55,790 bases of DNA from Acidimicrobiia bacterium (GTDB taxonomy: Bacteria > Actinomycetota > Acidimicrobiia > Spongiisociales > UBA11373): NCBI GenBank assembly GCA_040878325.1, contig JBBDMM010000004.1:48695-104484 (forward strand), in the 5' to 3' direction. This document shows positions 1 to 55,790 of this stretch, one piece after another. The translations under genes and the position numbers were made by a program. A model generated the notes under the pieces. That model was given only the letters and a program-made list of their open reading frames with translations, was not told the DNA's origin and searched no databases. Within the stretch, counting starts at the first letter, position 1. Every line of letters starts with the position of its first letter.

Positions 1-62
1 ATCGCGCATCGCGCATCGCGCATCGCGCATCGCGCATCGCGCATCGCGCATCGCGCATCGCG
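1..62. repeat. Heptamer tandem array, unit ATCGCGC
   Basis: Eight full perfect copies of ATCGCGC plus a partial ninth, running from the window edge, so the array may continue outside. It ends a few bases before the stop codon of the phosphatase gene. Two copies of the same unit recur at 46921-46934. There are no spacers, so it is not CRISPR. Confidence 0.97.
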
Positions 63-67
63 GACCT

Positions 68-1018
68 CTATCGGAGCGCGGCCAGGACTGCTTCGTGCAC
101 GGCTCCATTGGTGGCCACTACTCCTCGGTTGTGTTCCAGGGTGGGGCCTGTGGTGAAGTCGAGGTCGCGTCCGTCGAGGTCGGTGACCGTTCCGCCGGCG
201 GCGATCACGATCGCCGCCCCCGCGGCGTGGTCCCACACTCGTTCGCGCCAGTCGGGCCGGCTCACCGGGCGCAGGTAGACCTCGGCGAGGCCGGCGGCGA
301 CCGCGGCGTACTTGGCCTGGCTATCGATCCGCACCCAGCCGCCGCCGAACCCGGCACGGTCCACCACCCGTTGGATGGCCGCCGGGTCCCCGTGAGACGT
401 CTCGACGCTGCCGAGCACCCTCACCGCGGCAGGATCGGCCACAGCCGACACCGAGATCCGGGTCGCGACGCCGCCCCCGATGGGCTCCATCCACGCCCCT
501 CGCCCGGGGACCCCCCACAGCAGCACCCCGGTGGTATCGCCCATCGTCAGCCGGGGACAGCCGAGGACGCCCGCAATCGGGACCCCGGCGTCCAGCAAGC
601 CCACCGCCACCGCGAACTGGTCGCCCCGCAGGAAGCCCTTTGTCCCGTCGAGGGGGTCCACGGCCCATACGGGCTGTCCCCCCCCGCCGGCATGGTCGAT
701 CCAATCGGCGAGGTCGTCCGGCCGACAGGGCGAACCGGTGACCTGGGCCACCAGCGACGCCACGGTCTCGGAGCCGGCACCACCCTCTGCGAGCAGGTGG
801 GCGGACCCTTCCTCTGCCAACACACCGTGATCAGGGAACGCCGCCGCAACCGCGCCGAGGATCACCGCCTGGGACCCATAGTCGGCCAGGGTGACCGGCT
901 CCCGGCCTGCCTTCTCCAACCGCTCCGGTCCGGAGTCGGCGACGAGCATGCACAGAGCCGACGCCGCTCGCACCGCAGAACGGGCGGTGTCGAGCATCGC
1001 GTCGAGGTCGGGAATCAC
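68..1018 (-). CDS. Inositol monophosphatase-family protein, HAL2/CysQ-like 3'(2'),5'-bisphosphate nucleotidase
   Basis: Predicted Mg2+-dependent phosphatase that would hydrolyse 3'-phosphoadenosine 5'-phosphate or a related sugar or nucleotide phosphate in the cytoplasm. The family metal-binding motifs are visible in order: VTLADYGSQA, then LAEEGS, then WAVDPLDGTKGFLRGD, which is the HAL2/CysQ form of the DPLDGT signature, then WDHAAGAAIV near the C-terminus. The reading frame extends upstream to 1081, but that extension runs into a heptamer repeat and reads as non-protein. The GTG at 1018 is preferred and the ATG at 997 is also possible. It is transcribed divergently from the cyclodeaminase-family gene. 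Substrate specificity within the family cannot be settled from sequence. Confidence 0.85.
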   Translation of the reverse strand: MIPDLDAMLDTARSAVRAASALCMLVADSGPERLEKAGREPVTLADYGSQAVILGAVAAAFPDHGVLAEEGSAHLLAEGGAGSETVASLVAQVTGSPCRPDDLADWIDHAGGGGQPVWAVDPLDGTKGFLRGDQFAVAVGLLDAGVPIAGVLGCPRLTMGDTTGVLLWGVPGRGAWMEPIGGGVATRISVSAVADPAAVRVLGSVETSHGDPAAIQRVVDRAGFGGGWVRIDSQAKYAAVAAGLAEVYLRPVSRPDWRERVWDHAAGAAIVIAAGGTVTDLDGRDLDFTTGPTLEHNRGVVATNGAVHEAVLAALR

Positions 1019-1078
1019 GGATGGGGATTGTGGCACGGAGCTTCGAAGCTCAGCGCCACCCCCGGCCAGAGGACGGGC

Positions 1079-1099
1079 CAATCGCCAGTCGCCAATCGC
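1079..1099. repeat. Heptamer array CAATCGC/CAGTCGC
   Basis: Three consecutive 7-bp units (CAATCGC, CAGTCGC, CAATCGC) lie between two divergent genes and end 4 bp before the -10 of the downstream gene. Confidence 0.85.
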
Positions 1100-1102
1100 A
1101 AC

Positions 1103-1108
1103 TAGGTT
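1103..1108 (+). promoter_or_regulatory. Leaderless -10 element TAGGTT
   Basis: TAGGTT is followed by 7 nt and then the ATG at 1116, placing the predicted transcription start on the start codon. Confidence 0.6.
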
Positions 1109-1115
1109 TTCCCGA

Positions 1116-1991
1116 ATGCGCTACCTCGACGCTGTCGCTACCCGCGAGGCGCTTTCGATGTCCGATGCGATCACCGCGATGGAGTCGGCTTTCGGCGACG
1201 ACCGCGAGACGCCGGTTCGCTCCCGGCTGGGACCGTCGCTCTTCATGCCCGGCCGGGTAGGCGATCTCACCGGTATGAAGGTGGTGTCGACGGTTCCCGG
1301 AAAGCCATTCGGCATCGTGGCGGTGTTCGATGCCGACGGACGATGCGCCGGCCTCGTCGACGGACCCACATTGACGGCGATTCGCACGGCGGCCGGCGCT
1401 GGCCTCGCCACGAGGCTCCTCGCCCGGCCCGATGCGCGGACGATGGCGATGCTCGGAGCGGGGGCGATGGCATACGACCAGGTGATCGCGGTGAAGGAAG
1501 TGCGCCCGATCCTCGACGTGCTCGTCTGGTCGCGCGATCCCGATCACGCCGCCGCACTGGCGGCACGGGTCGATGGAGAGGTGGCCGCCGACCCGACCGA
1601 GGCGGTGGCTGAGGCGGATGTGGTCACCACTGCCACCCCGAGCCGAGTCCCGCTGTTCGAATCCAGAGCGGTGCGTCCCGGAACCCACCTGAACGCGGTT
1701 GGGGCGTTCACCCCGGCGATGTGCGAGATCCCGCCTGAGGTGGTGAGGGTCGCGAAGGTTTTCGTCGACGACCTCGAAGCCGCCGCCGCCGAGGCCGGCG
1801 ACTTGCTGCAGGCGGGGCGCGAGCCGGACGGGACGATCGCCGACTTGCTCGCCGGGAGGATCCATCGCCAGCGCCACCACGACGACATCACCTTCTTCAA
1901 ATCGGTGGGGATCGCGAGTCAGGATGTGGCGGCAGGCGCGGCCGCGCTGAAGCGCGCCGCCGACCTGGGTCTCGGTGTGGAGATCGGCTGA
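1116..1991 (+). CDS. Ornithine cyclodeaminase / mu-crystallin family NAD(P)-dependent enzyme
   Basis: A 291-residue Rossmann protein of the family that includes ornithine cyclodeaminase, archaeal-type alanine dehydrogenase and ketimine reductase. Family marks are MKVVSTVPG near residue 50, DGPTLTAIRTAA before the cofactor fold, the glycine-rich MAMLGAGAMAYDQ at the NAD(P) site, and THLNAVGAFTP and DDITFFKSVG in the C-terminal half. The ATG at 1116 is chosen because it begins MRYLD, as family members do, and sits 7 nt after a TAGGTT hexamer. Members are not reliably assigned to a substrate by sequence alone. It lies just upstream of the NAD salvage genes but with its own promoter, so the context does not name its substrate. 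Confidence 0.85.
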   Translation: MRYLDAVATREALSMSDAITAMESAFGDDRETPVRSRLGPSLFMPGRVGDLTGMKVVSTVPGKPFGIVAVFDADGRCAGLVDGPTLTAIRTAAGAGLATRLLARPDARTMAMLGAGAMAYDQVIAVKEVRPILDVLVWSRDPDHAAALAARVDGEVAADPTEAVAEADVVTTATPSRVPLFESRAVRPGTHLNAVGAFTPAMCEIPPEVVRVAKVFVDDLEAAAAEAGDLLQAGREPDGTIADLLAGRIHRQRHHDDITFFKSVGIASQDVAAGAAALKRAADLGLGVEIG

Positions 1992-2014
1992 CGGATGGGG
2001 CCTCCGGGCTCCTC

Positions 2015-2020
2015 TACCCT
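2015..2020 (+). promoter_or_regulatory. Leaderless -10 element TACCCT
   Basis: TACCCT ends 8 nt before the ATG at 2029 of the HIT gene. No Shine-Dalgarno sequence lies between. Confidence 0.6.
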
Positions 2021-2028
2021 TCTCGAAT

Positions 2029-2421
2029 ATGACCACCCTCTTCTCCAAAATCATCCGCGGGGAAGTCCCCTCGCACAAGATCTACGAAGACGAACACACA
2101 TTCGCGTTCCTCGACGTCAATCCGCGGCAGGAGGGCCACACCCTGGTGGTCCCAAAGCGCGAGGTGGACTACCTGTTCGACCTGCCCGAGGAGGACTACA
2201 AAGCCTTGTGGTCGGCGTCACAGACCATCGCCACGGCACTGAAGGCGGTGACGCACTGCCACCGGGTGGTGGTGCTCGTGGTCGGATACGAGGTGCCCCA
2301 CGCTCACGTTCACCTGATCCCCACCAACTTCCTCGCCGATGTGCCGTTTCCCCCGGTCGACGAGGCCGCCAAGGCGCGCCTCGCCGAGACCGCCGAGCGG
2401 ATCCACACGGTCATCCGATGA
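2029..2421 (+). CDS. HIT family nucleotide hydrolase/transferase
   Basis: A 130-residue single-domain histidine triad protein. The N-terminus TLFSKIIRGEVPSHKIYEDE and the catalytic triad motif HAHVHL near residue 93 are typical of the HINT/Fhit-like branch, which cleaves nucleoside phosphoramidates or dinucleoside polyphosphates. It is the first gene of a tight set: its stop overlaps the pncA start as ATGA, and pncA overlaps pncB. Co-transcription with NAD salvage genes suggests, but does not prove, a role in adenylylated intermediates. The middle is slightly unusual, with a run of hydrophobic residues (VVVLVVGYEV) just before the triad. Confidence 0.9.
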   Translation: MTTLFSKIIRGEVPSHKIYEDEHTFAFLDVNPRQEGHTLVVPKREVDYLFDLPEEDYKALWSASQTIATALKAVTHCHRVVVLVVGYEVPHAHVHLIPTNFLADVPFPPVDEAAKARLAETAERIHTVIR

Positions 2422-3008
2422 CATTTGGACCGCAGACGGCGCTCATCGTCGTCGACATGCAGAACGACTTCGTCGAAGAGAGCGGTTCGCTGACGGTTCC
2501 CGGAGCCGACGAGATCATCCCGTTCGTGAATCAGACGATCTCTGCTGCCACCGAAGCGGGCGCCCTGGTGGTGTACACCCAGGACTGGCATCCGTTTTCG
2601 ACGCCGCATTTCGAGAAGGACGGGGGGATCTGGCCGATCCACTGCATCGGCGAATCCTGGGGCGCACAAATGCAGATGCTGGTCACAGTGATCGCGAAGG
2701 CACCGATCATTCGCAAGGGAACCAAGGGCGAGGATGGGTACAGCGGCTTCACCGTACGAAACCCTGAGAACCCGGAAGAGATCGAGTCCACCGGGCTGCA
2801 CGCCCTCCTCTCCGATCGGGGTATCGACCGCGTCGTGGTGATCGGCGTCGCCACCGACTATTGCGTGAAAGAGACCGCGCTCGATGCCATCCGCCTCGGA
2901 TACGAAACGATCGCCCTCGTCGACGGAATCCGCGCGGTCGACTTGGCCGAAGGTGATGGCGACGCCGCCATTGGCGCCATGCAGGAAGCCGGAGTGGCCA
3001 TCGTTTGA
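2418..3008 (+). CDS. pncA: Nicotinamidase (isochorismatase fold)
   Basis: A 196-residue cysteine hydrolase predicted to convert nicotinamide to nicotinate in NAD salvage. The catalytic triad is visible: Asp in VVDMQNDF near residue 12, Lys in IRKGTKGEDGYSGF, and the nucleophilic Cys in GVATDYCVKETA. The metal-binding DWHPFSTPHF segment is present. The start overlaps the HIT stop (ATGA), and the stop overlaps the start of pncB, which uses its product, so this is a two-step salvage operon. Confidence 0.95.
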   Translation: MTFGPQTALIVVDMQNDFVEESGSLTVPGADEIIPFVNQTISAATEAGALVVYTQDWHPFSTPHFEKDGGIWPIHCIGESWGAQMQMLVTVIAKAPIIRKGTKGEDGYSGFTVRNPENPEEIESTGLHALLSDRGIDRVVVIGVATDYCVKETALDAIRLGYETIALVDGIRAVDLAEGDGDAAIGAMQEAGVAIV

Positions 3009-4336
3009 AGTGGATCACCACCGAAACTGCCCCGCTGCTCATCGACCTCTACGAGCTGACGATGGCCGAGACCTATCTTCGGGGGGACCTCGACCATCCG
3101 GCAACGTTCGAGCTGTTCGTCAGGGAGCTCGGCCCCCATCGCAACTTCCTGGTCGCCGCCGGCCTGGAGGACGCCCTCGAGTTCCTCGAGGAGATGCGAT
3201 TCGACGAAGAGGCGATCGCATTCCTTGGATCGTTGGGACGCTTCTCCAGCGAATTCCTGAAGCACCTCGGAACCGTCCGCTTCGAAGGTGACGTCTGGGC
3301 CGTTCCCGAGGGGACACTGGTATTCGGCCAAGAGCCCATCCTCCGGGTCACCGCCCCATTGATCCAGGCCCAGATCGTCGAGACCTTCCTCCTCAACGCG
3401 GTGGGGCTGCAGACCCTGATCGCTTCGAAGGCGGCCCGGGTCCACATCGCCACCGGGGAGCGCAGGTTCGTCGACTTCGGGGCACGGCGCAGCCACGGTG
3501 CCGACGCCGCCTTGAAGGGGGCGCGAGCCGCCTACCTGGCCGGAGCAGCTGCCACCTCACTGGTGGCAGCCGGCTACCACTACGGGGTGCCGCTCACCGG
3601 CACCATGGCCCACTCTTTCGTGCTCGCCCACGACGATGAGCAGACCGCATTCGAGGCGTTCGCCCGGGCGTTCCCCGACGATGCGGTCCTGCTGATCGAC
3701 ACCTACGACACGGTCGAAGGGGCACGGATCGTCGCCAGAGTGGCTCCGCGGCTGCGGGCCGACGGTATCGAGGTCTCGGGAGTGCGCCTCGATTCGGGCG
3801 ACCTGGGCACGCTCTCCCGTGAGGTGCGCGCCATCCTCGATGCCGCCGGGCTCCAAGGAGTGCAGATCCTCGCCTCCGGCGGACTCGACGAATTCAGGAT
3901 CGAGGCGCTGCTGTCGGGCGGGGCACCCATCGACGGCTTCGGTGTCGGCAGCAGCATGATGACCAGCTCCGACGATCCCGGCCTCGACGTCGTCTACAAG
4001 TTGGTCCACGACCAGGACGGCGCGCTGATGAAGAGCTCGATCGGGAAGGCCAACTATCCCGGGATCAAGCAGGTGTTCCGGAGTGACCGCGGCGACGTGA
4101 TCGGACTCGCCGACGAAGTACTGGAAGGGCGCCCCCTCCTCGAGCCGTACCTCTCCGGTGGTGTCCGCACCAAGCCCCCCGGTGACCTCCACGCGATGAG
4201 GGCCGCGGTGATCGCGTCCATCGACGGCCTCCGCCCAGAGGTCCGCCGCATCGATGGCCCGGCGGATCCCCCGTGGAACGTAGAGATCTCACCGCGTCTG
4301 CACGCCCTCACCGACGAGGTCCGCTCCCGACGCTGA
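3005..4336 (+). CDS. pncB: Nicotinate phosphoribosyltransferase
   Basis: A 443-residue enzyme that makes nicotinate mononucleotide from nicotinate and PRPP. Recognisable features are the N-terminal PLLIDLYELTMAETYL, the catalytic-region segment FVDFGARRSHG, GTMAHSFVLAH, and the phosphate-binding half with GVRLDSGDL and ILASGGLDEF. The start is TTG at 3005, overlapping the pncA stop, because no ATG or GTG fits before the conserved N-terminus. It is the third gene of the HIT-pncA-pncB unit. Confidence 0.95.
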   Translation: MKWITTETAPLLIDLYELTMAETYLRGDLDHPATFELFVRELGPHRNFLVAAGLEDALEFLEEMRFDEEAIAFLGSLGRFSSEFLKHLGTVRFEGDVWAVPEGTLVFGQEPILRVTAPLIQAQIVETFLLNAVGLQTLIASKAARVHIATGERRFVDFGARRSHGADAALKGARAAYLAGAAATSLVAAGYHYGVPLTGTMAHSFVLAHDDEQTAFEAFARAFPDDAVLLIDTYDTVEGARIVARVAPRLRADGIEVSGVRLDSGDLGTLSREVRAILDAAGLQGVQILASGGLDEFRIEALLSGGAPIDGFGVGSSMMTSSDDPGLDVVYKLVHDQDGALMKSSIGKANYPGIKQVFRSDRGDVIGLADEVLEGRPLLEPYLSGGVRTKPPGDLHAMRAAVIASIDGLRPEVRRIDGPADPPWNVEISPRLHALTDEVRSRR

Positions 4337-4400
4337 CCCAACCGGCACCCGCGTCAGGCAGGACGCGGTAGATTCAGCCACGCGTAGGGAAAGCGGGGCG

Positions 4401-4994
4401 ATGGCGATGGAGAAGCCGGAACCGACTGACACAGATAGCGCGCCCTGGGCCGACGCGCCCGCCGGGTCCATGACCATCGACGCGATGGCTCGGGCGATCC
4501 TCGACGCCAACCAGCAGCAGTTCCTCCGTGGGGCCCGCAGCCAGCGATTCGCCTTCGCCACCATGAAGTGGCTCTTCATCGTCGTATTCATGCTCGCACT
4601 CGGTGCGATGATCGCCGCGGTCCGGATCGCCACCGACGTGCCCCCGGAGGGGTACAACTGGGCGCAGGCCGGAGTGGTGGCCGCCATCGCCGCCACCTCG
4701 CTGCTGCTCTTCACCGTCCTGCTGTACATGCGTCCACTCGCTGCGCTCGAACGCAACAGCGTCGTTCAGGCCTTCCTCACGGTCGTCGTCAACTCGTACT
4801 GGACCCGCCTCATGTACGTGAAGGACACCGACGACATCGCCGCCCCACTCGAAGACGCCACCGCCTACACGGTGGAGCACCTCGGAGCGCTCCTCGACCG
4901 CCAGATCCTCGGCCGGTCGAAGTACATGAATCTGGTGCGACGAGCGCAGGACGAAGCGGATCAGGACCCAGGGGCTTACGCGACGCCTCTTTAA
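4401..4994 (+). CDS. Uncharacterised protein with two membrane segments
   Basis: A 197-residue protein not recognised with confidence. The first 55 residues are polar, with an amphipathic stretch (MTIDAMARAILDANQQQFL). Two hydrophobic segments follow, around residues 56-75 (WLFIVVFMLALGAMIAAV) and 92-112 (VVAAIAATSLLLFTVLLYM), then a roughly 85-residue soluble tail. The layout (short helix, two membrane spans, tail with aromatic residues) resembles the two-span module associated with TRADD-N domains in bacteria, but that is a weak impression. A TAGATT hexamer at 4369 and a purine-rich GGGAAAGCGGGG before the ATG suggest a leadered transcript, unlike most neighbours. Confidence 0.7.
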   Translation: MAMEKPEPTDTDSAPWADAPAGSMTIDAMARAILDANQQQFLRGARSQRFAFATMKWLFIVVFMLALGAMIAAVRIATDVPPEGYNWAQAGVVAAIAATSLLLFTVLLYMRPLAALERNSVVQAFLTVVVNSYWTRLMYVKDTDDIAAPLEDATAYTVEHLGALLDRQILGRSKYMNLVRRAQDEADQDPGAYATPL

Positions 4995-5085
4995 CGCCTC
5001 CCGCCCCCCGGCCTCCCGCAGGAGCGCGCGGCGACCGCGCTTCTAGTACCGGGTCGCCCGTCGCTAATCGCTTGAATACCAACCC

Positions 5086-6411
5086 ATGCCACGTCGCGCG
5101 GTTCCCACAGCCCATCGCAGCACTCGGGTCCTCGTTGGTGAAGAACTGACCGCCGCCACCGTGGTGATCGAGGACGGACTCATCGCCGCGGTGCTCCGCC
5201 ACGACGACGACGGCGGCGTAGCGGTCGCCGACCATGGCGATCTCGTGATCTCGCCGGCGCTCGTCGACACCCACGTTCATGTGAACGACCCGGGGCGAAC
5301 CGAGTGGGAGGGCTTCGAGACGGCCACCGCGGCCGCAGCCGCCGGTGGGATCGCCGTCATCGTGGACATGCCGCTCAACAGCGTTCCTCCGACGACGACG
5401 GTCGCCGGGCTCCACGCGAAGCGGTCCGCGGCTTCCAACGTGTCGGTGGATGTCGGGTTCTGGGGTGGCATCGTCCCCGGCAATCTCGGGCAGGTGAAAG
5501 CCCTCGGCGAGGAGGGAGTGTTCGGGTTCAAGGCCTTTCTCGTCGAATCGGGGGTCGACGAGTTCGGATGCATCGGGCTCGGCGAGCTCGACGACGCACT
5601 CGAGGCAGTCGCCGCGGTCGGTCTTCCGCTACTCGTCCACGCCGAGGCCCCCGGACCGCTCGCCGCCGCGCCACCGGCTGGTCGTGACTACCCGTCGTAT
5701 CTGGCCTCGCGCCCGGCCGAGGCGGAAACGGAGGCGATCGCCGCCGTGATCGAATCGGTCCGCCGCACCGGCGGGCGCGCCCACATCCTCCACCTCTCGG
5801 CCGCCGACGCTCTCCCCCTCCTCGAGTCTGCCCGCGGCGACGGGCTGCCGATCACCGTCGAAACCTGCCCGCACTACCTCACCTTCTGCTCGGACGACAT
5901 CCGAGGTGAAGCCTGTGAGTTCAAGTGCGCCCCACCCATTCGGGACGCCGAGAACCGCGAACGCCTGTGGGAAGGCCTTGCGGCCGGGACCATCGACATG
6001 GTGGTCAGCGACCACTCGCCGTGCTCTCCCAGCCTCAAGCAAGGTGGGTTCGACCGCGCCTGGGGTGGCATCGCTTCGCTCGAGTTGCGGCTGCCGATCA
6101 TGTGGACCGAAGCGGCAAACCGGGGATTCGGTCTCGCCGACGTCGTCCGGTGGACCGCCACCGCACCAGCGGACTTCGCCGCCATCCCCGGCGGTCTGGT
6201 GGAGCCGGGCCGACGCGCCGACCTGGTGATCTGGGATCCCGATGCCGGGCGGGTCGTCGACGGCGACAGACTGTTCCAGCGACACCCCGTCACTCCCTAC
6301 GCCGGACGCAACCTCCAGGGCGAGATTTCGGCCACACTGGTCCGGGGCAAAGTGGTCTTCGGCGACGGACAGGTGACCACCGGCACCGGGAATCTGCTGG
6401 AGCGGAGATGA
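5086..6411 (+). CDS. allB: Allantoinase
   Basis: A 441-residue amidohydrolase that opens the allantoin ring to allantoate. Diagnostic motifs are DTHVHVNDPGRTEWEGF near residue 65 (metal-binding His pair plus the allantoinase NDPGRTEWEGF signature), the GFKAFL lysine expected to be carboxylated, LLVHAEAP, ILHLSAAD, CPHYL and VSDHSP. It opens a five-gene operon with allantoicase, OHCU decarboxylase, HIU hydrolase and PuuD, each overlapping or closely spaced. No clear TANNNT hexamer lies at leaderless distance, so its promoter is unresolved; the upstream gap holds degraded CCCGCC-type heptamers. Confidence 0.95.
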   Translation: MPRRAVPTAHRSTRVLVGEELTAATVVIEDGLIAAVLRHDDDGGVAVADHGDLVISPALVDTHVHVNDPGRTEWEGFETATAAAAAGGIAVIVDMPLNSVPPTTTVAGLHAKRSAASNVSVDVGFWGGIVPGNLGQVKALGEEGVFGFKAFLVESGVDEFGCIGLGELDDALEAVAAVGLPLLVHAEAPGPLAAAPPAGRDYPSYLASRPAEAETEAIAAVIESVRRTGGRAHILHLSAADALPLLESARGDGLPITVETCPHYLTFCSDDIRGEACEFKCAPPIRDAENRERLWEGLAAGTIDMVVSDHSPCSPSLKQGGFDRAWGGIASLELRLPIMWTEAANRGFGLADVVRWTATAPADFAAIPGGLVEPGRRADLVIWDPDAGRVVDGDRLFQRHPVTPYAGRNLQGEISATLVRGKVVFGDGQVTTGTGNLLERR

Positions 6412-7418
6412 GTGACTCGACCGAACTACTGGTGGATCTGGCTGCGGAACGACTCGGCGGCAAGGTGATCGCCGCCAACGACGAATTCTTCGCGCCCAAG
6501 GAGGGCCTCATCAGGGACGGCGACGCCGTCTGGGATCCCGACAAGTACACGTCGCGGGGCAAGTGGATGGACGGCTGGGAGACGCGGCGCCGCCGCGAGC
6601 CGGGCCATGACTGGGCGATCGTCGCCATGGGCATTCCCGGCATCGTTCGCCAGGTCGTGGTCGACACGGCCCACTTCACCGGCAACTACCCCGAATCCGC
6701 CTCGGTCGAGGCCATCGATCTCGCCGGGAATCCGTCCGTCGTCGAGTTGGTGCGTGACCCGGGCCGGTGGAGCGAGATCGTCCGCCGCACGCCGTTGCGC
6801 GGCGACACCACCAACGAGTTCGCCGCCTCCCCACCCCTGCGCATCACCCACCTGCGGCTCGTCATCTACCCGGATGGCGGGGTGGCCAGGCTGCGGGTGC
6901 TGGGTGACCCGGTGCCACCGCAAGGAGTGCTCGAGGGCGACCGGGAGCTGGATCTCGCCCTCCTCCACCACGGCGCCCGCGCGATCGACTGTTCCGATCG
7001 CCACTACTCGTCGCCAAACCGGATGCTGGTGCCCGGCCGGGCCCGGGGAATGTGGGACGGGTGGGAAACCCGACGGCGCCGCGGTGCCGGCAACGATTGG
7101 GCGGTGATTCGCCTGGCCGGGCGAGGCGTCATCGATCGGATCGAGTTCGACACCGCTCACTTCAAGGGGAACGCCCCCGGGTCGGCCGATGTCGAGGCGA
7201 TCGATGCCCCCGGAGCCTCCATCGGTGAGTTGCGGCTGGCGGGGTGGACGCAACTGGTCCCCGAGAGTCCGGTCAAGCCTGACTCGCGACACAAGTGGAC
7301 GAAGCTCGCCGACGTCGGCCCCGTCACCCACCTCCGGCTCAACATCCATCCCGACGGCGGAGTCGCCCGCCTCCGCGCCTTCGGGCGCAGCGACCAGCCA
7401 TGGACCTCGATCGGCTGA
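6408..7418 (+). CDS. alc: Allantoicase
   Basis: A 336-residue enzyme that cleaves allantoate to ureidoglycolate and urea. It has the internal two-fold repeat typical of the family: a GKWMDGWETRRRREPGHDW block near residue 48 is matched by MWDGWETRRRRGAGNDW near residue 215. Each is followed by a DTAHF(T/K)GN segment (residues 85 and 248), and each half ends with THLRL..(Y/H)PDGGVARLR. The ATG overlaps the allantoinase stop (ATGA), and the 3' end overlaps the next gene by 19 nt, so translation is probably coupled. Confidence 0.95.
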   Translation: MSDSTELLVDLAAERLGGKVIAANDEFFAPKEGLIRDGDAVWDPDKYTSRGKWMDGWETRRRREPGHDWAIVAMGIPGIVRQVVVDTAHFTGNYPESASVEAIDLAGNPSVVELVRDPGRWSEIVRRTPLRGDTTNEFAASPPLRITHLRLVIYPDGGVARLRVLGDPVPPQGVLEGDRELDLALLHHGARAIDCSDRHYSSPNRMLVPGRARGMWDGWETRRRRGAGNDWAVIRLAGRGVIDRIEFDTAHFKGNAPGSADVEAIDAPGASIGELRLAGWTQLVPESPVKPDSRHKWTKLADVGPVTHLRLNIHPDGGVARLRAFGRSDQPWTSIG

Positions 7419-7900
7419 ACCGCCTCGACCCCGACGAGGCCCACGCGGCGTTACGCGATTGCTGCGGGTCGGGTGCTTGGGCTACGGAGATGACGCTGCG
7501 CCGACCCTTTGCCTCGCTGGCCGAGCTTCTCGACACCGCCCGGTCGACATGGCGATCACTCGACCCCGCCGACCGCGAGGCGGCCTACGCCGCCCATCCA
7601 CGTATCGGCGAATCGGTGCCCGGCGACGATCGCCACCACGCCTGGTCGCGCGCCGAGCAGGGTGCAGTTGGCGAGGCGCCCGCGGGGGTCCTCGAGCGTC
7701 TGGACGCGTGTAATCGCGAATACGAGGCCAACTTCGGCCGGGTGTACCTGATCTTCGCCACCGGCAAGTCGGCCGAAGAGTTGCTGGCCCGTTGCCGCGA
7801 CCGGATCGCCAACGACCCCGAAGTCGAAGCCGCTATCGCCGCCGCTGAGCAGGAGAAGATCACCGATCTGCGTCTGCGCCGACTCGTGGGGATAGATTGA
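7400..7900 (+). CDS. uraD: 2-oxo-4-hydroxy-4-carboxy-5-ureidoimidazoline (OHCU) decarboxylase
   Basis: A 166-residue enzyme for the last step from urate to (S)-allantoin. The family motif HPRIGE near residue 67 with its catalytic His, and the C-terminal block EYEANFGRVYLIFATGKSAEE in modified form, are clear. The start at 7400 is inside the allantoicase 3' end in another frame, giving a 19-nt overlap. It works directly after HIU hydrolase, the next gene. Confidence 0.92.
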   Translation: MDLDRLNRLDPDEAHAALRDCCGSGAWATEMTLRRPFASLAELLDTARSTWRSLDPADREAAYAAHPRIGESVPGDDRHHAWSRAEQGAVGEAPAGVLERLDACNREYEANFGRVYLIFATGKSAEELLARCRDRIANDPEVEAAIAAAEQEKITDLRLRRLVGID

Positions 7901-7913
7901 GACGATGCCACGA

Positions 7914-7934
7914 GCCACCAGCCACCAGCCACCA
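7914..7934. repeat. Heptamer array GCCACCA x3
   Basis: Three perfect GCCACCA units fill the 42-bp gap between uraD and uraH inside the operon. The same unit occurs five times at 46837-46871. Confidence 0.92.
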
Positions 7935-7942
7935 GGGGCGAC

Positions 7943-8269
7943 ATGAGCCTGAGTACCCATGTCCTCGATACCGGGCGGGGGCGGCCGGCATCAGGTGTGT
8001 CGGTCCGGCTCGAGGCATTCGACGGGAATGGCTGGCGGCCGATGACGAGCGCCACCACCGATACCGACGGCCGCATCGGCGACCTGCTCGGTGAAGAGCC
8101 ACTCGTTCGCGGTGAGTACCGGCTGACCTTCGAGGTCGGGGCCTACCTAGGGGACGACGCCTTCTACCCGGAGATCGCGGTGGTATTTCGGGTCGATTCA
8201 CCCGAGGAGCACCACCACATCCCTCTTCTGCTGAGCCCGTTCGGGTATTCCACCTACCGCGGGTCCTGA
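7943..8269 (+). CDS. uraH: 5-hydroxyisourate hydrolase (transthyretin-like)
   Basis: A 108-residue transthyretin-fold enzyme that hydrolyses 5-hydroxyisourate to OHCU. Motifs are the N-terminal LSTHVLDTGRGRPASG with the catalytic His, and the C-terminal tetrapeptide YRGS that closes the active site. The length is normal for the bacterial family. Its stop shares one base with the puuD start (TGATG), linking it to the enzyme that makes its substrate. Confidence 0.96.
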   Translation: MSLSTHVLDTGRGRPASGVSVRLEAFDGNGWRPMTSATTDTDGRIGDLLGEEPLVRGEYRLTFEVGAYLGDDAFYPEIAVVFRVDSPEEHHHIPLLLSPFGYSTYRGS

Positions 8270-9426
8270 TGCTCGACCTTCACCTGCAGGAATGGCTCGA
8301 CATCGCCATGCGGTGGATTCATGTGATCGTTGGGATCAGCTGGGTCGGGACGTCGTTCTACTTCAACTGGCTCAACAACCGGGTCCGGCCTCCGGCGATC
8401 CCCGAGACCGGGGTGGCGGCCGAACTGTGGTCGGTTCACGGCGGCGGGTTCTACCGGGTAGTCAAATACGACGTGGCGCCTGCACGGCTTCCCGACACCC
8501 TCCACTGGTTCAAGTGGGAGGCCTATGCCACATGGCTGAGCGGGGTGTCGCTGCTCTTCATCGTGTACTACCTGGGACCGAGCGGGATCGCGATCGACCC
8601 GACCAAGTTCGAGATGACGCGGTGGGCCTTGGTCGCCCTCGGCCTCGGTTCGCTGGTCGTCGGGTGGTCTATCTACGACGGGTTGTGTCGCACTCCGCTG
8701 GCGCGGCACCCGGCCTGGTTCGCCCTCATCGGCCTCGGATTGGGCGCGGGGGTGGCGTTCGGGTACTCGCAGGTGATGACCGGCCGGGCGGCCTACATCC
8801 ACACCGGGGCGCTGATCGGAACCCTGATGGCGGCGAACGTCTTCCGGGTCATCATCCCGTCGCAACGCCAGATGGTCGACGCGATGACCCGGGGCAAAAC
8901 CCCCGACGCCGAGGCAGGCCGCGACGCCGCCCGCCGGTCGCTCCACAACAACTACCTGACGCTGCCGGTGGTCTTCATCATGGTGAGCGGGCACTTCCCG
9001 TCGACATTCGGGGACCGCTGGAACTGGGCCATCCTCGCCGGCATCGCCGCGTCCGGAGCGCTGGTGAGGCACTGGTTCAATCTTCGAGGTCAGGGCCACC
9101 GCAACGTGTGGATCCTGCCGGCCGCGGCCCTGATCATGATCGCCCTGGCGGTGGTCACTCGACCCGCTTCGACCGACCAGATCGTGCCGCCACAGATCCT
9201 GTCGATAGTCCAGCAGAGGTGTGTGCCATGCCATTCGGCGACGCCGACCGAGCCCGGTTACACCGAAGCCGCCAAAGGAATTCTCCTCGACACCGAATCG
9301 GCGGTGCTGGCTCGCAGAAGGATCATCGGACCGCTGGTCGAGTCCGGGTACATGCCCTTCGGAAACGCCACCGCCATGACCGAGGAAGAGCGGGCGCTGG
9401 TGGTGGAGTGGGCAGAAGGCGGCTAG
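8269..9426 (+). CDS. puuD: Membrane urate oxidase PuuD with C-terminal cytochrome c
   Basis: A 385-residue protein of the membrane-bound urate hydroxylase family first recognised as a cytochrome-c urate oxidase in Agrobacterium-type bacteria. About eight hydrophobic segments cover residues 10-305, starting with the conserved RWIHVIVGISWVGTSFYFNW and including several His and Trp residues (WSVHGGGFYRV, LHWFKWEAY, LHNNYLTLP, ALVRHWFN). The C-terminal 80 residues are a c-type cytochrome with CVPCH near residue 319 and a likely axial Met in YMPFG. It would oxidise urate to 5-hydroxyisourate and pass electrons to the respiratory chain rather than make H2O2 as soluble uricase does. It is the last gene of the operon; a hairpin follows. 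Confidence 0.95.
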   Translation: MLDLHLQEWLDIAMRWIHVIVGISWVGTSFYFNWLNNRVRPPAIPETGVAAELWSVHGGGFYRVVKYDVAPARLPDTLHWFKWEAYATWLSGVSLLFIVYYLGPSGIAIDPTKFEMTRWALVALGLGSLVVGWSIYDGLCRTPLARHPAWFALIGLGLGAGVAFGYSQVMTGRAAYIHTGALIGTLMAANVFRVIIPSQRQMVDAMTRGKTPDAEAGRDAARRSLHNNYLTLPVVFIMVSGHFPSTFGDRWNWAILAGIAASGALVRHWFNLRGQGHRNVWILPAAALIMIALAVVTRPASTDQIVPPQILSIVQQRCVPCHSATPTEPGYTEAAKGILLDTESAVLARRRIIGPLVESGYMPFGNATAMTEEERALVVEWAEGG

Positions 9427-9440
9427 GAAGCCGCCCGGAG

Positions 9441-9458
9441 GGGCGCTGTCAGGCGCCC
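9441..9458. terminator. Convergent hairpin between puuD and the DUF6986 gene
   Basis: GGGCGC, a 6-nt loop and GCGCCC lie between the two convergent stop codons and overlap the end of the minus-strand gene. No U tract follows on either strand. Confidence 0.45.
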
Positions 9459-10783
9459 GTCCGATTCTGCAATATCTTCACGAACGATCTGCCGCGCAGG
9501 TCCTCCAGCGTCACCCCGGTGCGCCGGGCTGCTTCCTCTTCGCCTATCGCTCCGCTGGCGATGGCTCTGAAGAAGAAGTTGAGCAGCCCCTGGCCGGTGG
9601 CGGCGTCGTCGAAGACATCGCCGACCAGCGTCGCCTGGGCAGCTTGCTCCACGAAGTTGTGCAGCCGGGTGGCGGCGGCATCGAGACTCTCCAGGTAGAA
9701 GGCCTGAACCGCGGCGTACCGGGTCACCAGTTGGGCAGGGTGGACATCCCATCCTTGATAGAAGCCATGCACCAGCGAGTGACGGACCTCGTCGAAGTGA
9801 AGGCGCCAAGCGTTGTGGACTGCACGGGTGTTCGCGGCCAATTCATCCGGCGTGGTCGCTTCCGGGTGGACGGGCACCGGCAGCACGTTGGTGGCCCCGT
9901 CGGAAAGCCAGATGCCGGTCCCGGACAGTGCCACCTGCATGACGTGCCGGGCGAAGTCGCACGCCGGGTGGGTCATCCCCTGGTGCGCCGCGGTGATCTG
10001 ACACGAGGCGGTGTAGTCGTAGGTGCCGAAGTGTGCCGCAACGCATCGATCGCCCACGGCGCGGACCAGACGCGCCACCACCACCCGCCCCTCCTCGTCG
10101 ATTACGGAGCGAGTCACCTCGATCATCACCTCGGCCTTGATCGCCTCGGCCTCCAGCCCGAGCCGCTCTTCGAGCACCCCGAGTGCCTCGCCGAACACCT
10201 CCGCCTGCTCGGTGGACAACACCTTGGGAAGCGTCACATGCATCCGCGGGGGAAGCGCGCCCGTGGTACGGGAGACCAGTTCGCTGAAGAACAGGTCGAG
10301 GGTCCGGAACGCCCGCGCCCGCTGTTCGCGTCCGAATGGCTTGATCCGGATACCGATCACCGGAGGCAGCCCGCCTTCGGCCATTCCCCGGGCGACCTGC
10401 CCGGCGGCCTCGACCGCCACCTCGTCCTCTTCCGGGTCGGGCCGGGTGCCGAAGCCGTCTTCGAAGTCGATCCGAAAGTCCTCGACCGGCTCCCGCTCCA
10501 ACTTCTCGACGATTCGCGGGTAGAGGGTGGCGACAACCGGATCGCCTTCCCTGCCCAGGGCAACCGCCAGAGACTCCGGGTCGGGGGCGTATCGCTCGAG
10601 GGTCCTCAGCGCGACCGCCCCCAGCCGGGGGGCGGTATCCCACTTGAACAGCTGCGCACCGCCGTAGACGGTGTGGATCGGTTGCCGTTCCCCGGTATCC
10701 CCCGGGAACGCCTTGCCGGCGCCGTCGTCGTCGAGCCTCCGGGCAAAGGCGGCAAGGACGTCATCCGAGAAAGCGCCAGTCAT
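9449..10783 (-). CDS. HpcH/HpaI aldolase-like protein (DUF6986 type)
   Basis: A 444-residue protein resembling the citrate-lyase-beta / malate-synthase-like TIM barrel superfamily. Visible marks are FRIDFEDGFGTRPDPEEDE near residue 100 (acidic metal-site-like motif), MHVTLPKVLS, VMIEVTRSV and AAHFGTYDYTASC. Related actinobacterial proteins are often called DUF6986 and sit in purine-catabolism clusters. Here it faces the urate/allantoin operon convergently. Since glyoxylate is the end product of that route, an enzyme joining or releasing glyoxylate or ureidoglycolate is plausible, but the reaction is not established. The ATG at 10783 is chosen because it lies 7 nt after a TAGCGT hexamer; the GTG 9 nt further upstream overlaps that hexamer. 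Confidence 0.8.
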   Translation of the reverse strand: MTGAFSDDVLAAFARRLDDDGAGKAFPGDTGERQPIHTVYGGAQLFKWDTAPRLGAVALRTLERYAPDPESLAVALGREGDPVVATLYPRIVEKLEREPVEDFRIDFEDGFGTRPDPEEDEVAVEAAGQVARGMAEGGLPPVIGIRIKPFGREQRARAFRTLDLFFSELVSRTTGALPPRMHVTLPKVLSTEQAEVFGEALGVLEERLGLEAEAIKAEVMIEVTRSVIDEEGRVVVARLVRAVGDRCVAAHFGTYDYTASCQITAAHQGMTHPACDFARHVMQVALSGTGIWLSDGATNVLPVPVHPEATTPDELAANTRAVHNAWRLHFDEVRHSLVHGFYQGWDVHPAQLVTRYAAVQAFYLESLDAAATRLHNFVEQAAQATLVGDVFDDAATGQGLLNFFFRAIASGAIGEEEAARRTGVTLEDLRGRSFVKILQNRTGA

Positions 10784-10790
10784 CGGAGGC

Positions 10791-10796
10791 ACGCTA
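10791..10796 (-). promoter_or_regulatory. Leaderless -10 element TAGCGT
   Basis: On the minus strand TAGCGT is followed by 7 nt and the ATG at 10783. Confidence 0.6.
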
Positions 10797-10804
10797 CCGG
10801 ACGG

Positions 10805-11326
10805 TCACCTCTCCAGGATGCAGATGCGTGGCAGGGTTCGATACTGCTCGGCGAAATCGAGCCCGTACCCCACCACCCACACATCCGGGATGTCGAACCC
10901 GAGGTAATCGATCGGGACATCCACCTCGGCCCGGTCGGGCTTGCGGATCAAGGTGCACGTCTTCAGAGACGCGGGGCGACGAGCTTCGAGCAGTCGCAGC
11001 AGGTATGTAAGGGTGTGGCCGGTATCGACGATGTCCTCGACGACCAGGACGTTCTTCGACGCGATGTCGTGGCGGACGTCGAGGATCAAGCGCACCGCGC
11101 CGGGATCCTCGCTCTCCCGCTCGCCGTACGACGACACCGAGATGAACTCGATCCGATGAGGGATCGTCAGCCGGCGTGACAGGTCGGCCAGGAAGATGAA
11201 CGAGCCCTTCAGCACCCCGAGCAGGACCAGGTCGTCCTCACCCTCGTAGTCCGTGGAGATCTGGGCAGCCAGTTCACCCACTCGCTCGTCGATAGCAGCG
11301 GCGTCGATCAGCGTGGTGAGAGGCAT
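10805..11326 (-). CDS. hpt: Hypoxanthine phosphoribosyltransferase
   Basis: A 173-residue type I phosphoribosyltransferase that salvages hypoxanthine or guanine with PRPP. The PRPP motif VLVVEDIVDTGHTL near residue 96 is textbook, and LVLLGVLKGSFIFLADL and the FDIPDVWVVGYGLDFAEQYR hood/base-recognition segment are typical of bacterial Hpt. The start at 11326 gives the usual MPLTTLID beginning and lies 7 nt after TAGCCT. It competes for the same bases that the adjacent catabolic genes destroy. Confidence 0.95.
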   Translation of the reverse strand: MPLTTLIDAAAIDERVGELAAQISTDYEGEDDLVLLGVLKGSFIFLADLSRRLTIPHRIEFISVSSYGERESEDPGAVRLILDVRHDIASKNVLVVEDIVDTGHTLTYLLRLLEARRPASLKTCTLIRKPDRAEVDVPIDYLGFDIPDVWVVGYGLDFAEQYRTLPRICILER

Positions 11327-11333
11327 CGGTCGC

Positions 11334-11339
11334 AGGCTA
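11334..11339 (-). promoter_or_regulatory. Leaderless -10 element TAGCCT
   Basis: TAGCCT on the minus strand, 7 nt before the hpt ATG. Confidence 0.6.
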
Positions 11340-11361
11340 ACGGAGGTCGGCCTCGCTGCGG

Positions 11362-11389
11362 ATACCCAATACGCAATACGCGATACGAC
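11362..11389. repeat. Heptamer array ATACGCA-type
   Basis: Four 7-bp units (ATACCCA, ATACGCA, ATACGCG, ATACGAC) lie between divergent hpt and the ABC exporter leader. Confidence 0.85.
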
Positions 11390-11477
11390 CGAGCGGGGCT
11401 GAACCGCCCAGAACGGCCGCCGACACGGCCAGGGGTTCGCCCACCCAGGGAGCGGGCATTGCGTGTAGTTCCCTAGC

Positions 11478-11491
11478 GAATTGCGAATTGC
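11478..11491. repeat. Heptamer GAATTGC x2 next to a CCGAGCGAAGCGAGG box
   Basis: Two GAATTGC units are followed directly by AACCGAGCGAAGCGAGGC. The same pairing of GAATTGC units with a GGCCGAGCGAAGCGAGGCC-like box recurs near 25581, 31025 and 46970. Confidence 0.85.
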
Positions 11492-11514
11492 AACCGAGCG
11501 AAGCGAGGCTGTGA

Positions 11515-11543
11515 TTGACACACCGCCCCGTCCCTGCGACAGT
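11515..11543 (+). promoter_or_regulatory. Sigma70-type promoter for the ABC exporter leader
   Basis: TTGACA at 11515-11520, a 17-nt spacer and GACAGT at 11538-11543. This is one of few places in the window with a consensus -35. The predicted start near 11550 leaves a roughly 150-nt leader before the exporter gene. Confidence 0.55.
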
Positions 11544-11563
11544 TCAGCGCCGTGGAGGCTCGT

Positions 11564-11599
11564 ATGCAGATGAGGATCACCCCGCCCCAGGCTCGTTGA
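11564..11599 (+). CDS. Putative leader peptide MQMRITPPQAR upstream of the ABC exporter
   Basis: An 11-codon open frame with a perfect GGAGG Shine-Dalgarno 5 nt before the ATG, immediately downstream of the TTGACA promoter. Two hairpins follow before the exporter start. The arrangement (short translated ORF, hairpins, then a multidrug-type ABC gene) is what ribosome-mediated attenuation needs. The peptide is not a family I can name; the PP pair is a possible stalling site. Confidence 0.5.
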   Translation: MQMRITPPQAR

Positions 11600-11604
11600 C
11601 CGCG

Positions 11605-11679
11605 CACGTCCCTTCCCGGACGTGATCGCCGGCCAACTGGGCCGAACCCCACCGATCCCGCGTCGCGCGCCGCGCGACG
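11605..11679 (+). promoter_or_regulatory. Two-hairpin leader, possible attenuator
   Basis: Hairpin 1: CACGTCC (11605-11611), 6-nt loop, GGACGTG (11618-11624). Hairpin 2: CGTCGCGCG (11661-11669), one base, CGCGCGACG (11671-11679), ending about 10 nt before the AGGAG ribosome-binding site of the exporter gene. Neither has a U tract, so control could be translational or Rho-dependent. Confidence 0.4.
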
Positions 11680-11697
11680 ACTCTCTCAGGAGCCTCG

Positions 11698-13452
11698 ATG
11701 ATTCCCGTACGCGCCTACTGGCGCCTTCTCAAGAAGTATCTGCGCCCTCTCCGGGCACGCGTGGTGCTGCTCGCCGCCCTGCTGTTCACCGGCATCGCCT
11801 TCCAGGTGGCCAATCCTCAGCTGATCAGGGCGTTCATCGACGGCGCCCAGGAGGGCCAGGACATCTCGCGGCTGCTGTCGTATGCGGCGATCTTCATCCT
11901 GCTCGCCGTCGGCCACCAAGCGCTCAGCGTGTTGTCGACCTACTTCGCCGAGCAGGTGGGGTGGACGGCGACCAATGAGATGAGGGCGGAGCTCGCCGAG
12001 CACCTGCTCGAACTCGACATGTCCTTCCACAAGACGAAGACGCCCGGCGAGTTGATCGAGCGAATCGACGGCGACGTGACCACGCTCTCGAACTTCTTCT
12101 CGGCGTTCGTGATTCACGTCGTCGGCAATGCCGTACTACTCGCCTCGGTGATTTTCCTCATGTGGCGAGAGCATCCGCTGATCGGCATCGGGATGACGGT
12201 GTTCGCGCTCGTCGCCGGCGTGCTGATGATCGGGCTGCAAGCGATCGCCATCCCCTGGTGGCGGGAGGTGCGCGCCAAGCGGGCCGAGTTCTTCGGGTTC
12301 CTCGGCGAGCAGCTCGGCGGAACCGAGGACATCCGCGCCAACGGGGCGGTGCCCTACATGATGCATCGCTTCACGCTGCTGCACCGCGAGTGGCTGCCGC
12401 TGGAAGTCAGGGGCCGCTGGGGCTTCTCGATGCTCTGGGCGACCTCGATCGCGGTCTACGTGTTCGGCCTCGCCCTGGTGTTCGGTATGGGCTCGCGGCT
12501 GTTGACCGCCGGCACGATCACGATCGGGTCGGTCTACCTGGTGTTCCACTACACGGAACTGATCCGCCACCCGATCGACCAGATCCGGACTCAGATGGAG
12601 GACCTGCAGAAGGCGGGGGCGGGAATTGCCCGCGTCGAAGAACTGTTCGCCGCCCGCACCCAGCTCCCCGAGACCGGCACCGGACGGCTCCCCACCGGCC
12701 CGCTCGCCCTGGAGTTCGACGGCGTCACCTTTGCGTATCGCGACGACGCCTCCGACGGCGAGTCGGTGCTCGACGAGGTCGACCTCACCATGGAACCCGG
12801 ACGGGTGCTGGGATTGCTCGGCCGCACCGGGTCGGGCAAGTCGACCATGGCCCGTCTAGTCACCCGCCTGTACGACCCGACCAGTGGCGTCATCAGGGTC
12901 GGCGGCAGCGACCTCCGCGACATCGAGCGCGACGACCGCCGCGCCCGGGTCGGGATGGTAACCCAGGAGGTGCAGCTGTTTCGCGCCACCGTGCGAGACA
13001 ACCTGACCTTCTTCGACTCGAGCGTCGACGATGAACGCATCTGGCAGGTGCTCCTCGAGCTCGGCCTCGGCGACTGGGTTCAGGGCCTTCCGAACGGCCT
13101 CGATGCGATGCTCGAATCGGGGTCGGGCGGGCTGTCGGCCGGGCAGGCCCAGCTGCTGGCGTTCGCCCGCATCTTCCTCCGCGATCCGGGATTGGTGATC
13201 CTCGACGAGGCTTCGTCGCGGCTCGACCCGGCGACCGAGTTGCTGATCGAGCGCGCCGTCGATCGCCTTCTGACCGATCGCACCGGGATCGTGATCGCCC
13301 ACCGCCTGGCAACGGTCGACCGCGCCGACGACATCCTGATCCTCGAGCGGGGGCGCGTCGTCGAGCACGGGCCGCGCGAGACGCTCGCCGCCGACCCCGA
13401 TAGCCGATTCTCCACCTTGCTCCGCACCGGCATGGAGGAGTTGCTCGCATGA
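11698..13452 (+). CDS. ABC exporter half-transporter, subunit A (TMD-NBD)
   Basis: A 584-residue half-transporter. A six-helix exporter-type membrane domain fills about residues 1-325, followed by the ATPase domain: Walker A GRTGSGKST near residue 379, signature LSAGQ near residue 479, Walker B LVILDEASS with the catalytic Glu, and the H-loop VIAHRL. The signature departs from LSGGQ by one residue while the Walker B is intact. It overlaps subunit B by ATGA and a Shine-Dalgarno (CAGGAG) precedes its start. Together the two form a heterodimeric exporter of the multidrug/lipid type; the substrate is unknown. Confidence 0.93.
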   Translation: MIPVRAYWRLLKKYLRPLRARVVLLAALLFTGIAFQVANPQLIRAFIDGAQEGQDISRLLSYAAIFILLAVGHQALSVLSTYFAEQVGWTATNEMRAELAEHLLELDMSFHKTKTPGELIERIDGDVTTLSNFFSAFVIHVVGNAVLLASVIFLMWREHPLIGIGMTVFALVAGVLMIGLQAIAIPWWREVRAKRAEFFGFLGEQLGGTEDIRANGAVPYMMHRFTLLHREWLPLEVRGRWGFSMLWATSIAVYVFGLALVFGMGSRLLTAGTITIGSVYLVFHYTELIRHPIDQIRTQMEDLQKAGAGIARVEELFAARTQLPETGTGRLPTGPLALEFDGVTFAYRDDASDGESVLDEVDLTMEPGRVLGLLGRTGSGKSTMARLVTRLYDPTSGVIRVGGSDLRDIERDDRRARVGMVTQEVQLFRATVRDNLTFFDSSVDDERIWQVLLELGLGDWVQGLPNGLDAMLESGSGGLSAGQAQLLAFARIFLRDPGLVILDEASSRLDPATELLIERAVDRLLTDRTGIVIAHRLATVDRADDILILERGRVVEHGPRETLAADPDSRFSTLLRTGMEELLA

Positions 13453-15227
13453 CGACGCGCCGCATATCCACCGCCCAGCTCGGTCTCGGTCTCATCAAGT
13501 ATCAGAAGGGTCGCTACGCCGCCAACGTGCTCGCCTGGGCCTCGATCTGGGTGATGCCGATGATCCCCGCGCTGATCACCAAGGCGTTCTTCGACCGGAT
13601 CACCGGAGAGCAGACGGCCGGCTTCGACGTGCCCACCCTGGTGTGGCTCGTGGTGGTGTACGCCTTCGGGCGCATCACCGTGATGTTCCTCGGGATGTGG
13701 AATGACGCCCACCTGATGTTCCGGATCGCCACGCTGATGCGTCGCAACATGCTCGAGCGGATCTTTGAACTGCCGGGCGCCCAGTCGATGAAGGAGTCGC
13801 CGGGCGAGGCGATCAGCCGGTTCCGCGACGACGTCGACGAGAACGTGGAGTCGTTCTCGTGGACCGTGGACATGATCGGGCTGTTCACCTTCACCGGACT
13901 GGCCATCTGGATCCTGGTCGGCATCGACGGGCTGCTGACGGCCCTGGTGTTCGGCCCCTCGATCGCGGTCGTCTACCTGGCGGCGATCGCCCGGCATCGC
14001 ATCAAGAGGTACCGCGAGGCGTCGCGCGAAGCGACCGGACGGATCACCGAGGCGCTGGGCGAAACGTTCGGTTCGGTGCAGGCCATCAAGGTCGCCGGGG
14101 CCGAGAAGCCGATGATCGCCCACTTCCGGATGCTCAACGACCGGAGGCGGACCGCGGCGATCAAGGACAAGGTCCTGACGGCGATGCTCGAGTCGCTCTT
14201 CTGGAACACGATCAACATCGGGACCGGGATCATCCTGATCGTCGCCGCGTCGGCGATGCGGTCGGGTGAGTTCACCGTGGGTGAGTTCGCGGTGTTCGTG
14301 TACTTCCTCGGATTCGTCACTGACGCCGGATTCTTCCTCGGCCTGTTCATCGCCCGGTACCAGCAAGCCGCCGTGTCCTTCGGACGGATGGTGGAGCTGA
14401 TGGGCGACGACGCTCCCCCGCTGCGGCTCGTCGAGCCAGTGCCCCTCCATCTCACCGGCGAACTCCAGCCCCCGGATGTGGTGCCGCCGCATCTGGCGCC
14501 CCTCGAGACGCTCGAAGTGCGCGACCTCACCTTCCACTACCCGGCTTCCGACGACGGCATCGACGATGTGTCGTTCATGGTGCCGGCTGGCTCGTTCACG
14601 GTGATCACCGGGCGAGTCGGGGCGGGCAAGACGACCTTGCTGCGGGCGATCCTGGGGCTGGTGAAGCCGCAACGCGGGGAAGTGGTGTGGAACGGTGAGG
14701 TGGTCGAGGAGCCGGCTGAGTTCTTCATCCCTCCGCGATCGGCCTACACCCCCCAGGTGCCGCGGCTCTTCTCCATGTCCCTGATGGAGAACCTGCTGAT
14801 GGGGCGGCTCGACCATGAGACCGAGGTGCAGAGCGCGCTGGCCTCGGCGGTGATGGAACCCGACGTCGACGCGATGCCCGAGGGCCTGGCGACACTCGTC
14901 GGCCCGATGGGAGTCCGCCTTTCCGGAGGACAGGTTCAGCGCTCGGCGACTGCCCGTATGTTCGTCCGCCGCCCCGACCTGCTGGTGTTCGACGACGTCT
15001 CGAGCGCCCTCGATGTCGAGACCGAACGCGTGCTGTGGGAGCGGTTGTTCCGGGAACGGTCCGGGGTCACCAGCCTGGTGGTGTCGCACCGTCACCCGGC
15101 ACTGCAGCGGGCCGATCAGATCGTGGTCATGCATCAGGGCCGAGTGGCCGCGATCGGACGGCTCAACGACCTGCTGGCGACCAGCCCCGAGTTCCGCGCC
15201 CTGTGGGAAGGCGAGGCAGTCGACTGA
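13449..15227 (+). CDS. ABC exporter half-transporter, subunit B (TMD-NBD)
   Basis: A 592-residue partner of the preceding gene. The membrane domain covers about residues 1-315. The ATPase domain has Walker A GRVGAGKTT near residue 391, canonical signature LSGGQ near residue 494, and Walker B LLVFDDVSS in which the usual catalytic Glu is replaced by Asp. With subunit A this predicts one competent and one degenerate ATP site: Walker B of B plus LSAGQ of A would form the weak site. That asymmetry is known for heterodimeric exporters of the TM287/288 type. Confidence 0.93.
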   Translation: MTTRRISTAQLGLGLIKYQKGRYAANVLAWASIWVMPMIPALITKAFFDRITGEQTAGFDVPTLVWLVVVYAFGRITVMFLGMWNDAHLMFRIATLMRRNMLERIFELPGAQSMKESPGEAISRFRDDVDENVESFSWTVDMIGLFTFTGLAIWILVGIDGLLTALVFGPSIAVVYLAAIARHRIKRYREASREATGRITEALGETFGSVQAIKVAGAEKPMIAHFRMLNDRRRTAAIKDKVLTAMLESLFWNTINIGTGIILIVAASAMRSGEFTVGEFAVFVYFLGFVTDAGFFLGLFIARYQQAAVSFGRMVELMGDDAPPLRLVEPVPLHLTGELQPPDVVPPHLAPLETLEVRDLTFHYPASDDGIDDVSFMVPAGSFTVITGRVGAGKTTLLRAILGLVKPQRGEVVWNGEVVEEPAEFFIPPRSAYTPQVPRLFSMSLMENLLMGRLDHETEVQSALASAVMEPDVDAMPEGLATLVGPMGVRLSGGQVQRSATARMFVRRPDLLVFDDVSSALDVETERVLWERLFRERSGVTSLVVSHRHPALQRADQIVVMHQGRVAAIGRLNDLLATSPEFRALWEGEAVD

Positions 15228-15280
15228 CGTCGTCTGCCTCGCCCGCAATTCGCCGGACGCGCTGACCGCCTTTCGCCGCG

Positions 15281-15652
15281 TTAGGTCACATCGGGGCCGC
15301 CGACTCCGAGCCTCGCGGCCGCTGCTGCCAGTGGTCGATCGAGAGTCCAGAGATCGTGGGAGCCGAGGCGGCACGACGCCAACAGGTGGATGTCGACCCA
15401 TCCCAGGCCCTGCCCCCAGAGCCGATGAGCGTCGAGCAAACCGCGCGCCTCACGGTGCTCCGCCACCGGGGCCTCAGCGAGCCGATCGAGGAGCCCGAGG
15501 ACCTCGTCGCGGCCCCTCAGCGTGCCGCAAGCGAGTTCGCCGACTACGAAGGGATGGAGTACAACGAGTGCTTCGTCGAGCAGGCCGGCCAGTCGCGGCG
15601 ATGACACCCTGAAGTGGTCGATCCAGACGGATGTGTCGACGAGGGTGGTCAC
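15281..15652 (-). CDS. vapC: VapC-family PIN-domain toxin
   Basis: A 123-residue PIN ribonuclease. The acidic active-site residues are visible: Asp in LVDTSVWIDHF at residue 6, Glu in FVVGELACG near residue 39, Asp in GWVDIHLLAS near residue 94, and Asp in LWTLDRPL. It starts with GTG directly after the stop of vapB (TGA then GTG), the usual antitoxin-toxin order. The target RNA cannot be read from sequence. Confidence 0.9.
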   Translation of the reverse strand: MTTLVDTSVWIDHFRVSSPRLAGLLDEALVVLHPFVVGELACGTLRGRDEVLGLLDRLAEAPVAEHREARGLLDAHRLWGQGLGWVDIHLLASCRLGSHDLWTLDRPLAAAAARLGVGGPDVT

Positions 15653-15850
15653 TCAGGCTGACCGGCGGCGCCGGCCCGCCTCGGCAGAGGGATCACTCCC
15701 GCCCATCGCTGCCAGCCGTCGGGCGCTCTCCCGGGCGATAAGGGCTTCCAACCCGGCGCGCACAACGGCAGACTTGCCTGTGATCCCGCTGAGCCGCTGC
15801 GCCTCCTCGACCAGTGCGTCGTCGAGGATCAGTGTGGTTCGCATATGCAT
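15653..15850 (-). CDS. vapB: VapB-family antitoxin (ribbon-helix-helix)
   Basis: A 65-residue antitoxin with the N-terminal strand-helix pattern MRTTLILDDALVEEAQRLSG of ribbon-helix-helix VapB proteins, and a basic Arg-rich tail. The start is either the ATG at 15850 or the one at 15844; the second gives the usual MRTTL beginning. AT-rich DNA with GCATATGCATAT and GCATACT(T) repeats at and upstream of the start is a likely autoregulatory operator. Confidence 0.85.
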   Translation of the reverse strand: MHMRTTLILDDALVEEAQRLSGITGKSAVVRAGLEALIARESARRLAAMGGSDPSAEAGRRRRSA

Positions 15851-15875
15851 ATCAGTATGCCTAATAAGTATGCTG
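15841..15875 (-). promoter_or_regulatory. Probable VapB operator, AT-rich repeats
   Basis: A short AT-rich island in GC-rich DNA with the self-complementary GCATATGC core overlapping the vapB start and two AGCATACT/GGCATACT-like copies upstream. Toxin-antitoxin operators normally lie here. Confidence 0.45.
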
Positions 15876-15923
15876 GCGTCAACGGTGTCGGTCCGGGTTA
15901 CCCAGCCGTCGTAGGCTTTCTAG

Positions 15924-16019
15924 GTGAGGTTGGTGATTGTCCCCCTCACCGCCGTTGTCTTCGAGGTCGTAGAGGAGTGCCCCAGGTTCGTCGAATTCTC
16001 GGTTCCACTTACTCCATAG
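15924..16019 (+). CDS. Candidate 31-residue leaderless small protein
   Basis: A GTG at 15924 sits 6 nt after TAGGCT (15912-15917), the same spacing as other starts in the window. The frame encodes 31 residues beginning VRLVIVPLTAVVFEVVEE and stops before the 8-oxoguanine deaminase promoter. The opposite strand of this gap also carries a protein-like frame (about 15879-16073, with LPRLWSKWNREFDEPG), so the gap may instead hold a gene remnant. Neither is recognised. Confidence 0.25.
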   Translation: MRLVIVPLTAVVFEVVEECPRFVEFSVPLTP

Positions 16020-16073
16020 CCTGGGCAGATCCACCCCCTGCTCGACCGCGCGCGGCACCAGATCGAGCACCAC

Positions 16074-16079
16074 TACCGT
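16074..16079 (+). promoter_or_regulatory. Leaderless -10 element TACCGT
   Basis: TACCGT is followed by 6 nt and the GTG start at 16086. Confidence 0.6.
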
Positions 16080-16085
16080 CCCCTG

Positions 16086-17450
16086 GTGTCCACCCTCCTC
16101 GTGAAGAACGCCCATGTGCTCGTCGCCATGGACGAAGGGCGGCGGGAGATCCCCGGTGGCGGGTTGTTCGCTCGCAAGGGCGTCATCGAACAAGTGGGGC
16201 CGACCTCCGAGCTTCCCAACAATGCTGACCAGGTCTTCGACGCCGCCGGAATGCTGGTGCTCCCCGGGTTGGTGAACACCCACCACCACCTCTATCAGTC
16301 CCTCACCCGGGCGGTCCCGGGCGCCCAGGATGTGCCGTTGTTCGATTGGCTCCGCACCCTCTATCCGATTTGGGCGAACCTCGATCCGACGTCGGTAACC
16401 CTCGCCACGACGCTCGGACTGCTGGAACTCGCCAAGTCGGGCTGCACCACCGCCTTCGATCATCAATATCTGTGGCCCAACGGATCGCGGGTCGACGACC
16501 AGGTGGAGGGCGCCCGCGAGGTCGGGATCCGCTTCCACGCTTCGCGCGGTTCGATGAGCCTCAGCGAGAAGGACGGTGGATTACCCCCCGACTCGGTGGT
16601 CCAGGACCACGACACGATCATCGCCGACACCATCCGGGTCATCGAGCAGTTCCACGATCCTCACTTGGGCTCGATGGTGCAGATCGCGGTATCGCCGTGC
16701 TCTCCTTTCACCGTCACCGAGGAGTTGATGCGCGATTCGGCCGACCTAGCTCGGGAGAAGGGCGTACGTCTCCACACGCACCTCGCCGAGACCAAGGACG
16801 AGGAGAGATTCACCATCGATCGGTTTGGCAAGCGTCCGATCGCGTACGCCGCCGACCTGGGGTGGCTCGGCGACGACATCTGGTTCGCTCATGCAGTGTT
16901 CGTCGAACCCGGTGAGATCCTGCAGTTGGCGGCCACCAGGACAGGAGTCGCCCACTGCCCGTCGTCGAACATGCGGCTGGCTTCGGGAATCGCCCCGGTT
17001 CCCGCCTATCTCGCCGCCGGAGTGCCAGTGGGGCTGGGGGTCGACGGTTCGGCCAGCAACGACTCGGGCAATCTCCTCGCCGAGGCGCGTCAGGCCCTGC
17101 TACTGGGACGGCTCGGCGTCAGCCCCGGCATCGGAGCCGGACCGCAGATGCCGGCTCGGACCGCTCTCGAAATCGCCACCCGCGGCGGCGCCGAGGTGCT
17201 GGGACGAGGCGACATCGGAGCGCTCGAGACGGGACGCATGGCCGACTTCTTCACCCTCGACCTCGGCCGGGTCGAGTTCTCCGGCGGCCTTCATGACCCG
17301 GTGGCCGCAGCAGTCATGTGCTCCCCGGCACCCGCCCGTGATGTCTTCGTCGGCGGCGAGCCGGTGATCGAGGACTACCAGCACCGATCGATCGACGAGG
17401 AAACACTGGTGGAATACCACAATCGAGCTGCTTCAGCCCTGATGGGCTGA
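16086..17450 (+). CDS. 8-oxoguanine deaminase (amidohydrolase family)
   Basis: A 454-residue zinc amidohydrolase of the ATZ/TRZ group, best matching 8-oxoguanine deaminase, which converts 8-oxoguanine to urate. Motifs are LPGLVNTHHHLYQSLTRAVP near residue 58 (metal-binding HxH plus the YQSLTRA signature), GCTTAFDHQYLWPNG, RFHASRGSMSLSEKDGGLPP, LHTHLAET, AHCPSSNMRLASG and LGVDGSASND. Because its product is urate, it feeds the PuuD operon about 7 kb upstream. The start is GTG with a leaderless -10. The last codons and the stop lie in a perfect hairpin. Confidence 0.88.
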   Translation: MSTLLVKNAHVLVAMDEGRREIPGGGLFARKGVIEQVGPTSELPNNADQVFDAAGMLVLPGLVNTHHHLYQSLTRAVPGAQDVPLFDWLRTLYPIWANLDPTSVTLATTLGLLELAKSGCTTAFDHQYLWPNGSRVDDQVEGAREVGIRFHASRGSMSLSEKDGGLPPDSVVQDHDTIIADTIRVIEQFHDPHLGSMVQIAVSPCSPFTVTEELMRDSADLAREKGVRLHTHLAETKDEERFTIDRFGKRPIAYAADLGWLGDDIWFAHAVFVEPGEILQLAATRTGVAHCPSSNMRLASGIAPVPAYLAAGVPVGLGVDGSASNDSGNLLAEARQALLLGRLGVSPGIGAGPQMPARTALEIATRGGAEVLGRGDIGALETGRMADFFTLDLGRVEFSGGLHDPVAAAVMCSPAPARDVFVGGEPVIEDYQHRSIDEETLVEYHNRAASALMG

Positions 17451-17453
17451 AGC
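17430..17453. terminator. Perfect hairpin spanning the deaminase stop codon
   Basis: GCTTCAGCCC, loop TGAT, GGGCTGAAGC: a 10-bp perfect stem containing the TGA stop in its right arm. It is followed directly by the GAGTCAA hairpin. Confidence 0.6.
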
Positions 17454-17455
17454 AG

Positions 17456-17520
17456 GAGTCAAGAGTCAAGAGTCAAGAAGATCGTCTACCGCTCTTGTCT
17501 TGACTCTTGACTCTTGACTC
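17456..17520. repeat. Inverted pair of heptamer arrays (GAGTCAA x3 / TTGACTC x3)
   Basis: Three GAGTCAA units at 17456-17476 and three TTGACTC units at 17500-17520 are exact reverse complements, giving a perfect 21-bp stem around a 23-nt loop. It can act as a transcription barrier in both directions. The gap from here to 17667 shows nothing else that I can support. Confidence 0.95.
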
Positions 17521-17667
17521 TGCCAAGTGCCTCTCGCACATTCTGGGATGCGTTCCGGGCACGGCTATCCGGCGGCATTGCTCGCCGTTGTCGGCGGCCG
17601 AGCACGGGAGCGGGACGGCGCATTCGGGCACAACGGCACGGTAGTGGCGCCGTCCTAACGCTTGGGG

Positions 17668-18177
17668 TCAGGCGCTGGTGTCTAGCAGTCCGCCCAGCAG
17701 ATCGGCGTTCACCCCTCGCTGGTTCAGGATCTCCTGCTGCCTGGTGATGTCGCCCCTGGTCGGCGCCGCCAGCGCGTACGCCGGCGCAGCGAACACCAGC
17801 GCCACGAGATAGATGGCAAAGGTGCCGGTGAACAAGAAGAGCACCACCCCGACGATCACGACCGCCTCCGCGACCGCCAGTAGCGCGAACATCGAGATCC
17901 CATAGGAGCTGGCGACCTCCGCCGAAGTCCTTCCACGGAGGAGGCGCCTCTTGAGCAGCCCCGCGATCGAAACGCTCATCGCCCCCACCACGGCGAGGAT
18001 CGCCACCGCGGGACCGGTTCCCAGCAGGGGCTCATCGACATCGACGAACGACAGGCCGACGAGCACGACGACCAAAACGATCAGGAACGCGACGAACACG
18101 GTGCGCAGGAGGACGAGACCGCCGGCGCGCGGCTGCAACAACGAACCCCACCCCGGATCTCTTGGGTCGTCGGCCAT
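17668..18177 (-). CDS. Uncharacterised membrane protein, four predicted spans
   Basis: A 169-residue protein of unknown function. Four hydrophobic segments are visible at about residues 21-43 (LVLLRTVFVAFLIVLVVVLV), 56-77, 93-118 (ISMFALLAVAEAVVIVGVVL) and 118-138. A short soluble C-terminus (DITRQQEILNQRGVNADLLG) follows. It lies alone between the purine deaminase and the zinc locus. Its start is preceded by a G-rich stretch rather than a close -10, so the mRNA probably has a leader. Confidence 0.75.
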   Translation of the reverse strand: MADDPRDPGWGSLLQPRAGGLVLLRTVFVAFLIVLVVVLVGLSFVDVDEPLLGTGPAVAILAVVGAMSVSIAGLLKRRLLRGRTSAEVASSYGISMFALLAVAEAVVIVGVVLFLFTGTFAIYLVALVFAAPAYALAAPTRGDITRQQEILNQRGVNADLLGGLLDTSA

Positions 18178-18217
18178 CCCACCACCACCTTCAAACGTCT
18201 AGCCAGTATGTCGCGGC

Positions 18218-19033
18218 TCACCCGTGCTCGTCGGTGCTGGGAGGTTCGGCGTGGATGGTTCGCTCTTGGTGGATGTGACGACCAGGGACCGGCTGGTGGG
18301 CGGGGTCGTCCAGAAAGAGGCCCTTTTCGGTCGCATGCAGCAGGCTGGTGCCGTAGGCGGCGACCAGGTTCTCGGTGGTGAGCACCTCGGCCGGCGGCCC
18401 AGCAGCGACCACCCTGCCGGCGAGCAGCAGCACCCAGTCGGCGGCGCGAGCCTCGGCGAGCTCGTGGGTGCTCATGATCACCGTGCGGCCCGCCGCCTGC
18501 TCCTCGTGGATCAGGTCGTCAATCGCCCGGGCGGAGGTGAGGTCGAGCCCGGTGAGCGGCTCGTCGAGGAGCAGCAGGTCATGATCCTGGGCGATCCCCT
18601 GGGCCACGAACACCCGCTGACGTTCCCCGCCCGACAGCTCGTGGAGGTGGCGATCGGCGAGGGGGGCAACTCCCATCCGGTCCATCGCCTGCTCGACCGC
18701 CTCACGGTCGCGGGGGCGGAGCCGCCCGTACGGGCCGGTCGAGGCGTAACGGCCCATCGTGGCAACCTCTCGCACCGTGACATGAAGCGTCTCGTTGACC
18801 TTGGTCGCCTGGAGGACGTAGGACACCCGGGCCTCGCCGCTTTCGACCCGCAAGGTGCCCGACTCGGGTACTACCAGCCCGGCGATGGCATTGAGGATCG
18901 TCGATTTTCCGGAGCCGTTGGGGCCGATGAAGGCCGTCACCACTCCCGCGGGAATGGCAAAGGTCGATGAAGCCAGGGCGACCCGGGCCCCATACCGCAG
19001 GACGATCCGGTCGGCATCGACCACTAACGGCAT
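18218..19033 (-). CDS. znuC: Metal ABC transporter ATP-binding protein (ZnuC-like)
   Basis: A 271-residue ABC ATPase that would energise the ZnuB permease. Walker A FIGPNGSGKST near residue 36, signature LSGGERQR near residue 132, Walker B LLLLDEPLTGLD and the switch His in MSTHEL are intact. The His-containing C-terminal tail (HQPVPGRHIHQERTIH) may bind metal. The ATG at 19033 lies inside the 3' end of zur (10-nt overlap), so the ATPase and its regulator are co-transcribed away from the znuA-znuB unit. The Zn assignment is from context; Mn is the alternative. Confidence 0.85.
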   Translation of the reverse strand: MPLVVDADRIVLRYGARVALASSTFAIPAGVVTAFIGPNGSGKSTILNAIAGLVVPESGTLRVESGEARVSYVLQATKVNETLHVTVREVATMGRYASTGPYGRLRPRDREAVEQAMDRMGVAPLADRHLHELSGGERQRVFVAQGIAQDHDLLLLDEPLTGLDLTSARAIDDLIHEEQAAGRTVIMSTHELAEARAADWVLLLAGRVVAAGPPAEVLTTENLVAAYGTSLLHATEKGLFLDDPAHQPVPGRHIHQERTIHAEPPSTDEHG

Positions 19034-19458
19034 CGGGGGCACCGCCCTTCGATCTCGAGGACGTGGTCCAGCGGGGCAAATCCGGAGGCGAGGGCGAGCG
19101 ATTCGACCAGCCGGCGGAGCGCCACCTCCTCCCCTTTGGGAACGGTCACGTCTTCGACCATGCCGCAGTCGATGCACACCAGGTGGTGATGATGGCCCGC
19201 GATCCATTCGGCCAACTCGTAGCGGGTGACCCCCCGCGCCCCATGATGGGGGGCCACCACCCCGGCTTCCTCCAAAACGCCGAGCGACCGATAAAGGGAG
19301 GACACCGGAACCCTCGGCCGCAGCCCCGCAACGAGTTCAGCAGCCGAACGAGGCCCGTCGGCCCGCGCCAGGGCGGCGACCACCGAGCGGCGCCCCCGGG
19401 TGTAGCGGACTCCGTGACCGGTGAGCCGCTCCTCGACCCTCTGATCGACTGTTGCCAC
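19024..19458 (-). CDS. zur: Fur-family metalloregulator, probably Zur
   Basis: A winged-helix repressor of about 144 residues. It has an N-terminal helix-turn-helix (RSAAELVAGLRPRVPVSSLY), the HHHHLVCIDCG metal segment near residue 91, and a C-terminal CPRC, so both CxxC pairs of a structural zinc site are present. Adjacent znuA, znuB and znuC and a palindromic AATGATTCTCATT box make zinc the likely co-repressor. The start is GTG at 19458; a TTG one codon upstream is also in frame. Confidence 0.88.
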   Translation of the reverse strand: MATVDQRVEERLTGHGVRYTRGRRSVVAALARADGPRSAAELVAGLRPRVPVSSLYRSLGVLEEAGVVAPHHGARGVTRYELAEWIAGHHHHLVCIDCGMVEDVTVPKGEEVALRRLVESLALASGFAPLDHVLEIEGRCPRCR

Positions 19459-19474
19459 CAAGTCGGACCTCTGT

Positions 19475-19480
19475 TACCTT
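19475..19480 (+). promoter_or_regulatory. Leaderless -10 element TACCTT of znuA
   Basis: TACCTT is followed by 6 nt and the znuA ATG at 19487. Confidence 0.6.
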
Positions 19481-19486
19481 GCCGGG

Positions 19487-20449
19487 ATGAACAATAGGAA
19501 TGATTCTCATTTTCGTCAAGTTGCTGGGAACGGTCTGATTCGCCTGGTCGCCGGCCTGCTCCTCGCCGTCGGCGTGCTGGCGGGATGCTCCGAGCGCGCC
19601 GACGACGACCGCCCCCTGGTGGTGGCCACCACCACCATGCTCGGCGATGTGGCAGCCAACATCGTGGGCGAGAGCGCCCGGCTCGAAGTGCTGATGCCCC
19701 GCGGGGTTGATCCCCACGACTATGAGCCGTCCTCCCAGGAGGTGGCCCTGCTCGCCGAGGCGGATCTGGTGATCGCCAACGGGCTGGAGCTCGAGGAGGG
19801 CCTCGAGGATGTAATCGCGGGGGTCATCGACGACGGGGTCCGGGTGCTCGAGGTGGCGCCCCTGCTCGACCCGCTCCCCTTCGGCGAAGACGACCACGCC
19901 GACGAAGATGACCACGACCACTCGCTCGACCCTCATGTGTGGCTCGATCCGCTGCGGATGGCCCAGGCGGCCCGGCTGATCGCCGATGAGCTCGCCAAGA
20001 TCGACCCGTCGGTCGACTGGTCCGCCCGCGCCGACGCGTACGCGGCCGAACTCGAGGCCGCCGACGAGCGCATTATCGCCATCCTCGCCTCGGTGCCGAC
20101 CGACCGTCGCCTGCTGGTCACCAACCATGACGCCATCGGCTACTTCGCCGACCGATACGGGTTCGAAGTGGTCGGGGTGGTCATTCCGGGCGGCTCCACC
20201 CTCGGCGAGCCCGGCTCCCAGGCGCTCGCCGATCTGGTGGCCCTGATCGACGAACTGAGTGTGCCGGCGATCTTCGCCGACACCAGCGAGCCGGGTGCGG
20301 TGGCCGCCGCGGTCGCCGCCGAAGCCCGCGAGCCCGTGGCGGTGGTGAACCTCCACACCGAATCACTCGACGCTGAGGGCTCCCCCGCCGCCACGCTGAT
20401 CGGGATGCTCGAGGAGAACGCCCGGCTGATCGCCGACGCCCTAGCGTGA
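19487..20449 (+). CDS. znuA: Zinc/manganese ABC transporter substrate-binding lipoprotein
   Basis: A 320-residue cluster A-I metal-binding lipoprotein. The signal peptide ends at a lipobox LAGC (Cys34). Metal-ligand regions are GVDPHDYEPSS, an acidic His-rich loop (EDDHADEDDHDHSLDPHVWLDP) characteristic of ZnuA-type proteins, TNHDAIGYFADRYG, and FADTSEP. The His-rich loop favours zinc over manganese. The first residues NNRNDSHFRQ are encoded by the operator-like sequence, so they are constrained by DNA binding more than by protein function. Confidence 0.92.
   Translation: MNNRNDSHFRQVAGNGLIRLVAGLLLAVGVLAGCSERADDDRPLVVATTTMLGDVAANIVGESARLEVLMPRGVDPHDYEPSSQEVALLAEADLVIANGLELEEGLEDVIAGVIDDGVRVLEVAPLLDPLPFGEDDHADEDDHDHSLDPHVWLDPLRMAQAARLIADELAKIDPSVDWSARADAYAAELEAADERIIAILASVPTDRRLLVTNHDAIGYFADRYGFEVVGVVIPGGSTLGEPGSQALADLVALIDELSVPAIFADTSEPGAVAAAVAAEAREPVAVVNLHTESLDAEGSPAATLIGMLEENARLIADALA
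19494..19512. promoter_or_regulatory. Zur-like operator inside the first codons of znuA
   Basis: GGAATGATTCTCATTTTC has the AATGA-TTC-TCATT dyad of Fur/Zur-type boxes, in an AT-rich patch. It begins about 8 nt downstream of the ATG, so a bound repressor would cover the initially transcribed region of the leaderless mRNA. It can also serve the divergent zur promoter. Confidence 0.6.
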
Positions 20450-20453
20450 CATC

Positions 20454-21281
20454 ATGGATTGGCTGACCGACCCGTTCTCTCTCGCCTTCCAGCAACGTGC
20501 CCTGCTGGGTGGGGCGCTGGCGGCGGTGGCCACCTCGATGGTGGGCATTTGGGTCGTCGTCCGGGGGATGACCTTCCTTGGCGACGCCCTGGTCCATGGC
20601 GTGGTCCCCGGGATCGCCCTCTCGGTGCTCCTTGGGTTCAACCCCCTGATCGGGGCGGCGGTCGCCGCGCTGGTGATGATCGGTGGGATCCGCCTGGTGC
20701 ACCGCCAGACCACGTTCTCCGAGGACACCGGCATCGGCCTGCTCTTCGTCGGGATGCTCGGCCTCGGCGTGATCCTGATCTCACGGTCGTCGTCGTACAC
20801 CGGAAACCTCACCGGGATCCTCTTCGGCAACGCCCTCGGCGTGTCGGCGGGCGATGTGCTGCTCCTGGCGGTGGTGGCGGCGATCGCCACCGTCACCTCG
20901 ATCGCCTTCTACCGCCAGTTTCTCGTGCTGTCATTCAACGAGGACAAGGCCCGACTCCTCGGGCTGCGTCCCGACCTGGCCCACGGCGTGCTTCTCGCCC
21001 TGGTGACCCTGGCGATCATCGGATCCTTCCAGACCGTGGGCACGCTCCTCGTGTTCGGGCTGCTCGTGGGGCCTCCGGCCACGGCGGCGCTCCTCTTCCG
21101 CCGGGTCCGCACGATGATGCTGGCGTCGGCGGCGATCGGGGTGCTGTCGGTATTCGTCGGCCTGATCATCTCGTACCACGCCGACACCTCCGGGTCGGCC
21201 ACGATGGCAGTCGTCCCGGTAGCGCTGTTCTTCGCCGTACTTGCCCTCAAGAGCATCGGACGCCCGCGCCCGGAGGCGTGA
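20454..21281 (+). CDS. znuB: Metal ABC transporter permease (ABC-3 family)
   Basis: A 275-residue membrane permease with about eight spans, beginning FQQRALLGGALAAVATSMVG. Family segments GMTFLGDALVHGVVPGIAL and LLGLRPDLAHGVLLALVTLA are clear. It follows znuA by 4 nt. The matching ATPase gene is on the opposite strand behind zur, so the three transporter parts are made from two divergent transcripts under one control region. Confidence 0.92.
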   Translation: MDWLTDPFSLAFQQRALLGGALAAVATSMVGIWVVVRGMTFLGDALVHGVVPGIALSVLLGFNPLIGAAVAALVMIGGIRLVHRQTTFSEDTGIGLLFVGMLGLGVILISRSSSYTGNLTGILFGNALGVSAGDVLLLAVVAAIATVTSIAFYRQFLVLSFNEDKARLLGLRPDLAHGVLLALVTLAIIGSFQTVGTLLVFGLLVGPPATAALLFRRVRTMMLASAAIGVLSVFVGLIISYHADTSGSATMAVVPVALFFAVLALKSIGRPRPEA

Positions 21282-21413
21282 CCCGCATCGCATTGCGAAC
21301 TGAGCCTTTCGCCCCACGCCTCCGAATCTGTCACAGGCAAGGCATACCTTCCGCGCAAATATTCGAGTGCGGCTCGATCCCGACCGTGATCGGGTCGAAG
21401 AAAGGGGTCACCG

Positions 21414-21911
21414 ATGGATCTCGAAGCCTGGCACGACCAGGAGGAAGCCCGGATGACCGAGGCGATCCGCCGGGTCGGCTGGCAAATCCAATATGTCGGC
21501 GGCGGAACCTGCAGCCGGCCCGGGTGCGATCCGGCGCCCGACGATCAGCCGCCCTTTGCCTACACCACCGGGTTGTTCGGGCTCGGCCACGCCGAGTTGT
21601 TGATCGTCGGGGTCGACCCGGCGACGGCCAGCGGCGTCCTCAATGACCTCGGGCAGCGGGTGATGGACGGGGACACCGTGATGCCCGGCGCGGTCATCAC
21701 CTTCGCGAAATGGCCTCATCGGATCATCCCCGAACCGGTACCCAACCCTGGCGAGATCCTGTTGTGGGCTAACCGCTTCTACCAGCGCCCTGCCGAGTAC
21801 TCGGTGCCTGCGCTCCAACTCACCTACGACGACGCGGCCGGCCGCTTCCCCTGGGACGAGGGCTACGCCGCACCGGAACTTCAACCGCGGCCCGGGACCT
21901 TCGCCGCGTGA
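21414..21911 (+). CDS. DUF4262 domain protein
   Basis: A 165-residue protein matching the DUF4262 pattern: AIRRVGWQIQYVGG, then PPFAYTTGLFGLGHAELLIVG, then TFAKWPHR and LQLTYDDAAGRFPWDEGY, which is the typical end. The function is unknown. The 132-bp gap upstream holds TACCTT near 21341, a hairpin (GATCCCGA...TCGGGTC) and an AAAGGGG Shine-Dalgarno, so this mRNA probably has a structured leader. Confidence 0.85.
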   Translation: MDLEAWHDQEEARMTEAIRRVGWQIQYVGGGTCSRPGCDPAPDDQPPFAYTTGLFGLGHAELLIVGVDPATASGVLNDLGQRVMDGDTVMPGAVITFAKWPHRIIPEPVPNPGEILLWANRFYQRPAEYSVPALQLTYDDAAGRFPWDEGYAAPELQPRPGTFAA

Positions 21912-21962
21912 GGTTGCTCGGTGAACGCGACGCGGCAAAGAGCCTCCCGCAGCCCCCGCTCC

Positions 21963-21968
21963 TAATCT
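21963..21968 (+). promoter_or_regulatory. Leaderless -10 element TAATCT of the xdh operon
   Basis: TAATCT is followed by 7 nt and the GTG at 21976. Confidence 0.6.
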
Positions 21969-21975
21969 GACCGCG

Positions 21976-22779
21976 GTGAAGACCCGGCAGCCGACATCGC
22001 TCGACCACGCCCTCACCGCGCTGGCGGAGGACCCGGAGGCGACAATCCTCGCCGGGGGCACCGACCTCATGGTGTCGGTCAACTATCACGCCCTGCGCCC
22101 CTCGTCGGTGATCGGCATCCGCCGGGTCCCCGAACTTCAGGAGTGGGACGGCCAGTTCCTCGGGGCGGGCGTCACTTACAGCCGCATGGAGCGGGGGCCG
22201 ATCGCGGCGCTGGCGCAGGCGGCCCGGACGGTGGGCTCCCCGCAGATCCGCAACGCCGGCACCCTGGGCGGCAACCTGGGCACTGCCAGCCCCGCCGGTG
22301 ATGCTCTCCCGGTCCTCGCCGCCCTCGACGCCGAGATCGTGCTGCGCTCCGCCGCGGGCGAGCGGGTGGTCCGCTGGGACGAGTTCATCGTCGGCCCGAA
22401 GCAGAACACCCGGCGGCCCGACGAGATCATCCTCGGGGCCCGACTCCCCCATCAGATCCCGCCGGGACAGGGGTTCGCAAAGATCGGCACCCGCAGTGCG
22501 ATGGTGATCGCAGTGGCGTCGTGCTGCGTGTTTCGCGACGAGGACGGGAGGACGACAATCGCCCTCGGCTCGGTTGGCCCCACTCCCGTTCGCCCTCGCC
22601 GGGCCGAAGCCATGATCTCCGCCGAGCGGAACCCGTCGGAGGCAGCGCTCGCCGAACTGCAGCGGTTGGTCTCCGAGGAGGTCTCCCCGATCACCGACCA
22701 TCGCTCCACCGCCGGGTACCGCCGCCACGCCTCGGGGGTCATCGCCCGACGCCTGGTGGAGAAGATCCTCGGACGATGA
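21976..22779 (+). CDS. Xanthine dehydrogenase family, FAD-binding subunit
   Basis: A 267-residue medium subunit of a molybdenum hydroxylase. Flavin-binding motifs are TILAGGTDLMVSV near residue 30 and the NAGTLGGNLGTASPAGD loop near residue 94; a CO-dehydrogenase flavoprotein-like C-terminal domain follows. It is the first gene of a three-gene operon (FAD, 2Fe-2S, Mo subunits) joined by ATGA and GTGA overlaps. The purine-degradation setting makes xanthine or hypoxanthine the likely substrate. The start is GTG with a leaderless promoter. Confidence 0.92.
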   Translation: MKTRQPTSLDHALTALAEDPEATILAGGTDLMVSVNYHALRPSSVIGIRRVPELQEWDGQFLGAGVTYSRMERGPIAALAQAARTVGSPQIRNAGTLGGNLGTASPAGDALPVLAALDAEIVLRSAAGERVVRWDEFIVGPKQNTRRPDEIILGARLPHQIPPGQGFAKIGTRSAMVIAVASCCVFRDEDGRTTIALGSVGPTPVRPRRAEAMISAERNPSEAALAELQRLVSEEVSPITDHRSTAGYRRHASGVIARRLVEKILGR

Positions 22780-23234
22780 CCCGCTTCACCGTCAACGGCA
22801 CCGGGCACACCGCCGACCCGATCGGGCCCGAGAGCCTGCTGACCACGCTGCGGGACCGCCTCGGCCTCTACGGCTCGAAGAACGCCTGCGAGCAGGGCGA
22901 GTGCGGATCGTGCTCGGTGATCCTCGACGGCGAACTGGTGTGCTCGTGCCTGGTGATGACCGCCGACACCGACGGATCCACGATCGTGACCGTCGAGGGG
23001 CTGGCCGACGGCGACACCCTCCACCGGGTGCAGCAGGTGATGGTCGACGGGTCGGGGGTGCAATGTGGCTTCTGCACGCCGGGGATCGTCGTCGCCGCCG
23101 CCCACCTCTTCGACGCCAGCCCCGACCCCTCCGCAGAGGACATCCGCGAAGCGCTCGCCGGGAACATCTGCCGCTGTACCGGGTACGGGGCCATCGTCCG
23201 GGCGCTCCAGGCACTTTCGGGAGATGGTCAGTGA
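22776..23234 (+). CDS. Xanthine dehydrogenase family, [2Fe-2S] subunit
   Basis: A 152-residue small subunit with both iron-sulfur clusters. The plant-ferredoxin-like site CEQGECGSC...C lies near residues 37-55, and the second site CGFCTPG plus CRCTGYG is in the C-terminal half. It passes electrons from the Mo centre to FAD. The start overlaps the FAD subunit stop and its stop overlaps the Mo subunit GTG. Confidence 0.95.
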   Translation: MTRFTVNGTGHTADPIGPESLLTTLRDRLGLYGSKNACEQGECGSCSVILDGELVCSCLVMTADTDGSTIVTVEGLADGDTLHRVQQVMVDGSGVQCGFCTPGIVVAAAHLFDASPDPSAEDIREALAGNICRCTGYGAIVRALQALSGDGQ

Positions 23235-25450
23235 CCACCATCGCCCGCCCCCGGACCGAGCGCGGCGTGGGCGCCAGCGTCACCCGATCCGACGCCATCC
23301 CCAAGGTGAAGGGCGAATTCGCCTATTCGTCGGACCTCCACGCCGAGGGGATGCTCTGGGGTGCCACGGTCCGGAGCCCGCACGCTCACGCCCGGATTGT
23401 CTCGATCGACGTCGCCCCCGCGCTGGCTCTTCCCGGTGTACACGCCGCCCTGACTATCGAGGACGTCCCAGGGCGCCGAGCCTTCGGGCTGGAGGATGCC
23501 GACCAGCCCGCCCTGGCCGACGGACTCGTGCGTTTCTGGGGAGAGGCGGTGGCGGTGGTCGCCGCCGACGACCGCGAGACCGCCCGCCGGGCCGCCGCCG
23601 CCGTCCGGGTGGAGTACGAGCCACTCCCGCCGCTGGCGGACCCCGAGGAGGCCGAACGAATCGGATCGACCTTCCGGGTGATGAACATCGTCAACGGGAA
23701 TCCGGAGGCACACGGATCGGTGGCCGTCGAGGGTTACTACGAGGTGGGCCAGCAGGACCAGGCGCCCCTTGGTACCGAGAGCGGCATCGCCATCCCCGAT
23801 GGCGAAGGGGGGGTCGACCTCTACATCTCCACTCAATGGCTCCATGTCGACCATGAACAAGTCGTCGCCACCCTCGGCCTCCGGCCCGAGCAGGTGCGGC
23901 TTCACATGGCCGGGATCGGCGGCGCGTTCGGGGCGCGCGAGGACCTGAGCCTCCAGGTACACCTTTGCCTGCTCGCTCTTCACACGGGGCGCCCGGTGAA
24001 GATGGTCTACGACCGAGCGGAATCGTTCGTCGGGCACGTCCACCGGCATCCGGCCCGCATGTGGTATCGCCACGAGGCCGATTCGAACGGGAAGCTTCGC
24101 CGGGTAGAAGCCCGGCTGCTGCTCGACGGCGGGGCATACGCCTCGACCAGCTCCGCCGTGCTCGCCAACGCCTGCTACTTCGCGGTGGGCCCGTATCACT
24201 GCGACGCGGTCGAGGTGCATGGGGCGGCGGTACGCACCAACAACCCCCCGGCGGGGGCGATGCGAGGCTTTGGCGCGGTCCAGTCATGCTTCGGGTACGA
24301 GTCACAGATGGATCGCCTCGCCACCGCACTCGGCATCGACCCGATCGACCTGCGGTTGATGAACGCCCTGGAATCGGGCGACCGCCTCGCCACCACCGGC
24401 CAGCTGATCGAGGGCTCCCTCCCCACCCGACGGGTGATCGAAGCACTGCGGGCGATGCCGCTTTTCGACTCCGTTTCCGACGACCCGCGCCGGTTGCCCG
24501 GCGGCACCGGGCTCACCACCCCGACGACGGCGGTGCGTCGAGGTATCGGGTTCGCCGTCAGCATCAAGAACCTGGCGTTCTCCGAGTCCTTCGACGACTA
24601 CGCCGAGGCAAGGGCGGTGCTGACTTCCGACGGTCTGGAGATCCATACTGCCGCCGCCGAGGTCGGGCAGGGGCTGGTCTCGGTGGTGGAGCAACTTGCC
24701 CGAACGGTCACCGGCGTCGAACAGGTGCGGATGGTGTGGGTGGACACCTCGCGGATCGGGTCGGCCGGCTCGACCTCGGCCTCCCGCCAGACACAGATGA
24801 CCGGCGGCGCGGTAGTGGCAGCGTGCGAGACCTTGCTCGCCGAGGCGCTACTACGCGGCGGTGGAGATCGGCTCGACGACCGCGGTGTCTGGCGCGGCGA
24901 AGAACTTGTGGCGACCACCGCCGACCTGCTCGCCAGCGGACCCATCGAGCACCTGGAGAGGTTCCACCACCCCCCCACCGAACGGCCCGACGACCAGGGC
25001 CGGGGCAAGGTGCATGCCGGGTACGCCATCGCTGCCCACCGGGCAGTGGTCGATGTCGACCCCGACCTCGGCCTGGTGCGGGTGGTGCGGGTCGACACCG
25101 CCCAGGATGTCGGCAAGGCAATCAACCCGGCGGCGGTGATCGGCCAGATCGAGGGCGGGATCATGCAAGGCGTCGGCCTGGCGGTCATGGAGGAGATCGT
25201 TCTCGACCAGGGCGTGATGAAGAACGCCTCGTTCACCGACTACCTACTGCCCACCTTCCTCGATGCCCCCGACGTGGAAGCGATCCTGATCGAGGAACCC
25301 GACCACTGGGGTCCGTTTGGCGCCAAGGGTGTCGGCGAACCGCCCACGATCTCGTCCACCCCGGCAGTCGTGGCCGCCATCCGCAACGCCACCGGCCGCG
25401 ACCTGACCCGAGTGCCGGTGAGGCCGGAGCACATAGTGTTTTCCGAGTAG
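23231..25450 (+). CDS. Xanthine dehydrogenase family, molybdopterin-binding subunit
   Basis: A 739-residue catalytic subunit. Typical segments are SVTRSDAIPKVKGEFAYSSD at the start, IGGAFGAREDLSLQVH near residue 230, AMRGFGAVQSCFGYESQMDR near residue 340, SRQTQMTGGAVVAACE, and the C-terminal FGAKGVGEPPTISSTPA with the active-site Glu. The GTG at 23231 matches the overlap with the previous gene. Whether a cyanolysable selenium or sulfur ligand is used cannot be seen in the chain, but a selD gene occurs 19 kb away. Confidence 0.94.
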   Translation: MTTIARPRTERGVGASVTRSDAIPKVKGEFAYSSDLHAEGMLWGATVRSPHAHARIVSIDVAPALALPGVHAALTIEDVPGRRAFGLEDADQPALADGLVRFWGEAVAVVAADDRETARRAAAAVRVEYEPLPPLADPEEAERIGSTFRVMNIVNGNPEAHGSVAVEGYYEVGQQDQAPLGTESGIAIPDGEGGVDLYISTQWLHVDHEQVVATLGLRPEQVRLHMAGIGGAFGAREDLSLQVHLCLLALHTGRPVKMVYDRAESFVGHVHRHPARMWYRHEADSNGKLRRVEARLLLDGGAYASTSSAVLANACYFAVGPYHCDAVEVHGAAVRTNNPPAGAMRGFGAVQSCFGYESQMDRLATALGIDPIDLRLMNALESGDRLATTGQLIEGSLPTRRVIEALRAMPLFDSVSDDPRRLPGGTGLTTPTTAVRRGIGFAVSIKNLAFSESFDDYAEARAVLTSDGLEIHTAAAEVGQGLVSVVEQLARTVTGVEQVRMVWVDTSRIGSAGSTSASRQTQMTGGAVVAACETLLAEALLRGGGDRLDDRGVWRGEELVATTADLLASGPIEHLERFHHPPTERPDDQGRGKVHAGYAIAAHRAVVDVDPDLGLVRVVRVDTAQDVGKAINPAAVIGQIEGGIMQGVGLAVMEEIVLDQGVMKNASFTDYLLPTFLDAPDVEAILIEEPDHWGPFGAKGVGEPPTISSTPAVVAAIRNATGRDLTRVPVRPEHIVFSE

Positions 25451-25484
25451 GCCCCGGCTACGGCTCCAGCTCCAGCCAGACCCG

Positions 25485-25544
25485 GCCGCCCGCCTCCCGC
25501 CGCCCGCCTCCCGCAAGAGTCAAGAATCAAGAACCAAGAGTCAG
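25485..25544. repeat. Two back-to-back heptamer arrays (GCCKCCC and GARYCAA)
   Basis: Units GCCGCCC, GCCTCCC, GCCGCCC, GCCTCCC (25485-25512) are followed after 4 nt by GAGTCAA, GAATCAA, GAACCAA, GAGTCAG (25517-25544). Both have a 7-bp period but unrelated sequences. Confidence 0.92.
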
Positions 25545-25566
25545 GAGCGAGCATTGACAGCGCCTC

Positions 25567-25610
25567 TTGCCAATCCATTTGCCAATTGCGGGCCGAGCGA
25601 AGCGAGGCCC
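25567..25610. repeat. Degenerate CAATTGC heptamers plus GGCCGAGCGAAGCGAGGCC box
   Basis: CCAATCC, ATTTGCC and AATTGCG units run into GGCCGAGCGAAGCGAGGCC, the same composite seen at 31025 and 46970. Here it overlaps the most upstream possible start (TTG at 25586) of the next gene. Confidence 0.75.
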
Positions 25611-26746
25611 CTCTGAACATCGCTGTGATCGGCGGCGGGATCGCGGGTGCTTCGGTCGCCTATGAATTGTCCGCGCGCGCCGAGGTCGCTCTGTTCGAAC
25701 AGGAGCCGATCTGCGGATACCACTCCACCGGGCGGTCGGCCGCGTTGTTCACCGAGTGTTATGGGGACCCGGTGGTCCGCCGGCTCGCCATCGCCAGCCG
25801 GCCGTTCCTCGCGGCTCCTCCCCCCGGGTTCTCCGATTCGCCCCTGGTGACACCCCGGTCACTTCTGTTCGTCGGCACCGCCGACCAGGCACCGGCCCTG
25901 GCGACTGCGCTCGAGGAGTTTCGGGCGATGGTCCCCACCGTCAAAGGGGTCGGCGGGGAGGAGGCCCGCGCCCTGTGCCCGGTCCTCGACCCGGAGGTGG
26001 TGGCCGGCGGAATCCTCGAACCGGGGGCGATGGACATCGACGTCCACGCTCTGCACCTCGGGTACCAGCAAGCGGCGCGCACCCGGGGAGCGCGAATCCT
26101 CACCCGGTCTCCGGTCGTGAATCTGCGCCTCAACGGAGGCTCCTGGACGGTTGCCACCCCGGACGGCAACCACGAAGCCGACATCGTCGTCAACGCGGCC
26201 GGTGCGTGGGCCGACGTAGTGGGGGGCATGGCGGGGACGCATCCGATCGGGCTGGTGCCCAAGCGGCGGACCGCATTCACTTTCCGACCCCCTGACGGGT
26301 TCGACCACCGACGCTGGCCGATGGTGATCGACGTGGACGAGCACTGGTACTTCCGGCCGGAGGGCGCCCACCTGCTGGCGTCACCCGCCGACGAGACGGC
26401 CATGCATCCGTGCGACGCCCGGCACGAGGAGGCCGATGTCGCGCTGGCCATCGAGCGCATCACCGCGGTGACGACGATGCCGATCCGCTCGATCGAGCGC
26501 GCCTGGGCCGGGCTGCGGTCGTTCGTCGCCGACCATCGCCCGGTCAACGGCTGGGACCCCGAGGTGCCCGGCTTCTACTGGCTCGCCGCGCAGGGCGGTT
26601 TCGGCATCAAGACCGCCCCGGCGATGGCCAGGTTCGCCGAGGGCACGATCCTGGACGGCGCTCCCCCGGCCGACCTCACCCGGGCAGGACTGAGTGCCGG
26701 GGCCCTTTCACCGGCGCGGCTGGCGACCGAGGCCGAAAGCACCTGA
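25586..26746 (+). CDS. FAD-dependent oxidoreductase, DadA/glycine-oxidase type
   Basis: A protein of about 380 residues in the DAO family. The dinucleotide motif is NIAVIGGGIAGASVAYELS, followed by STGRSAALFTECYG, IVVNAAGAWAD and the C-terminal WAGLRSFVADHRPVNGWDPE / FYWLAAQGGFGIKTAPAMA. Members oxidise D-amino acids, glycine, sarcosine or related amines. The start is unusual: in frame there is only a TTG at 25586, inside the intergenic repeat, or a CTG at 25613 directly before NIAVIGGG. The CTG gives the natural N-terminus; the first nine residues from TTG (RAERSEAPL) are repeat-encoded. Confidence 0.85.
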   Translation: MRAERSEAPLNIAVIGGGIAGASVAYELSARAEVALFEQEPICGYHSTGRSAALFTECYGDPVVRRLAIASRPFLAAPPPGFSDSPLVTPRSLLFVGTADQAPALATALEEFRAMVPTVKGVGGEEARALCPVLDPEVVAGGILEPGAMDIDVHALHLGYQQAARTRGARILTRSPVVNLRLNGGSWTVATPDGNHEADIVVNAAGAWADVVGGMAGTHPIGLVPKRRTAFTFRPPDGFDHRRWPMVIDVDEHWYFRPEGAHLLASPADETAMHPCDARHEEADVALAIERITAVTTMPIRSIERAWAGLRSFVADHRPVNGWDPEVPGFYWLAAQGGFGIKTAPAMARFAEGTILDGAPPADLTRAGLSAGALSPARLATEAEST

Positions 26747-26766
26747 CCGGAGGCCCACCGGCCAGG

Positions 26767-26772
26767 TTAGAT
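26767..26772 (+). promoter_or_regulatory. -10 element TAGATT with a leadered transcript
   Basis: TAGATT lies about 50 nt before the ATG at 26822, and a GGAGG ribosome-binding site precedes that start, in contrast to the leaderless units. Confidence 0.4.
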
Positions 26773-26821
26773 TTCAGGACGAGGCAGCAGCCGCGCCCGT
26801 AGCGCCGATCCTGGAGGACCG

Positions 26822-28084
26822 ATGGCGAAGCGGAGCGACCCCGCGGAGACCGCTCTCCACCCCGAGAGCCTGATGATGTCCTACGGCTACGAGCCGGAGT
26901 GGTCCGAAGGGGCGGTGTCCCCTCCCATCTTCCAGACCTCGACCTTCGTCTTCCCCAATGCCGCGGCCGGCAAGCGATGCTTCCAGGTTGCCTATGGCCT
27001 GGCCGACGCCGAGCCGGGCGAGCGGCCCCACCTGATCTACTCGCGCATCAACAACCCCAACCTGGAGATCGCAGAGGACCGCCTCGCCTTGTGGGATGGC
27101 GCCGAGAGAGGGGCGGTGTTCGTCAGCGGGATGGCGGCGATCACCACCACCATGTGGGCTCACCTGCGGCCGGGCGATGTGATCGCCGCGAGCACCCCGA
27201 TCTACGGCGGCACCCAACATTTCATCGATTCGGTGCTGCCGGAGTTCGGCGTCCGGGTGGTCCGTTTCGGCCCGCATGAGACGGCCGACCAGATCGCCGC
27301 CGCCATCGACGGTGCCGGGGGACCACTCGGAATGGTCTACGCCGAGACGCCGGCCAATCCGACCAACGACCTGATCGACCTGGCGATGTGCACCCAACTC
27401 GCCGCCCGGTTCTCCACCCTCGACCGCAAGGTGCCGTTCGCGGTGGACAACACCTTCCTGGGGCCGGTGTTTCAGCGGCCCATCGACCATGGCGCCGACA
27501 TCGTCCTGTACTCGGCCACCAAGTACCTCGGAGGACACGGTGACATCATCGCCGGCGCCGCCACCGGCTCGGCCGAGATGATGGGGCCGATCCGGGCGAT
27601 GCGCACCTTCACCGGGAGCATGATGAGCCCGTTCACGGCCTGGCTGTTGCTGCGGAGCCTCACCACGCTGCGAATGCGAATGGAGCATCAGGCCGACTCG
27701 GCCCGAAAGGTGGCCGACTACCTCCGTGGGCACCCCAAGGTCACCGCGGTGAACTACCTGGGCCACATCGAGGCGGGCGACCCCCGCCACGACCGGTTCA
27801 AAGAGCAGTGCCTCGGCGCCGGCGGGATGATCTCCTTCGAAATCGACGGCGGTGAACCGGAGTGCTATCGCTTCCTCGACGGGCTCCGGCTCTTCAAGCT
27901 GGCGGTGAGCCTCGGGTCCGTCGAGTCCCTCGCCGAGCACCCCTGTTCGATGACCCATTGCGAGGCCGGGCCGGAGGAGAACGCCAAGATCGGAATCACC
28001 GAGAGCCTGGTGCGCCTCTCCATCGGGGTCGAACATCCCGACGATCTGATCCGCGACATCGCCAGGGCGCTCGATCAAGTCTGA
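26822..28084 (+). CDS. Cys/Met metabolism PLP-dependent enzyme (methionine gamma-lyase / cystathionine gamma-synthase family)
   Basis: A 420-residue fold-type I enzyme. Conserved points are PIFQTSTFVFPNA, YSRINNPNLEIAEDRLA, FVSGMAAITTT, the YAETPANPTNDLID and VDNTFLGPVFQRPI segments, and the PLP lysine in LYSATKYLGGHGD near residue 232. The C-terminal ITESLVRLSIGVEHPDDLI is also typical. The sequence cannot separate gamma-lyase from gamma-synthase activity. A strong Shine-Dalgarno GGAGG sits before the ATG. Confidence 0.9.
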   Translation: MAKRSDPAETALHPESLMMSYGYEPEWSEGAVSPPIFQTSTFVFPNAAAGKRCFQVAYGLADAEPGERPHLIYSRINNPNLEIAEDRLALWDGAERGAVFVSGMAAITTTMWAHLRPGDVIAASTPIYGGTQHFIDSVLPEFGVRVVRFGPHETADQIAAAIDGAGGPLGMVYAETPANPTNDLIDLAMCTQLAARFSTLDRKVPFAVDNTFLGPVFQRPIDHGADIVLYSATKYLGGHGDIIAGAATGSAEMMGPIRAMRTFTGSMMSPFTAWLLLRSLTTLRMRMEHQADSARKVADYLRGHPKVTAVNYLGHIEAGDPRHDRFKEQCLGAGGMISFEIDGGEPECYRFLDGLRLFKLAVSLGSVESLAEHPCSMTHCEAGPEENAKIGITESLVRLSIGVEHPDDLIRDIARALDQV

Positions 28085-28103
28085 GGTAGCTCGCACCTCC
28101 CTT

Positions 28104-28109
28104 TACGAT
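28104..28109 (+). promoter_or_regulatory. Leaderless -10 element TACGAT
   Basis: TACGAT is followed by 6 nt and the ATG at 28116. Confidence 0.6.
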
Positions 28110-28115
28110 CGAGCC

Positions 28116-29354
28116 ATGAGACGCATCGCGCTCGCGATCGTGTTGCTGCTGGTCGGGGGTTGCGGGGACGATGGGGCGGTCCAATCGACCACCACGACCC
28201 CGGTGACGACAACGGCGGGTATGACCACCTCGACGAACCCCACCTCGTCGACCACGCTCGGATCGACCACGACGACGGCTCCGGCCGAGTCAGTGCCTCT
28301 CGATACCGTCGGTGAGCTGGTGCTCGATCCTGTCGGTGAAGGCTTCGCCTCCCCCGTGTTCGTGACGGCGCGACCGGGCGACGACCGGCTCTACGTCGTC
28401 AACCAGGAAGGCACCGTCCAGTCGATGAGCCGCGACGGCGGCGATGTGCAGCTGGTTCTCGACATTCGCGACAGGGTGTGGTTCGCGGGCGAACGCGGTC
28501 TGCTCGGCCTGGCTTTCCATCCAGATGATCCCGAACGCGCCTTCGTCCACTACTCCCGAAATGGGGACTTCTCCACGACCATCGTCGAGTATCACATGCC
28601 GACCGATGGCTCCGACCCCGAGCGCGTCCAGCTGATCCTCCGCCACCCCCAGCCCGCCCAGAATCACAACGGGGGGATGATCGCCTTCGGACCCGACGGG
28701 TACCTCTACATCGCCCTCGGCGATGGAGGTGGCGGTGGCGACCAGTACCGCAACGGCCAGGACCCCTCCACTCTTCTCGGCGCGATCCTCCGCATCGACG
28801 TCGACTCCGGCGACCCATACGCGATTCCCAGCGACAACCCGTTCGCCGATGGATCGGATGGGGCGCCCGAGGTGTTCTTCTGGGGTTTGCGCAATCCCTG
28901 GAGATTCAGCTTCGACGGCACCGACTTGTGGGTCGCCGACGTGGGGCAGGGTTCATGGGAGGAGATCAACCGCGTCGGCCTCGACATGCGCGGAGCGAAT
29001 TTCGGCTGGCCGATCCTCGAAGGAACCCACTGCTACGACGGTCCCGAGGAGCTGTGCGAAGACGATGTCTTCATCGGACCCGTTTACGAGTACTCCCACG
29101 ACGACGGCAGATGCTCGGTGACCGGGGGCTACGTGTACCGCGGTGCGAACCACCCCGAACTGGACGGCGTGTACTTCTTCGGCGACTACTGCTCCACCGA
29201 AATCATGGTGATCCGGGTCGAGGGCGGCGAGGTCATCGACTCCCGCATCTTCGCCACCGGGCTGGAGCACTTGTCGTCGTTCGGTGTCGACCATGACGGC
29301 GAGCTCTACGTCACCACGGCGTCCGGGGTCTACCGAATCGGCTTCGACGCCTAG
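28116..29354 (+). CDS. PQQ-dependent sugar dehydrogenase-like lipoprotein (glucose/sorbosone family)
   Basis: A 412-residue secreted lipoprotein. The signal peptide ends in VGGC (Cys16), followed by a Thr/Ser-rich linker to about residue 60 and then a six-bladed beta-propeller of the GSDH/HHIPL family. Family motifs are FVTARPGDDRLYVVNQEG, GERGLLGLAFHPD, HNGGMIAFGPDGYLYIALGD, WGLRNPWRFSFD, DVGQGSWEEIN and GGYVYRG. It probably acts outside the membrane on a sugar, with PQQ or calcium; neither is certain. Its stop shares the palindrome CTAG with the convergent ThiF gene. Confidence 0.9.
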   Translation: MRRIALAIVLLLVGGCGDDGAVQSTTTTPVTTTAGMTTSTNPTSSTTLGSTTTTAPAESVPLDTVGELVLDPVGEGFASPVFVTARPGDDRLYVVNQEGTVQSMSRDGGDVQLVLDIRDRVWFAGERGLLGLAFHPDDPERAFVHYSRNGDFSTTIVEYHMPTDGSDPERVQLILRHPQPAQNHNGGMIAFGPDGYLYIALGDGGGGGDQYRNGQDPSTLLGAILRIDVDSGDPYAIPSDNPFADGSDGAPEVFFWGLRNPWRFSFDGTDLWVADVGQGSWEEINRVGLDMRGANFGWPILEGTHCYDGPEELCEDDVFIGPVYEYSHDDGRCSVTGGYVYRGANHPELDGVYFFGDYCSTEIMVIRVEGGEVIDSRIFATGLEHLSSFGVDHDGELYVTTASGVYRIGFDA

Positions 29355-30511
29355 GGACGGGTGACACTGCCGGCGAATCGGCATGTCTCGTCGTAGTCCA
29401 CCAATGCCGGAGGACGGGACTCGTCGGCGCACGCCGGGCACGTCGGGTCTCGATCGAAGCGCAGTTCGGCGAACTCCTGGGCAAGGGCGTCGTAAGAGAT
29501 CAGGCGGCCCCGCAGCGTCTCACCCACGCCGAGGATCGCCTTCACGGCCTCCACTGCCTGCATCGAGCCGATCACCCCCGGTAGCGCGCCCAGCACCCCC
29601 GCCTCGGCGCAATTGGGGGCGAACTCGGGAGGCGGGGGTTGCGGGAACAGGCACCGATAGCAAGGCCCCCGATACGGGTCGAACACCGTCACCTGCCCCT
29701 CCCACCGGAAGATCGATCCGTGCACCACCGGGATCCGGAGGTGCAGCGACGCGTCGTTGAGCAGGTAGCGGGTGGGGAAGTTGTCGGCGCCGTCGACCAC
29801 GACGTCGTATCCCTCCATGAGGCCGAGGGCGTTGCCGGCCTTGATCGCCACGGGGTGCGGGATCACCTCGACATCGTCGTTGAGCCGATGCAGCGTCTCC
29901 GCCGCGGAGGCCACTTTCGGGACACCGAGCCGGGTGCCGTCGTGCAGCACCTGGCGCTGCAGATTGGTCACGTCGACCACATCTGGATCGACCACCCCGA
30001 TCGTGCCCACACCCGCGGCGGCGAGGTACAGCAGCGCCGGCGAACCAAGCCCGCCGGCTCCGACCACCAGGACTCGAGCATCGAGCAGCCGCTGCTGCCC
30101 CGCCTCGCCGATCTCGCGCAGAACGAGGTGCCGGGCATACCGCCCGCTCCGGGTTTGCTCGGATGCCATCGCCACGGGGTGACCTGCCCGACGCCACATG
30201 TCCATGCCACCCGCCAGGGAAGCGACATTGGAGTAGCCCAGGGTCTCGAGAGTCTTGGCGGCGAAGGCCGAGCGATTCCCATGGGCGCAGTAGAGAACCA
30301 CCGCCGTTCCAGGGTCGGGGGTGATTTCGCCGATCGATCCCATCAGGCTGCCCTGCGGCACCAGGTGCGCTCCCTCGATGATCCCCGAGGCGTACTCGAA
30401 GACCTCCCTGATGTCGACCAGCACCGGGGGCGGATCGGCGGATGCCAACTCGTCCACCGACACCTCGCGAATCACGGCTCGCATCCGGGCCACCAGCTCG
30501 CCGTACGTCAT
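29351..30511 (-). CDS. Rhodanese-ThiF/MoeB fusion, E1-like sulfur-carrier activating enzyme
   Basis: A 386-residue protein. Residues about 16-110 are a rhodanese domain (LVDIREVFEYASGIIEGAHL; active-site Cys75 in YCAHGNRSAFAA), and residues about 125-360 are a ThiF/MoeB adenylation domain (VLVVGAGGLGSPALLYLAAAG, DVTNLQRQVLHD, DGADNFPTRYLLND). Zinc-binding CxxC pairs are CYRC and CPAC. In well-known MoeZ/MOCS3-type proteins the rhodanese is C-terminal; here the order is reversed. The start overlaps the stop of the JAMM gene, so E1-like enzyme and isopeptidase-like protease are made together. The sulfur carrier itself is not in the window. Confidence 0.92.
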   Translation of the reverse strand: MTYGELVARMRAVIREVSVDELASADPPPVLVDIREVFEYASGIIEGAHLVPQGSLMGSIGEITPDPGTAVVLYCAHGNRSAFAAKTLETLGYSNVASLAGGMDMWRRAGHPVAMASEQTRSGRYARHLVLREIGEAGQQRLLDARVLVVGAGGLGSPALLYLAAAGVGTIGVVDPDVVDVTNLQRQVLHDGTRLGVPKVASAAETLHRLNDDVEVIPHPVAIKAGNALGLMEGYDVVVDGADNFPTRYLLNDASLHLRIPVVHGSIFRWEGQVTVFDPYRGPCYRCLFPQPPPPEFAPNCAEAGVLGALPGVIGSMQAVEAVKAILGVGETLRGRLISYDALAQEFAELRFDRDPTCPACADESRPPALVDYDETCRFAGSVTRP

Positions 30512-30927
30512 CGAGCCCCCTCGGTGACGGGCACGACCTCGATCGGTTCCTCCACCGCCCTTCCCGTTCGAATCCACCAACCTCGGAGCTCGGGCGTCTC
30601 GGGATCCGCAAGCCCCACGATCAGATACACCCAGTCCGGTTCCAGGGCACGGGAGATGTCCGTCTGCGACGGGACCGCGGCAGTGCGGGGATGCGAGTGG
30701 AACGAGCCGCCCAAAGACCACCCGTTGGATTCGGCATCGCCGAGCGAGGCAAAGTGCTGGTCGGGATCGACGGTGAACGAGAAGGGCGACCGGTCGACAT
30801 TGTCCAGGCAATACGCCCGCCGCACCCGGCCGTCACCATCCACAGCCAACAAGCCGCACGCCTCGTTCGGATGGCCCGCCCGAGCATGCAGGACGATCTC
30901 TGCGCGAATGGCTTCAGAAAGCAGCAT
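30508..30927 (-). CDS. JAMM/Mov34-family metalloprotease
   Basis: A 139-residue JAB1/MPN+ protein with the Zn motif: Glu in NEACGLLAV near residue 23 and HSHPRTAAVPSQTD near residue 76. Stand-alone bacterial members such as Mec cleave a sulfur-carrier protein from its product. Pairing with the rhodanese-ThiF gene suggests a role in releasing cysteine or another thio-product from a ThiS/MoaD-like carrier. The ATG at 30927 lies 9 nt after TACCGT. Confidence 0.9.
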   Translation of the reverse strand: MLLSEAIRAEIVLHARAGHPNEACGLLAVDGDGRVRRAYCLDNVDRSPFSFTVDPDQHFASLGDAESNGWSLGGSFHSHPRTAAVPSQTDISRALEPDWVYLIVGLADPETPELRGWWIRTGRAVEEPIEVVPVTEGAR

Positions 30928-30936
30928 GGAAAGAGG

Positions 30937-30942
30937 ACGGTA
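30937..30942 (-). promoter_or_regulatory. Leaderless -10 element TACCGT
   Basis: TACCGT on the minus strand, 9 nt before the ATG of the JAMM gene; heptamers of the CAGTCTC type begin right behind it. Confidence 0.5.
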
Positions 30943-30943
30943 A

Positions 30944-30964
30944 CGCAGTCTCCAGTCTCGAGTC
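30944..30964. repeat. Heptamer array YCRGTCT-type
   Basis: Units CGCAGTC, TCCAGTC, TCGAGTC form a short degenerate array at 7-bp spacing, next to the JAMM gene promoter. Confidence 0.7.
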
Positions 30965-31024
30965 TTCGGGAACGAGCCCTCGGCCATCCGGCTTCCGCAG
31001 GAAGGCGCCTCCTGCCTTTCCGTC

Positions 31025-31073
31025 GAATTGCGAATCGCGAATTGCGAATTGCGGGGCCGAGCGAAGCGAGGCC
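31025..31073. repeat. GAATTGC x4 array plus GGCCGAGCGAAGCGAGGCC box
   Basis: GAATTGC, GAATCGC, GAATTGC, GAATTGC (31025-31052), then GGCCGAGCGAAGCGAGGCC up to the stop codon of the minus-strand dehydrogenase. Nearly the same composite occurs at 46970. Confidence 0.93.
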
Positions 31074-32090
31074 CTACGGCTCGATCACCACGCGGATGTC
31101 GTCGCCGAAGGCTTCGAGGCGATCCATGGCCTCGGTGACTGCGGCGGCGTCGAGGGGAATGCGGCGGGTGATGGCCTCCCCCAGTTCGAGCGTCCCGTTG
31201 TCGGCCATCGTCAGCAGCTCGTCGATCTCGGTTGCGAGGTGATCGGCCGAGCCGCGTAAGTCGACCTCCCGTTTGACCAGATCTCGATAGGGGTCCAGGC
31301 CGAACTCCCGGTGCGTGATACCCACCGCGACGGCGCGCCCGGAGGGCGCCAAAGAGTCCAGGGCCGACTTCATCACCTCGGCGCTGCCCACCAGTTCGAG
31401 GGCGACATCCACCCCACCAGCGGCGAGCAGCGCGGCTACCGGGTCGGCGTTGCCGTCGACGGGTACGGCTCCGAGCGCGGCCGCCGCCTTGAGCTTGCGC
31501 GGGTTGACGTCGACCGCGAAAACCTGCGACGCCCCCAGGATCTGCGCCAGTCGGATGGCCGACACTCCCAGCCCTCCCGCTCCAAAGATCGCCACGCTCG
31601 AGCCGGGCGCCACCTCACCCCGGCGGAGGGCGTGGAGGGCGGTCGCCGAGGAGCACATCATGATGGCCGCCACCGCCGTGTCGACACCGGCGGGCACCAG
31701 GTGGGCGTTGCGGGCCGGCACCGCGATCTGCTCGGAGTAGCCACCCTGGCGGTCGAGACCGATCATTTGCCCCACTTCGCAGAACTGTTCGGCGCCCCGC
31801 CGGCACTGAGCGCAGGTTCCGCAGGTGACCAGGTAGTGGAGGCAGACCCGGTCTCCCACCGCCCGATCGGCCACCTCCACGCCCACATCGATGATCGTGC
31901 CCGCCACCTCGTGACCCGGGACCAGCGGCAGCGACGGCACCGGTCGAGTCCCCGATCGATAGTGCACATCCGACCGACAGATCCCGGCAGCCTCCACCCG
32001 CACCACCACATCTAACGCCCCGGGGATGAGGTCGGGCAGCTCGACATCCGACAGCGGGGCACCGTACGCGGTGATGGTGACGGCACGCAT
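31074..32090 (-). CDS. Zinc-dependent alcohol dehydrogenase (MDR superfamily)
   Basis: A 338-residue medium-chain dehydrogenase. Catalytic zinc ligands lie in AAGICRSDVHYRSG and PGHEVAG. The structural zinc loop has CGTCAQCRRGAEQFC. The NAD(P) site is VAIFGAGGLGVSAIRLAQ, with Asp in VFAVDVN favouring NAD. The substrate is unknown. The ATG at 32090 lies 6 nt after TAGCCT; a TTG one codon upstream is less likely. Its 3' end abuts the GAATTGC repeat. Confidence 0.9.
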   Translation of the reverse strand: MRAVTITAYGAPLSDVELPDLIPGALDVVVRVEAAGICRSDVHYRSGTRPVPSLPLVPGHEVAGTIIDVGVEVADRAVGDRVCLHYLVTCGTCAQCRRGAEQFCEVGQMIGLDRQGGYSEQIAVPARNAHLVPAGVDTAVAAIMMCSSATALHALRRGEVAPGSSVAIFGAGGLGVSAIRLAQILGASQVFAVDVNPRKLKAAAALGAVPVDGNADPVAALLAAGGVDVALELVGSAEVMKSALDSLAPSGRAVAVGITHREFGLDPYRDLVKREVDLRGSADHLATEIDELLTMADNGTLELGEAITRRIPLDAAAVTEAMDRLEAFGDDIRVVIEP

Positions 32091-32096
32091 CAACCG

Positions 32097-32102
32097 AGGC
32101 TA
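32097..32102 (-). promoter_or_regulatory. Leaderless -10 element TAGCCT
   Basis: TAGCCT on the minus strand followed by 6 nt and the ATG at 32090. Confidence 0.6.
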
Positions 32103-32129
32103 GAACAGCGATCGACCCGAGGTGCCGAT

Positions 32130-32164
32130 GACATCGGGGGCGGCGCACTGCCGCCCCCGATGTC
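32130..32164. terminator. Perfect 15-bp hairpin terminator-like structure
   Basis: GACATCGGGGGCGGC, loop GCACT, GCCGCCCCCGATGTC. It lies just after the stop of the PadR-linked membrane gene and before the promoter of the dehydrogenase on the same strand. No U tract follows. Confidence 0.7.
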
Positions 32165-32175
32165 TCACCGTCGCG

Positions 32176-32769
32176 TCACGCCGGGGCGACGCCCGATCGC
32201 GTCAATCTCCCTGCCTCCATAAGCACCCGAACCGACACGTAGACGCCAAGCAAGCTCACCAGATACATCGGTGGGAGCCAGAAGACCACGATCCCGGCGG
32301 CCACCGCCGGGAGGAGCCCGTAGACAAGTAGCCCGGCCGCGAGGCGCGGCCGGCTCCTCAGCAACCCAAGCCCCAGCACCAACGCGACCATCGCCGACGC
32401 GCTGACCACGAGGGTCGCCACCGGGTCGCTGGCCCCGTGTGGGTCGTCTCCGGTGACCAGTCGGGCAATCGATAGGACCACCAGCAGCGCCTCGAGAGCC
32501 GCCACCAGGCCGATCGCCCACTTCCACCACTGTTGTTTGAAGTTCGCCACAACACTCTCCGTTCGCTCGGTGAGTGCGGTCCAAACGAGGTCACCGACTA
32601 TGCCTCCCCAAAACCTGGCGAATCGGAGCATGTCGCCGCCGGGCCGCCCGTCGCGGTATCGGTCGGTGAACAACTGCACCATGTCGTCGCCGTACTCGTC
32701 GCGCACCTCGGGGGGATACGCCTTGAGCAGAGCCTCGTAGAGCGTCACCGCTCGTGGGCTACTCCTCAC
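32176..32769 (-). CDS. Membrane protein with a permease-prefix-like N-terminus, PadR partner
   Basis: A 197-residue protein. The N-terminal YEALLKAYPPEVRDEYGDDMVQLFTDRYRD and the following RFW...DLVWTALTER pattern match the short cytosolic segment often found before ABC-permease-type domains and next to PadR regulators. Three or four hydrophobic segments follow (residues about 85-105, 118-140, 146-185). The function is unknown. It starts with GTG overlapping the padR stop (GTGA), so the regulator and this protein form one unit. Confidence 0.8.
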   Translation of the reverse strand: MRSSPRAVTLYEALLKAYPPEVRDEYGDDMVQLFTDRYRDGRPGGDMLRFARFWGGIVGDLVWTALTERTESVVANFKQQWWKWAIGLVAALEALLVVLSIARLVTGDDPHGASDPVATLVVSASAMVALVLGLGLLRSRPRLAAGLLVYGLLPAVAAGIVVFWLPPMYLVSLLGVYVSVRVLMEAGRLTRSGVAPA

Positions 32770-33146
32770 TGCGCAGCCTCAGGCCGCGGACTAAAGGCGA
32801 CCCGCTTCGCTGCGGCTGCCTTCACCATCGCCTCGAGCCGAGTCATCTCGGCACTGAGGACCCTTTCACCGAGGCCGGTGAGCCGGTAGTAACGCCGACG
32901 TTGGTCGTCCAATTCGGGGTCGGGGCGGTTCTCGGTCTCCTCGACGAGGCCCGCACCCAGCATCCTCTTGATCGAGCCGTAGAGCGTGCCAGGGCCCATC
33001 GTCAGAGTCCCGTCTGACAGGTTCTCGACTTCGCGCATGATGGCGTAGCCGTGCTTCTCGCCGTCCGCCAGCGCCAGCAATATGTGCGACGCCGCCGGGG
33101 TGAGCGGAAGATGTCCGTCGGGGCTCTGGGCCTGTGCACTACTCAC
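32766..33146 (-). CDS. PadR-family transcriptional regulator
   Basis: A 126-residue winged-helix repressor. The PadR signature is intact: AASHILLALADGEKHGYAIMREV near residue 17, then MGPGTLYGSIKRMLGAGLVEE and RRRYYRLTGLGERVL. It starts with GTG at 33146, 7 nt after an AAAGGA Shine-Dalgarno. Its own promoter contains a perfect 18-bp palindrome and an AT-rich direct repeat, suggesting autorepression. Confidence 0.92.
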   Translation of the reverse strand: MSSAQAQSPDGHLPLTPAASHILLALADGEKHGYAIMREVENLSDGTLTMGPGTLYGSIKRMLGAGLVEETENRPDPELDDQRRRYYRLTGLGERVLSAEMTRLEAMVKAAAAKRVAFSPRPEAAQ

Positions 33147-33164
33147 GTCATCGATCCTTTCTGG

Positions 33165-33219
33165 ATACCGTGCGCACGGTATGTCCGGGGACGATATATC
33201 CGTCCTCGATATATGTCAA
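33165..33219 (-). promoter_or_regulatory. padR promoter with operator
   Basis: On the minus strand, TTGACA (33214-33219), a 17-nt spacer and TATCGT (33191-33196) form a near-consensus promoter. The perfect palindrome ATACCGTGCGCACGGTAT at 33165-33182 lies over the predicted start region. CGATATAT direct repeats at 33192-33199 and 33207-33214 cover the -10 and spacer. Confidence 0.75.
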
Positions 33220-33253
33220 GGGACCGACAGGACTCGATCTCCTCCGCGGCCGG

Positions 33254-33259
33254 TACGCT
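33254..33259 (+). promoter_or_regulatory. Leaderless -10 element TACGCT
   Basis: TACGCT is followed by 9 nt and the ATG at 33269. Confidence 0.5.
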
Positions 33260-33268
33260 TGTCCCCTC

Positions 33269-33499
33269 ATGCACGAACGATTCTCAGACCTGCTTGCAGC
33301 CGCCAATGAGCGGACGGTCACCGTCCGTGCCGCCGACGGCCGCCCCATGGTGAAGGCCAAGCTGTTGCACGCGGTGATCGCCGCCGCTGCCGGCATCGTG
33401 ATCGCGCCCCGTCTCGCCGCCGCAGCCGCCGTCGGTGCACTGTTCAAGGGCCTCACCGTGTCGGTGGAGGGCACCGGCGAGGAATCCGCCGCCGCCTGA
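33269..33499 (+). CDS. DUF4342-like small protein
   Basis: A 76-residue protein with the DUF4342-like layout: a polar N-terminus (FSDLLAAANERTVTVRAADGRP), then a hydrophobic Ala/Val-rich helical stretch (residues about 33-60) and a short GLTVSVEG end. The function is unknown. It is divergent from padR across the operator region, so the regulator may also affect it. It ends 12 nt from the convergent MFS gene. Confidence 0.65.
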   Translation: MHERFSDLLAAANERTVTVRAADGRPMVKAKLLHAVIAAAAGIVIAPRLAAAAAVGALFKGLTVSVEGTGEESAAA

Positions 33500-33511
33500 T
33501 CATCAGGCCGA

Positions 33512-34768
33512 TCAGCCGTGCCGCTCCACCAGCAGGCTCGATACGAACAGCGTCTGTGCAGCCAGCGCGAATACCCCGGCACCGGCCAGCCCCACCTCGG
33601 CTGGAATCGTCATGGTCACCGGGAGGATCGCCCCCACCACCCACGCGAGCTGGAACAGCGTCTCCGACCGGGTGAAGGCGCTTCCCCGCTTGTCGGGATG
33701 AACCGTCGCCTGCAGGAGCCCGTCGAAGGCGAACTTGGCGGTGCCCCACGCCAGCCCGGCGGCGGCCGCGAGCGCCGCCGCCGCCGCCAGACCGAAGAAT
33801 TGGCCGGCGATGAACGCCGCGGCTGCCTCTAGGGCCAGCGCCGCCACCACCATCGGCTCCTCCCGGAGCAGCCTCTCGAGCAGCGGACTGATGATCGATG
33901 CCAGGCCGTACCCCACTCCGCCGGCGGCGATCAGCGCTCCGAAGTCGAGCGCTCCGGCTTCGGCGTCACGGAATTCGAAGGCGAGCAACAGAAGCAAGAA
34001 CCCGTTGAGGAACCTGGCCCCTGCCGTCGCAAGACGCGCCAGACGCAGGTTCCGCGGGGGCAGCACGGGATAGCTATCGGCATCGGTGCCCACGTCCATG
34101 TCCTCGACGCTCCGGGGATGGGGGAGGCCCATGCAGGTGAAGGTTGTCCCGACGAAGAACACCGCCGCCACGGCCAGCGCAATCGCCGGATCGACTTGTA
34201 CCGCCAGAGCGCCGATCGGTAGAACCACCGCACCCGCGAGGATCCCGATACGGGCAAGGGCGGCGTTGGCGCTGACGAGCGCGACGGGAGCGGGCAGTGC
34301 CACCGGGAGCATGCTCGACTTGGTGATCCCGAACAGCCTCGAAAGCACGAGCATCCCGAACGCCAGCGGATACAACCAGATGGTGGTCAGCCCGAACATC
34401 ATCACCACCGCCAGCACCGCCCGAGCAAGGGCCGAGAGGGTCAGCGCTGCCCGGTAGACCCCGCGGAACCTGGCAAAGATCCCGCCCATCACCGGTGCGA
34501 TCACCGCGAACGGGGCGAGGGTGAGGGCAAGGTAGAGGGCGACGTTCCCTCGGGCGTCGGCGGAGGGCACTCCGAAGAACAGTGTCTGAGCGAGGGCGAT
34601 GGTGACGAGTGTGTCGCCGGCGGTGCTGGTCGCCCACGACACCGCCAACTGCTTGAAAGCCGGCCCGTTCTTGCCAAACATGGCGTCGACCCGCCGGATC
34701 GCCGAACGCGCGGTCCGGCGGGCGATTCCCCGCCGCCGCACCACGGGGTCGAACTGGTCGCTCACCAT
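33512..34768 (-). CDS. MFS-type membrane transporter
   Basis: A protein of about 418 residues with 10-12 hydrophobic segments and no other domain. Features are WATSTAGDTLVTIALAQTLFFG at the first span after a 40-residue basic cytosolic N-terminus, an Arg-rich loop after the fourth span, and a central loop around PHPRSVEDMDVGTDADS. The substrate is unknown. ATG 34768 and GTG 34765 are adjacent; a TACCTT hexamer lies 4 nt before the ATG and 7 nt before the GTG, so spacing favours the GTG. Confidence 0.8.
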   Translation of the reverse strand: MVSDQFDPVVRRRGIARRTARSAIRRVDAMFGKNGPAFKQLAVSWATSTAGDTLVTIALAQTLFFGVPSADARGNVALYLALTLAPFAVIAPVMGGIFARFRGVYRAALTLSALARAVLAVVMMFGLTTIWLYPLAFGMLVLSRLFGITKSSMLPVALPAPVALVSANAALARIGILAGAVVLPIGALAVQVDPAIALAVAAVFFVGTTFTCMGLPHPRSVEDMDVGTDADSYPVLPPRNLRLARLATAGARFLNGFLLLLLAFEFRDAEAGALDFGALIAAGGVGYGLASIISPLLERLLREEPMVVAALALEAAAAFIAGQFFGLAAAAALAAAAGLAWGTAKFAFDGLLQATVHPDKRGSAFTRSETLFQLAWVVGAILPVTMTIPAEVGLAGAGVFALAAQTLFVSSLLVERHG

Positions 34769-34802
34769 CGTGAAGGTAGTCAACAAAGCCGACGGCCAAC
34801 GC

Positions 34803-36188
34803 TCAGAGAACGGTTGTCGCCAGCTCCGCCAGGGGGCTGCGGACCGTTCGCTCGAGGGTGACATGCCCGAAGAGGTGATTGCCCTTCATCTTCTCGATCA
34901 TCGCCGCTGCCCCGCCGAACGGGGACACATACGGGTTGTCGATCTGAGTGAAATCCCCACAGAACACCACCTTGGCGTCGGGACCGATCCGGGTGAGGAT
35001 CACCTTGAGAGTCGGCAACTCGAGGTTCTGGGCCTCGTCGATGATCACGAATTCACCGGTGATCGAGCGCCCTCGCAGATAGGTGATCGCCGCCAGTTCG
35101 AGCGCATCGCGATCCACCAGCTCCTCGAGGGCCTGGCGAGGGGCGCCGGGACCTCCGTCCGAGAACAGCGCGTAGAGATTGTCGTGGACGGCCGCCATCC
35201 ACGGAGCCAGCTTCTCGTCGAGGTCGCCGGGCAGGTAACCGATCTCCTGGCGTCCCACCGCGATCAGCGGCCGGTAGACCGACACCTTGCGGTACCGCCC
35301 GGCCTCGAGCACTTGCTCCAGGCCGGCGGCGAGTGCCAGGAACGTCTTGCCGGTTCCGGGGGCTCCCATCAGCGAGACCGCGGGGATGTCCGGATTGAGC
35401 AGCAACTCGAGGGCGAAGGCCTGGCGAACGTTCTTCGATTCGATCCCGAATACCCGGCGGTTCCCCGGCACCCTCACCGCCACGGGTATCGGCTCGACCT
35501 CGACCACCTGACCGACCGCCGACTGTGAAGCCGGGGCGCGCAGCACCACGAACTGGTTGAGCAGCAAATCGGGATGTTCGAGACGGATCTTGCCGTCGGC
35601 GTAGAAGCGATCGACAGTGGCGGAGTCGACCGTGATCTCGGTGACACCGGTGTAGTACTCGTCCACTGCGACGACGTCTGCCCGGTAATCCTGCACCGCG
35701 ACGCCCAACTGGGCGCCCTTGATCCGCAGGGCGACATCTTTGGTGACCAGGACGGCCGGAACGCCGTTCGTCTCGAGTTCCAGGCAGGTGGAGAGGATCC
35801 GATGGTCGGGTGTCTTCGGGTCCAGCACCTCGGGCAGGCGGCGCGAGTTGACCCCGTTCAATTCGATTCGCAAGGTTCCGCCGGACGGAAGCGCCACCGG
35901 CTGGGACAGCCCCCCCGCCTCGGAGGCGCCGCACTCTTCGAGCAGCCTGATGGCGCGGCGGGCGTTGGACCCCACCTCGTCCATCAGCGTCTTCTTGCGG
36001 TCCAGCTCCTCGATCACCACCAGGGGAAGCACCACATCGTGCTCGTCGAACCGCAAGATGGCGGACGGGTCAGCCAGCAAGACGCATGTGTCGATCACGT
36101 AGGTTCGCTGCGATCCCCGTTCCGGCACAGGCGCCAGGCTTGCCGGTTCCGGGCTCAGGGTCAAGGATTGTCGTGCAGCACCGCCCAC
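34803..36188 (-). CDS. phoH: PhoH-like protein with N-terminal PIN domain
   Basis: A protein of about 440-460 residues. The N-terminal PIN nuclease-like domain (TYVIDTCVLLADPSAI, LVVIEELDRKK, then DHRILSTCLEL and LVTKDVALRIKG) is followed by a PhoH ATPase: Walker A LMGAPGTGKTFLA near residue 277, VYRPLIAVGRQEIGYLPGD, Walker B EFVIIDEAQNL, and VVFCGDFTQIDNP. Such PhoH2-type proteins are linked to RNA unwinding and cleavage. The start is uncertain: GTG at 36188 opens the frame, while GTG at 36128 lies closer to the conserved RTYVIDT. It is divergent from gpsA. Confidence 0.9.
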   Translation of the reverse strand: MGGAARQSLTLSPEPASLAPVPERGSQRTYVIDTCVLLADPSAILRFDEHDVVLPLVVIEELDRKKTLMDEVGSNARRAIRLLEECGASEAGGLSQPVALPSGGTLRIELNGVNSRRLPEVLDPKTPDHRILSTCLELETNGVPAVLVTKDVALRIKGAQLGVAVQDYRADVVAVDEYYTGVTEITVDSATVDRFYADGKIRLEHPDLLLNQFVVLRAPASQSAVGQVVEVEPIPVAVRVPGNRRVFGIESKNVRQAFALELLLNPDIPAVSLMGAPGTGKTFLALAAGLEQVLEAGRYRKVSVYRPLIAVGRQEIGYLPGDLDEKLAPWMAAVHDNLYALFSDGGPGAPRQALEELVDRDALELAAITYLRGRSITGEFVIIDEAQNLELPTLKVILTRIGPDAKVVFCGDFTQIDNPYVSPFGGAAAMIEKMKGNHLFGHVTLERTVRSPLAELATTVL

Positions 36189-36195
36189 CGCTCGT

Positions 36196-36201
36196 TACGG
36201 T
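36196..36201 (+). promoter_or_regulatory. Leaderless -10 element TACGGT of gpsA
   Basis: TACGGT is followed by 6 nt and the ATG at 36208. Confidence 0.6.
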
Positions 36202-36207
36202 GCGCGG

Positions 36208-37212
36208 ATGCGAGTGAGTGTCATCGGGGCGGGATCGTGGGGCACCGCCGTGGCCGCCCTCGCCGCCGCGACCACCGACACTGTCCTTTGGGCCCGTCGC
36301 GAAGACCTCGCCGCTCGCATCCAGCACGAACGGGTCAACCCCGACTACCTGGCCGACACCGTGTTGCCCGACCGGCTGCGGGCGACCAGCGACCTGGAGG
36401 ACGCCCTCACCGGCAGCGAGATGGTGATCATGGCGGTGCCGTCGCACGGGTTCCGCGACGTCCTCGTCTCCGCCGGCGACGCGGCTCCGCGAGACGTACC
36501 GATCTTCAGCCTCACCAAGGGCATCGAGACCGGAACCCTGAATCGCATGACCGAGGTGGTTCTCGACGTGCTCGATGTAGATCCGAGTTCCGTCGGCGTC
36601 CTCACCGGCCCCAACCTGGCTCGCGAGATAGCCGCCGGCCAACCGGCCGCGGCAGTAGTCGGCATGCCTGACGAAACGGTGGGAGCCAGGCTGCAGGCAC
36701 TGCTCATGGGTCCGACATTTCGGGTCTACACCAACCCCGACGTGATCGGATGCGAGTCCGCAGGCGCCCTCAAGAATGTGATGGCGATCGCCGCCGGAAT
36801 GGCTCACGGCCTTGGCTATGGAGACAACTCGATGGCGGCGCTGGTGACCCGGGCGCTGGCAGAACTGACTCGTCTCGGCATTGCCATGGGCGGCCAACCC
36901 CTCACCTTCGCCGGGCTCGCCGGCATGGGCGACCTCGTGGCTACCTGCTTCAGTGCCCAGAGCCGCAACCGCACCGTGGGGGTCGAGCTCGGCCGGGGGC
37001 GCTCGTTGCGCGAGATCACCGAGGAGATGCGGATGGTGGCGGAAGGGGTGAAGACCACCGAAGCAGTGCTCGCCCTCGCCGAGCGGCATCAGATCGAGAT
37101 GCCGATCGCCAAGGCCGTGGGTGGGGTGCTCTATGACGGGCTCAAGCCGGCCGACATGGTCCGGGCGCTGATGACCCGTGGCGCGAAGTCGGAGTTACAC
37201 GGCCTGTCCTAG
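36208..37212 (+). CDS. gpsA: Glycerol-3-phosphate dehydrogenase [NAD(P)+]
   Basis: A 334-residue enzyme that makes sn-glycerol-3-phosphate for phospholipid synthesis. The N-terminal Rossmann motif VSVIGAGSWGTAVAALAA, AVPSHGFRDV, SLTKGIE, LTGPNLAREIAAGQPAA, the catalytic Lys in GALKNVMAIAAG near residue 190, and the AGMGDLVATC / SRNRTVGVELGRG segments are all present. A weak GTGCC-GGCAC hairpin at 37212-37227 follows the stop. Confidence 0.96.
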   Translation: MRVSVIGAGSWGTAVAALAAATTDTVLWARREDLAARIQHERVNPDYLADTVLPDRLRATSDLEDALTGSEMVIMAVPSHGFRDVLVSAGDAAPRDVPIFSLTKGIETGTLNRMTEVVLDVLDVDPSSVGVLTGPNLAREIAAGQPAAAVVGMPDETVGARLQALLMGPTFRVYTNPDVIGCESAGALKNVMAIAAGMAHGLGYGDNSMAALVTRALAELTRLGIAMGGQPLTFAGLAGMGDLVATCFSAQSRNRTVGVELGRGRSLREITEEMRMVAEGVKTTEAVLALAERHQIEMPIAKAVGGVLYDGLKPADMVRALMTRGAKSELHGLS

Positions 37213-37244
37213 TGCCCGATCCGGCACGAATCTCGCTAGCGCGT

Positions 37245-37324
37245 GGGGGCGAGCGAATGTCCTCGCACCGGGATCAGGTCTCGACCTCGACCTGATGAAG
37301 CCCGCGACTAGTTCGCTCACCCCC
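37245..37324. repeat. Nested palindromic element, copy A
   Basis: Outer arms GGGGGCGAGCGAA (37245-37257) and TTCGCTCACCCCC (37312-37324) pair with one mismatch. Inner arms ATCAGGTC (37273-37280) and GACCTGAT (37289-37296) pair perfectly. It shares CCGGGATCAGGTCTCG, CCTGATGA and TTCGCTCACCCCC with copy B at 50965-51054. A TACGGT hexamer starts two bases after the right arm. Confidence 0.8.
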
Positions 37325-37325
37325 C

Positions 37326-37331
37326 TACGGT
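37326..37331 (+). promoter_or_regulatory. -10 element TACGGT abutting palindromic element A
   Basis: Predicted start near 37338, giving a leader of about 25-35 nt to the M23 peptidase ATG at 37361 or 37373. No consensus -35; that position is occupied by the right arm of the palindrome. Confidence 0.4.
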
Positions 37332-37372
37332 GGGTTCAAGTTTCGGCCAACCAACTGCCGATGGGACCAGCC

Positions 37373-38446
37373 ATGACACGTCGGCAGCCGTTGAATCGAA
37401 TCGCGCTCGGGGCCTCGCTATTGGCCGTCGCCCTGGCCGTGACCCCGATCGCCGCGGCCCACCACTCCCCTCCCTACGCCGACGGCGACGAACACGTATT
37501 CGGAGAGATGGTCGACTATCCCCTGGCGTTCCCCGTCGAGGGGAACCCGTTCTTCAACGACACCTTCTACTCGGCGCGCGGCGGCAACACGATCCATCAC
37601 GCCCAGGACCTCATGGCGCCCAAGATGACTCCGGTCTACGCCGCGGCCTCCGGCACGGTCAAGTACGTCAACTGGTCGCGTGACGAGATCCCCCCACCCG
37701 ATCGTTGCTGCACCCTCGCCCTCGACCACGATGACGGCTGGGAGTCGTGGTACATCCACCTCAACAACGACACCCCGGGCACCGATGACGGGAACGGTTG
37801 GGGAGTCGCTCCCGGTATCCTCCCCGGCGTCCACGTCCATGCCGGCCAGCTCATCGGATGGGTGGGCGACTCGGGCAACGCCGAAGGCACTTCACCGCAT
37901 CTCCACTTCGAGCTCAAGGACCCTCAAGGAATTCTCGTGAATCCATATGAAGCCCTCATCGCCGCGCGATCGAATCCGACACCGACCCGATGCGACGGCC
38001 TGCTGCCGACGCTCACGGTGACGCCTGGAGTGCCGCTCCAGGGGACGGATGGCGACGACGTGATCCTCGGCACCAACGGCAACGATGTGATCTACGCCGG
38101 CGCAGGTGACGACGTCGTCTGCGCTCTCGATGGGACCGACTACGTCAACGGGGGGGCAGGCAATGACCGCCTGTTCGGTGGAGATGGCAAGGACACCATC
38201 CTCGGCGGCAAGGGGCCCGACCGGATCTTCCCCGGCAAGGGACGGGACCGGGTGAAGGCGGGCTCCGATGACGACACCATCACGGTGGAGGGCAGCCGCA
38301 ACAAGATCAGGGGAGGGCCGGGCAATGACCGGGTCGACTACTCGATTGCCCGTGGCAGCATCACCGTCGATCTTGCTACGGGAGTGGCCAGCAACGGAGA
38401 TCGGCTGTTCGCCATCGAAAGTGTGACCGGCGCCATCATCAAATGA
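37373..38446 (+). CDS. Secreted M23 peptidase with RTX-type calcium-binding repeats
   Basis: A protein of about 357 residues. The signal peptide is residues 1-29 (LGASLLAVALAVTPIAAA). The LytM/M23 domain spans about residues 40-200, with metal ligands in HHAQDL near residue 75 and HLHFEL near residue 177. The C-terminal third has hemolysin-type nonapeptide repeats: GTDGDDVILG, GTNGNDVIYAG, GGAGNDRLFGG, GGKGPDRIFPG. It probably trims peptidoglycan after Ca2+-assisted folding outside the cell. ATG 37373 gives the best signal peptide; ATG 37361 would add four residues. Confidence 0.88.
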   Translation: MTRRQPLNRIALGASLLAVALAVTPIAAAHHSPPYADGDEHVFGEMVDYPLAFPVEGNPFFNDTFYSARGGNTIHHAQDLMAPKMTPVYAAASGTVKYVNWSRDEIPPPDRCCTLALDHDDGWESWYIHLNNDTPGTDDGNGWGVAPGILPGVHVHAGQLIGWVGDSGNAEGTSPHLHFELKDPQGILVNPYEALIAARSNPTPTRCDGLLPTLTVTPGVPLQGTDGDDVILGTNGNDVIYAGAGDDVVCALDGTDYVNGGAGNDRLFGGDGKDTILGGKGPDRIFPGKGRDRVKAGSDDDTITVEGSRNKIRGGPGNDRVDYSIARGSITVDLATGVASNGDRLFAIESVTGAIIK

Positions 38447-38467
38447 CGGCTTCCCGAGCCGCACCCC

Positions 38468-39496
38468 CTAGAGCAAATCGATCGCGGCCTCGGCCATAGG
38501 GGGAACCAGTTCTCCCAGACCCTCGAACCGGCCGTCCTTCGTCTGCCCCCGAACCCAGCGGATGTGGATCTGCTGAACGATGACCGCGATGCGGAACAGC
38601 CCCAAGGCGCGGTACCAGTCGATCCCTGCCAGGTCGAAGCCGGTGGCATCGGCATAGCGTTCGATGATGTCCGGCGGCCCGAAGGCGTCGCCCAGCACCA
38701 CCGAATCAGCCGCCGCGAACGATCCCAGTCCGCCACCTGACCAATAGGCCAAGGTGGTGCCCACGTCGACGAGAGGGTCCCCGGTCGTCGACATGTCCCA
38801 GTCGAATACGGCCACGATCGACCCACCGTCATCGATCATCGTGTTGTCGAGCTTGAAATCGTTGTGGAGCAAGGTCGCCGCCTGCGGTGTCGGGACCGCC
38901 GCAGCCAGCCGACGGGCGACCTCTTCCATCGCTGGTAGGTCACGGTCCTTGGCGCGCTCCCAGCGGCCCGACCACCCTGCCACCTGGCGTTCGACGAACC
39001 CGTCGGGCCGTCCTAGATCGCCCAAACCCAGCGCCTCGTGATCGACCAGATGGAGTTCGGCGAGTGCGTCGACCAATTTGGTCCCGACCTGGTGGCGGAA
39101 GGCATCGTCCACCTCGAGCCCGGGCGGCCACGACTCGCGAACCACATGGCCGTGACGCCGCTCCATCACGAAGAACGGGGCCCCCATGATCGCGGCGTCC
39201 TCGCAGAGGACGAATGCTCGAGGTGCCTTCGGGTAGCTGCGGTGGAGCACCGAAAGCACCCGAAACTCGCGGGCCATGTCGTGGGCTCCGGAAGCCAGCG
39301 GGCCTAGCGGAGGTCGCCGCAGCACCAGTTCGGTGGTCCCGGCACGCGCCAGATATGTGAGGTTGGCCTTCCCCCCCGGGAACTGTTCGAACGCCAACGG
39401 AAGATCACCAATCGCCTCCGGCATCTCTGCTCTGAGGAACGCCTCCACCCGCACTTCGTCGAACCGCTCGTCGGGCCGGATTGGTGCGGTGTCCAC
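38468..39496 (-). CDS. Aminoglycoside-phosphotransferase-family kinase-like protein (ACAD10/11 type)
   Basis: A 342-residue kinase-fold protein. Visible motifs are FPGGKANLTYLARAG with LVLRRPP (nucleotide loop and Lys), FVMERRHGHVVR, the catalytic loop LLHNDFKLDNTMID near residue 217, and VFDWDMSTTGDPLVDVG (metal Asp). These resemble the APH domain of ACAD10/11-like proteins, which phosphorylate hydroxyacyl-CoAs, rather than resistance enzymes. The GTG start shares one base with the lgt stop, so the two are co-transcribed. Confidence 0.87.
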   Translation of the reverse strand: MDTAPIRPDERFDEVRVEAFLRAEMPEAIGDLPLAFEQFPGGKANLTYLARAGTTELVLRRPPLGPLASGAHDMAREFRVLSVLHRSYPKAPRAFVLCEDAAIMGAPFFVMERRHGHVVRESWPPGLEVDDAFRHQVGTKLVDALAELHLVDHEALGLGDLGRPDGFVERQVAGWSGRWERAKDRDLPAMEEVARRLAAAVPTPQAATLLHNDFKLDNTMIDDGGSIVAVFDWDMSTTGDPLVDVGTTLAYWSGGGLGSFAAADSVVLGDAFGPPDIIERYADATGFDLAGIDWYRALGLFRIAVIVQQIHIRWVRGQTKDGRFEGLGELVPPMAEAAIDLL

Positions 39497-40383
39497 TATT
39501 CGGAGGAGATGACCGCACCCCGAGCCGCGTCTTCCTCGGACGACACGACCGGGGTCTGCTTGCGGATGATGATCCAGAGAAAGACCGCCGTCGCCAGCAA
39601 CCCGACGGTGAGCCCGGTCCACTGGTTCCAGGTGAACGGACCCGCGGTGGCGTCCGCATTGGGCAGGTCGTTGTTTCTGGTGACGTCGATCAGGAAACGC
39701 TGGAATCCGTACCAGGCAGCCCACATGAAGATGAGGGCGCCGTAGCGGATGTTGGTCCACCGCCGCGCAACGAGATAAAGCAGCCCCAACAGCACGCCCG
39801 CTCCGAGCATGTCGTATAACCCGGCGTGGTGGTACGGGCCGCACTCGCCGGCCGTCTCACAAAGCCGCTCGAGCGCGTCGTGCTGGGGGGCGACGTCGTA
39901 GCCCGGCTTGAGCAGGTAGCCGAGGAAGAAGTTCGTCCTGGCGCCGAGGTGCTCCACGATGAAGAGGTCGCCGATGCGGCCGACGACGGTGCCGATCGCC
40001 AGGCCGACCGCCGCCAGGTCCATGTGGACCAGCACGTTGAGGCCCAGCATCCGCATCCGCCAGGCTCCGACCAGGATGCCGCCGGCGAAGCCGCCCATGA
40101 TCGAAAAGCTCTTGAAGGGCTGGAGCGCTTCGATCAGGCCTTCATCGAGGTGAGCCGGGACGGTGAAGAGCCGCGCCCCGAGGATCGACCCGACCAACGC
40201 CCAGGTGAGCACCGAGGTGATCTTCACCTCGTCGAATCCCCGCCGCCGGGCCTCCCGGAGCATGAGGATCGCCCCCACCACGAACCCGACGCCCGCCATC
40301 AGCCCATGCAGCGACAACCGAAACGGCCCCACGTGGAAGATCGGAATCGGCGGATAGGAGATCGAAGCGACCAACGAGACCAT
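39496..40383 (-). CDS. lgt: Prolipoprotein diacylglyceryl transferase
   Basis: A 295-residue membrane enzyme that attaches diacylglycerol to the lipobox Cys of prolipoproteins such as ZnuA and the sugar dehydrogenase here. About seven spans are visible, with the essential His in LSLHGLMAGVG, the IMGGFAGGILVG segment, and the Lgt signature region VVGRIGDLFIVEHLG near residue 135. The signature is altered from the usual GRIGNFINGE form. ATG 40383 lies 7 nt after TAATCT. Confidence 0.93.
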   Translation of the reverse strand: MVSLVASISYPPIPIFHVGPFRLSLHGLMAGVGFVVGAILMLREARRRGFDEVKITSVLTWALVGSILGARLFTVPAHLDEGLIEALQPFKSFSIMGGFAGGILVGAWRMRMLGLNVLVHMDLAAVGLAIGTVVGRIGDLFIVEHLGARTNFFLGYLLKPGYDVAPQHDALERLCETAGECGPYHHAGLYDMLGAGVLLGLLYLVARRWTNIRYGALIFMWAAWYGFQRFLIDVTRNNDLPNADATAGPFTWNQWTGLTVGLLATAVFLWIIIRKQTPVVSSEEDAARGAVISSE

Positions 40384-40390
40384 GGCGGGC

Positions 40391-40396
40391 AGATTA
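40391..40396 (-). promoter_or_regulatory. Leaderless -10 element TAATCT of lgt
   Basis: TAATCT on the minus strand followed by 7 nt and the ATG at 40383; its far edge touches the NCCCGCT heptamer array. Confidence 0.6.
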
Positions 40397-40423
40397 CCCG
40401 CTGCCCGCTACCCGCTTCCCGCT
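40396..40423. repeat. Heptamer array NCCCGCT x4
   Basis: ACCCGCT, GCCCGCT, ACCCGCT, TCCCGCT in tandem, overlapping the lgt -10 by one base. Confidence 0.92.
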
Positions 40424-40466
40424 GCCGGCAAGAGGGCGTCACAGTGGCGCGGGCTCCCAACGCAAA

Positions 40467-40490
40467 GAGCCGGCCCTGGTGGGCCGGCTC
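40467..40490 (-). terminator. Intrinsic-type terminator of the small membrane peptide gene
   Basis: GAGCCGGCCC, loop, GGGCCGGCTC followed by TTT on the minus strand. Confidence 0.65.
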
Positions 40491-40508
40491 CTGGTCGGTG
40501 TTGGTCTG

Positions 40509-40592
40509 TCAGTTCGTTTGCGATTGCGAGATCTGCCGGGCGATGAGCACGCCCACCGCCACGACGATCAGCAGGACTATCAACTTCTTCAA
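40509..40592 (-). CDS. 27-residue single-span membrane peptide
   Basis: A tiny gene with all its parts: -10 TACGAT (40616-40621), Shine-Dalgarno AAAGGGGG (40600-40607) 7 nt before a TTG start, and a terminator after the stop. The product begins MKKLIVLLIVVAVGVLIA, a single membrane span, and ends with a short polar RQISQSQTN tail. It recalls the N-terminus of small actinobacterial MKKL-type membrane proteins, but no function can be named. It lies between lgt and ctaA. Confidence 0.6.
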   Translation of the reverse strand: MKKLIVLLIVVAVGVLIARQISQSQTN

Positions 40593-40649
40593 GCTCTCAC
40601 CCCCTTTGTACTGGGATCGTATCGCGCCCCAGGAGACACTTATACGTCT

Positions 40650-40852
40650 CCCCCCGGCCTCCGGGGGGAGACGCCCGAAGGGGGAGGGGGCAGCTGACCC
40701 TGCGAGCGGGACTGGACCCGTTCTTGAAGAAATGGTCAGATCGCACGCTGTCTCCGCTGCCCCCTCCGCCTCGCTTCGCTTCGGCACCTCCCCCGCCGAA
40801 GACGGCAGGGGAGGACGCCCTCCTGCGGGAGGCGGGAGGCGATGTACGCTCC
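40650..40852. repeat. GC-rich palindromic repeat cluster before ctaA
   Basis: A perfect hairpin GTCTCCCCCC-GGCCT-type at 40650-40676 is followed by GGGGGCAGCTGACCCTGC (40686-40703), then by GCTGCCCCCTCCG with CTTCGCTTCGG and CCGCCGAAGACGGC. The 22-bp block starting at 40686 is repeated exactly at 43600-43621. Nothing coding is visible here. Confidence 0.8.
40845..40850 (+). promoter_or_regulatory. Leaderless -10 element TACGCT of ctaA
   Basis: TACGCT is followed by 8 nt and the GTG at 40859. Confidence 0.6.
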
Positions 40853-40858
40853 CCCACC

Positions 40859-41746
40859 GTGACCGATCGCCGCTTTGCTCGCTTCGCCCTCGGCACCCTG
40901 GTGTTCAACGTGGGAGTGATCTTGTTCGGGGCCGTGGTGCGGGCCACCGGTTCGGGGGCGGGTTGTGGCTCGCATTGGCCCACTTGCGGGGGGGATGTGG
41001 TCCCGTTGTCGGGCTCGGCGGAGCGCTTCATCGAGTTCGGCCACCGCGCCTCGAGCGGGGTCGCCCTCGTTCTCGTCGCCATCCTGGTGCTCTGGGCGAT
41101 CCGGACGCGCCGACGAGGCGATCCGGTGCGCATCGCCGCCATCGCCTCAGGCGTGTTGATCGTGAACGAGGCGCTGATCGGTGCCGCCCTGGTGCTGTTC
41201 GAGTGGGTCGGCGACGACCGCTCGGCGGGTCGCGCCGTATCGATCACCGTGCATCTGGTCAACACTTTCCTGTTGCTGGCCGCGCTGACTGCCACCGCGT
41301 GGTGGGCGTCGGGGCGGCCGGTGCCTCCCCGTCGGCCACACCGGGCGACCGCCTGGCTGGTCGGCATCGGTGCCGGGGCACTGATCCTGGTTGGGGCGAC
41401 CGGAGCGATCACCGCCCTCGGCGACACCCTCTTCCCACCGCACGAGGTGGGGGTAGACCACTCGGGGAGCTTCCTGGTGAGCCTGCGATGGGTGCACCCG
41501 GTGCTGGCGGTGGGGACGGGCCTGTATCTCCTTCACCTGGCGCGGGTGCTACCGGTGCCGGATCGCATGCGCGGGTACCTGGCCGCGGTCGTGGTGACCC
41601 AATTGACGGCCGGAGTCGTCAACATCGCCCTCGCTGCCCCCGTGTGGATGCAGGTGGTGCATCTGCTGATAGCCGATGTCCTGTGGATCGGGCTCGTGGT
41701 CATCGGAAGCACTGCGCTCTCGGAGCGAGCCGAGGTGATGGCGTGA
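40859..41746 (+). CDS. ctaA: Heme A synthase (COX15/CtaA family)
   Basis: A 295-residue integral membrane enzyme that oxidises heme O to heme A for aa3-type oxidases. About eight spans carry the conserved His residues in FGHRASSG, VHLVNTFLLLAA, LRWVHPVLAVGTG and VVHLLIADVLW. VRATGSGAGCGSHWPTCGG near residue 30 is the family signature and includes the extracellular Cys pair. The GTG start gives VTDRRFARFALGTL. It overlaps ctaB, the preceding pathway step, by 4 nt. Confidence 0.94.
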   Translation: MTDRRFARFALGTLVFNVGVILFGAVVRATGSGAGCGSHWPTCGGDVVPLSGSAERFIEFGHRASSGVALVLVAILVLWAIRTRRRGDPVRIAAIASGVLIVNEALIGAALVLFEWVGDDRSAGRAVSITVHLVNTFLLLAALTATAWWASGRPVPPRRPHRATAWLVGIGAGALILVGATGAITALGDTLFPPHEVGVDHSGSFLVSLRWVHPVLAVGTGLYLLHLARVLPVPDRMRGYLAAVVVTQLTAGVVNIALAAPVWMQVVHLLIADVLWIGLVVIGSTALSERAEVMA

Positions 41747-42597
41747 CCGCCCGAGTATCCGCCTACATCGGCCTCATCAAGCCGCGGATCATCGAGCTCT
41801 TGCTGATCACCACGGTGCCGGCGATGGTGCTGGCCGCCGATGGCTGGCCCGGTTGGGGGCTGGTCGGTGCAACGCTCCTGGGTGGGGTCCTTTCGGCGGG
41901 TGGGGCCAACGCAATCAACAACTTTGTCGACCGAGACATCGACGTGCACATGGAACGCACGAAGCACCGGGGGCTGCCGTCCAACGCGGTCGGGCCAAAC
42001 GAGGCGCTGGTACTCGGGGTCGTGCTGGGCCTGATGGGCTTCTTCTGGCTCTGGACGACCACCACGCTGCTGGCAGCGATGCTGGCGACCGCCGCCTTCG
42101 CCTTCTATGTGTTCGTGTACACGATGCTGCTCAAGCGGACGACTCCACAGAACATCGTCATCGGCGGTGCGGCGGGGGCGGTGCCCGCGTTGGTGGGGTG
42201 GGCGGCGGTCACCGGGTCGCTGGCGTTGCCAGCGTGGATTCTCTTCGCCGTCGTGTTCTTCTGGACGCCGGCCCACTTCTGGGCCCTCGCTCTCCGATTC
42301 GAAGAGGATTACGCCCGGGCGGGGGTACCGATGCTGCCGGTGGTAGCCGGCGAGAAGGAGACGACGCTCCAGATCACGCTCTATGCGGCGGCCGTTTCCT
42401 TCGTTTCGCTGATGCTCTATCCGGCGGCGTCCCTCGGCCCGATCTACCTGATCTCGGCAGTGCTACTGGGCGCCGCCTTCATCGGATCCACGCTGATGCT
42501 GGCCCGCGACCGGGGAAAGGCGATGGGTGTCTTCAAGTTCTCCAACGTCTACCTCACGCTGCTGTTCAGCGCGGCGATGTTGGACGTGCTGACCTGA
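41743..42597 (+). CDS. ctaB: Protoheme IX farnesyltransferase (heme O synthase)
   Basis: A 284-residue UbiA-family prenyltransferase. The first Asp-rich motif is NFVDRDIDVHMERTKHRGLP near residue 63. The second region is WTPAHFWALALRFEEDYARAGVPMLP near residue 170. About eight to nine spans are present. It makes heme O for CtaA, with which it is translationally coupled (GTGA). Confidence 0.95.
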   Translation: MTARVSAYIGLIKPRIIELLLITTVPAMVLAADGWPGWGLVGATLLGGVLSAGGANAINNFVDRDIDVHMERTKHRGLPSNAVGPNEALVLGVVLGLMGFFWLWTTTTLLAAMLATAAFAFYVFVYTMLLKRTTPQNIVIGGAAGAVPALVGWAAVTGSLALPAWILFAVVFFWTPAHFWALALRFEEDYARAGVPMLPVVAGEKETTLQITLYAAAVSFVSLMLYPAASLGPIYLISAVLLGAAFIGSTLMLARDRGKAMGVFKFSNVYLTLLFSAAMLDVLT

Positions 42598-42623
42598 GCG
42601 GCAGCGGGCTGCTGCAGATTCCG

Positions 42624-43526
42624 CTACTCCAGGAAGGCCAGGATCGCCTTCCCGATCTCATCCGCGTGCGTCAGCACCGCCTCGTGCTTGGCGCCTACCA
42701 GTTCGAGCACCGAGGCACCGGGGATGAAGGAGGCGGTCTCGTACTGCAGGCGTGAAGGGACCAGCTGATCGTCGGTGGGAATGATGCAAAGCGTCGGGGT
42801 GTCGATGTCGGGCAGGCGGTCCCGAACGTCGAACCGCAAGATGGCGAACCCTCCCTCGTAGTACAGGTCGGTGTCACGGTCGAGGAGGTTCTGCCACAGC
42901 CATGCAGCGTGCTCCGCGGGGATCACGCCGTTTCGCATCAAGTAGCCGTGCGCCAACCGCGGGAGCAGGAATCGATCGACCCGACTGATTGCCCGTCCCA
43001 ACACGAAGGCAGGCACGGTCAACGACCGGGGCCGGTCGACCGGATGGGCCGCCGTTCCCCCGAGGATCAGGTGTGATGCCCGTCCCGGGTGGCGGATGGC
43101 GAGTTCCTGGGCGGTCATGCCCCCCATCGAGAAGCCGGCCACCGGGATGCCGCCGATCCCGAGAATGTCGAAGGCCCGGGCGACATCGTCGGCGAGATCG
43201 GAGATCTCAAAACGACCGCGCATGCGGTCGGACTTGCCGTGGTTTCGCAAGTCGAGGTTGATCACGCGGTACCGATCGGCCAGCAGCGGAAGCACCCGAT
43301 GCCAGGTGAGGAAGCCGTCGTAGAGCCATCCGTGAAGCAGAACGATCGGCGGCCCATCGGGCGGCCCGGCCTCGCGCACCAGAAACTCCTGTCGGCCCGC
43401 GACGATGGTCCGGCCCGTCGGCCCCGCTGGTCGCGACTGGACCCCGCGAAACCGCGGAGATGTCTCCGGCCCGAACAGCCGCCACAACATCCAGGCGCCA
43501 ACGGAGGTCTTGAGAAGGCCTTTCAC
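42624..43526 (-). CDS. Alpha/beta hydrolase
   Basis: A 300-residue alpha/beta hydrolase. The nucleophile elbow is GFSMGGMTAQ, the oxyanion motif LLHGWLYDGFLTWH, the acid TDDQLVPS, and the catalytic His GAKHEAVLTH. A 60-residue N-terminal extension with a possible amphipathic helix (LLKTSVGAWMLWRLFG) precedes the fold. The GTG at 43526 is chosen because it lies 7 nt after TATCCT and excludes the upstream repeat-encoded Pro-rich stretch. The substrate is unknown. It is convergent with ctaB. Confidence 0.88.
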   Translation of the reverse strand: MKGLLKTSVGAWMLWRLFGPETSPRFRGVQSRPAGPTGRTIVAGRQEFLVREAGPPDGPPIVLLHGWLYDGFLTWHRVLPLLADRYRVINLDLRNHGKSDRMRGRFEISDLADDVARAFDILGIGGIPVAGFSMGGMTAQELAIRHPGRASHLILGGTAAHPVDRPRSLTVPAFVLGRAISRVDRFLLPRLAHGYLMRNGVIPAEHAAWLWQNLLDRDTDLYYEGGFAILRFDVRDRLPDIDTPTLCIIPTDDQLVPSRLQYETASFIPGASVLELVGAKHEAVLTHADEIGKAILAFLE

Positions 43527-43533
43527 GGGGTCG

Positions 43534-43539
43534 AGGATA
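43534..43539 (-). promoter_or_regulatory. Leaderless -10 element TATCCT
   Basis: TATCCT on the minus strand followed by 7 nt and the GTG at 43526. Confidence 0.6.
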
Positions 43540-43551
43540 TCGTCCTCCTCC

Positions 43552-43712
43552 GCCGTCCTCGGCGGGGGAGGTGGCGCCGCCGTCTTCGGCGGTGACGGAG
43601 GGGGCAGCTGACCCTGCGAGCATGCCAACCACCCCTCCAGAACCGGGACCAGCCTGCTCGCAGGGACCGCTGCCCCCCTCCTACCTCCCCCCGGAAACCG
43701 GCGGGAGACGCA
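43552..43712. repeat. Head-to-head pair of GC-rich palindromic repeats
   Basis: GGGGGCAGCTGACCCTGC begins at 43600 and its near reverse complement GCAGGGACCGCTGCCCCC ends at 43677, giving an inverted pair of 22-bp arms separated by 34 bp. The same block is at 40686. Flanking GCCGTCCTCGGCGG- and CCGCCGTCTTCGGCGG-type stems make this a BIME-like unit. The right end runs into the end of the ferredoxin gene. Confidence 0.8.
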
Positions 43713-44127
43713 ATGCATCCACCGCGAACACATACTCGTCCACCGGCCGGCCACCGACCAGGTGCTCCTCGATGATCCTGTCGAGCACTTCCTCGGTCAC
43801 GTGGTGGTACCAGGTGCCGTCGGGGTAGACGACGGCGATAGGGCCCTGTTCGCAGATGCGGAGGCAGTCCACCTTGTTCCGCAGCACCGTCCCGGTGCCG
43901 GGCTCGACTGGAAGCGGTGGCGCCTCAGGCTTGCCCCGCCAGGCCGGCGGAGCCGATGCCAAGCCCAACTCCCAGAGGCGTCGCTTCAGGTGGGCCCACA
44001 CCCGGGTTGTCTCCTCGCGCGGGGCGCACAACGGGGTTGTCTGGTCGGCGCAGAGGAAGATGTGACGCTCGACGCGACCGATCGATAGGGCAGAGGTGAT
44101 CGCCTCGAGTCGTTCGCGGTCAGTCAT
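43681..44127 (-). CDS. Thioredoxin-like [2Fe-2S] ferredoxin
   Basis: A 148-residue protein of the thioredoxin-fold ferredoxin group. Cluster ligands are Cys26 and Cys34 ([13 protein letters not shown]) and Cys88 and Cys92 ([10 protein letters not shown]), followed by the typical [10 protein letters not shown] strand. Its start overlaps the selD stop (ATGA), so it is co-transcribed with selenide, water dikinase. A role as electron donor in a selenium or molybdenum hydroxylase context is an inference only. Confidence 0.88.
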
Positions 44128-45161
44128 CCAACGACTCGAATCTCCCCGCGACCTTCATCGGTGAAGCGGCCAATGGTCCACACCTCGCCTCCGAAGCCAT
44201 CCGTGAACGGCTCGACGCTGCCCGGGGCCAAGGCGACCAAAAGCCCCCCACTGGTCTGCGCGTCGGCGAGAAGGATCCTGGTGGCCTCGTCAACGCCGCA
44301 AAAGTCGGTGAAACCTTCGGCATGTTGGAGGTTGCGGCGAGTGCCACCGGCGACGACCCCGTCCTCGGCGAACTTCCGCGCCCCAGGCAGGTGCGGCACC
44401 GAGGTGGCGTCGATTTCTGCTCCCACGGTATCGCCGAGCATTTCCTTCAGATGCCCCAGCAGTCCGAACCCGGTGACGTCGGTTGCTGCCGACGCCCCTG
44501 CCGCCACCGCGGCGTTGCCGGCGCGTTCATTCAGTTCAATCATCGACGCCACCGCCGCATCTCGAACCGACCGGTCCGCCAGCCCTCGCTTGATCGCCGT
44601 CGACACCAGGCCGGTCCCGAGCCGCTTGGTCAGCACCAGCACGTCGTCGGGGCGGGCGCCGCGGTTGCGGAGCACCCGGTCGGGGTGAATCACCCCGGTG
44701 ATGGCCATCCCGAACTTCGGCTCGGGGTCGTCGACCGAATGCCCGCCGACGATGGTCACCCCCGCCTTTCGCAATATCTCTCCCGCCCCCCCAATCACCT
44801 GGCTCAGCAACGAGAACGGCAGGGTGTCGCGTGGCCATGCCACCACCTGAAGAGCGGTGAGGGGTCGGCCCCCCATGGCGTAGACATCCGACAGGGCGTT
44901 GGCGGCGGTGATCCGACCCCAGTCGTCGGGCTCGTCGACGATCGGGGTGAAGAAATCGACCGTCTGCACGATGGCGAGGTCGTCGGAGATTCGGTACACC
45001 CCGGCGTCGTCCGAAGCCTCGATTCCTACCAGCAGGTCCGGATGCGTCAGCGGCACCGACCCGTCGAGCGCCCCGATGATCTCGGCCAGCTCGTACTGAG
45101 CCAACTTGCAAGCGCATCCCGCCCCATGGGAGTAGGAAGTCAGTCGGGTGTCGTCGGGCAT
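44124..45161 (-). CDS. selD: Selenide, water dikinase
   Basis: A 345-residue ATP-dependent enzyme that makes selenophosphate. The N-terminal catalytic loop is [15 protein letters not shown], with Cys (not selenocysteine) at residues 16 and 18 and Lys19. The AIRS-fold ATP site includes [27 protein letters not shown] and [32 protein letters not shown] and [13 protein letters not shown] are also diagnostic. ATG 45161 lies 6 nt after TACACT. No selA, selB, ybbB or tRNA-Sec is in the window. Confidence 0.95.
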
Positions 45162-45167
45162 CCCGAG

Positions 45168-45173
45168 AGTGTA
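45168..45173 (-). promoter_or_regulatory. Leaderless -10 element TACACT of selD
   Basis: TACACT on the minus strand followed by 6 nt and the ATG at 45161. Confidence 0.6.
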
Positions 45174-45189
45174 AGGGGGCCTCGCGTTT

Positions 45190-45275
45190 CTCCCCTCGGA
45201 GGGGGGAGTACGGGAAACCTCTGGGTTCCTTGGGGAGGGGGCGCTCAGACCAAACGAGCAACAGGGAGCCTGGTC
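45190..45275. repeat. GC-rich palindromic repeat
   Basis: CTCCCCTCGGAGGGGGGAG hairpin, then GGGGAGGGGGCGCTCAGA. The last block reappears as TCTGAGCGCCCCC near 54735, tying this copy to the other dispersed repeats. Confidence 0.6.
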
Positions 45276-45280
45276 CTCTT

Positions 45281-45339
45281 GCGGAAGGCGGAAGGCGGAA
45301 GGCTGGCTCTTGACTCTTGGCTCTTGACTCTTGACTCTC
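45281..45339. repeat. Two adjacent heptamer arrays (GCGGAAG x3, GRCTCTT x5)
   Basis: GCGGAAG three times (45281-45301), then GGCTCTT, GACTCTT, GGCTCTT, GACTCTT, GACTCTC (45305-45339). The second is the reverse-complement type of the GAGTCAA arrays. Confidence 0.93.
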
Positions 45340-45350
45340 TTCGCCCTCTC

Positions 45351-45356
45351 TACCCT
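45351..45356 (+). promoter_or_regulatory. Leaderless -10 element TACCCT
   Basis: TACCCT is followed by 7 nt and the ATG at 45364. Confidence 0.6.
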
Positions 45357-45363
45357 TCTCCTA

Positions 45364-46554
45364 ATGGACGTCGACGCGTTTCGGAACGAGGCTCGGTCCT
45401 GGCTCGAGGCAAATGTTCCCCGCCGCTCGGGGGACGACAACCCGGCGGCGGTGTTCATCGAGCGACCCGACGAAGCTGCCTATGTGGTCCGGGCCAAGGA
45501 GTGGCAGGCGAAGCTGGCCGATGCCGGATGGGCAGGCATCACGTGGCCGACCGAGTACGGCGGGCGGGGCCTGGGTCCCATGCACCAGATCGTGTGGGTG
45601 CAGGAAGCCGCCCCTTACGACCTGCCGCTCGACATCTTCAACATTGGCATCGGCATGGCAGGCCCCACCATCCTCTCGTGGGGTACGTCGGAGCAGAAGG
45701 ACCGCTGGCTGGCTCCGATGCTGCGCGGTGAGGAGATCTGGTGCCAGCTCTTCTCCGAGCCGAACGCCGGCAGCGACGTGGCCTCGGTGCAGACGCGGGC
45801 GGTCCGTGACGGCGATGAATGGGTGGTCGACGGGCAAAAGGTGTGGACCAGTGGTGCCCACTTCTCGAGGTGGGGGATGCTGCTCGCCCGCACCGACCCC
45901 GACGCCCCCAAGCACAACGGCCTCTCGTACTTCGGGATCGACATGGACCAAACGGGGGTCGAGGTACGGCCGCTGCGCCAGATGACCGGGGGCGCTTCGT
46001 TCAACGAGGTCTACATGTCGGAAGCCCGGGTGCCGAATGACGCCTTGATCGGCGGTCCGGGGATGGGGTGGTCGGTGGCGCTCACCACGCTGATGAACGA
46101 GCGGACCTCGATCGGTGCCGTCGGCGGCCTCGCCGGCTCGTCAGGATCCGATGCGCTCGCCCGTCTGCTGGCCGAGGTCGCCCGGGCCACAGGGAGGGAC
46201 GCCCTTACCGGCCCCACCCGCGACCAGTTGGCGGACCTCTCTATCAGGACCATGGTGCTCCAGCAGCACGCCGGCCGGATCATCGCCAAACTCGCCCAGG
46301 GCCAGATCCCCACTGCCGAGGGGTCCGCCGCCAAGCTGCTGCTCTCGGGCCTGCTAGAACGCCTCGCCAACTTCGCAGTCGAAGTACAGGGCCCCCGGGG
46401 AATGCTGCTTGGCAACGACGCCCTCGCCGGGGGCACCTGGGGCCTCGCCTTCCTCGGCTACCCCGGAGTCAAGATCGCCGGCGGCTCCGACGAGATCATG
46501 CGCAACATCATTGGTGAGCGAGTCTTGGATCTGCCGCGAGAGCCAAAAGGGTAG
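45364..46554 (+). CDS. Acyl-CoA dehydrogenase
   Basis: A 396-residue flavoprotein. Signature segments are GWAGITWPTEYGGRGL, WCQLFSEPNAGSDVASVQTRA near residue 130 (FAD/substrate site), DGQKVWTSGAHFSRWGMLLART, and the C-terminal FLGYPGVKIAGGSDEIMRNII. The last region matches the FadE subgroup with GGSDEI. The chain-length preference is unknown. It stands alone with its own leaderless promoter. Confidence 0.92.
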   Translation: MDVDAFRNEARSWLEANVPRRSGDDNPAAVFIERPDEAAYVVRAKEWQAKLADAGWAGITWPTEYGGRGLGPMHQIVWVQEAAPYDLPLDIFNIGIGMAGPTILSWGTSEQKDRWLAPMLRGEEIWCQLFSEPNAGSDVASVQTRAVRDGDEWVVDGQKVWTSGAHFSRWGMLLARTDPDAPKHNGLSYFGIDMDQTGVEVRPLRQMTGGASFNEVYMSEARVPNDALIGGPGMGWSVALTTLMNERTSIGAVGGLAGSSGSDALARLLAEVARATGRDALTGPTRDQLADLSIRTMVLQQHAGRIIAKLAQGQIPTAEGSAAKLLLSGLLERLANFAVEVQGPRGMLLGNDALAGGTWGLAFLGYPGVKIAGGSDEIMRNIIGERVLDLPREPKG

Positions 46555-46661
46555 GCCTCCAGCCTCCAGCCTCCAGCAAGAAGGCCTTCCGCCATCCGCC
46601 GTCGACGATGGAGTTCTATCGGCGAGCGATGGCGGTGACCGACCATCGACCATCGACCATC
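46555..46661. repeat. Heptamer arrays GCCTCCA x3 and GACCATC x3
   Basis: GCCTCCA three times from 46555 to 46575 directly after the stop codon, and GACCATC three times from 46641 to 46661. The stretch between shows nothing I can support. Confidence 0.93.
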
Positions 46662-46668
46662 GACTGAG

Positions 46669-46696
46669 TTGCCCTCGGATTGCCTCTGGCTAGCAT
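46669..46696 (+). promoter_or_regulatory. Candidate small-RNA promoter
   Basis: TTGCCC at 46669-46674, a 16-nt spacer and TAGCAT at 46691-46696. No coding frame follows before the strong terminator at 46767. Confidence 0.4.
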
Positions 46697-46702
46697 GCCG
46701 CC

Positions 46703-46807
46703 CTCGGTGCCACTGGCACCACCTGCGCAGGTCCTCGTGACCCCCTCAAGGGCCTGCCACCCACTGAAATAGGCCCGGGGTCAGCGATGGCCCCGGGCCT
46801 ATTTCTT
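46703..46807 (+). ncRNA. Candidate small RNA of about 105 nt
   Basis: Between a promoter-like pair and a perfect terminator lies a non-coding stretch with two further hairpins: GGTGCC-AC(T)-GGCACC and the self-complementary ACCTGCGCAGGT. It matches no RNA family I can name; the loops do not show the C-tracts of 6C RNA and there is no SRP-type motif. The terminator alone could instead serve the upstream acyl-CoA dehydrogenase gene. Confidence 0.35.
46767..46804. terminator. Strong bidirectional terminator
   Basis: AAATAGGCCCGGGG, a 10-nt loop and CCCCGGGCCTATTT form a perfect 14-bp stem whose own ends supply the A and T runs on both strands. Confidence 0.85.
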
Positions 46808-46808
46808 A

Positions 46809-46871
46809 GCCTCCAGTCTCCAGCCTCCAGCCTCCAGCCACCAGCCACCAGCCACCAGCCACCAGCCACCA
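46809..46871. repeat. Nine-unit heptamer array drifting from GCCTCCA to GCCACCA
   Basis: GCCTCCA, GTCTCCA, GCCTCCA, GCCTCCA, then GCCACCA five times: the clearest example of unit turnover at fixed 7-bp register. Confidence 0.96.
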
Positions 46872-46920
46872 GCCAGACGCTGGTCGGTCGGACTCCCCGA
46901 GTGCGATCGGCCGTCCGCGC

Positions 46921-47014
46921 ATCGCGCATCGCGCATTGCAGGCCCAGCGACGAGAGGCCCCGCTCCGTCGAATTGCGAATTGCGAATTGCGAATTGCGGG
47001 GCCGAGCGCAGCGA
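46921..47014. repeat. ATCGCGC x2 and GAATTGC x4 arrays with GGCCGAGCGCAGCGAGG box
   Basis: ATCGCGC twice plus ATTGCAG (46921-46941) followed by GGCCCAGCGACGAGAGGCC, then GAATTGC four times (46970-46997) followed by GGGGCCGAGCGCAGCGAGG. Two composite elements thus sit side by side before mgtE. Confidence 0.93.
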
Positions 47015-47024
47015 GGTCCCCCCT

Positions 47025-47030
47025 TACACT
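47025..47030 (+). promoter_or_regulatory. Leaderless -10 element TACACT of mgtE
   Basis: TACACT is followed by 7 nt and the ATG at 47038. This leaves no room for a Mg2+ riboswitch. Confidence 0.6.
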
Positions 47031-47037
47031 CCTGCCC

Positions 47038-48414
47038 ATGAGACTCCGGCTGCGTCGTCCTCGCGATCTGGCTCTCGCCATTCGCGATCTTGCGCGGCGG
47101 CGGCCGCGGGAAGCGGAGGAGTATCTCGAGGCGCACGAGGAGGAGTGGAGTTCCCTCGCCGAGTCAGATCCGCATGACGCCGCCGACATTCTCGAGGCGA
47201 TCGGCGAGGAGGCGGCGGCCGAGCTGATCTCGGACCTCTCCCCCACCGAGGCGGCCGACGTCCTCGAGGAGATGCAGGACGAGGCAGCGGCCGATCTCCT
47301 CGAGGAGCTTCATCCGGCAGAGGCGGCGGGGATGGTCGCCGAGCTGGAGGCCCACGAGGCAGCCGACATCGTCGAGCACCTGGGGGCGGAGGCCCGCACC
47401 GCCATCTTCGATGAGCTCTCTGACCGGCAGGTCGACGACATCCTCGACCTTCTCCGGTACCCGCAGGATTCAGCCGGCGGGCTGATGAGTTCGGGCCCGG
47501 CAACCATCCCGCTGGGCCTCACCGCAGGCGCGGCGATCGAGGAGCTCCGCCGCCTACACGAGCGGGTGCACAACCTCAACTACGTCTACGTGGTCGACGC
47601 CGACAGCCGGCTGGTCGGAGTGGTCTCGTTCCGCGACCTGGTGTTCGCCACCCCGGAGACACCCCTCAACGAGGCGATCGTGGCGAGTCCGATGGCGGTG
47701 CGCCCCGAGGTCGACCGCGAGGAGGTGGCTGCCATCTTCCAGCGCTACGGCCTGCTGGCGCTGCCGGTCGTCGACCACCGTGGAGTGCTTCTCGGACTCA
47801 TCGATGTCGACGATGTGATCGAGGCCGTTCAACGGGAGGCCACCGAAGACATCGCCGCGATGGTCGGTGCCGGCATCGAGGAGACCATCTTCACCCCGGT
47901 CGCCACCTCAGTGCGACACCGCCTCCCCTGGCTGGTGCTGAACCTCGCCACTGCGTTGATGGTGACGGTGACGATCAGCCGGTTCGAGCCGCTGATCGGC
48001 CGGTTGACGGTCCTCGCGGCGTATATGCCGGTGGTCGCGTCAATGGGCGGCAACGGCGGCGCCCAGAGTCAGGCGGTCGTGATCAGAACCCTCGCCGCCC
48101 ACGAAGTCCCCTCACGAATCGTGGGACGGGTGATCGGTCGCGAGGTCTTGGTGGGGCTGTGGAATGGCCTCGCCGTCGGAATGATCTCCGGGGCCATCGC
48201 CTGGTTCTTCACCGGGGAGCTCCGGATCGGCTTGGTGCTGGGTCTGGCGTCGCTGGCCAACCTGGTCGTCGCCAACTTTGCCGGCACCGGGATCCCGTTG
48301 CTCTTGCACCGAATCGGCAAGGACCCGGCCCTCGGCTCGAATATCCTGATGACCACCGTGACCGACCTGATCGGCTTCGGAGGGTTCCTCGGAATCGCCG
48401 CACTACTTCTGTGA
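47038..48414 (+). CDS. mgtE: Magnesium transporter MgtE
   Basis: A 458-residue Mg2+ channel. The acidic N domain with MgtE repeats (ISDLSPTEAADVLEEMQDE, ELHPAEAAGMVAELEAHEA) covers about residues 30-140. Two CBS domains span about 150-270 (LNYVYVVDADSRLVGVVSFRD; LLALPVVDHRGVLLGLIDVDDV). A five-helix membrane domain starts near residue 295 (RLPWLVLNLATALM) and has the conserved pore segment PVVASMGGNGGAQSQAVVIR. The cytosolic domains sense Mg2+ and gate the pore. Confidence 0.96.
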   Translation: MRLRLRRPRDLALAIRDLARRRPREAEEYLEAHEEEWSSLAESDPHDAADILEAIGEEAAAELISDLSPTEAADVLEEMQDEAAADLLEELHPAEAAGMVAELEAHEAADIVEHLGAEARTAIFDELSDRQVDDILDLLRYPQDSAGGLMSSGPATIPLGLTAGAAIEELRRLHERVHNLNYVYVVDADSRLVGVVSFRDLVFATPETPLNEAIVASPMAVRPEVDREEVAAIFQRYGLLALPVVDHRGVLLGLIDVDDVIEAVQREATEDIAAMVGAGIEETIFTPVATSVRHRLPWLVLNLATALMVTVTISRFEPLIGRLTVLAAYMPVVASMGGNGGAQSQAVVIRTLAAHEVPSRIVGRVIGREVLVGLWNGLAVGMISGAIAWFFTGELRIGLVLGLASLANLVVANFAGTGIPLLLHRIGKDPALGSNILMTTVTDLIGFGGFLGIAALLL

Positions 48415-48421
48415 GGCTGCC

Positions 48422-48985
48422 ATGGCACGAAAGCTGATCCTGATGTCGGGGGTGTCCCTCGACGGGTTCATCGAGGGACCGAACCGAGAAATCGATTGGC
48501 ACATGGTCGACGAGGAGCTCCACCAACACTTCAACGACGAGATCGCCACCATGGGTGCGTTACTCGGCGGGCGTGTCACCCATGAGCTGATGGCGGCATT
48601 CTGGCCAACAGCCGACGAGAACCCATCGAACCCACCCACGATGATCGAGTTCGCCCGCATCTGGCGGGAGATGCCCAAGTTCGTGTACTCGAGGACTCTG
48701 AAGCAAGCCGACTGGAAAACCACGATCGTCCGGGAAGTGGTTCCCGCCGAAGTCGAGGAACTCAAAGCGCAACCCGGCGGCGATCCGCTCCTCGGCGGCT
48801 CCGACCTGGCCGTGTCCTTCATGGAGCACGACCTGATCGACGAATTTCGGATCTACGTACACCCGGTCCTCATCGGTCGGGGGAAGCCATTGTTCTCCCG
48901 GCCTGACACCATGCTGGTCCTCCGGCTGGCGGAAACCCGGGCCTTTGGCAACGGCGTCGTCCTCCTGCGGTATCTGCGCCACTGA
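48422..48985 (+). CDS. Dihydrofolate reductase-family protein (RibD C-terminal-like)
   Basis: A 187-residue protein of the DHFR-like/RibD-C group, with the start RKLILMSGVSLDGFIEG, a central GALLGGRVTHELMAAFWP and the C-terminal DEFRIYVHPVLIGRGKPLF. Such stand-alone members are common and mostly of unknown substrate; a folate role is not implied. It follows mgtE by 7 nt and is probably co-transcribed. Confidence 0.85.
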   Translation: MARKLILMSGVSLDGFIEGPNREIDWHMVDEELHQHFNDEIATMGALLGGRVTHELMAAFWPTADENPSNPPTMIEFARIWREMPKFVYSRTLKQADWKTTIVREVVPAEVEELKAQPGGDPLLGGSDLAVSFMEHDLIDEFRIYVHPVLIGRGKPLFSRPDTMLVLRLAETRAFGNGVVLLRYLRH

Positions 48986-48988
48986 CCC

Positions 48989-49414
48989 TCAACGGGAGTC
49001 CCGACCCGCCGCCCACACCTCGTACGCCACGCCTTCCATCCACTCCTCGAACCGGGCGGCGCGGAAACGGGTCTTCGCCTCTTCGAACAGACCCGGGTCG
49101 GGTTCATGCCGCAACGCGTTCATGACGAGGTCGAGTTGAACCTCCCAGCCGCGCGAGCCAAGGGCCTCATCCACTCCGTTGCGCCAATCGGGGAGCGTGG
49201 CGTCGCGACGCTCCGACCAGTACCCGGCGAGTTTGCGGGCGAGGCGGACCGCCAGCCGCAGCACCCGGGCATCCTCTCTGGAAACGAGCGGCCCCAGCGA
49301 GTCAGAGGCGTCGGCCAACCAGTCGACGAGCACCGGATCGTCGATCTCGTCGGGGCTCTCGACTGCCCGCCGAAACAGGTCATCGACCGCGGCCGCCGCC
49401 TCGGTGGCGCTCAC
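48989..49414 (-). CDS. Uncharacterised protein downstream of pckA
   Basis: A 141-residue, mostly helical soluble protein rich in Asp, Glu, Arg and Trp, ending WEVQLDLVMNALRHEPD / FRAARFEEWMEGVAYEVWAA. I do not recognise a family. It starts with GTG overlapping the pckA stop (GTGA), which makes it a real co-translated gene. It is convergent with the DHFR-like gene, the two stop codons being only 3 nt apart. Confidence 0.75.
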   Translation of the reverse strand: MSATEAAAAVDDLFRRAVESPDEIDDPVLVDWLADASDSLGPLVSREDARVLRLAVRLARKLAGYWSERRDATLPDWRNGVDEALGSRGWEVQLDLVMNALRHEPDPGLFEEAKTRFRAARFEEWMEGVAYEVWAAGRDSR

Positions 49415-50928
49415 ACCAGGTTGGCGATCTCCGGTTGGAGATCGGGGTACTTGGCCATGTGGGCTCGACGGTCGGCGTGAAGTTCTTCGACCAAGTCGGC
49501 GTACTCCTCAGAGCGGCCTTGGGACTCGTAGAGCAGCCGTGGACGGAGGACATGGGGGTCGTCGACCCCGGGTACCGAGGTGGCCACCAGGTAGCCGAAG
49601 TCCGGGTCGAGTTCCCACTCGATCGAATCAGCGGCAATGCCGGCGACGATGGCGGCCGAAATCTCCGGGGTGACCTTCTTCGACCGGTCGTCGTCTCCCC
49701 CGCCGCCCACCCGCCCGGTGTTCAGCACATAGACCGCCATGTCGCAGGTGTCGAGGATCTCCCGGAGGCGATTCGCCTGCCACTCATGGCGATACGCGAA
49801 GAACGGATTGGTGCCGGGCACGCGTAGGAACTTGCCTGCCTCGGCCTTGCCGCCCGCACTCGTTCCCTGGGTCTCACCGAGCATGAAGTAGGCAGCCGCC
49901 TGATCGGCATTCAGCCTGGTCACCGCGGGGATGATGCTGGCGTTGCGGTTGAGCAGCAGCATGAAGTCGGCCTTGTCGACGTTGGCAGGCGCCAGGAAGC
50001 CGGGAATGTCGGTCGCGGCGATCACCGCCCGACCGTTCTCGGTGTGCGACTTGTCATGGAAGTCGACGTGGCCGCTGTCATCGATCGCCACGTTCTCCAG
50101 ATACGAACCGGGTTGGGTTGCCCCGTGCCACACCGCAGGCTCCGACTCGGGGGTCAGGCCGTACACCTTGGCGAACGTTCCGTTCTCGGTGCCGTACACC
50201 TTGCCGCCGGGGAACAGGGCCACGAAGTCATCCTGCACCGGCGAGCCTCCCCCGGTCTGCGAGAAGGTGGTGGTGGTTTTGCCAGTCCCGGAGAGGCCAA
50301 CCACCAGGCCGACCCTCCGACCACCGTCGCCGTCGAGCACCTTGAGCCCGCTGTGGAGGGCGAGTCCACCCCGCCGGTACATCAGGGCGTCCCACATGCG
50401 GAGGCCGCTCATCTTCGATTCGCCGAAGTAGTCGGCGTTGAACACCCGGGTGACCCCGTTGTCGAGGTCCACGGCGATGACCCGGTCGTCGGGGTAGCCG
50501 GGGGCGGTGAGCGACGGGGTATAGATGACGTGGAATTCGGGGTCGGCGTCGTCGTCGGCCGGGAAGTAGAGCAGCGCCTGCTTGGCGGCGATGTTGGCGT
50601 TCTCCTTCTCGATCACCAGGCGAGTACGCACGCGGGCGTCGGGATGGTCGCCGATATACCCGTCGAGCACGACGACGTCCTTGCCGAGCAGGTGCTCGTC
50701 CTGGCGCGCCGCCAGCGCCTCGTACTCGGCACGGGTGATGGTGGGGTCGGTGTGCGAGGAAGGGTCGTCGGTGACGATGACGGTCGACTGCTTCGACCGG
50801 GCGGTCACATGGGTGATCACGTCGAGGTTGCCGTAGGTAGTGAGATGGCTGGTCGGCTGTGCCTCGGTGAGCCGCCGCAGCTCGGCGGCGTCCGGGTTTT
50901 CGATGAGCGACCGCGCTCGAATCTCCAA
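49411..50928 (-). CDS. pckA: Phosphoenolpyruvate carboxykinase (ATP)
   Basis: A 505-residue gluconeogenic enzyme converting oxaloacetate plus ATP to PEP, ADP and CO2. The kinase P-loop VVGLSGTGKTTTT near residue 219, the metal/oxaloacetate site GGSPVQDDFVALFPGGKVYG, YFGESKMSGLRMWDALMYRRG and HGATQPGSYLENV are present. The ATP-type P-loop separates it from the GTP enzyme usual in many Actinomycetota. The start is TTG at 50928 with a GGAGA site upstream. TAGACT abuts palindromic element B just before the leader. Confidence 0.93.
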   Translation of the reverse strand: MEIRARSLIENPDAAELRRLTEAQPTSHLTTYGNLDVITHVTARSKQSTVIVTDDPSSHTDPTITRAEYEALAARQDEHLLGKDVVVLDGYIGDHPDARVRTRLVIEKENANIAAKQALLYFPADDDADPEFHVIYTPSLTAPGYPDDRVIAVDLDNGVTRVFNADYFGESKMSGLRMWDALMYRRGGLALHSGLKVLDGDGGRRVGLVVGLSGTGKTTTTFSQTGGGSPVQDDFVALFPGGKVYGTENGTFAKVYGLTPESEPAVWHGATQPGSYLENVAIDDSGHVDFHDKSHTENGRAVIAATDIPGFLAPANVDKADFMLLLNRNASIIPAVTRLNADQAAAYFMLGETQGTSAGGKAEAGKFLRVPGTNPFFAYRHEWQANRLREILDTCDMAVYVLNTGRVGGGGDDDRSKKVTPEISAAIVAGIAADSIEWELDPDFGYLVATSVPGVDDPHVLRPRLLYESQGRSEEYADLVEELHADRRAHMAKYPDLQPEIANLV

Positions 50929-50958
50929 GGTCGGTCTCCAGGGTCGGGAGGCGGATCA

Positions 50959-50964
50959 GTCTAA
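50959..50964 (-). promoter_or_regulatory. -10 element TAGACT of pckA abutting palindromic element B
   Basis: On the minus strand TAGACT follows directly after the CACCCCCT end of element B; a leader of about 25 nt with GGAGA leads to the TTG start. Confidence 0.4.
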
Positions 50965-51054
50965 GGGGGTGAGGGAATGGGCTCGCCCCGGGATCAGGTC
51001 TCGGCTTGCCACAGGCTGAGACCTGATGAGCCAGCGACCCATTCGCTCACCCCC
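50965..51054. repeat. Nested palindromic element, copy B
   Basis: Outer arms GGGGGTGAGGGAATGGG (50965-50981) and CCCATTCGCTCACCCCC (51038-51054) pair with one mismatch in 17. Middle arms are GGCTC (50980-50984) and GAGCC (51028-51032). Inner arms ATCAGGTCTC (50993-51002) and GAGACCTGAT (51018-51027) are perfect. It overlaps the stop codon of the aminotransferase gene. Homologous to copy A at 37245-37324. Confidence 0.85.
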
Positions 51055-51872
51055 TACGTCTCGGCAGCCACCTTCTCGGCAAAGGCGTCGGCGAACCGGC
51101 CCGTCACCGGCCCGGTGGGGATGGCGGTCTCACCGAGAAGCACGATCGGTCTGATCTCCTTGAGAGTGGAGAGGGCGAACGCCTCGTCAGCGGTCCGCAT
51201 CCGCCCGACCGGAAAGTGCCCCTGCGCGACCTGAACCTCCAAGTCCTCGGCGCATTCCAGCACCACCTCCCGGGTAATGGAGTGGAGGATGCCAAGGTCG
51301 AGAGACGGGGTCTCCAGCCGCCCTTCGTGGGCCCAGGCGACCGTGAAAGTGGGGCCCTCGAGCACGATCCCGTCCCGATCGATCAGCAGGGCGTCATCGA
51401 ACCCGGCCCGCCGGGCTGTGTCGGTCGCCGCCATGTTCGGGGCATAGGAGGTCCACTTGACCCCGGGGAACCCTCCAACATCGGCAGCGGGATGCCACGG
51501 TGCCGCCATCGGGATGACCCGGATCTCGGCCGGGACCGGCGGGTTCGGCTCCCAAATGAGTATCGCCCGGGACGGGGCGAGCGCCGGGTGGTCGCGGCTG
51601 CCGCCAGTGAGGACCAGCCGCACATGCCCCTCGCCGTTTGTCTCGGCGAGCGCCGCGATCCATTCAGCCAGGTCGCCGCGCCCCGGCATCGGGACACCGA
51701 GGGCACCGGCGCTCCGCTCCAGGCGTGCGAGATGGGCGTCAAGGCGAAAGGGCGTGCTCCCGTAGATACGCACCACCTCGAACACCCCGAACCCTCGGAG
51801 CAGCCCCCAGTCGAGCACCGAAACAGACGCCTCGCTCTCGGACACCGGTCGGCCATCAATAAGAACACGCAT
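51054..51872 (-). CDS. Class IV aminotransferase (branched-chain / aminodeoxychorismate lyase-like)
   Basis: A 272-residue PLP enzyme of fold type IV. Segments are IDGRPVSESEASVSVLDWGLLRGFGVFEVVR at the start, the PLP Lys in FPGVKWTSYAPNMAA near residue 144, and AGFDDALLIDRDGIVLEGPTFTV. The family includes branched-chain aminotransferase, D-amino acid aminotransferase and ADC lyase; I cannot choose among them. ATG 51872 lies 8 nt after TAGTCT. It is divergent from glnE. Confidence 0.87.
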   Translation of the reverse strand: MRVLIDGRPVSESEASVSVLDWGLLRGFGVFEVVRIYGSTPFRLDAHLARLERSAGALGVPMPGRGDLAEWIAALAETNGEGHVRLVLTGGSRDHPALAPSRAILIWEPNPPVPAEIRVIPMAAPWHPAADVGGFPGVKWTSYAPNMAATDTARRAGFDDALLIDRDGIVLEGPTFTVAWAHEGRLETPSLDLGILHSITREVVLECAEDLEVQVAQGHFPVGRMRTADEAFALSTLKEIRPIVLLGETAIPTGPVTGRFADAFAEKVAAET

Positions 51873-51880
51873 CGACCCGA

Positions 51881-51886
51881 AGACTA
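51881..51886 (-). promoter_or_regulatory. Leaderless -10 element TAGTCT
   Basis: TAGTCT on the minus strand followed by 8 nt and the ATG at 51872. Confidence 0.55.
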
Positions 51887-51931
51887 CGCGGGGTGAGGTG
51901 GCGACATGCCGGCCAGGCAGCCATTGCGCCG

Positions 51932-51937
51932 TACCCT
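51932..51937 (+). promoter_or_regulatory. Leaderless -10 element TACCCT of glnE
   Basis: TACCCT is followed by 6 nt and the GTG at 51944. Confidence 0.6.
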
Positions 51938-51943
51938 TCGGGG

Positions 51944-54682
51944 GTGTCTTCCTGGGAATCTGTCGAGGCGACGTTAGGGCCAAGCGCGCTGCGGGGCTTG
52001 CGGGGCGGGCCGGAGCCGGATGGGGCGGTGGCGCGGTTGGCATCGCTGCTCGAGGCCGTGCAGGAACTCGGCCGGGCCGATCTCGCCGAGGCACTTGTGG
52101 CGATCTGTGGCGCCTCGCGAGCGCTGCCCGGTATCGCATCGTCACTCGGGAACGACGCGACGGACATCCTCGCCTGGGAGACGCCGCCTCCCGTCACCTT
52201 CGCCGACGGTGAGCCGGCCAACGCGCTGCGGCGCGGGGTGGCCGCCCATCTGCTGGGGATTGCTTCCCTCGACCTCACCGGCCGGCTCGACATGCCGGGG
52301 GTGGGGCGGGCCTTGAGCGAGGTGGCCGACGCCGCCGCCGGGCTGGCTCTGCAGGTGGCCACCGGCGACTCGGCGACCCGGGTGGCGGTGATCGCCCTCG
52401 GCAAGTGGGGCGGTCGGGAACTCAACTACGCGTCGGACATCGACCTGGTGTTCGTCCACGACGGCGACCAGGGTGAGGCGGAACGAATCGCCGTGTCGTT
52501 CGTCGACCTGCTGGCGCGCCGGGTATCCGATGGCATCGCCTTCCGGGTGGATGCCGACCTGCGACCGGAGGGACGGTCGGGACCGATGTCGCGCTCGATC
52601 GACTCGTACCGCGCCTACTGGGAGCGGTGGGCAGAGACGTGGGAGTTCCAGGCGATGCTGAAGGCCCGGCCCGCGGCCGGTGACGCCGCGCTTGGCCGGG
52701 CCTTCCTCGATGCGGTCGACCCGTTCGTCTTTCCTGACACGCTTGGCGCCGACGCGGTCCGCAGCATCCGGGCGATGAAGGCGCGTACCGAACAGGAGGC
52801 GGGCGGTGATGACGAGTTGAAGCGTGGCGTGGGCGGCATCCGCGATGTCGAGTTCGCCGTCCAGTTGCTGCAACTCGTCCACGGGCGGGCCGACCCTCTC
52901 CTGCGGAGCGCCAACACGCTCGATGCGCTGACCCTTCTCGGCGAAGGCGAGTACATCCGCCACCAGGATGCCCTCGACCTCGCCGACGCCTACCGGTGGT
53001 TGCGCAACGTCGAGCACCGGATTCAGCTCTACGACCTGCGGCAGACCCACACCCTTCCGTCCGATCCAGAAGGCCGGGCGAGGATCGCCAAGGCAATGGG
53101 GCTCCGCGACGATGCGGCCGACACCGCCCTGGCGCGGTTCGAGCGGACTCTCGTCGAACGACGCTCGCTGGTTCGCACCATCCACGAACGGCTCTTCTAC
53201 CGCCCGCTGCTCGAAGCGTTCGCCTCCGCCGCCACCGATCCTCGCGCCGACCGCCAGGCTGCCGCCTTCGGCTTCACCGATTCGGAAGCCACTCGCAGTG
53301 CTCTGCAGGACCTGACCACCGGGCTCTCCCGCCGCAGCCGTCTCATGCAGCAATTGCTCCCGCTGATGATGGGTTGGGTGTCCGAGTCGCCCGACCCCGA
53401 TCTCGGCCTCGCCCAACTGCGCCTGCTGGTGACGACCGCGGCCGGACACGACACGGTGGTGCCGGTGCTGCGCGACAACCCGGCCACGGCCGAACGGCTC
53501 TGCCTGTTGTTAGGAACCTCGCGGCTCGCCGGCCGCCTGATCGATCGGCTCCCCCCCACCCTTCCCCTCCTCGGCGACGACACCGCCCTGGCCGAAATCG
53601 CCGACCGGGACGCGCTCGCCGCCGAGGCACGGTCGAGGCTGATGGTCCGCGGCGACGCCGACTCGCGCGCCCAGGCGCTCCATCGGTTTGGGGCAGAGCG
53701 ACTTCTGGTGATCTCTGCCGCCGACGTCGCCGGACTGGCCACCGTGGACGAGGTGGGGCATCGCCTGTCCGACACCGCGGATGCCGTGGTGGCGGCAGCC
53801 CTCGATGAGGCAGTGGAATCCGTCGGTGCCGATGTCCCCCCGATCGCCGTCATCGCCATGGGGAAGTGGGGCGGACGCGAACTCAACTATGCGAGCGACC
53901 TCGACGCCCTGCTGGTGTTCCGCGGGTCGGGCTCCGCCGAAGACGACCAGGCGGCGGCCCGTGCCGTCGAGGCCTTTGTCGCCCTGATCGAACGCTCCTC
54001 ACTTGACCTCCCCTCCTTCGAGATCGACCTGGACCTCAGGCCTGAAGGCAAGAAGGGAGTGATCGCCCGTTCCCTCGACTCGTATGAGGCGTATTGGGAT
54101 CGGTGGGCGGAAACCTGGGAGTTCCAATCACTGCTGCGGGCACGTGCTGCCGCCGGCGACCCCGACCTGGGTACCGAGTTCGCCGCGCAGGCGGCGGCTC
54201 GCGCCCATCCCCCCAATCTGAGTGATGAGCAGCGACGCCAGATCCGAGCGATGAAGGTTCGAGTGGAGCAGGAGCGGATCCCGATGGGTGAGGACCCCGA
54301 CTTCCACATGAAGCTCGGCCGCGGCGGCATGTCGGACGTGGAATGGACCGTCCAGTTGCTGCAGATGGAGCACGGTTTCGCCGACCCCTCGATCCGTACG
54401 CCTTCGACCCTCGAAGCGGTCGCCGCCCTCGAGACCGCCGGCCTGCTCACCCTCGACGAGGCGACCGCGCTGGCCGACGCCTACCGATTCTGTGCCACCG
54501 CCCGCAACCGCCTGTTCCTCCGTGAAGGCCGCGGCCGCGACTCGCTACCCAGCGACGCCGAAGAGGCCGCCCGCCTCGCCCGATCCCTCGGCTACGACAT
54601 CAACCCCCGCTCCACCCTCCGCGAGCAATACCGCCGAGTAACCCGCCGAGCCCGGAGAGTGATGGAGGCGAGGTTTTGGTAA
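51944..54682 (+). CDS. glnE: Glutamine synthetase adenylyltransferase/deadenylyltransferase
   Basis: A 912-residue bifunctional regulator that adds AMP to glutamine synthetase and removes it. Two nucleotidyltransferase domains are visible, each with GKWGGRELNYASD(I/L)D near residues 152 and 639, and each followed by a matching block with SIDSYRAYWERWAETWEFQ or SLDSYEAYWDRWAETWEFQ, then a conserved helical domain (GVGGIRDVEFAVQLLQL; GRGGMSDVEWTVQLLQM). The GTG at 51944 is preferred over the frame-opening ATG because of the leaderless hexamer and normal N-terminus. No glnA or glnB lies in the window. Confidence 0.95.
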   Translation: MSSWESVEATLGPSALRGLRGGPEPDGAVARLASLLEAVQELGRADLAEALVAICGASRALPGIASSLGNDATDILAWETPPPVTFADGEPANALRRGVAAHLLGIASLDLTGRLDMPGVGRALSEVADAAAGLALQVATGDSATRVAVIALGKWGGRELNYASDIDLVFVHDGDQGEAERIAVSFVDLLARRVSDGIAFRVDADLRPEGRSGPMSRSIDSYRAYWERWAETWEFQAMLKARPAAGDAALGRAFLDAVDPFVFPDTLGADAVRSIRAMKARTEQEAGGDDELKRGVGGIRDVEFAVQLLQLVHGRADPLLRSANTLDALTLLGEGEYIRHQDALDLADAYRWLRNVEHRIQLYDLRQTHTLPSDPEGRARIAKAMGLRDDAADTALARFERTLVERRSLVRTIHERLFYRPLLEAFASAATDPRADRQAAAFGFTDSEATRSALQDLTTGLSRRSRLMQQLLPLMMGWVSESPDPDLGLAQLRLLVTTAAGHDTVVPVLRDNPATAERLCLLLGTSRLAGRLIDRLPPTLPLLGDDTALAEIADRDALAAEARSRLMVRGDADSRAQALHRFGAERLLVISAADVAGLATVDEVGHRLSDTADAVVAAALDEAVESVGADVPPIAVIAMGKWGGRELNYASDLDALLVFRGSGSAEDDQAAARAVEAFVALIERSSLDLPSFEIDLDLRPEGKKGVIARSLDSYEAYWDRWAETWEFQSLLRARAAAGDPDLGTEFAAQAAARAHPPNLSDEQRRQIRAMKVRVEQERIPMGEDPDFHMKLGRGGMSDVEWTVQLLQMEHGFADPSIRTPSTLEAVAALETAGLLTLDEATALADAYRFCATARNRLFLREGRGRDSLPSDAEEAARLARSLGYDINPRSTLREQYRRVTRRARRVMEARFW

Positions 54683-54693
54683 CGGGCCCTTCC

Positions 54694-54712
54694 GGCCCCG
54701 CAATCCGGGGCC
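54694..54712. terminator. Hairpin after glnE
   Basis: GGCCCCG, loop CAATC, CGGGGCC, about 12 nt after the stop; no U tract. Confidence 0.5.
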
Positions 54713-54732
54713 ACGCTCCAAAGACGCGTTTG

Positions 54733-54790
54733 ATCTGAGCGCCCCCTTCGTCTGCCTTCGCTTCGCTCGGCATCCACCTCCCCCTTCGGG
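54733..54790. repeat. GC-rich dispersed repeat copy
   Basis: TCTGAGCGCCCCCTTC, then CCTTCGCTTCGCTCGGC and CACCTCCCCCTTCGGG. It matches blocks at 45230-45250 and 40757-40800. Confidence 0.6.
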
Positions 54791-54819
54791 TGATCTCTCG
54801 CGGTTGTTGGCCGACGGTT

Positions 54820-55790
54820 TGGTGGTGACGCGCCAGCGGCGCATCCTTTCGGGTGTTACTAGGCCCGAAGGGAGCGCCGCTGTGCGTATGGAACAGGTTA
54901 TTGCTCAGCATCGGATGCGGTTGTTGGCGGTGGTGGTGGCGGCACCGTCGATTAGGGAGGGTTGCCGGCGGGCGGGGATCCACTATTCGACTTACTACGA
55001 CTGGGTCCATCGGATTGAACGGGAGGGGATCGAGGGGCTGTGTGGTCGGCCGGGTCGGGGTCGGGCGAAGTCGCCGCAGCGGTTGCGTCTGGAGTCTGAG
55101 GTGGTCTCGTTGGCGTTGGGGAATCCGCCGTGGGGTCCCGCCGGTTGTTCTATGAGCTGAGAAGCCGTGGAGTCGAGGTGGGGTCGATGTCGCAGGTATG
55201 GCGGATCCTGCGGGCCCATCAGCTCAACACCAGGGAACGTCGCTGGCGGTTGATGGCCGCCTCACGGGGGATGCATCAAGCCGCGGTGGCCCTTCCGCAG
55301 CGGAACCAGTCTCGGGTGGGGAAACTGGCTGCCGATCAGCCCGGGGACCTGGTCCAGATGGACTGTTTCCATCTCGGAACGTTGAAAGAGGCCCGCCTTG
55401 GGGTGGCCAAGACCCCAGGGGTGGTGTGGCAATACACCGCTATCGATGTCGCTTCATCGTTTGTGTGGGCCGAGCTGCACACCACAGCGAGGAATCCCTC
55501 CGCAGTCCACACCACCACCCTCGCCCAGCGGGTCGCCGCCGACCTCGCCTCATGGGGATGGCCCTTCAAACAGGTCTCCACCGACCGAGGCAACGAGTTC
55601 GTCGACCACCGCTTCCCCGAAGCTCTCGCCAGCCTTGGGGTGCGGCATCGACTGATCGCCCCCGGACGACCCCAATCCAACGGCAAAGTCGAACAGGTCC
55701 AACACACCATCCTCGACGAATGCTGGAAACCCGCCTTTGAATCGCCCCGGGTTTAGTGGCGGCTTGGTTGTCCCGGCAGCGGTTGCTGTC
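54820..55790 (+). mobile_element. Insertion sequence, truncated by the window end
   Basis: Transposase remnant plus about 60 bp of upstream non-coding sequence. The right end lies outside the window, so terminal inverted repeats and target duplication cannot be defined. The left boundary is approximate. Confidence 0.6.
54882..55756 (+). pseudogene. Frameshifted IS transposase (HTH plus rve integrase domain)
   Basis: The first frame (GTG 54882 or ATG 54888 to 55160) encodes a helix-turn-helix: EGCRRAGIHYSTYYDWVHRI then GLCGRPGRGRAKSPQRL. The second frame (to 55756) encodes the integrase core with the DDE residues in QMDCFHLG, STDRGNEF and NGKVEQVQHTI. The join is at 55130-55140: one extra C in the run after GGGGT would restore WGPRRLFYEL, so a 1-bp deletion is the simplest explanation. 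The second frame also stops early at ESPRV, without the usual family C-terminus. Probably IS481-like. Confidence 0.8.

Follow-up and report, generated by a model that had tools for sequence, protein, structure and literature searches.

Does the short open reading frame (ORF) ahead of an ABC exporter operon in an Acidimicrobiia bacterium control that operon, and if so, what does its translation report? The locus lies within a window of 55,790 nucleotides, by which we mean the whole stretch of DNA that was analysed, and the 183 nt in question end directly before the exporter start codon. A first-pass annotation had proposed a translated leader peptide and two stems that suit induction by ribosome stalling, with a Pro-Pro pair as the slow point. 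We conclude that the 183 nt are probably the leader of the exporter operon, subject to ribosome-mediated attenuation through translation of the short ORF. The evidence for this reading lies in the layout of the leader, its recurrence at orthologous loci and the folding of the RNA behind the ORF, and the alternatives are weighed where that evidence bears on them.

Layout of the leader and the exporter operon

All elements of the leader lie on the forward strand. Direct reading places the promoter at 11515-11543 within TGCGACAGT, as TTGACA (-35, 11515-11520), a 17-nt spacer and GACAGT (-10, 11538-11543), followed by the Shine-Dalgarno (SD) sequence GGAGG at 11554-11558, the 11-codon ORF MQMRITPPQAR with its TGA stop at 11564-11599 and the exporter SD AGGAG at 11688-11692, ahead of the ATG at 11698. 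The promoter, both ribosome-binding sites and the ORF thus sit where the first-pass annotation had put them. A generic promoter scan detected no site at the leader promoter in the window, because the -10 box fits TATAAT poorly; an alignment of 12 family members nevertheless retains TTGACA and, from an extended -10, CTG...T.

Folding of the RNA yields three local hairpins rather than the two stems first described. Hairpin 1 (11605-11624, CACGTCC / GGACGTG) stands right behind the leader stop, hairpin 1b (CGGCC / GGCCG) follows at 11630-11644, and hairpin 2 (CGTCGCGC / GCGCGACG), which has no U-tract, lies at 11661-11679, 5' of the exporter ribosome-binding site. In a possible long-range helix (11592-11643), CAACTGGGCC would pair with the end of the leader and its stop codon; hairpin 1 would lie inside this helix, whereas hairpin 1b could not form alongside it. 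Region 11550-11720 folds with -69 kcal/mol (z -2.09 against shuffles). Between the leader ORF and the exporter the window has no canonical intrinsic terminator of hairpin and U-tract, and Rfam riboswitch and leader families gave no match in the window at gathering score.

Sequence searches and reading identify the operon as two ABC exporter half-transporter genes on the forward strand, encoding subunit A (11698-13452, 584 aa) and subunit B (13449-15227, 592 aa), the start of B overlapping the end of A. By eye, subunit B carries DD after Walker B, as against DE in subunit A. DD in place of DE in one subunit is typical of heterodimeric exporters, and the adjacency of the two genes, one with a catalytic site that looks degenerate by eye, identifies the exporter as one of these.

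The surroundings were assigned by eye. Upstream on the opposite strand lies a hypoxanthine phosphoribosyltransferase-like gene, and purine/urate breakdown genes flank the exporter at 7295-10792 and 16086-17450 (OHCU decarboxylase, HIU hydrolase, PuuD-like membrane protein, malate synthase-like and guanine deaminase-like). Directly 3' of the operon, a minus-strand ORF of 123 aa (15281-15652) resembles a PIN-domain (VapC-like) protein. Dispersed short intergenic repeats occur at 11361-11392 (AATACGCAATACG...) and 11476-11510 (AATTGCGAATTGC...CGAGCGAAGCGAGG). Searched against the window's own genome, the intergenic sequence matched 22 times, once to the region itself and otherwise always to one of these two repeat stretches, with no further nucleotide copy of the leader among the matches.

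The leader recurs at orthologous exporters

A search with subunit A (E <= 1e-190) found the exporter in 63 of 138 genomes searched from the window's order. Read by hand, 55 of these 63 have a leader ORF of 7-21 codons before the exporter. By family, the leader is present at 12 of 13 loci in that of the window, at all 4 in f8, at 39 of 42 in f2 and at none of 4 in f5. Six loci lack it (L013, L022, L023, L025, L028 and L031), and the upstream regions of two more (L151, L162) are cut by contig ends. The first-pass annotation had made its proposal depend on conservation at orthologous loci, and there the ORF, its start, its SD, its stop position and the hairpins do recur. Within the window's family the homologous ORFs of the 12 members have 9, 10 or 11 codons, and in all 12 the stop lies at the homologous position and is UGA. 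At the looser threshold of E <= 1e-100, subunit A matched in 41 of 59 relatives, some of the matches being paralogs of about 42-47% identity; the four paralog loci viewed (L035-L038) showed no convincing leader.

GC-rich intergenic DNA can carry short ORFs anywhere, and a chance origin was therefore put against a fixed criterion: an ATG or GTG ORF of 7-22 codons with a strong SD, ending 70-145 nt before the exporter. Four of the 63 upstream regions were dropped as short or containing N. Among the 59 usable regions, 47 scored, whereas 100 dinucleotide-shuffle sets averaged 1.03 and never exceeded 6, a contrast in which the margin counts for more than the exact numbers, the criterion having been chosen after the leaders were seen. 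The reverse complements of the same 59 regions gave four. Of the 18 window genes with at least 150 nt upstream only this exporter scores, and among 101 genes with such a gap at other loci (exporters included) no non-exporter gene does. That the ORF is there by chance is scarcely credible against these figures. With its conserved promoter and a short ORF under its own SD, presumably transcribed together with the exporter genes, the locus shows one hallmark of ribosome-mediated attenuators with a leader peptide.

Some of the loci without a leader have other features upstream. In L013, the one family member concerned, repeat-like sequence fills the upstream stretch as if the leader had been replaced. 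Upstream of the four f5 exporters (L022, L023, L025, L028) there are palindromes, TTGCATTTGCAA / TTGCAATTGCAA in type, that resemble a repressor operator, and in L025 and L028 the divergent upstream gene is acyl-CoA dehydrogenase-like by eye.

Translation of the leader and drift of its peptide

Over 832 leader codons, GC at the third codon position is 0.77, compared with 0.64 and 0.62 at the first and second, and it reaches 0.83 in the leaders of the window's family; the 60 nt 3' of the leaders show no such periodicity. The peptide itself seems little constrained. Within most groups pN/pS lies around 1 (from 0.73 to 1.46; group D has 2.05), and it is not lower in the true frame with any consistency, the other frames sometimes having the smaller value. 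Since pN/pS is near 1, either the ORF is maintained while the peptide drifts, or RNA pairing constrains the synonymous sites, and we reject peptide-level selection beyond what the RNA explains. A product with a function of its own is accordingly very unlikely: sequences are similar inside groups (MFRNPTTAR and MFRTPITAR, for example), yet the peptides have only 7-21 residues and diverge strongly between groups.

The Pro-Pro pair fared no better as a conserved pause: of 62 distinct leader peptides only 4 contain it, and we reject it as such. Stalling of the chloramphenicol/linezolid type follows a rule of Ala, Ser or Thr before the P-site residue; residue 5 of group B fits, other groups do not consistently, and the rule remains a lead. 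The macrolide stalling motif Arg/Lys-X-Arg/Lys occurs in 24 of the 62 distinct peptides, a frequency that may be a by-product of GC-rich RNA.

RNA pairing behind the leader

Behind the leader, the RNA folds below shuffles in groups A, B, D, E and F (Stouffer z -3.6, -7.5, -2.5, -4.6 and -5.1), combined values that, with group members related by descent, are optimistic on independence; group C is not clearly below shuffles. The hairpins of group F show compensatory changes in 4 of 16 pairs.

Folding of the window's family (group A) indicates that RNA 35-50 nt further on is able to pair with the end of the leader and its stop codon, to the exclusion of hairpin 1b. This stop-region pairing exceeds that of shuffles (Stouffer z -4.05, n=12); it reaches p <= 0.04 individually in 5 of the 12 (L011, L012, L015, L016, L017), and in the window p is 0.15. 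The 3' half of the family's leaders likewise pairs with downstream RNA (z -3.2). As for the hairpins, the core of hairpin 1, GTCC-N6-GGAC, is retained in L009, L010, L015 and L017, and most relatives have a hairpin of different sequence at the place of hairpin 2. The consensus fold is weak (RNAalifold on 8 of the 12 leaders, -3.5 kcal/mol).

An arrangement like that of ermC, in which the hairpins conceal the exporter ribosome-binding site until a ribosome stalls in the leader, would agree with the position of hairpin 2, 8 nt 5' of the exporter SD, and with the full window fold, in which the exporter SD pairs with the leader SD region. In family A, however, SD-to-SD pairing is no better than shuffles (z -0.23), and in most of the 16 leaders folded, access to the exporter SD barely shifts with the position of the ribosome. 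The folding thus predicts no consistent freeing of the exporter site by a stalled ribosome; we set that effect aside and regard translational attenuation of this kind as improbable.

A terminator and a candidate antiterminator in subgroup B

Intrinsic terminators, a GC hairpin with a U-tract behind the leader stop, were found in 8 of the 55 leaders scanned, all of them in Acidimicrobiia subgroup B (leaders such as MIRRTQPNTTPAALARARFRF); the other 47 have no canonical terminator, and the terminator scan found none with a U-tract in the window's family. In the eight subgroup B leaders, codons 11-15 can pair with the 5' arm of the terminator and a conserved GCGAG before it. When the RNA is folded before the 3' arm exists, the 5' arm is paired at 0.83-1.00 as long as the P site is on codons 1-6, and mostly at 0.4-0.8 once it is on codons 7-18; Pro7, which stands at this boundary, is present in all eight. 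The antiterminator helix is paired in 94.3% of cells; 8 of its 11 pairs never vary, and compensatory changes are absent. Two features speak against such a switch: the pairing comes back with the ribosome at the last codons, and in L050 without a ribosome the antiterminator occupancy is only 0.48. At equilibrium, whole-leader folding favours the terminator at nearly every ribosome position, so that the switch in subgroup B would need to be kinetic.

These structures bear on a further alternative, that the ORF senses nothing and either loads ribosomes on the mRNA or permits reinitiation on the exporter. A freely drifting peptide (pN/pS about 1) would be expected of such an ORF, and reinitiation at leaders has been proposed in general terms, with a leader effect described as peaking at a stop-to-start distance of 10-11 nt in Actinobacteria (PMC4833913). 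That distance is 98 nt in the window and 72-209 nt over 63 catalogued leaders, and neither loading nor reinitiation explains the hairpins, the terminator and the antiterminator; we consider the idea distinctly improbable.

The main rival to our preferred explanation is a Rho-dependent version of the switch, in which a ribosome within or at the end of the ORF masks a C-rich Rho loading stretch that the departing ribosome exposes. Rho-dependent attenuation of this type is familiar from TnaC. The window has no U-tract, UGA is the stop of all 12 family leaders, and behind the window's leader C prevails over G (0.48 against 0.28). Four of 12 members of family A (L015, L017, L018, L020) and 3 of 9 of group C (L032, L129, L133) have a C-over-G peak higher than every CDS control, whereas the window's own peak reaches only the 5% level of these controls and that of several family members does not stand out. 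On balance we hold the Rho-dependent version to be rather unlikely.

Leaders beyond the order

Outside the order, too, some exporters have a leader before them. Such leaders were found in Salsipaludibacter (L065/L139) and at three loci of more distant actinobacteria (L142, L143, L144). In Bipolaricaulota/Acetothermia they stand before the exporter in L096 (the same record as L164), L105 and L165; the Bipolaricaulota search matched 5 of 60 genomes, with a leader in L164 and L165 and none in L166-L168. In ANGP1/Armatimonadetes, 8 of 61 genomes matched, with leaders in L106 (= L169), L170-L173, L175 and L176, and only 50 nt of upstream sequence at L174. By eye, the ANGP1 leaders are followed by a hairpin of the type CGGCCACGGG...CCCGTGGCCG, which has a T-rich tail in several members. 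Among 25 loci viewed, mostly from Paenibacillus, Cohnella, cyanobacteria and Chloroflexi, a convincing leader was present only in L096, L106 and L113, and the Paenibacillus homologs of the exporter had none at the loci viewed.

The 3' half of the leader is again involved in pairing. In Bipolaricaulota it pairs with downstream RNA (z -3.5), and in groups C and G, ANGP1 and Bipolaricaulota it pairs with the leader's own SD (z -3.5 to -4.6). At L120/L149/L154/L155 and L106/L170-L172/L176 the 3' codons are complementary to the SD region of the same leader. Going by this complementarity, such leaders may limit their own translation.

Discussion

We propose a model in which the ribosome on the leader ORF decides whether transcription reaches the exporter. 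RNA polymerase would start near 11550 and a ribosome would translate the 11-codon ORF. With unimpeded translation, the ribosome would reach the end of the ORF and block the 3' end of the leader from pairing downstream, the downstream hairpins would form, and most transcripts would end before the exporter. When the ribosome is stalled or slow early in the ORF, the 3' end of the leader would be free to pair downstream, the terminating fold would be avoided and the exporter would be made. We infer that the window uses this switch too; having no U-tract, it would depend on Rho or a U-less hairpin for termination, and the signal would be translation inhibitors. The core of the first-pass idea, a translated leader whose ribosome controls the exporter, is supported by the conserved layout and by the terminator and antiterminator of subgroup B; it gains nothing from the Pro-Pro pair, from peptide conservation or from a freeing of the exporter ribosome-binding site.

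A broader proposal is more tentative: possibly, a single exporter clade carries a leader-ORF attenuator across several high-GC lineages, in which the ORF and the RNA pairing are selected while the peptide and the terminator type drift, and the leader gauges general ribosome speed or occupancy rather than the arrest of a particular nascent chain. The lineages of this clade are Acidimicrobiia, Salsipaludibacter, the Bipolaricaulota group, the ANGP1/Armatimonadetes group and a few other actinobacteria.

Several known systems offer comparison. One is bmrBCD of Bacillus subtilis, where the leader peptide BmrB precedes the heterodimeric ABC exporter BmrC/BmrD, and for which control of a multidrug ABC exporter by a leader peptide was first reported (PMC4191407). 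As described there, it shares with our loci a small ORF that is translated and alternative stem-loops ahead of a two-gene ABC exporter, and with subgroup B also an intrinsic terminator and a competing antiterminator. It differs in that its terminator lies inside the leader ORF, whereas here the hairpins lie 3' of an ORF of 7-21 codons and the window has no U-tract, and in that induction of bmrCD by lincomycin, erythromycin and chloramphenicol was measured (PMC4191407). In Streptomyces, lmrC and tiaA/are5sc are likewise presented as actinobacterial upstream ORFs with terminator/antiterminator folds before resistance genes; these control ABC-F ribosome-protection proteins, while the window leader precedes an exporter (PMC8546547, PMC12421871). 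For are5sc and tiaA the same reports show stalling at the start codon. The translational attenuators ermC and cat-86 are also described with a leader peptide before a resistance gene, as here, but ermC works by freeing a ribosome-binding site (PMC4191407), for which the predicted folds of our leaders give no support.

In the open-licence literature we found no report of such exporter leaders in these lineages and none of leader peptides in Acidimicrobiia. A known attenuator logic would thereby gain wide reach, extending, as far as genome sequences can tell, to dozens of uncultured Acidimicrobiia and to other high-GC lineages. The loci form a comparative series in which the layout is constant and ORF length, peptide and terminator type vary, which makes the need for a peptide-specific stall testable. 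The recurrence of this logic suggests that these exporters respond to translation stress, and most likely the cell raises exporter production when its ribosomes slow, for example under the action of an antibiotic.
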